A DNA stretch of 21,080 nt. It comes from a virus. The position numbers and the translations under genes were made by a program. The notes beneath the pieces were generated by a model that was not told the origin of the DNA, ran no database searches, and was given only the letters and a program-made list of their open reading frames with translations. The stretch spans positions 1 through 21,080 of the IMG/VR virus record IMGVR_UViG_3300031974_000688; one strand, given 5' to 3'. Positions 1 through 21,080 of the stretch are shown here, one piece after another (position 1 is the stretch's first letter; every line of letters begins with the position of its first letter).

Positions 1-1626
1 AACACAAGAACGGTTGGTGCTTCTGGTGCAGATGAGACCTCACTTAGCGCTGCGCTATCCTGGATGCAGTCTAACCATAATTTCAATACTGATGGTATTG
101 CCACTATTGAGGTTATTGATAGTGCAGCTTATGACGAAAGCCTAACTATCTCCGGCATCGCTGGAACACCATCAAGCACTGCATATTTAAAAATTACTGT
201 CTCTTCTGGTAATAGGCATTCTGGTGCGGCTGGCACTGGTCACGCTAGAATAAGTTATTCAGGTGGTAATACAGCAGCTATTCAGGTTGAAACTCCATAC
301 ACCGTAATTGAAGACCTCGAAATATACAGATCTAATCCTGGTAGTTCTGATGAAGGTGTACGGATCACTTCTGGTGTAAATGGTGTTGTTATCAGCCGTT
401 GCGTTATCTGGTCAGACGGGGCAGCAGGCGATACTGACGGTATATACGCAGGCAATTGGCCTGTCACAGTGAATGTAGATAACTGCATCATATACGGGTT
501 TAATCGTTGCGGCATCAATGCTCAGAACTTTGGCGGCGGTGGTACGCAAACATGGAATATAGACAGCTGTACAATCTATGATTGTGGCTCAGATGATACC
601 CCAGGCGATGGCGGTATTGTTGCAAGAGCTGACTTCGGCGGGGACACTGCCAACTTTAATGTATACAACACAGCAGCATTAGATAGCAATGGTACAAACG
701 CAGCGGATTTTGCAGAGGTTGGTGGAGGTACGTTTAACTGGACTGGAACGCATAACGCCGACACTGACGGGTCACTGACTGCCGTTGGCATCACTAGTAG
801 CGCACAGCAGAATCTGACAATTACTGCAACAACGCAATCAAGTGGAAGCTACTTTGTTGTTAATAGTCTGACGGCAGGTAGTGAAGATCTGACGTTGCTA
901 GACGATGCGGCGGGTAACTTAGCTTATGGTAATGGTGTAAGCAGGGTTGGGAGCGAACCAGACAGCAGGCAAGATTTTAGCTTAGATATAGCAGGCAATA
1001 CTAGGTCGACTACAAGCCCTAGCCCTGACATTGGAGCAAGTGAGTATACGGCAGCTGGCGGCGGTGTAACAGTTAATCTTAGCGGCCAGTCTTCTACGCT
1101 TTCTCAAGGGTCGCTCTCAGCAGCCGGTGCCGCGCTGATATCGCTTGTTGGTCAATCTGCAACTAGCAGCCAGGGGTCTATCACTGTAACAGCGGGCGGT
1201 TCAATAACTGTTAGCCTAGCCGGAAACGCCATAACAACGGCGCAAGGCGCTCTGACAGAAGCCGGTGCAGCTAATGTTTCATTGAGTGGGCATAGCTCCA
1301 CTGTTAGTCAAGGAACACTTGCTCCAACCGGCGCAGCATTGGTCGCGCTATCCGGTAATTCTGCAACAGTTAGTCAAGGTGCGGTAACAGTTACAACTGC
1401 CGCTCCGCCAACCGTTGTTAATTTAACAGGCGTATCAATTACTGCTAATATTGGCTCTGTAAACTTACAGACTGCAAATGTGATAACATTAGCAGGGCAA
1501 TCGGTTAATTTGTTTCAAGGAACGCTAGCGACAACTGGCGGTGGCTGGACTATTCAGACAGATGATTCGTCAACTTGGACAACGCAAACCAACGTAACAA
1601 CAAATTGGACTATTCAAAACAGGTAA
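1..1626 (+). CDS. Beta-helix virion protein, 5' end outside window
   Basis: The reading frame is open from base 1, so the gene starts upstream and the ATG at 64 is probably internal. The N-terminal two thirds resembles a right-handed parallel beta-helix of the pectate-lyase type: short beta runs alternate with N/D/G turns (around NCIIYGFNRCGINA and DSCTIYDC). It ends in a motif close to SPDIGASEYT that is common where such phage beta-helices stop. The last third is seven degenerate 22-25-residue repeats (1066-1546) built on V-x-L-x-G-x-S-x-T-x-x-Q-G. A tryptophan-rich tail with two WTIQ motifs follows. I infer a virion surface or appendage protein. No catalytic residues can be identified, and an adhesin or depolymerase is possible. 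Six bases separate it from the next gene. Confidence 0.8.
   Translation, partial: NTRTVGASGADETSLSAALSWMQSNHNFNTDGIATIEVIDSAAYDESLTISGIAGTPSSTAYLKITVSSGNRHSGAAGTGHARISYSGGNTAAIQVETPYTVIEDLEIYRSNPGSSDEGVRITSGVNGVVISRCVIWSDGAAGDTDGIYAGNWPVTVNVDNCIIYGFNRCGINAQNFGGGGTQTWNIDSCTIYDCGSDDTPGDGGIVARADFGGDTANFNVYNTAALDSNGTNAADFAEVGGGTFNWTGTHNADTDGSLTAVGITSSAQQNLTITATTQSSGSYFVVNSLTAGSEDLTLLDDAAGNLAYGNGVSRVGSEPDSRQDFSLDIAGNTRSTTSPSPDIGASEYTAAGGGVTVNLSGQSSTLSQGSLSAAGAALISLVGQSATSSQGSITVTAGGSITVSLAGNAITTAQGALTEAGAANVSLSGHSSTVSQGTLAPTGAALVALSGNSATVSQGAVTVTTAAPPTVVNLTGVSITANIGSVNLQTANVITLAGQSVNLFQGTLATTGGGWTIQTDDSSTWTTQTNVTTNWTIQNR
1066..1546 (+). repeat. Seven degenerate protein-level tandem repeats
   Basis: The C-terminal part of the first gene carries seven consecutive units of 22-25 residues. 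Each has the pattern V-x-L-x-G-x-[SN]-x-T-x-x-[QN]-x-G-[ST]-[LIV], followed by a short G/A/T-rich linker. Unit cores include NLSGQSSTLSQGSL, SLVGQSATSSQGSI, SLAGNAITTAQGAL, SLSGHSSTVSQGTL, ALSGNSATVSQGAV, NLTGVSITANIGSV and TLAGQSVNLFQGTL. The DNA has diverged between units, so this is an old protein-level array rather than a recent DNA duplication. Similar L-x-G-x-S-x-T-x-x-x-G strings occur in many phage structural proteins. A small repeated beta module acting as a stalk or adhesion surface is the likely meaning. Confidence 0.8.
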
Positions 1627-1632
1627 TAAATT

Positions 1633-2064
1633 ATGGCTTCTACTACTGCGATCTGCACAAGCTTTAAGCAAGAACTCATGGTGAAAGGCCATGATTTCAC
1701 AACTTCAACCGGCGATACTTTTAAGATAGCGCTGTATACTTCATCGGCAACCAATGGCGCAGCAACAACTTCTTATTCTGCTACTAATGAGGTTAGCGGT
1801 ACAGGCTACACAGCGACAGGTAACACATTAACAAATGTCACGCCGACCACTAGCGGAACAACAGCTTATACGGACTTTGCTGATACAACTTGGTCAACGG
1901 CGACTATTACGGCGGCCTCATGCTTAATCTATAACGATACAGCAGCTGGAGATCCGTCTGTGCTGGTTCAAGATTTTGGTGGTGATAAAACCTCGACAGC
2001 AGCGGATTTTACTATTAGTTTCCCGACTGCTGACGCATCAAACGCAATATTGAGGCTTGCTTAA
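1633..2064 (+). CDS. Small phage virion protein
   Basis: This 143-residue protein is rich in Thr, Ser and Ala and appears to be all beta. It has the style of a small structural protein often found in phage late regions: an N-terminal helix with SFKQELMVKGHDF, then FKIALYTSSA, a YSATNEVSGTGYTATG stretch and a terminal DASNAILRLA. I recognise the type but not a precise function; a decoration or fibre-associated role is inferred. The start lies six bases after the preceding stop, with the sequence caggtaataa just upstream giving only a weak ribosome-binding site. Its stop overlaps the next start by one base (TAATG), which suggests translational coupling. Confidence 0.75.
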   Translation: MASTTAICTSFKQELMVKGHDFTTSTGDTFKIALYTSSATNGAATTSYSATNEVSGTGYTATGNTLTNVTPTTSGTTAYTDFADTTWSTATITAASCLIYNDTAAGDPSVLVQDFGGDKTSTAADFTISFPTADASNAILRLA

Positions 2065-2279
2065 TGACGTTTGATGAAAGTAACGCGCGGATTACAAATG
2101 AGCTGACAGGCCGAACAATTGATCATGTAGTGCGAAACGGAAAGGCTTTGGAGCTACATACAGCTTGTGGCCATTGCGTAAAACTGCAATCAGATGTTAA
2201 TCACGATATTCATTTTGCAGGGACAAGCGTCCATATTAAGCTTGATCCAATGGAGTTGTTCGGCGCAGGTGGATTTTAG
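2064..2279 (+). CDS. Small conserved phage protein of unknown function
   Basis: This 71-residue protein begins at the A of the upstream stop codon (TAATG). It contains NELTGRTIDHVVRNGKALEL followed by a CGHC motif and VKLQSDVNHDIHF, a style seen in small phage proteins that accompany structural genes. The alternating pattern suggests a compact beta fold. The two cysteines and nearby histidines could bind a metal, but that is only a suggestion. It is the last gene before the structured stretch that precedes the packaging genes. Its function is not known. Confidence 0.7.
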   Translation: MTFDESNARITNELTGRTIDHVVRNGKALELHTACGHCVKLQSDVNHDIHFAGTSVHIKLDPMELFGAGGF

Positions 2280-2315
2280 GTTTATCCCCCGACAAGGATA
2301 AGATAGTAACCAACG

Positions 2316-2328
2316 TAAGGAGGTGATC
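2316..2328 (+). promoter_or_regulatory. 13-base perfect anti-16S (extended Shine-Dalgarno) sequence
   Basis: TAAGGAGGTGATC is the exact complement of the terminal GATCACCTCCTTA of bacterial 16S rRNA, far longer than the usual 4-6-base Shine-Dalgarno match. No ATG, GTG or TTG lies at the normal 5-9-base distance; the first ATG (2343) is 19 bases beyond the GGAGG core. The same bases can form an alternative hairpin pairing 2319-2324 with 2330-2335 (five Watson-Crick pairs and one G-U, loop GATCT). That hairpin would hide the core and excludes P2. Mutually exclusive pairings around a ribosome-binding site are typical of a translation switch, but that function is inferred. Confidence 0.55.
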
Positions 2329-2342
2329 TATCTCCCGCTAGC

Positions 2343-2372
2343 ATGGGTGAACTAGCAGCCTCGGCACGCTGA
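2343..2372 (+). CDS. Possible 9-codon leader peptide (MGELAASAR)
   Basis: An ATG in the loop of the third leader hairpin opens a nine-codon frame, MGELAASAR, ending at a TGA that overlaps the GAGA tetraloop. It is the first start codon after the 13-base ribosome-binding-like sequence, but the spacing is too long for ordinary initiation unless an RNA fold shortens it. Translation through this frame would melt the third hairpin and the 5' arm of the fourth, as in attenuator leader peptides. A frame this short can occur by chance, so confidence is low. Confidence 0.2.
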   Translation: MGELAASAR

Positions 2373-2421
2373 GAAGCGTTAAGAGGCAATTAATTTCAGT
2401 GAATAACCGAGAGGACTCACA

Positions 2422-2760
2422 ATGGCGAAAACAAGAGCACAAAAAAACAGAGCATTTAGACAAGATTATTTGCGCGAGATGTTAGCAAGTCGTGGACACA
2501 TTCAGCACATTGACACAATTCTAGAGGAATTGATGGGCGATAAACAGATTGACGCACTAGAGTTGCAGCGTAAGAAAGTTGTGATTGATACTAAACTAGC
2601 ATTGATTAAGAAATTCTTACCAGATCTAAAAGCTATTGAGATAACCGGCGCGGAAGGCGGTGATATAAAAACAAGTAATAAATTTACAATAGAGGTGATT
2701 GATGCCGAGGCTTCAGATCCCGAAGAAGCTGCAACCGCTACTGAAGCCGAAAAAGTTTAA
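2422..2760 (+). CDS. Terminase small subunit
   Basis: This 112-residue protein directly precedes the large terminase. In small terminases, helical N-terminal segments bind the packaging site, the protein forms a ring, and it hands DNA to the motor. Residues 1-75 are helical and charged. The stretch LIKKFLPDLKAIEITGAEGG is characteristic of this phage family, where a helix is followed by a short acidic beta segment, and the C terminus is acidic (EASDPEEAATATEAEKV). It is shorter than P22 gp3 (162 residues). A clear ribosome-binding site (GAGAGG, about 7 bases upstream) precedes the ATG. The 3' end overlaps the large-terminase gene by 59 bases in another frame. The call rests on position, size and the conserved stretch. 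Confidence 0.75.
   Translation: MAKTRAQKNRAFRQDYLREMLASRGHIQHIDTILEELMGDKQIDALELQRKKVVIDTKLALIKKFLPDLKAIEITGAEGGDIKTSNKFTIEVIDAEASDPEEAATATEAEKV
2692..2699 (+). promoter_or_regulatory. Ribosome-binding site of the large terminase
   Basis: GAGGTGAT matches the 16S tail over eight bases and sits 6 bases (core to ATG) before 2702. This favours ATG at 2702 over the adjacent in-frame TTG at 2699. It lies inside the small-terminase coding region. Confidence 0.7.
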
Positions 2761-4144
2761 AATCATTTACGGCGGCAGGGGATCGGGCAAATCGATGACT
2801 GTAGCGGATCTTTTGCTTATGAAGTGTCAAACTGAAGGCGCAAAAGCGAGCGGTATGCGAGAAATGATGAACAGTATAGACGACTCTGTTCATGCACTTT
2901 TTACTGAAGAGATAGAACGATTAGAGCTAGATGGCTTTTCTGTTTGTCGCAGTCATATCGATATCGATACTGGTGGTGCAATCACGTATAAGGGTTTGGC
3001 GAGGAATCCCGAGAGCGTAAAGTCGATGCACGGATACAAGTACTTTTGGGTTGAAGAGGCTGCAACGCTTTCTAAGAGATCGTTGGATTTATTGATTCCT
3101 ACGCTACGGAGAGAAGACGCTGAACTATGGCTAACCTTCAATCCTGAGAGTAGTGCGGATGCAGTCTATCAAGAATTCATAAAACCGTTTGAGCATGAGT
3201 TGAGCAAAAACGGGTATTATGAAGATGATCTGCATATGATTATCAAGGTGAATTATTGTGACAATCCTTTCTTCCCTGAAAACTTGGAGCTGTTGAGATT
3301 GAAGCACAAAGAGACAAAATCAAGAGCGGAATATAACCATATTTGGTTAGGGGAGACAAATGACAGTGTTGAAAATAGTATTATCAAGCTTGAATGGTTC
3401 GAAGCTGCGCTTGATGCGCATAAAATACCGCGTCTTGAGAAAGCATTTACCCCGCGCGGCGCGATTGTCGCAGCTCATGACCCGAGCGATACAGGAGCTG
3501 ATGCGAAAGGCTACGCATTAAGGCATGGATCGATTATTAAGCGTATTGCTTGCATGGATACTGGTGAGATTGATGAGGGGTGCGACTGGGCTACAGGGCT
3601 TGCAATCCAAGATAATGCAGACTGGTTTGTCTGGGATGGTGACGGATGCGGAACAGGCTTAAAGCGTCAAGTGCAAGATGCTTTCAGAGGTAAAAAGATA
3701 GACGCGCATATGTTCAAAGGTTCGCTATCTGGATCTGCGCAAGATAATGCTGATTTTATTTGGCAAGAGTCAGATGAATCAGATAACAATGCCAAGACAT
3801 ACAGCGAAACTTTCTTGAATAATCGTTCACAGTATTACATGCAGCTAGCACAGCGCTTTTACAATACATATCGATGTGTTGAGAAGGGTGAATATGTTGA
3901 TCCTGATGAGATGATAAGCCTGGACTCAGATGGAATAGAGGATATAGATAGATTGAAGTCTGAAGTGTGCAGAATCCCGAGAAAGCCAAACAACAAAGGG
4001 CTTTATCAGATTATGAGTAAAAACGACATGAAGTCGCTTAAAATACCATCGCCAAACATGGCCGATTCTTTAATGATGTCGCTTTATATCCCTCAAATGT
4101 TAGAATGGGGCGAGCTCAACTACGGTAAAACAATGGTTATCTGA
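2702..4144 (+). CDS. Terminase large subunit (P22/Sf6 gp2-like)
   Basis: This is the packaging motor: an ATPase that drives DNA through the portal and a nuclease that cuts the concatemer. It is 480 residues from ATG 2702. Visible motifs are Walker A GGRGSGKS (residues 24-31), Walker B with catalytic glutamate YFWVEEA (114-120), and coupling motif LTFNP (144-148). The RNase H-type nuclease domain has acidic residues in HDPSDTG (259-265) and WDGDG (311-315), and an Asp near the C terminus in NMADSLMMSL. The order and spacing fit the Sf6/P22 gp2 group, which are headful-packaging enzymes. The ATG was chosen because of the well-placed GAGGTGAT; the TTG just upstream adds only one residue. All key residues seem intact. 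Confidence 0.95.
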   Translation: MPRLQIPKKLQPLLKPKKFKIIYGGRGSGKSMTVADLLLMKCQTEGAKASGMREMMNSIDDSVHALFTEEIERLELDGFSVCRSHIDIDTGGAITYKGLARNPESVKSMHGYKYFWVEEAATLSKRSLDLLIPTLRREDAELWLTFNPESSADAVYQEFIKPFEHELSKNGYYEDDLHMIIKVNYCDNPFFPENLELLRLKHKETKSRAEYNHIWLGETNDSVENSIIKLEWFEAALDAHKIPRLEKAFTPRGAIVAAHDPSDTGADAKGYALRHGSIIKRIACMDTGEIDEGCDWATGLAIQDNADWFVWDGDGCGTGLKRQVQDAFRGKKIDAHMFKGSLSGSAQDNADFIWQESDESDNNAKTYSETFLNNRSQYYMQLAQRFYNTYRCVEKGEYVDPDEMISLDSDGIEDIDRLKSEVCRIPRKPNNKGLYQIMSKNDMKSLKIPSPNMADSLMMSLYIPQMLEWGELNYGKTMVI

Positions 4145-4146
4145 TT

Positions 4147-6180
4147 ATGATGAATGAAAGAGAGTACATTGGGAAGATTATAGCGGCTGATGCTGATGCT
4201 GTTTCCTACTCGCTAGAAGTTAAGCAAGACAATGATTATGTAATGAATTTTTATGAGTGTGCACCGTGGAATGAAGTAGACGGACACTCAACAGTAGTCT
4301 CAACAGACGTTTACGACGTAGTTGAGGCTGACATGCCAAGTTATGTTAGGACGTTTTTAGGTACTAGCTGCCCTATAAAGTTCGAGCCAACGTCAGCGAG
4401 TCAAGCCGATATCCAGGAGGCTGAAGATAAAACGGCGCTTGTAGATTGGGTAATACGTAGCCAGCCAAGCTATTTTAAATTAATGTATAGCTGGATGAAA
4501 ACAGCAGAGATAAAGCGGTTCTCTGCGTTGCGTTATGATTGGTGCGAAGAGGAAAAAGTACTCGAAAAAGAGTACGCAGGTTTAGATGAATCAGAAGCTA
4601 TCGCTATCAAAATGCAGATGCTAGAGGATGATCAGCGAGACGACACAGATATAGAGTTACTTGAAGATAGTCAAGACGATGACGGGTACAATTTAAGATT
4701 CAAAATAACAACAACGATCAAATCAGTAAAAATCTGTTTCATTCCTACCGACAACTTCATTATTAGCCGCAATGCCTCTTGCAAGGATGACGCGGAAATA
4801 ATCGGTGATGATCAGTTGGTTAGTAAATCAGATTTAATTGCACTAGGCTTTGATGAAGAGCTTGTTAGAGGTTTATCCCCCAGTGCCGCCAGAGTTGTGA
4901 GTGATGGTTATAATTACTCGAAAAATCAGTATTCCGATGTAAACGACGAAGCCAGTGAGCTTGTCACGGTTTGTACTAGGATTGTTAGAATTGATAGAGA
5001 TCAAGATGGCATAGCAGAGCGTAGGCGCGTGGTTTATTGTGGCACTACGCTATTGGATGATCAGCCATTTGATCACGCGAATTATGCACTGCTTAGCACT
5101 GTTTTAATGCCTGATGAAGCTATTGGTAAATCAAGAGCTGAAGCGGTTACTAAAACGCAAGAAGTGAAAACTGCACTGGTGAGAGGGGTGTTAGATAATG
5201 TCTATCGCGTGAATAGCGGCAGATATGTGGTTAATACGCAATCGACAAATATTGATGACCTGTTAACTGATAGACCAGGGGGGATTGTTAGAGTTAAAGG
5301 CGATATTAGGCAGGCTGTAACAAGGCTAGAAACACCATACGAAGCTGATAAGACACTGCAAGTAATCCAATACATGGATTTTGCCAGAGCGCAGAGAACC
5401 GGCGCACTAATGGCTTCTCAGGGGTTAAATCAAGACAATCTATATAACGAGACAGCGACGCGATTTAACGGATTGCAAGACGAAGGCGGAGAAAAGACCG
5501 AGCTTGTTATGCGGATCATGGGCGAAACGGGATTCAAGGAATTGTATGAGGGTATAGCCTGGACATTGATGCACTATCAAGATTCCAAAATGGAAATTAA
5601 GGTATTAGGAAAGCAGTTGACAATAGATCCGTCAAGATGGCGCTATGATCATGCTGCTGCTGCAAATGTCGGTATTGGTGTTTCAGAGGATGAAATAACA
5701 GCTAATATGACAGCATTGTTAACAGTTTCTGATAGATTGAAGGCTGCAGGCTCGGTGTTAACCGATGACGTGAAAATCTATAATATGCTTGATCGTGTTG
5801 TTAAGAGTATGGGTGTTAGAGATACAGGTGTATTTTTTAATAACCCTGAAATACCAGAAGAAACAATGCGCGCGCAATATGAGCAATTGCTAAGCCTGGC
5901 TGAACAGCAGAAGCTAGCGCTAGAGCAACAAAACCCACTAGCACAAGCTGAACAGATTAAAGCGCAAGCAAGCCTGATGAATACACAAATTAAAGAGCAG
6001 AGTAACCAACAGAAGAACGAGCTAGAGTTGGCAAAGCTGGTGCAGGATCAACGGCAATTCATGTCAACTCTGGAAGAAGACAAGCGTCAATTCAATGCTG
6101 AAATACTCGCTAAGCTAAATGAGATTGAAGCGCAATATAAAAAAGAGCTGACAAATGAGGTCCCAAAAATAGATGGATAA
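4147..6180 (+). CDS. Portal protein (P22 gp1-like)
   Basis: At 677 residues it is close to P22 gp1 (725). The portal forms the ring at the unique vertex through which DNA enters and leaves and on which the head assembles. The N-terminal half holds motifs frequent in podovirus portals: VSTDVYDVVEADMPSYVRTF, then SQADIQEAEDKTALVDWVI with the SYFKLMYSWMKTAEIKR helix. The C-terminal 100 residues (about 579-677) are Gln/Glu/Lys-rich and coiled-coil-like, as expected for the barrel that extends into the capsid in P22. It starts two bases after the large-terminase stop with no clear ribosome-binding site, so translation is probably coupled. A second ATG follows immediately (4150) and could be the true start. 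Confidence 0.9.
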   Translation: MMNEREYIGKIIAADADAVSYSLEVKQDNDYVMNFYECAPWNEVDGHSTVVSTDVYDVVEADMPSYVRTFLGTSCPIKFEPTSASQADIQEAEDKTALVDWVIRSQPSYFKLMYSWMKTAEIKRFSALRYDWCEEEKVLEKEYAGLDESEAIAIKMQMLEDDQRDDTDIELLEDSQDDDGYNLRFKITTTIKSVKICFIPTDNFIISRNASCKDDAEIIGDDQLVSKSDLIALGFDEELVRGLSPSAARVVSDGYNYSKNQYSDVNDEASELVTVCTRIVRIDRDQDGIAERRRVVYCGTTLLDDQPFDHANYALLSTVLMPDEAIGKSRAEAVTKTQEVKTALVRGVLDNVYRVNSGRYVVNTQSTNIDDLLTDRPGGIVRVKGDIRQAVTRLETPYEADKTLQVIQYMDFARAQRTGALMASQGLNQDNLYNETATRFNGLQDEGGEKTELVMRIMGETGFKELYEGIAWTLMHYQDSKMEIKVLGKQLTIDPSRWRYDHAAAANVGIGVSEDEITANMTALLTVSDRLKAAGSVLTDDVKIYNMLDRVVKSMGVRDTGVFFNNPEIPEETMRAQYEQLLSLAEQQKLALEQQNPLAQAEQIKAQASLMNTQIKEQSNQQKNELELAKLVQDQRQFMSTLEEDKRQFNAEILAKLNEIEAQYKKELTNEVPKIDG

Positions 6181-6466
6181 GACAAAAGAGGATTTAGAGC
6201 GAGATTTTACAAACGGCGTTTCTGCGTATACATTCAATGAAAAAATGCAGAAAGAAAAGGCGTTTATGCAGCTAAAAGCTGATCTCATGTTGAAGTTTGA
6301 AAACACATCGTTTAAAGAGGATGAGGAACGCCGTGAAATATGGCGCAAGATGCAAACAATTGCATGGTTTGAACAGACTTTAAATGAGATAGTGGTTAAT
6401 GGTAAGATGGCAGAGCAGGAGCTGAAAGGCTTCGCTAAACTTAAACAGAAATTTACTAAAGGTTAA
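6173..6466 (+). CDS. Small helical protein between portal and scaffold
   Basis: This 97-residue, strongly charged and probably all-helical protein overlaps the end of the portal gene by eight bases in another frame. GAGG at 6157-6160 is a rather distant ribosome-binding site. No known domain is recognisable. A small gene of this kind often sits between portal and scaffold in podoviruses, which suggests a head-assembly role, but nothing in the sequence proves it. WRKMQTIAWFEQTLNEIVVNG is its most hydrophobic and probably structural part. Confidence 0.7.
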   Translation: MDKTKEDLERDFTNGVSAYTFNEKMQKEKAFMQLKADLMLKFENTSFKEDEERREIWRKMQTIAWFEQTLNEIVVNGKMAEQELKGFAKLKQKFTKG

Positions 6467-6468
6467 TT

Positions 6469-7263
6469 ATGCTAAATACTCCTAGCGAACTTAGCACAGA
6501 TGACACTAACGCCGATGACCTCGAAGAGATAACTGAAGAGTTAGAAGAATCAACCGAAGAAGCCGCCGATGATGGCGAAGAGTTAGAAGAATCAGAAGAT
6601 AATTCTGAAGATGACGAAGACGCAGAAGAGGCTTTTCTTGTCGGTGATGAGAAAATAACAAAATCTGAGTTTGAGCAACTGAAGAAAAAACAAATGCTTC
6701 ACTCTGACTATACGAAAAAGAGACAAGCTGAAGCTGCACAGGTGAAGCAAACTGTTGATAGTTTGTTAGCTCAAGCTGATTTACTTGAATCATTCGTAGA
6801 TGAAGATGAGAAAGCTGTAGATTGGGATGATTTTGTATCTAATAGCGAAATGAGAGCGGCTGAGGCCAAATTCAATGAGCGTAGAAAGCAGATAAAGCAA
6901 ATTAGAGATGCGGCAGCTTCAAAGAAGAATGAAGCGGATAGCACTTTGATAGAGCAAACCAACAAAGCAGTTTTTGATCACTTCGCAGATTGGGAAGGCA
7001 ATCAAAAGCAGGCTGATTCAGACAAGAAGCTGGCTTATGATTATGCTAAATCAATCGGTTATACTGACGAGGCATTAAATAGTATTGATAATCCACAAGC
7101 GTTTATATCTTTAATTGAAGCAGCAAAGATGAAGAGCGAGCTTGAGGCAATCAAGAAGGCCAAGCCAGGTAAAAAACTTAAACGCAAGGCACCGAAATCT
7201 GTAACCGGCAAAAAAGCAACAGCTAAGCCGAGATCTTGGGCTGATGTATTCTATAAAAGTTAG
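6469..7263 (+). CDS. Scaffolding protein
   Basis: At 264 residues this has the composition of a phage scaffold, which guides coat assembly inside the procapsid and then leaves. Residues 1-55 are extremely acidic (runs of E and D). The middle (about 60-215) is helical with heptad-like stretches. The C terminus (about 225-264) is lysine-rich, ending in a short helix with RSWADVFYKS; in P22 a basic C-terminal helix-loop-helix binds coat protein. It lies immediately upstream of the coat gene, as in P22 (gene 8 before gene 5; P22 gp8 is 303 residues). The call rests on composition and position. Confidence 0.8.
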   Translation: MLNTPSELSTDDTNADDLEEITEELEESTEEAADDGEELEESEDNSEDDEDAEEAFLVGDEKITKSEFEQLKKKQMLHSDYTKKRQAEAAQVKQTVDSLLAQADLLESFVDEDEKAVDWDDFVSNSEMRAAEAKFNERRKQIKQIRDAAASKKNEADSTLIEQTNKAVFDHFADWEGNQKQADSDKKLAYDYAKSIGYTDEALNSIDNPQAFISLIEAAKMKSELEAIKKAKPGKKLKRKAPKSVTGKKATAKPRSWADVFYKS

Positions 7264-7266
7264 GAG
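7262..7266 (+). promoter_or_regulatory. Ribosome-binding site of the major capsid gene
   Basis: AGGAG overlaps the scaffold stop codon and lies nine bases before the coat ATG at 7276. It is a strong site, as expected for the most abundant virion protein. Confidence 0.65.
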
Positions 7267-7275
7267 TAACTAAAT

Positions 7276-8292
7276 ATGGCTACTTTAGGAGCTAGTGTAT
7301 TAACTCTGACGGATTGGGCAAAGCGCCTTGATCCTGACGGAAAGACTGCAAAAATTGCAGAAGTACTGTCAGAAACCAATGAAATGGTTAATGATATGAT
7401 GTGGAAAGAAGGTAACTTGCCAACTGGTGAGCAAACCACTATCCGAACTGGTTTGCCTGCAGTTTACTGGCGCTTGATCAACCAAGGTGTACCTTCTAGC
7501 AAGTCAACCACGGCTCAAGTTACAGAGCAGTGCGGCAACCTGCAAGCACGTTCACAGCTTGACCAAGACGAAGCTGAGCTAAATGGCAATACAAACGATT
7601 ACCGTTTATCTGAGTCCATGGCGTTTGTTGAAGCGATGTCTCAAGAGTTCGCAGAAACATTGATCTATGGCTCTGCGTCAAACCCTGAAGAGTTTGTTGG
7701 TCTAGCTAATCGCTACACCTCAACATCCGATGCTAACGGTCAAAACATTTTATCGGCTGGCGGTTCAGGTTCAGATAATACGTCAATTTGGTTGTGTGGC
7801 TGGGGTTCTAAGTCGATGTACGGTATCTTCCCCAAAGGCTCAAAAGCTGGTCTTGTTCATGAAGATCTAGGTCTAGATGACGTGACCGATGCAGATGGTA
7901 ACGAATACCGCGCGTACAAAGATTTGTATAAGTGGAAAGGCGGTCTGACAGTTAAAGACTGGAGATACGCTGTTCGTATTCCAAACATTGATGTGTCAGA
8001 CTTGGCTGGCCTAACGGGTACTCAAGCAATCACAGCGACGACTAGCATTATCAAGCTAATGTCACGCGCGATTGATCGTCTACCAACAATGGCGGGTATT
8101 TCGCCTGCTTTCTACGCGAATCGCACAGTGCTTTCACACTTGCGCATGATTGGTCTAGAAAAGTCTAGTTCAGCAGTTACAGTTGAGCCTGCAATCAACC
8201 AATTCGGACAAAATATATTTGAGACTAAGTTCTTAGGTATTCCTGTTCGCTTGAATGATGCAATCACTGAATCTGAATCAGTTGTATCATAA
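7276..8292 (+). CDS. Major capsid protein (BPP-1-type, HK97 fold)
   Basis: At 338 residues this is shorter than P22 coat (430) and belongs to the coat type of Bordetella phage BPP-1. The opening MATLGASVLTLTDWAKRLDP, then NEMVNDMMWKEGNLPTGEQT, TIRTGLPAVYWRLINQGVP, LSESMAFVEAMSQEFAETL and IYGSASNPEEFVGLANRY are hallmarks of that family. The C-terminal part (FETKFLGIPVRLNDAITESE) closes the fold. It forms the icosahedral shell, works with the scaffold encoded just upstream and is probably stabilised by the cement protein encoded just downstream. Confidence 0.93.
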   Translation: MATLGASVLTLTDWAKRLDPDGKTAKIAEVLSETNEMVNDMMWKEGNLPTGEQTTIRTGLPAVYWRLINQGVPSSKSTTAQVTEQCGNLQARSQLDQDEAELNGNTNDYRLSESMAFVEAMSQEFAETLIYGSASNPEEFVGLANRYTSTSDANGQNILSAGGSGSDNTSIWLCGWGSKSMYGIFPKGSKAGLVHEDLGLDDVTDADGNEYRAYKDLYKWKGGLTVKDWRYAVRIPNIDVSDLAGLTGTQAITATTSIIKLMSRAIDRLPTMAGISPAFYANRTVLSHLRMIGLEKSSSAVTVEPAINQFGQNIFETKFLGIPVRLNDAITESESVVS

Positions 8293-8297
8293 GGAGG
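8291..8297 (+). promoter_or_regulatory. Strong ribosome-binding site of the cement gene
   Basis: AAGGAGG overlaps the coat stop codon and is six bases from ATG 8304. The near-perfect match suggests high translation, matching a cement protein needed in coat-like copy number. Confidence 0.7.
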
Positions 8298-8303
8298 TTC
8301 CAA

Positions 8304-8777
8304 ATGTTTATTGATGCACAAAACCAATTCTCTGACGCTCAAGCTTTGACGGCTACGGCAGTTGGAACAAATGTAATCGATTTGTCATTAGCTCGTTCTA
8401 TCGGTAACGGTGAACCCATGGCTGTATTGTTCTCCGTTGATGTTGCGGCGGATCAGACAACCGGCGATGAGGATTACACATTTGATGTTGAGATTGCTAC
8501 GGCGGCAGATCAATCAGCAGGCGCTCAATTGATGGGTCGAAGAGTGTTTGAGTCAGGTACGCCTGGTGCGCCTGCGCAAGACGCTGATTTGCTGGTTGCT
8601 GGTTATTCGTTCTCTATCCCGCTACCAGCGACAACGCTAGATGAGGCGGCACGCTATTTGGGCGTGCGTTACACGCTAGCAGGCACCACGCCAAGCGTTA
8701 CGGTGACAGCTCAGCTAGTGCCTCAGTCCTTTGTGGATGGCTACAACACTTACTCAAGCGGCTATTCAATCACTTAA
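8304..8777 (+). CDS. Capsid cement/decoration protein (Bbp16-like)
   Basis: This 157-residue all-beta protein has an N terminus (FSDAQALTATAVGTNVIDL, then SIGNGEPMAVLFSV) that is distinctive of the Bbp16 cement family of phage BPP-1. In BPP-1 this protein sits on the outside of the capsid and stabilises coat contacts. Later segments (DYTFDVEIATAADQ, YLGVRYTLAGTTPS) alternate like beta strands of a jelly roll. Its place directly after the matching coat type supports the call, because BPP-1 also pairs these two proteins. Confidence 0.88.
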   Translation: MFIDAQNQFSDAQALTATAVGTNVIDLSLARSIGNGEPMAVLFSVDVAADQTTGDEDYTFDVEIATAADQSAGAQLMGRRVFESGTPGAPAQDADLLVAGYSFSIPLPATTLDEAARYLGVRYTLAGTTPSVTVTAQLVPQSFVDGYNTYSSGYSIT

Positions 8778-8789
8778 TAGGGGTTGATT

Positions 8790-8993
8790 ATGCTTGTAAG
8801 AGTAAAGAAAGGCTGTAGGGGTTTTTGGAAAGGCGAGCGCAAACGCGCTGGCCAGTCCTTCGAGTTGACGAAAGATGATACTTTCTCGCCGCGATGGATG
8901 GAAGAGGTTGAAGCTGAAAAGCCGAAGCTGGAGCCTAAAAAAACCACTACGCGAAAAGCCAAAACATCAAAGGTCACAAAAGTTGATAGTTGA
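8790..8993 (+). CDS. Small basic phage protein of unknown function
   Basis: This is a 67-residue protein from ATG 8790, preceded by AGGGG about six bases upstream; an in-frame TTG two codons earlier is less likely. The N-terminal half (VKKGCRGFWKGERKRAGQSFEL, then FSPRWMEEVE) resembles a small beta-barrel-like phage protein that often follows coat or cement genes. The C-terminal half is a low-complexity, Lys/Thr-rich tail, mostly disordered. The role is unknown; a head-associated or nucleic-acid-contacting protein is possible given its charge. Its stop is just before a terminator, so it closes the head gene block. Confidence 0.7.
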   Translation: MLVRVKKGCRGFWKGERKRAGQSFELTKDDTFSPRWMEEVEAEKPKLEPKKTTTRKAKTSKVTKVDS

Positions 8994-9001
8994 TGTATAA
9001 T
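8973..9001 (+). promoter_or_regulatory. Candidate sigma70-type promoter
   Basis: A perfect TATAAT (8996-9001) has a 17-base spacer to GTCACA (8973-8978), which matches four of six bases of the -35 consensus. A transcript would begin near 9007-9008, inside the 5' arm of the adjacent terminator stem. It would therefore lack part of that arm and escape termination. It could supply independent transcription of the connector, tail and ejection genes. The sequence is suggestive; there is no proof of activity. Confidence 0.4.
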
Positions 9002-9029
9002 AGAAAAGGATGTGAAAGCATCCTTTTCT
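9002..9029 (+). terminator. Intrinsic terminator after the head genes
   Basis: AGAAAAGGATG (9002-9012) pairs perfectly over 11 bases with CATCCTTTTCT (9019-9029) around the loop TGAAAG. A T-rich TGTTTCTT tract follows. It begins nine bases after a stop codon and is the only strong terminator noticed in the window. Because AGAAAAGG mirrors CCTTTTCT, the structure could also act on the opposite strand. It probably lowers read-through from coat and cement genes into the tail genes, which need fewer copies. Confidence 0.85.
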
Positions 9030-9051
9030 TGTTTCTTAAGATAGGTGCAAT

Positions 9052-9690
9052 ATGCCACTTGATAACTTTTCTAATCTGAAAGCATCTATTAAGCGCAGAT
9101 CAAAGCGCAATGATATTACTGACGCAGACCTAGTTGATTATATCGCACAGTGCGAAGCTGAATTTTATAATAACGCAGTCGCTCCATTGAGAATTCGTTC
9201 AATGGAAGCTAGAGCTACAGCAACCACTTCTACCACTTCTAGGTTTTTAGCTCTTCCAGATCTATTTTTGCAGATGCGTAGACTGAAGTTAAACGACCCG
9301 TTTTCTGGCGGAATTGATACCGATATTCGTTATAAGTCACCAGAGCAGCTACCGATTAAAGGTATTACAGCTATTCCTGTTTATTTCACGCTAACAACTC
9401 AGCTTGAATTTGATTCAACGCCAGATCAGGAATACACGGTTGAGATGCAGTATATTAAGAGATTAACGCCTCTTGATGATACAAATACGACCAATGATAT
9501 TTTAACTAATCATCCAAACATTTATCTTTTTGGCTCGTTGTGGGCACTATTTTCTGAAGTGCAAGAATTCGATGTTGCTAACCTGTATTACACGCAGTTC
9601 ATTCAAGCTATCCAAGGCGCAAATGCGGCGGATAAAGCAGGGCGTTATGGGCCATCTCCAGCGGTAAGACAAGAAGGGTACTTACCATGA
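9052..9690 (+). CDS. Head-tail connector/adaptor protein (P22 gp4 position)
   Basis: This 212-residue protein occupies the place of P22 gene 4, whose product binds under the portal ring once the head is full and starts tail assembly. Residues 1-45 form a helical segment (LVDYIAQCEAEFYNNAVAPL). A beta-rich part with SRFLALPDLFLQMRRLKLND follows, then a YTVEMQYIKRL strand and a C-terminal helical region with HPNIYLFGSLWALFSEVQ. That order is typical of podovirus adaptor proteins. P22 gp4 has 166 residues, so this version is longer. AGGTG provides the ribosome-binding site. The stop overlaps the next start by four bases (ATGA). Confidence 0.8.
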   Translation: MPLDNFSNLKASIKRRSKRNDITDADLVDYIAQCEAEFYNNAVAPLRIRSMEARATATTSTTSRFLALPDLFLQMRRLKLNDPFSGGIDTDIRYKSPEQLPIKGITAIPVYFTLTTQLEFDSTPDQEYTVEMQYIKRLTPLDDTNTTNDILTNHPNIYLFGSLWALFSEVQEFDVANLYYTQFIQAIQGANAADKAGRYGPSPAVRQEGYLP

Positions 9691-11099
9691 GGGTAAGCTC
9701 TTACAATAAAGTGCCTGTAAATCTTGTGGGTCAATCTTACGAGCACCGCAGCAGAGCGGTTAGCATTCAAAAAACAATGAACCTGATCCCGCAAGCTGAG
9801 TTAACAGGCGCGGCAGAATCAAGCTTGACGTCATGGCCTGGTTTAACGTCGTTTTATGCTGCTGCTTCGACAGGCGTAAACCGAGGCGCTACAGTTTTCA
9901 GGAACGAGCTATATCAGGTTGTTGATAATACGCTTTACAAAATCGACTCTAGCGCAACGAGAACAAGTCTTGGCTCGATCACTGGCACTAATCGCTGTGT
10001 ATTCGCTAACGATGGGACTAATCTTATTATCGCAACGGGTGTAGCTGGTTATCAGTTGAACGGGTCAACATTAACAGAAATAACAGACGTTGATTTTCAA
10101 AACGGCAATAGCGTTACTTACCTGAATCAGCAGATGATTTTTGATGGCGATGGTGGAAAATTCCAAGTATCTGACGTTGGCGATCCAGACTCGTTCCAAG
10201 CTGATAATTTCGCAACGGCTGAGAGCGCACCGGATGATACAATACGAGTTTATTCTTGGAGAGAAAAACTATATCTCTTTGGTGAACGAACAATAGAGAC
10301 ATGGTACAACTCAGGTACGGGGAGCCCGCCGTTCGCAAGAGTTCAAAACGCAACTATGCAAGTTGGCCTAGCTGCTGCTCACTCTGTACAATCAACGGAT
10401 GACTATGTTTATTTCTTGGGTGATGACCGCAAGATTCATAGATTTTCAGCATCTCAGGCGACAAATATTACAACAATTGCAATCAGTCACCAGCTCGACA
10501 AGCTTGGTGATCTATCTGGCGCAGTTGCTGATATTATTCGTATAGAGGGGCAGAGCTTTTACAAGCTGAATGTGCAAGGTAAAACCTTTGTTTACAATGA
10601 AGACTCTGGAGCATGGTTTAATCTATCTACGAAGGCCGACGAGGCGCAGTATAGGTTTGATTCGTTTGTGGAAGTATACGGCAAGCGCCTATGTGCTGAT
10701 GGTGCAAATATTCTAGAGCTAGATTTGGACGCATTCGATAACAACGGTGAAGTTGTTATTAACGAGCGTATATTTGGCCCGATATCGTCCAGTGATTTAG
10801 GCTTGGGCAACTCTAGAGCGCTCATGTCTCGGCTATGGTTAGATATTGAGGCTGGTGTAGGTCTTGCTAGCGGCCAAGGGGATAACCCGCAATTAATGGT
10901 TTCAGCTTCGTTTGATGGCGGGAAATCGTTTACCAATGAGGCAGATGTTTTGCTAGGTAGGGCTGGTGAAGGCCGAATAGATGTTAAATGGGATCACTGC
11001 GAATCGTTTAGAAGCATGTTTGTAAAAATACGCTGCTCAGACCCAGTGTTTATTTCCATTTTTGGCGCAACATTAGAAGTTAAAGCGGGTGGCATCTAA
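9687..11099 (+). CDS. Packaged DNA stabilisation protein (P22 gp10-like)
   Basis: At 470 residues it almost equals P22 gp10 (472), the tail-hub protein that extends the channel below gp4 and keeps packaged DNA inside. The start, MRVSSYNKVPVNLVGQSYEH, is followed by QKTMNLIPQAE and WPGLTSFYA, both typical of the family. The middle carries beta-propeller-like repeats around VYSWREKLYLFGERTIETW and DDYVYFLGDDRKIHRF. RIEGQSFYKLNVQGKTFVYN and LGRAGEGRIDVKWDHCESFR follow near the end. It overlaps the upstream adaptor gene by four bases and the next gene by one. Confidence 0.9.
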   Translation: MRVSSYNKVPVNLVGQSYEHRSRAVSIQKTMNLIPQAELTGAAESSLTSWPGLTSFYAAASTGVNRGATVFRNELYQVVDNTLYKIDSSATRTSLGSITGTNRCVFANDGTNLIIATGVAGYQLNGSTLTEITDVDFQNGNSVTYLNQQMIFDGDGGKFQVSDVGDPDSFQADNFATAESAPDDTIRVYSWREKLYLFGERTIETWYNSGTGSPPFARVQNATMQVGLAAAHSVQSTDDYVYFLGDDRKIHRFSASQATNITTIAISHQLDKLGDLSGAVADIIRIEGQSFYKLNVQGKTFVYNEDSGAWFNLSTKADEAQYRFDSFVEVYGKRLCADGANILELDLDAFDNNGEVVINERIFGPISSSDLGLGNSRALMSRLWLDIEAGVGLASGQGDNPQLMVSASFDGGKSFTNEADVLLGRAGEGRIDVKWDHCESFRSMFVKIRCSDPVFISIFGATLEVKAGGI

Positions 11100-11602
11100 T
11101 GGCAGATGTAGATCCATTTCAACACCCTATACCAATCGCATTTATGCGTGATGACGAGTTACGGCATTGGTGCGAATATCTACATGAACACCTTTTTCAG
11201 AATTGGGTTAGAACTGGCGGCGGTGATGATGCTATAAGCAATGCTGATGTTCAAGAAAAGTACTCATGGGAGCTTGCGCCAAAGACTGAAGAAAGCGTAA
11301 CAGGTTTACCGAGCCACACTATTGCAATTGAGCGCGACAAATTCAATGCTGTTAGCGTGACGACCAGCTACACTGCCTGTGATTACGAATTTATTAATTG
11401 CTCAAACCCTATAACTATCACTCTGCCTTATAATCCATGTGAGAATTCTGTTATTATCATTCGCAATAGTGATGGCTCGCAAGTTACAATAGACGGTAAC
11501 AGTAAGAACATTAACGGTGAAAGTGACGCACTATTAAGAGCTAAAAACAGCTCGATAGTGTTTCATTATTTTATAGATAGTGATGAGTGGTTTACTAGAT
11601 GA
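11099..11602 (+). CDS. Tail-associated protein in the P22 gp26 position
   Basis: This 167-residue protein lies where P22 has gene 26, the tail needle that plugs the channel. It does not look like the long coiled-coil gp26. The N terminus has an aromatic helix (DELRHWCEYLHEHLFQNWVRTGGG) of a kind I associate with podovirus tail-attachment proteins. The C-terminal half is beta: NCSNPITITLPYNPCENSVI, then GSQVTIDGNSKNINGE, a pattern seen in fibre-tip or spike-base domains. I infer a tail tip or fibre-anchor protein; a shortened needle substitute is the alternative. One-base and four-base overlaps join it to its neighbours. Confidence 0.6.
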   Translation: MADVDPFQHPIPIAFMRDDELRHWCEYLHEHLFQNWVRTGGGDDAISNADVQEKYSWELAPKTEESVTGLPSHTIAIERDKFNAVSVTTSYTACDYEFINCSNPITITLPYNPCENSVIIIRNSDGSQVTIDGNSKNINGESDALLRAKNSSIVFHYFIDSDEWFTR

Positions 11603-12777
11603 GTTTTACGCTTGATTCGCAGCCGATCAAAAGCACAGTAAATAGCACTACATCGGTTTTGAGTGGTGGAGCTACGTTCACAGGTGCATGGGAAGAATCG
11701 CCAAGATCGATGGTTCTTGTTCAGTCATATAGCGATGTTGCTGGTACTTTATATTTTGATTTCTCTACAGATGGCGTTAACGCGGATTCAACATTCCCAG
11801 TTGGCGGAATAACTACCAGCGCTAGCGTGCCCGCAGTTCAACCGGCAGCAGTTGGTGGTCGATATTTTAGAGTGAGGTATGTAAATGGAGCGAGTGCGCA
11901 AACTACATTTAGGTTAGGTGTGTATTATTCAGACTATACAAATTTTTACTCAACACTAAACCAGCCTTACAACCTACAAAGCCCAGCAATTTTAACAAGG
12001 CCGAGCTGGACATGGCTTGACGTAGCGCGAAGTAACGCAACGGGTTTAGATTCAATTAAAAAATTCGGTAGGAATCCGTCTGTTGGCACTTCTTACGCTC
12101 CGGTGGCACTTGGTGGAATCTACCGAACACCACAGAGCGGATCTGCTACTACATTACGAATAAAATCAGGCGGCAATGCTAATGATACAGCTGCTGGTAC
12201 AGGCGCGCGAGAAGTTACCATAATTGGCCTCGATGAAAACTTTGAGGAGGTTACGGAGACTATCGCAACAGCCGGTGCCAGCGCCTCGTCAGCGACTACA
12301 ACGACTTTCACTAGGGTTTATAGAGCTTACGTTTCGTCTTCAGGTGCTTATGCCACGGCGTCAGCTGGCTCACATACTGGTGATATAGTGATAGAGGATT
12401 CAGCAGGAACCCAAGATTGGTTGACTATTGATTCTACGAACTTTCCAAAAGGGCAAAGTGAAATAGGCGCTTATACTGTACCATCAGGCATGTCTGGTTA
12501 TGTTAAATTAAGAAATCTTTCTATCGACTCTGGCAAAACTGTTGATATGGTATTCTTTCAGCGTGGTAACTGTGATGAGACGGCAGCACCGTACACGGCC
12601 ATTAGAGCGCAATCTGTTGTAAGTGGCGTATCAGGTGGTTCTATTGAAGTGTTTGGTGATACAGACGTGCCGTTTGGCCCTTATGTTGGGCCAACAGATA
12701 TTGGCTTCATGGCTAAGGTTTCAACTGGGTCTGCAAGTGTGTCGTGCGAATTTGAAATATTTATAGTGAGCGAATAA
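11599..12777 (+). CDS. Beta-rich virion protein, function unknown
   Basis: This 392-residue protein has low charge and is rich in Ser/Thr/Gly/Ala. The N-terminal domain (about 1-115) has GATFTGAWEESPRSMVLVQS, TLYFDFSTDGVNAD and GGRYFRVRYVNG, a jelly-roll-like pattern common in phage minor structural proteins. A second region (about 130-390) includes VTIIGLDENFEEVTETIATA, FTRVYRAYVSSSG and a final SVSCEFEIFIVSE strand. I infer an external tail or head appendage. It starts with a four-base overlap and ends directly against the next ATG. P22 has no equivalent at this position. Confidence 0.7.
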   Translation: MSFTLDSQPIKSTVNSTTSVLSGGATFTGAWEESPRSMVLVQSYSDVAGTLYFDFSTDGVNADSTFPVGGITTSASVPAVQPAAVGGRYFRVRYVNGASAQTTFRLGVYYSDYTNFYSTLNQPYNLQSPAILTRPSWTWLDVARSNATGLDSIKKFGRNPSVGTSYAPVALGGIYRTPQSGSATTLRIKSGGNANDTAAGTGAREVTIIGLDENFEEVTETIATAGASASSATTTTFTRVYRAYVSSSGAYATASAGSHTGDIVIEDSAGTQDWLTIDSTNFPKGQSEIGAYTVPSGMSGYVKLRNLSIDSGKTVDMVFFQRGNCDETAAPYTAIRAQSVVSGVSGGSIEVFGDTDVPFGPYVGPTDIGFMAKVSTGSASVSCEFEIFIVSE

Positions 12778-13122
12778 ATGGCAACAACGTTAAATAATTT
12801 TGTAAATGACACCCAGCTAGCGGCTTCAGCTACAGCGCTTGAAAGCACAACTAGCTCAGAAAAGAAGTTTGTAGGCTCCGCTTCGGTTACAAACACATCT
12901 ACTAGTAATATTGAAGTGACCATCTGGCTGTTGCCAACAACAACTAGCGCGACTACCGGAAGCGGCGGTAATTGGATTTATAGAAAAACTATACCGGCTG
13001 GCAGAACTGAGAGAGTTGAAGCAATCATAGGGCAGGTCATTGATAAATCAATGACGCTGTCAGGTTCAGCAGGCACGGCTAGCGTTGTAAATATCAATAT
13101 ATCTGGCACGACAGAGACATGA
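12778..13122 (+). CDS. Small beta-rich virion protein
   Basis: This 114-residue protein begins on the base after the previous stop. ASVTNTSTSNIEVTIWLLP, then WIYRKTIPAGRTERVEAIIG and a strand-like C terminus resemble one beta-sandwich domain, similar in style to the N-terminal domain of the preceding protein. It could be a partner or a split-off domain of that protein. P22 has no counterpart here. Its stop overlaps the acetyltransferase start by four bases. The structural role is inferred from position and composition. Confidence 0.65.
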   Translation: MATTLNNFVNDTQLAASATALESTTSSEKKFVGSASVTNTSTSNIEVTIWLLPTTTSATTGSGGNWIYRKTIPAGRTERVEAIIGQVIDKSMTLSGSAGTASVVNINISGTTET

Positions 13123-13568
13123 TTATAGAAAGAACCACTGATTTAGCCAAAATAATAAAAGTGCTGAAGAATCCTGAGATATTCGAAAGAATAAGTGAGG
13201 ATGGCGTATCTATTGATAACTGGCTACCAAGCCTAGATGATGCGATATTTTTAACTGACAAAGAAAATATAGGCTTAATGATTTATCATGAAATAAACAG
13301 CATAACAATTGAATGTCATGTCCAGGTATTACCAGAACATAGAGGCAAGGCGCTAGAATTTGGTAAATCCGCTATAGATTGGGCTTGGGAGAACACTAAA
13401 GCGACAAAAATTGTCGCTCAAATACCAGAAATCTATCCGGATGTGATAAGATTTGCATATAAGAACGGGTTTTCATTTGAAGGCATTAATAAAGATTCGT
13501 ATCTAAAGAATGGTAAAGTGCATTCTCAGTATTATTTAGGCTTAATAAAGCCGCGAGAGGTCAAATAA
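13119..13568 (+). CDS. GNAT-like acetyltransferase (P22 gp14 position)
   Basis: This 149-residue protein has the pattern of a small GNAT-fold enzyme that would use acetyl-CoA. SITIECHVQVLPEHRGKALE matches the central strand, with RGKALEFGKSAIDWAWEN as the pyrophosphate-binding loop and helix (R-G-K-A in place of the common R-x-x-G-x-G/A). VAQIPEIYPDVIRFAYKNGF matches the C-terminal strand and helix, and FEGINKDSYLKNGKVHSQYYL follows. It lies between tail and ejection genes, as gene 14 does in P22. The substrate is unknown: virion-protein modification or a host target are both possible. Four-base and one-base overlaps tie it into the late operon. Confidence 0.75.
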   Translation: MIIERTTDLAKIIKVLKNPEIFERISEDGVSIDNWLPSLDDAIFLTDKENIGLMIYHEINSITIECHVQVLPEHRGKALEFGKSAIDWAWENTKATKIVAQIPEIYPDVIRFAYKNGFSFEGINKDSYLKNGKVHSQYYLGLIKPREVK

Positions 13569-14473
13569 TGGGTTACGTTAGAGATAAAACCGGCATAGAT
13601 CTAACAGGTGGTGGTCAGCGCGACGCAGCACGCGAAGCCGCAGCAATCCAGAGCCAAGCTGGGCAGCAAGCAATTGAAACAATCCGCAGCGATTTAGCTC
13701 CATTTACCAAGCTTGGCGAGGAGGCAGCTGGACAGCTTATGGCCTCAGTACTTCAGCCTGGCTCTGTTCAGGTAACTGCTCAAGATGTACTTAGCGATCC
13801 GTTTTTTAAGGCTTTGTCAGAGCAGCAGAGTCGTGACACGTTGTCGCAGCGAGCTGCTTTAGGCTTGGCTGGATCGGGCGGCACTGAAAATGCACTTACT
13901 CGTAACTTATTACAGCTTGGCGAGGGATTCAGGCAGCAACGCGAAAACACAGCGCTACAGCAGCAGCAAGCAAGGTTTAATCAGTTGTTCAATATTACTG
14001 GCCTTGGTCAATCAAGTGCCGCACAACAAGGTACGCAAACAGCAGGGCTGTTAACAGATATAGGTACAGCACGATCGACAGTTCCATTAGTCGCTGCCAA
14101 TGTTGCTAGTCAGCAAGGGCAGCAGCTATTGCAAGGCGCTGGTGCAGCGTTTGGCGCAATGGGTGGAATGGGCGGTTTAAGTTCACTATTTGGCGGTGGC
14201 GCGGCAGCTGGTTCAACAATCGGCGCAGGTTCTGCGCTCGGGCTAAGCGGTCTAGGTATGGCTGGATTTTCGGATGCAAGGCTTAAGCACTCTATTGAAA
14301 AAGTTGGTGTAGATGAGTTTGGCGGCATATATGAATTTAACTATAACGGTGTTCAGGGTCGATATAGAGGTCGTATAGCTCAAGAGTTACGACAGATAAA
14401 ACCAGATGCTGTAAGTAAACATGAAAGCGGGTTTTTACGGGTAAGTGACGAATTTAGAGCGGAGGCTATCTGA
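13568..14473 (+). CDS. Ejection protein (P22 gp7-like) with S74-like C-terminal domain
   Basis: This 301-residue protein is the first of three ejection proteins that leave the virion with DNA and help it cross the cell envelope. Residues 1-183 are Gln/Ala-rich and helical, with DPFFKALSEQQSRDTLSQRA and GLAGSGGTENALTRNLLQLG typical of gp7-like proteins. Residues about 184-234 are glycine- and alanine-rich and hydrophobic, a plausible membrane-active segment. At residue 235 a new domain begins with SDARLKHSI, the signature of the intramolecular-chaperone/peptidase S74 family. GIYEFNYNGVQGRYRGRIAQEL and KPDAV follow. P22 gp7 (229 residues) lacks this extension, which accounts for most of the extra length. 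TAATG and TGATG overlaps flank the gene. Confidence 0.85.
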   Translation: MGYVRDKTGIDLTGGGQRDAAREAAAIQSQAGQQAIETIRSDLAPFTKLGEEAAGQLMASVLQPGSVQVTAQDVLSDPFFKALSEQQSRDTLSQRAALGLAGSGGTENALTRNLLQLGEGFRQQRENTALQQQQARFNQLFNITGLGQSSAAQQGTQTAGLLTDIGTARSTVPLVAANVASQQGQQLLQGAGAAFGAMGGMGGLSSLFGGGAAAGSTIGAGSALGLSGLGMAGFSDARLKHSIEKVGVDEFGGIYEFNYNGVQGRYRGRIAQELRQIKPDAVSKHESGFLRVSDEFRAEAI

Positions 14474-15606
14474 TGGCGTTAGACCCACGATTAATATTAA
14501 GCGGCGCATTGACAGGTGTGGAAAAAGCAACGCCAACAACAAGTTTTCTTGGTGGTATTCAGGCTGAACAGCAGTTAGCTGGAGAAGATCAGAGGCAGCG
14601 CTTGCTTGAACAGCAAGCGGTACAACAAGCAGTATTAGCCCCATTGCAACAGCAAGCTTTGGCTCAAGATTTGGCGGTAAGCGAGATAAAGCAGCAGAGG
14701 TTGCAAAAAGAGTTAGATTTGCTCGGTGTTCCAGATGTGCCAACAGCAAAAGAGTTAGCGTTTAACACTGCTAAGCTCTCAGCTCTACCGACACTTGAAG
14801 CTAAGCTTAAGGAAATTGACAGATTAAAAAGTGTCGCTACTGCTGCGGGGAGAACAACGGATAACCTGGACTCATTACAAGAGGCATATAGCATTTCTGA
14901 AGCTGAAGGTGATCAGTTGCTAGACGCTGCTATGAGCGCATTTAGGCAAAGCGGTTTACTGATGCCAGATGAGGAGAAAGCGGCTTTGTCGCGAATGGAA
15001 GCTAAGCCAGTTGAAATTGCTAACACTAAGACTGAGGAAGCCGCAAAAGTATTAAATTTAAATGAAGATGAAAAGCTCGCCTTCTCAGTTCTTGATCCGA
15101 AAAAGCAAGATGAGTTGATCTCCAAGGCACTTGATCCAAAAGAAAAAAGAGTAGCTAAAGAAGATATTAAACGCACTGAAAAAGGCTTGAATGTTAGAAA
15201 GCAAGCGGTTAACACGTTAAAGAATATCCTTGATCCCGAGAAGCGCGGAGCGCTCCGTGACGTTGTTGGGCCTATTGAGGGTCGTTTTGATTTTAGACTG
15301 CAAGGCGACGAGGCTGACATGGTTGCTCAGATCAAAGAGCTTGGCGATGTGTTAACTGCTGACAATCTGGATCTAATGAGTGGCGTATTGTCTGAATCAG
15401 ATATCGCGTTGCTAAAAAATCTCTCAGCAGGTGGTTTGAATCGCGCCGTTAATGAAAGTACATTTGTTTCAAGAGCGTCTGAAATACTTCAAAGGCTACG
15501 AGGTGAAATAGGTGAGACTGGTGATAGCACAGGCGCAACAATAAACACAGTAACTTTACCGAATGGCGTACAAGTGAAGCGCGTATCAACTGGAGTTAGC
15601 GGCTAA
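14473..15606 (+). CDS. Ejection protein in the P22 gp20 position
   Basis: This 377-residue protein is the second of the ejection set. It is mostly helical: residues 27-85 are very Gln/Ala/Leu-rich (AEQQLAGEDQRQRLLEQQAV), a likely coiled coil. The centre is Lys/Glu-rich and the last 30 residues are more beta-like (TINTVTLPNGVQVKRVSTG). P22 gp20 has 471 residues and similar low complexity, so the call rests on order, composition and length rather than a specific motif. It overlaps both neighbours by one base. Function: release from the virion with DNA, probably forming a periplasmic conduit. Confidence 0.75.
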   Translation: MALDPRLILSGALTGVEKATPTTSFLGGIQAEQQLAGEDQRQRLLEQQAVQQAVLAPLQQQALAQDLAVSEIKQQRLQKELDLLGVPDVPTAKELAFNTAKLSALPTLEAKLKEIDRLKSVATAAGRTTDNLDSLQEAYSISEAEGDQLLDAAMSAFRQSGLLMPDEEKAALSRMEAKPVEIANTKTEEAAKVLNLNEDEKLAFSVLDPKKQDELISKALDPKEKRVAKEDIKRTEKGLNVRKQAVNTLKNILDPEKRGALRDVVGPIEGRFDFRLQGDEADMVAQIKELGDVLTADNLDLMSGVLSESDIALLKNLSAGGLNRAVNESTFVSRASEILQRLRGEIGETGDSTGATINTVTLPNGVQVKRVSTGVSG

Positions 15607-17669
15607 TGGCTGTTTATGAGATAGAAGGTCAGCAATTCGAGATACCGGATGATGTTCAAGGTCAGCAGTTAATAGAGACGCTGACTTTATTAAGCGAGCA
15701 GATGAAAGGAGAGCCAGAAGGTTTTATTGGGGCTGGTGTTATTGAACCCTTAGCCACTATTGGCTCCAGCATTTTAGCTGAACCAGTGGCAGGGGTGGCT
15801 GGAATTGTTGGTGGAATTCTCCCAGGTGAAGAGGGTCAGGCTGCTAATTTTGTCGAATCAACTAGAGAGGCGCTGACATTTAAGCCTAGGACTGAAAAAG
15901 GCCAAGCTGGCTTACAGGCGGTTGGCGAGTTTGTCAGGCCAGTAGGTGAAGTAATAACTAGCGCTGAGCAGTCTCTTGGAGATGCTGGATTTGAGCTGGC
16001 TGGGCCAGCTGGTGGCGCTGTAGGCGCAACAATACCAACGGCATTAGGCGAGGCGCTAGGTGTTTTTGGCGGCAGGGCTTTGCAGCGCATGTCAAAGGTG
16101 AAGACAAGGAAAGCGCAAGAAGCACTCAAGGCGCTGGATGATGCTGATCGCGGGATTATCACCGACAAAGGGCTGGCAGACGTTACTGATATTATAAGGC
16201 GAGGTGATGCTGATGATATTGCGCAAGTTATAGATGCAGATCCTGAGTTTTTTCGCGCTGCTGATGAATTGGGGATCACTACTGAGCCTCTTGCTAGTTT
16301 TGCCAGTAAAAACGCACAGTTTAGAGACGTGGAAGGTGCTCTAAGAAAAGTTCCTGGGAGCGTTTTAGACGCTCAAGCGCGTGATTTTGTAACAGACCTT
16401 AGTCAAAAGGCTGATGATCTAATACAGCAGTACGGCGGCTCGCTAGATAAGGCGCAGTTGGGGCTTGATTTTAAAGAAAAATCACTTGCGCAAGTGGACG
16501 ACCTAGCCGAGCAAGCAGACAATATGTATAGCTTGCTGTCTGAGCAGCTGCCGAAGAGTGGTCAATACGCTGCTAGTGAAACGGTTGATTTTTTAAGAAC
16601 AAAAGCAGATGAGCTTGGCGGTGTAAACGAGCTACCGGAGCGGCTACAAAAGCTTTTAAAATCACTAGAACCAGTTGATGCTGATGGCAACAGAGTTTTT
16701 CCGACGATTGGAAAGATTGACCAAGTTAGAAAGGAGATCGGCCAAGCCACATATAAAGGTACTGGTTCATTTAAAGACATTGAAACCGGTCTAAACAAGG
16801 CTTTGTACGCAAGGCTAACAAAAGATCAAGACGCCATTGCAAGCGCTTCAGGTTTGAGTGATCTTTCCGATACTGCAAAAGGATTAATTAAGCAAAGAAA
16901 GCAGATTGAAGATAATTTGATAGCCTTGCTAGGTAAAGATCTTAATAAGTCGTTAAATGTAACAGTGTCCGGCGCATTAAAAAAGCTCAGCAAAGGCGAG
17001 ATTGATCAGTTTAATAAGGTTATGCGAGCTATACCAAAAGCACAGCGTGGTGAGGTCGCCTTATCTGCTATGAATGATGTTTTTAAAGGTTCAGGCGTAG
17101 GTCAACAGCAGTTAAATCCAACTCAGTTTGTTAAATGGTACGATACAATCAAGCGCTCTCCAGCTGCTAAAAAAGCACTATTCGGCGCTTTGCCTGCTAA
17201 CAGCAAGAAAGCGATAGATAACTTATATGAAGTGTCTAGAGGTGTGAGCAGAGCTTCGCAACAGGTTACGCCAACCGGCAGAATTAATGCCTTATTCAAT
17301 GAGGAAAGCGGCTTGATCCGAAAAATGGTTGCACCAATGGCTGCGAGAGCTGTGGCATTTTCAACAGGTAGCCCTGTTGCTTCGGCTGCAACAGACGCGA
17401 CCATTTCATTTTTGAAGCAATCCACTAATGGCGCAAGTAGAGCGGCTGATTTAATGGGTTCTCCGCAATTTCAAAACATTATCAGGCAGGCAGTCAAAGA
17501 GGGCGTTGTTGATGGCAACAATTCATCGAAAGCATTGCTTGTGGCTGAAAAGAGTTTAGCGAGATCTAAGCGGTTTAAAGCATGGGCTGACACTCTTGGC
17601 TCCGCCGATAGAGCGGCTTTACAAGGTGGATTGCTAACATATTTATTTAAAGATGAAGAGGCTAAGTAA
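15606..17669 (+). CDS. Ejection protein in the P22 gp16 position
   Basis: This 687-residue protein is the third ejection protein; P22 gp16 has 609 residues and is needed for DNA entry across the inner membrane. The N terminus (YEIEGQQFEIPDDVQGQQL) is a short motif seen at the start of many such phage proteins. Two Gly/Ala-rich hydrophobic segments, about residues 41-74 and 129-157 (LAGPAGGAVGATIPTALGEA), could insert in membranes. The remainder (about 160-687) is helical and charged, with no recognisable lysozyme or transglycosylase motif. The gene is joined by one-base overlaps to both neighbours. Confidence 0.8.
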   Translation: MAVYEIEGQQFEIPDDVQGQQLIETLTLLSEQMKGEPEGFIGAGVIEPLATIGSSILAEPVAGVAGIVGGILPGEEGQAANFVESTREALTFKPRTEKGQAGLQAVGEFVRPVGEVITSAEQSLGDAGFELAGPAGGAVGATIPTALGEALGVFGGRALQRMSKVKTRKAQEALKALDDADRGIITDKGLADVTDIIRRGDADDIAQVIDADPEFFRAADELGITTEPLASFASKNAQFRDVEGALRKVPGSVLDAQARDFVTDLSQKADDLIQQYGGSLDKAQLGLDFKEKSLAQVDDLAEQADNMYSLLSEQLPKSGQYAASETVDFLRTKADELGGVNELPERLQKLLKSLEPVDADGNRVFPTIGKIDQVRKEIGQATYKGTGSFKDIETGLNKALYARLTKDQDAIASASGLSDLSDTAKGLIKQRKQIEDNLIALLGKDLNKSLNVTVSGALKKLSKGEIDQFNKVMRAIPKAQRGEVALSAMNDVFKGSGVGQQQLNPTQFVKWYDTIKRSPAAKKALFGALPANSKKAIDNLYEVSRGVSRASQQVTPTGRINALFNEESGLIRKMVAPMAARAVAFSTGSPVASAATDATISFLKQSTNGASRAADLMGSPQFQNIIRQAVKEGVVDGNNSSKALLVAEKSLARSKRFKAWADTLGSADRAALQGGLLTYLFKDEEAK

Positions 17670-19843
17670 TGGCTTACACCCCAATATCAAATTCTGTTTT
17701 ACAGTACAGCAAGAACTCAGGCGGCGCTGCCGCTTCCGGCTATTACTTAAAGTTCTATGCTAGCGGTACAACTACACCTATCAGCATGGCCACTGATTCA
17801 TCAGGCGGTACGCTGTTGGTTAAATGCCAGTTAAACACGTTAGGGTATCCTATTAACGGCTCTAGTGATGTATTTATACCTCATATTGATCAGGATTATA
17901 AGCTTGCTCTATATGAGAACTCGACAGATGCTGATAATAACACTTTGGCTAGTGCTGCGTGGGTTGTTGACGGTATTATTCAGTCTGACGCAGGCTTGAG
18001 AACTGATTTAATCGCCTCAACCGGCACAAGCCTGATCACACATACTCAATCAGGCACTGAATACAACCTAGCTACTTATTTGCAGAATAGGCATGAAGCT
18101 AATGTTAAAGATTTTGGAGCAGTGAGCGACGGTGTCACTGATGACACAACTGCATGGGAAGCCTGTCGTGACTATGTATTGGCAGACCCTTTCAATAGAG
18201 TACTAGTTGCTCCAGCAGGTCAGCACTATCTACCTAGCGGTATCGATCTATGGGGTGTTGTGTATTGTAGAGTTGAGGGCAACGTTGTTGCAGATAATGC
18301 TACTGATGAAGTGATCATTGGTAATAGTGTTGTTTCAGCACCTCCTGCTAAACTATCTTTCCATTCAGGTAACTGTACACTAAAAGTGCATGGTTTATCT
18401 CGAAGTCATGTAGAGTTCACAAGATGGCAAGAGCTTCACATATTCTCTTCTAATGAAACTGGTGTAGTAGAGGACAGGTATAACGTAAGTTATAGCTCCT
18501 TCTACTTTACTGAAGTAGTACACTTCCGAATGGAAACAGACACTATTTCTGGTACTACAGCTTGGATGAATGAGAATAAGTTCTTTGGTGCCCGTATTAC
18601 AGGCTCTCTTGTAATGACTGGCGACTACCCAATGAACAACAATATCTTCTACGGGTTTAAGATGGAAGGTATTCCGATTACTATTGATGCTAACAATGGT
18701 AGTCTTGGTGCTCATAGTAATCAGTTCCACGATGCCCGTCTAGAATTTGCAATGTCCTTTACGTTTGGTCAGTACACATTCAATAACATCTTCTGGCAAA
18801 CTTGGTCTAACTTTGCTAATACAATGGTATGGGATCTCCCAGCAGCTTCTTATACTATTAACGACAGCGGAGATAATAACAGAATCGTACCTCGTGTATA
18901 TGAGTATATCGAGAAAGACCAGCTCATCCATATTGATGTGAACAACTTAGACGACTCAGATGTATTTGAAGTAAGCAGTATTAATCCTGATAAGGTATCT
19001 GTTAAGCAGAGCGCAGGGACTATTGTTGATACTGGCCTAATAGCTGTTACTGATAAGAGCTGGTTTACTTTTAAAGGCGATACAGCGTCTTTCTTTGTTG
19101 AGATGTATGTCTATGACGAAGACGGTAATCCTATAACTACTGAACCAGCTACTGGATTTAAGACTTCTCAGGGAGCTACCTCTTGGAATGCTTCTGGTTA
19201 TTGGGAGTACACAAGTCCAGTGACGGGTGGCAACTACGCAGCTAATCCTGTAGCCGATACTACAGTTAAGTATGTCAGGTACGTAGGTAAAACAGAGAAC
19301 GGAGCTGTGGGCGAAGAACATACCTCTGTCAGTGCTTGGATCGCTTTCCCTCAAGAAGATAAGAAAGTAGCTAAAAATGTAGCAGCTTCTCAGTTCAGGA
19401 TAGATACTTTATCAAGTAAGGTATCTGCAACTTCAGAAGCAACCGCTATGGATCTGTTTAAGTTTACTAGTTCTGGTGGAACTACTACAGATGCTACTGG
19501 TGTTTTAGGAGGAGAGCTTCATATAGCACTGACTGCTGATAAGGGGACAAGTGAAGATGCAGCGTCTGCTACTGTTCAGCTTCTAGTGAGCAGAGAGGAT
19601 TCTGGCAATTTGACGATAACAGCAGGAACTCCATCATTATTATCTAATGGAGGTACGCTTCAAATTAATGGCATTACTTTAGGCACTAAAGCTGGTGCTA
19701 CAGCAAACGAAGCTATATTAACGTTAAGCATCCAAACTAATCAAGCAGACCCTTTTGACTCCTTGACAGCAAGAGCGCGTCTTGTAGGTACGAGTTCTTT
19801 TGAAGGCAGCATTAACTACATAATTGGTGTAGAGAAAGTTTAA
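17669..19843 (+). CDS. Tailspike/tail fibre with virion anchor and beta-helix
   Basis: This 724-residue receptor-binding protein lies where P22 has tailspike gene 9, though it is not adjacent to gene 16 there. Residues 1-105 form a virion-anchor domain, with MAYTPISNSVLQYSKNSGG, SGYYLKFYASGTTTPI and QDYKLALYENSTDADNN, a module shared by many podovirus fibres. NVKDFGAVSDGVTDDTTAW (about 145-163) is the entry motif of a pectate-lyase-type beta-helix, which runs to about 430. The C-terminal third is a different beta-rich region (about 620-724 with GVLGGELHIALTADKGTS) likely serving trimerisation or receptor contact. Catalytic residues are not identifiable. The body probably binds or degrades host surface glycan. 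Confidence 0.88.
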   Translation: MAYTPISNSVLQYSKNSGGAAASGYYLKFYASGTTTPISMATDSSGGTLLVKCQLNTLGYPINGSSDVFIPHIDQDYKLALYENSTDADNNTLASAAWVVDGIIQSDAGLRTDLIASTGTSLITHTQSGTEYNLATYLQNRHEANVKDFGAVSDGVTDDTTAWEACRDYVLADPFNRVLVAPAGQHYLPSGIDLWGVVYCRVEGNVVADNATDEVIIGNSVVSAPPAKLSFHSGNCTLKVHGLSRSHVEFTRWQELHIFSSNETGVVEDRYNVSYSSFYFTEVVHFRMETDTISGTTAWMNENKFFGARITGSLVMTGDYPMNNNIFYGFKMEGIPITIDANNGSLGAHSNQFHDARLEFAMSFTFGQYTFNNIFWQTWSNFANTMVWDLPAASYTINDSGDNNRIVPRVYEYIEKDQLIHIDVNNLDDSDVFEVSSINPDKVSVKQSAGTIVDTGLIAVTDKSWFTFKGDTASFFVEMYVYDEDGNPITTEPATGFKTSQGATSWNASGYWEYTSPVTGGNYAANPVADTTVKYVRYVGKTENGAVGEEHTSVSAWIAFPQEDKKVAKNVAASQFRIDTLSSKVSATSEATAMDLFKFTSSGGTTTDATGVLGGELHIALTADKGTSEDAASATVQLLVSREDSGNLTITAGTPSLLSNGGTLQINGITLGTKAGATANEAILTLSIQTNQADPFDSLTARARLVGTSSFEGSINYIIGVEKV

Positions 19844-19845
19844 CT

Positions 19846-20358
19846 ATGACTACTAGAGTAAACACAAGAGCTTTGTTCTATGACATTATAAGTAAAGAAG
19901 ATAGAGAGAAGTATAAGCCTAAGTATACTATACAAGAATGTGACATAGTGAAAGGCGGAGTTACTTACAAGTCTCTCTATAAGCTTTACTTAGAATCTGT
20001 AGATGAGTTTGACTTTGCTAATACTCACCTTGGCGGTATGGCTACATGGGAACAGCTTAAAGATGCTAAGTGGTTCTTGAATGGCTATAGAGCACACAGA
20101 GGCTTAGCTGCTTGGGAAGAAGATATGAGAGCTAGAGATGAGTCAACAGCTAAGAAAGCTTTACTACTAGCAGTAAGCGAAGGTTCAGTAACAGCTGCTA
20201 ATACTCTCTTCAACTCTTCTAAGAAGAAAGCAGAGACTAAGCGCGGTCGTTACGTTAAGGACGAAGCTAAGAAAGAAGCTAAACAGTTAGCTGAAGATAA
20301 AGACTTCTGGAATGAAACAGCTAGTCGTCTTGATAACGTAATTAATATATTGGATTAA
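19846..20358 (+). CDS. Second small-terminase-like DNA-binding protein
   Basis: This 170-residue helical, charged protein is unrelated in sequence to the small terminase at 2422. SLYKLYLESVDEFDFANTHL, then GMATWEQLKDAKWFLNGYRA, RGLAAWEEDMRARDESTAKK and ALLLAVSEGSVTAANTLF follow the layout of small-terminase proteins of other tailed-phage groups. Those have a helix-turn-helix-like segment, a Trp-containing region, and an A-x-x-L-x-x-A-x-x-G-x-x-x-A-A helix before a Lys-rich tail. Its place between two tailspike genes, far from the large terminase, is unusual. It may be a recruited or relic gene carried with the tailspike cassette, or a DNA-binding protein with another role. The family link is from pattern recognition only. 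Confidence 0.6.
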   Translation: MTTRVNTRALFYDIISKEDREKYKPKYTIQECDIVKGGVTYKSLYKLYLESVDEFDFANTHLGGMATWEQLKDAKWFLNGYRAHRGLAAWEEDMRARDESTAKKALLLAVSEGSVTAANTLFNSSKKKAETKRGRYVKDEAKKEAKQLAEDKDFWNETASRLDNVINILD

Positions 20359-20360
20359 GT

Positions 20361-20732
20361 ATGACAACTAAATTAGCTTTCAATCAGATTGAAGGATCTC
20401 CTATATATCCTACAACTTTTGGTGTTATAGGTGACGGTATTGCTGATGACACAGCAGCTTGGCAGGCTATAGCAACATCTCTAGAATCTTCTAATAATCC
20501 TATAATATGTAATCCAGAGCACGAGTATAAAATAACCAGTCAAATTGATTTTAAAGTCGGTGCTAAGATACTAGGTAATGGCGCTAAAGTAAAACCTGTT
20601 GGATGTAGCGGTTTTATTTTTGGAGCAGATGCTACTGGAACAATTACTACACTGTCAGCAGAAGTAGCTTACTCAAAAACGGAATATAAATCCTCTATCA
20701 TTTCGTTTTTGTCTAATCCGTCCGAGGTGTAA
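20361..20732 (+). pseudogene. Truncated second tailspike (beta-helix N terminus only)
   Basis: The first 110 or so of 123 residues look like the start of a tailspike without the anchor domain: LAFNQIEGSPIYPTTFGVIG, then DGIADDTAAWQA, the same beta-helix entry motif as in the tailspike at 17669. KILGNGAKVKPVGCSGFIFG and ATGTITTLSA follow. The frame then passes into YSKTEYKSSIISFLSNPSEV and stops, far short of the several hundred residues expected. No continuation is seen in any + frame downstream. From about 20669 the sequence is coding on the opposite strand. A deletion or recombination scar, the end of a prophage, or a chimeric assembly are all possible. The short N terminus suggests it was attached to another spike rather than to the virion. 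Confidence 0.65.
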
Positions 20733-21079
20733 ACGCCAATACATTCCGCATTGCGCGTAAGTCTGGCTAATCGCACCTCGTTAGTTATCACGCTAAACCT
20801 ATTCATTGTTTTACAATAGAAAACGGTACATTTTGGCGCACGATTCAATGCAGCCACAACTAACTTTGAACCACTTCTCACAGTCTTATCAACAAAATTT
20901 GTGGGTAAATGCCTGGTTGGCGTTTTGATCTGGTCAAACTGGCTTTTCAAATGCTGTATTTCTTTTTCTAGCTGAGTTATTTCTCTATGATAAGCAGCAA
21001 ACCTTCTGATGACTTCTGAGCGTGTAGCCTCATCGATATGTGCCAGCAGATCTTTTTCTTCGTTTATATTAAATTTCAT
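20669..21079 (-). CDS. Oppositely oriented protein of unknown function
   Basis: This 136-residue protein is read leftward, from ATG at 21079 to TAA at 20669-20671. Residues about 20-50 (RRFAAYHREITQLEKEIQHL) form a likely coiled coil. The remainder is a mixed alpha/beta region with CTVFYCKTMNRFSVITNEVR and an acidic C terminus (NEMIEDLYSVFE). No known domain is recognised. It is the only credible minus-strand gene here, and it overlaps the broken tailspike frame by 64 bases tail-to-tail. The ribosome-binding site would lie beyond the window, and a start further upstream is possible. It may be a phage early or accessory gene, or host DNA next to a prophage end. Confidence 0.5.
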   Translation of the reverse strand: MKFNINEEKDLLAHIDEATRSEVIRRFAAYHREITQLEKEIQHLKSQFDQIKTPTRHLPTNFVDKTVRSGSKLVVAALNRAPKCTVFYCKTMNRFSVITNEVRLARLTRNAECIGVYTSDGLDKNEMIEDLYSVFE

Positions 21080-21080
21080 G

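Follow-up and report, generated by a model that had tools for sequence, protein, structure and literature searches.

The HK022 put RNA and the lambdoid nut sites are phage RNA hairpins that lie early in operons, and the boxB loop is GNRA-like. The phi29-type packaging RNA is a structured phage RNA that is needed for DNA packaging. The T4 rnaC and rnaD RNAs (species 1 and 2 RNA) are small stable RNAs of unknown role that lie beside phage tRNA genes. CC2171 of Caulobacter (Rfam RF01867) is listed as a small RNA. Grad-seq of phiKZ revealed two ncRNAs, the PHIKZ298 3' UTR and the p40 5' UTR (PMC8545117).

In this study, we analyzed a 21,080-base virus record (the window), in which the large terminase is Sf6/P22-like, the portal is of the SU10 type, and the capsid protein is of the GP7 type. 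A four-hairpin RNA lies in front of its terminase genes. Judged from sequence comparisons, this RNA very probably represents a real and undescribed family of structured phage RNAs.

Results

Structure of the RNA in the window

The initial annotation had singled out the gap before the terminase genes as the sole sizeable non-coding one. This proved correct, as the gaps between genes in the window were 12 bases or shorter except for 2280-2421 (142 bases) and 8778-9051 (274 bases), and the second was not empty but held a small conserved ORF. This ORF (8790-8993; MLVRVKKGCRGF...) had a counterpart in the relative L056 (MLVNVKKGCKGF...), and a hairpin and a T-rich stretch were present downstream. 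The gene after the first gap, at 2422..2760 on the + strand, was assigned as terS (small terminase subunit) by its position and its similarity to relatives, with no PHROG or Pfam match. The large terminase gene, terL, was located at 2702..4144 on the + strand, supported by Pfam Terminase_3 (6.5e-40), the PHROG terminase large subunit, and relatives. Its ORF was listed from a TTG at 2699, and the ATG start used by relatives corresponds to 2702 here.

Both the MFE and the centroid structures of the + strand contained four hairpins within 2281..2390 (110 bases), the ends of the element being set by conservation. P1 (2282..2301) pairs TTATCC at 2282-2287 with GGATAA at 2296-2301 around the loop CCCGACAA. 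P2 (2302..2332) pairs GATAG at 2302-2306 with CTATC at 2328-2332, and P3 (2337..2356) pairs GCTAG at 2337-2341 with CTAGC at 2352-2356 around a 10-nt loop. The outer stem of P4 (2358..2387) is formed by GCCTC at 2358-2362 and GAGGC at 2383-2387. It encloses a 3x3 internal loop (GGC/TAA) and an inner stem of ACGCT at 2366-2370 and AGCGT at 2375-2379, which is capped by GAGA. The initial annotation had already described the four stems, the GAGA loop, and the internal loop, and all of them were exact in the sequence. It had not mentioned that P2 encloses TAAGGAGGTGATC (2316..2328, +), a 13-nt complement of the anti-Shine-Dalgarno 3' end of 16S rRNA. The GGU of this complement is predicted to be paired within P2 in the window fold. 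A conserved ATCT (2330..2333, +) is located immediately 3' of the complement. The folding-energy z values were -2.5 for 2280-2421 and -2.9 for 2281-2390. Since these are only moderately unusual, the hairpins alone were unconvincing.

We then considered other signals in and around the gap. ARAGORN gave no tRNA or tmRNA gene model in the window. The initial annotation had excluded terminators from the lack of T-runs. A scan of the + strand at 1600-2800 agreed, as it revealed no intrinsic terminator (a GC-rich stem followed by a T-run), and a terminator reading of the window copy was rejected. No sigma-70-like promoter was found upstream of this copy, and the RNA there may therefore be cut from a longer transcript. 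We also rejected a leader peptide with the P3-loop ATG as its start codon; this ATG is ~20 nt from GGAGG and is missing in L045 and other lineages. No named RNA family had been thought to fit. Consistent with this, Rfam 15 at gathering score matched nothing in the window and only tRNAs in 18 member loci, and when nine loci and L055 were scanned permissively, no plausible Rfam match fell on the RNA.

Conservation in TerL relatives

Relatives were gathered via the TerL protein without selection for the motif. The leader was located directly before terS in the 73-88% TerL relatives (L002/L056, L003/L068, L004/L057, L008/L064, and L005). It was absent from the terS-upstream place in L006 and L007, whose TerL is 63% identical. 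In the terS-upstream gaps of the relatives the hairpins were kept and the stems carried compensatory changes, which upholds the structured leader proposed in the initial annotation. L056, L068, and L045 each folded alone into the same four hairpins. Near-unchanging blocks were CCCCGAC.AGG (P1 loop), AGGAGGUGAU, and GCUGNGAAGC, with CCCCGAC.AGG invariant, and AGGAGGTGAT was invariant in alignment A1.

Compensatory changes were counted for each stem. They were found in 3/6 pairs of P1 (4 sequences, hand-aligned stems), in 5/5 pairs of P3 (10 sequences), and in 4/5 pairs of the P4 outer stem, P4a (hand-aligned stems), and the inner tip GCU-GNGA-AGC was kept. P2 was the weakest of the four stems, with compensatory changes in 2/6 pairs and its pairing reached by 210/2000 shuffles, compared with 0/2000 for P3. 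Thus, in the hand-aligned stems, P1, P3, and P4a beat nearly all shuffles and P2 did not. Alignment A4, built from sequence alone, had 94.9% of cells paired and a covariation of 0.286, a value reached by 0/500 shuffles, whereas slid controls of A4 gave ~0.10 or less. Covariance model R1 scored the window element at 93.4 bits. On these alignments, the structure in the window lineage is a genuine conserved structured RNA whose hairpins are kept by compensatory changes.

A separate observation concerned TerL of L005. The TerL frame there was an 801-aa ORF (3963-6368), and the match to the window TerL started at residue 29 at position 5001. As the match begins ~1 kb after the ORF start, an in-frame insertion, for example an intein, is suggested.

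Occurrence in other phages

Members outside the window lineage were sought by two-part patterns in viral contigs. The recurring core combined GGAGGUGAUC with a variable hairpin P3 and a two-part P4 capped by GCU-GNGA-AGC, and (A/G)UCU usually came after GGAGGUGAUC. The members formed 26 DNA clusters, or ~20 lineages once protein-related jumbo phages and near pairs were merged, a merging that is a matter of judgement. The pattern with the GNGA loop gave 59 matches, 44 of them outside genes. Only 1/5 matches of the decoy loop GNGT and 1/23 matches of the decoy stem GGC/GCC lay outside genes. As the GGC/GCC pattern gave essentially chance matches, the P4 tip GCU/AGC is mostly fixed in the pattern-found lineages. 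Fixation of GGAGGUGAU and GCUGNGAAGC counts only in members located by other means, namely the TerL relatives and the jumbo phages reached through helicase synteny, because both were search terms.

Neither (A/G)UCU nor P3 was part of the search pattern. (A/G)TCT was present 0-4 nt 3' of GGAGGTGAT in 16/25 lineage representatives and in 0/41 chance or decoy loci. Across 31 sequences, in an alignment fitted to the model, covariation of P3 was 0.399 compared with 0.126 after shuffling, and 4/5 of its pairs were compensatory. In the same 31-sequence set, 4/4 pairs of the P4 outer stem were compensatory. When 12 diverse members were aligned with MAFFT (A2), P3 was misplaced, and this alignment was excluded from counting. 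Most non-coding pattern loci scored 20-34 bits in the covariance model and decoy loci at most 12.7, the E-values of this model being rough. Several members, L048, L110, L119, and L123 among them, scored no better than chance loci, and a few single-member clusters could be chance.

The RNA was also found in jumbo phages. In the isolates Noxifer and Psa21 it was located between the SNF2 helicase gene and a divergent operon, and the members in D6 and RVTF4 were found through similarity to Psa21. Through synteny of the helicase gene, without use of the motif, we found it in phiKZ, HPP-Temi, Phabio, PhiPA3, and PS119XW. The phiKZ copy lies between PHIKZ203 and PHIKZ204 (NC_004629, about 212,850-213,000), and the RNA is unannotated in phiKZ, PhiPA3, Psa21, and Noxifer. 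The helicase-synteny copies were closed by a covarying outer stem. Tip hairpins varied around a GNGA-like loop, as in UUUGC-GGGA-GCAAA (HPP-Temi), CUGUC-GGGAA-GACAG (Phabio), and UGCC-GGGA-GGCGG (RVTF4), and the phiKZ tip loop had no clear GNGA.

Other searches gave few copies. An exact 21-mer search of viral contigs and a DNA similarity search of the phage collection with the leader or the Aeromonas-type RNA returned no match. A pattern scan of genome contigs yielded mostly chance matches in GC-rich genes, with the exception of five prophage-type copies. Among 369 genomes of one bacterial class there was one strong match, a prophage-type copy in Aeromonas of the same type as the viral contigs L055, L059, and L060; R2 matches of ~20 bits occurred in 15/369 and may be chance. 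Among further weak R2 matches, those in jumbo phages resembled chance SD-like stretches, and those of the L114 type were additional GUGA hairpins.

These GUGA hairpins were observed in their own right. In L114-type phages (L202 13197-19666; L203 minus strand 405-8853), perfect 5-bp hairpins with a GUGA loop occurred on the coding strand at 6-7 per ~20 kb, and any other tetraloop occurred at most twice in the same stretches. Several preceded a gene start by no more than 30 nt, and one followed tRNA-Met at a distance of 10 nt. The hairpin resembles a repeated element for regulation or protein binding.

Genomic settings

The RNA adjoined or was near phage tRNA genes in L048, L049, L063, L067, L111/L133, and L140. 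It was upstream of terS in the window lineage, in the L114 class (TerS by PHROG), and in L109 (422 nt upstream). It occupied the portal-scaffold gap in L045/L065 and the protease-decoration gap in L119/L123, and it preceded an O-like replication gene in L053. In L044/L051 and L061 it was oriented opposite to the flanking tail or lysis genes. Given settings as diverse as tRNA genes, structural genes, a replication gene, and the opposite strand, the RNA cannot be assigned as a leader to any single gene. No protein gene beside the RNA was common to all lineages. HslV-family peptidase genes (phrog_1040) were observed near the RNA in L048 (983-1516) and L052 (3144-3596), contigs that are otherwise unrelated. 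A T-run was present directly 3' of P4 in L053 and L109, and P4 would thus be the transcript end there. In the L114 class, a separate terminator was present downstream.

Pairing with 16S rRNA

On the + strand of the window, no stretch paired better with the 16S 3' end than UAAGGAGGUGAUC, whose predicted duplex had -25.2 kcal/mol compared with -18.8 kcal/mol for the next site. No start codon was present in the window at translation spacing (5-9 nt after GGAGG). The complement was kept, G-U changes included, in L002, L003, L004, L008, phiKZ, HPP-Temi, Phabio, PhiPA3, and PS119XW. Two substitutions retained 16S pairing as G-U: a C is replaced by U in L068, and an A by G in phiKZ, PhiPA3, HPP-Temi, and PS119XW, where the stretch is GGGGGUGAUCC. 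In L005 the complement was interrupted by one inserted base (GGAGGTcGATC; -16.9 kcal/mol). The (A/G)UCU element was conserved yet not complementary to 16S. In view of this element and of the L005 insertion, the core may be recognised by a protein or a different partner.

Discussion

The best-conserved part of this phage RNA is an unusually long complement to the 3' end of 16S rRNA, the site at which mRNAs usually dock. We propose that the RNA would be released as a small RNA, either transcribed on its own or cut out of a longer transcript. The GGAGGUGAUC stretch would pair with the 3' end of 16S rRNA and thereby dock the RNA on host 30S subunits. With the anti-Shine-Dalgarno occupied, SD-dependent initiation would be reduced or redirected, or 30S subunits would be parked, during infection. 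P3 and P4 would add stability to the RNA or recruit a protein on which the outcome depends.

More likely than not, the RNA acts in trans as a small RNA. The tRNA-gene neighbours, the opposite-strand copies, the T-runs at P4, and the rarity in bacterial chromosomes argue for it. The initial annotation had offered three options, namely a cis-acting RNA for the packaging operon, a small RNA, and a packaging signal read as DNA; the second is the best of them, and the other two were not supported. We assign docking on 16S/30S via the anti-Shine-Dalgarno as the main mode tentatively, with somewhat less than even confidence, and a counterpoint is that blockage of the anti-SD would also hit phage mRNAs. 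It is possible, if doubtful, that these are widespread phage sRNAs, from podovirus-like to phiKZ-like phages, in which a start-less 16S complement of 10-14 nt, set in a dedicated fold, sequesters or reprograms the host 30S.

A small RNA of the same family could instead be recognised at its core by a protein or another RNA, for example as a sponge or scaffold, with the SD resemblance secondary. The conserved block runs past the 16S complement into (A/G)UCU, L005 tolerates an insertion in the complement, and the GNGA-capped hairpins resemble a binding motif, of which L114-type phages carry 6-7 more per 20 kb with the GUGA loop. However, 16S pairing survives substitutions in members that were not selected by motif, and the lineages lack a common associated protein gene. 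We consider this explanation unlikely, although it deserves weight.

The RNA could also act in cis on the mRNA, as a 30S landing or standby site or as a ribosome-holding site that protects the next gene (terS here) or couples its translation. In the window lineage it starts immediately downstream of the stop codon that closes the preceding gene and extends to ~30 nt upstream of terS. The complement abuts the preceding stop codon in L109 and L119, and placement before other structural genes is similar. Yet terS in the relatives has its own ribosome-binding site (SD), copies lie opposite to flanking genes and among tRNA genes, and a T-run follows P4 in L053 and L109. A cis element is therefore improbable.

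Processive antitermination of the put or nut kind, with the RNA modifying the RNA polymerase where long or untranslated operons begin, would suit its position before terS operons, tRNA clusters, and the replication gene, and the downstream terminator of the L114 class. This is quite improbable, since P4 itself carries the T-run that would mark the transcript end in L053 and L109, and copies are located inside operons (L119/L123 and L045) and opposite to genes. Antitermination also offers no reason for a 16S complement.

A DNA packaging signal or a terminase packaging RNA would fit the location beside terS that is seen in the window lineage, the L114 class, and L109, but is very improbable. Compensatory stem changes argue for RNA and would be unexplained in a dsDNA signal, most lineages carry the RNA away from the terminase with no Rfam match, and L006 and L007 lack it at that place. 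A pac/cos signal was rejected on the same covarying stems and distance from the terminase, and a role specific to terminase or packaging is not supported, as the same core occurs far from the terminase elsewhere. Chance spacer hairpins with chance pattern matches elsewhere, to which the modest single-sequence folding z would be open, are scarcely credible in the face of the pattern controls, the (A/G)UCU test, and the covariation, and for the window lineage as well as for the jumbo phages this reading already stands refuted.

An RNA common to ~20 otherwise unrelated lineages, phiKZ included, suggests a shared phage task that is solved by RNA and not by protein. If it acts on the anti-Shine-Dalgarno of 16S rRNA as we propose, it would be a new viral way to control the bacterial ribosome. 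The novelty refers to the RNA family, which fits no Rfam family and no report in the open-access literature that we searched.

Among known RNAs, the phi29-type packaging RNA is similar in being structured, and the RNA described here is near the terminase in some lineages. Unlike the phi29-type RNA, this family is mostly away from the terminase and has no Rfam match. The put and nut RNAs are not known to carry a 16S complement, and in the phage family P4 can itself be a terminator. CC2171 shares the stretch AAAGGAGGUGAUCCA, that is, the 16S complement only, and differs in the rest of its fold and in having a GUG at translation spacing after its SD-like stretch. Membership in CC2171 was rejected, as the window scored 10.7 bits (E 4.4), below the cut-off of 75, and the records of four relatives gave no match. 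CC2171-like sequences of other alphaproteobacteria (L180 and L181) were observed to carry AAAGGAGGUGAUCCA or a stretch near it at the 5' end. Because of the GUG at translation spacing, the 'sRNA' of CC2171-like sequences may be a small mRNA. Membership of T4 rnaC and rnaD was likewise rejected, as both are without GGAGGUGAUC and the GNGA hairpin. The two Grad-seq ncRNAs of phiKZ are likewise structured ncRNAs of a jumbo phage, but they come from different loci, and the RNA between PHIKZ203 and PHIKZ204 is distinct from both (PMC8545117).
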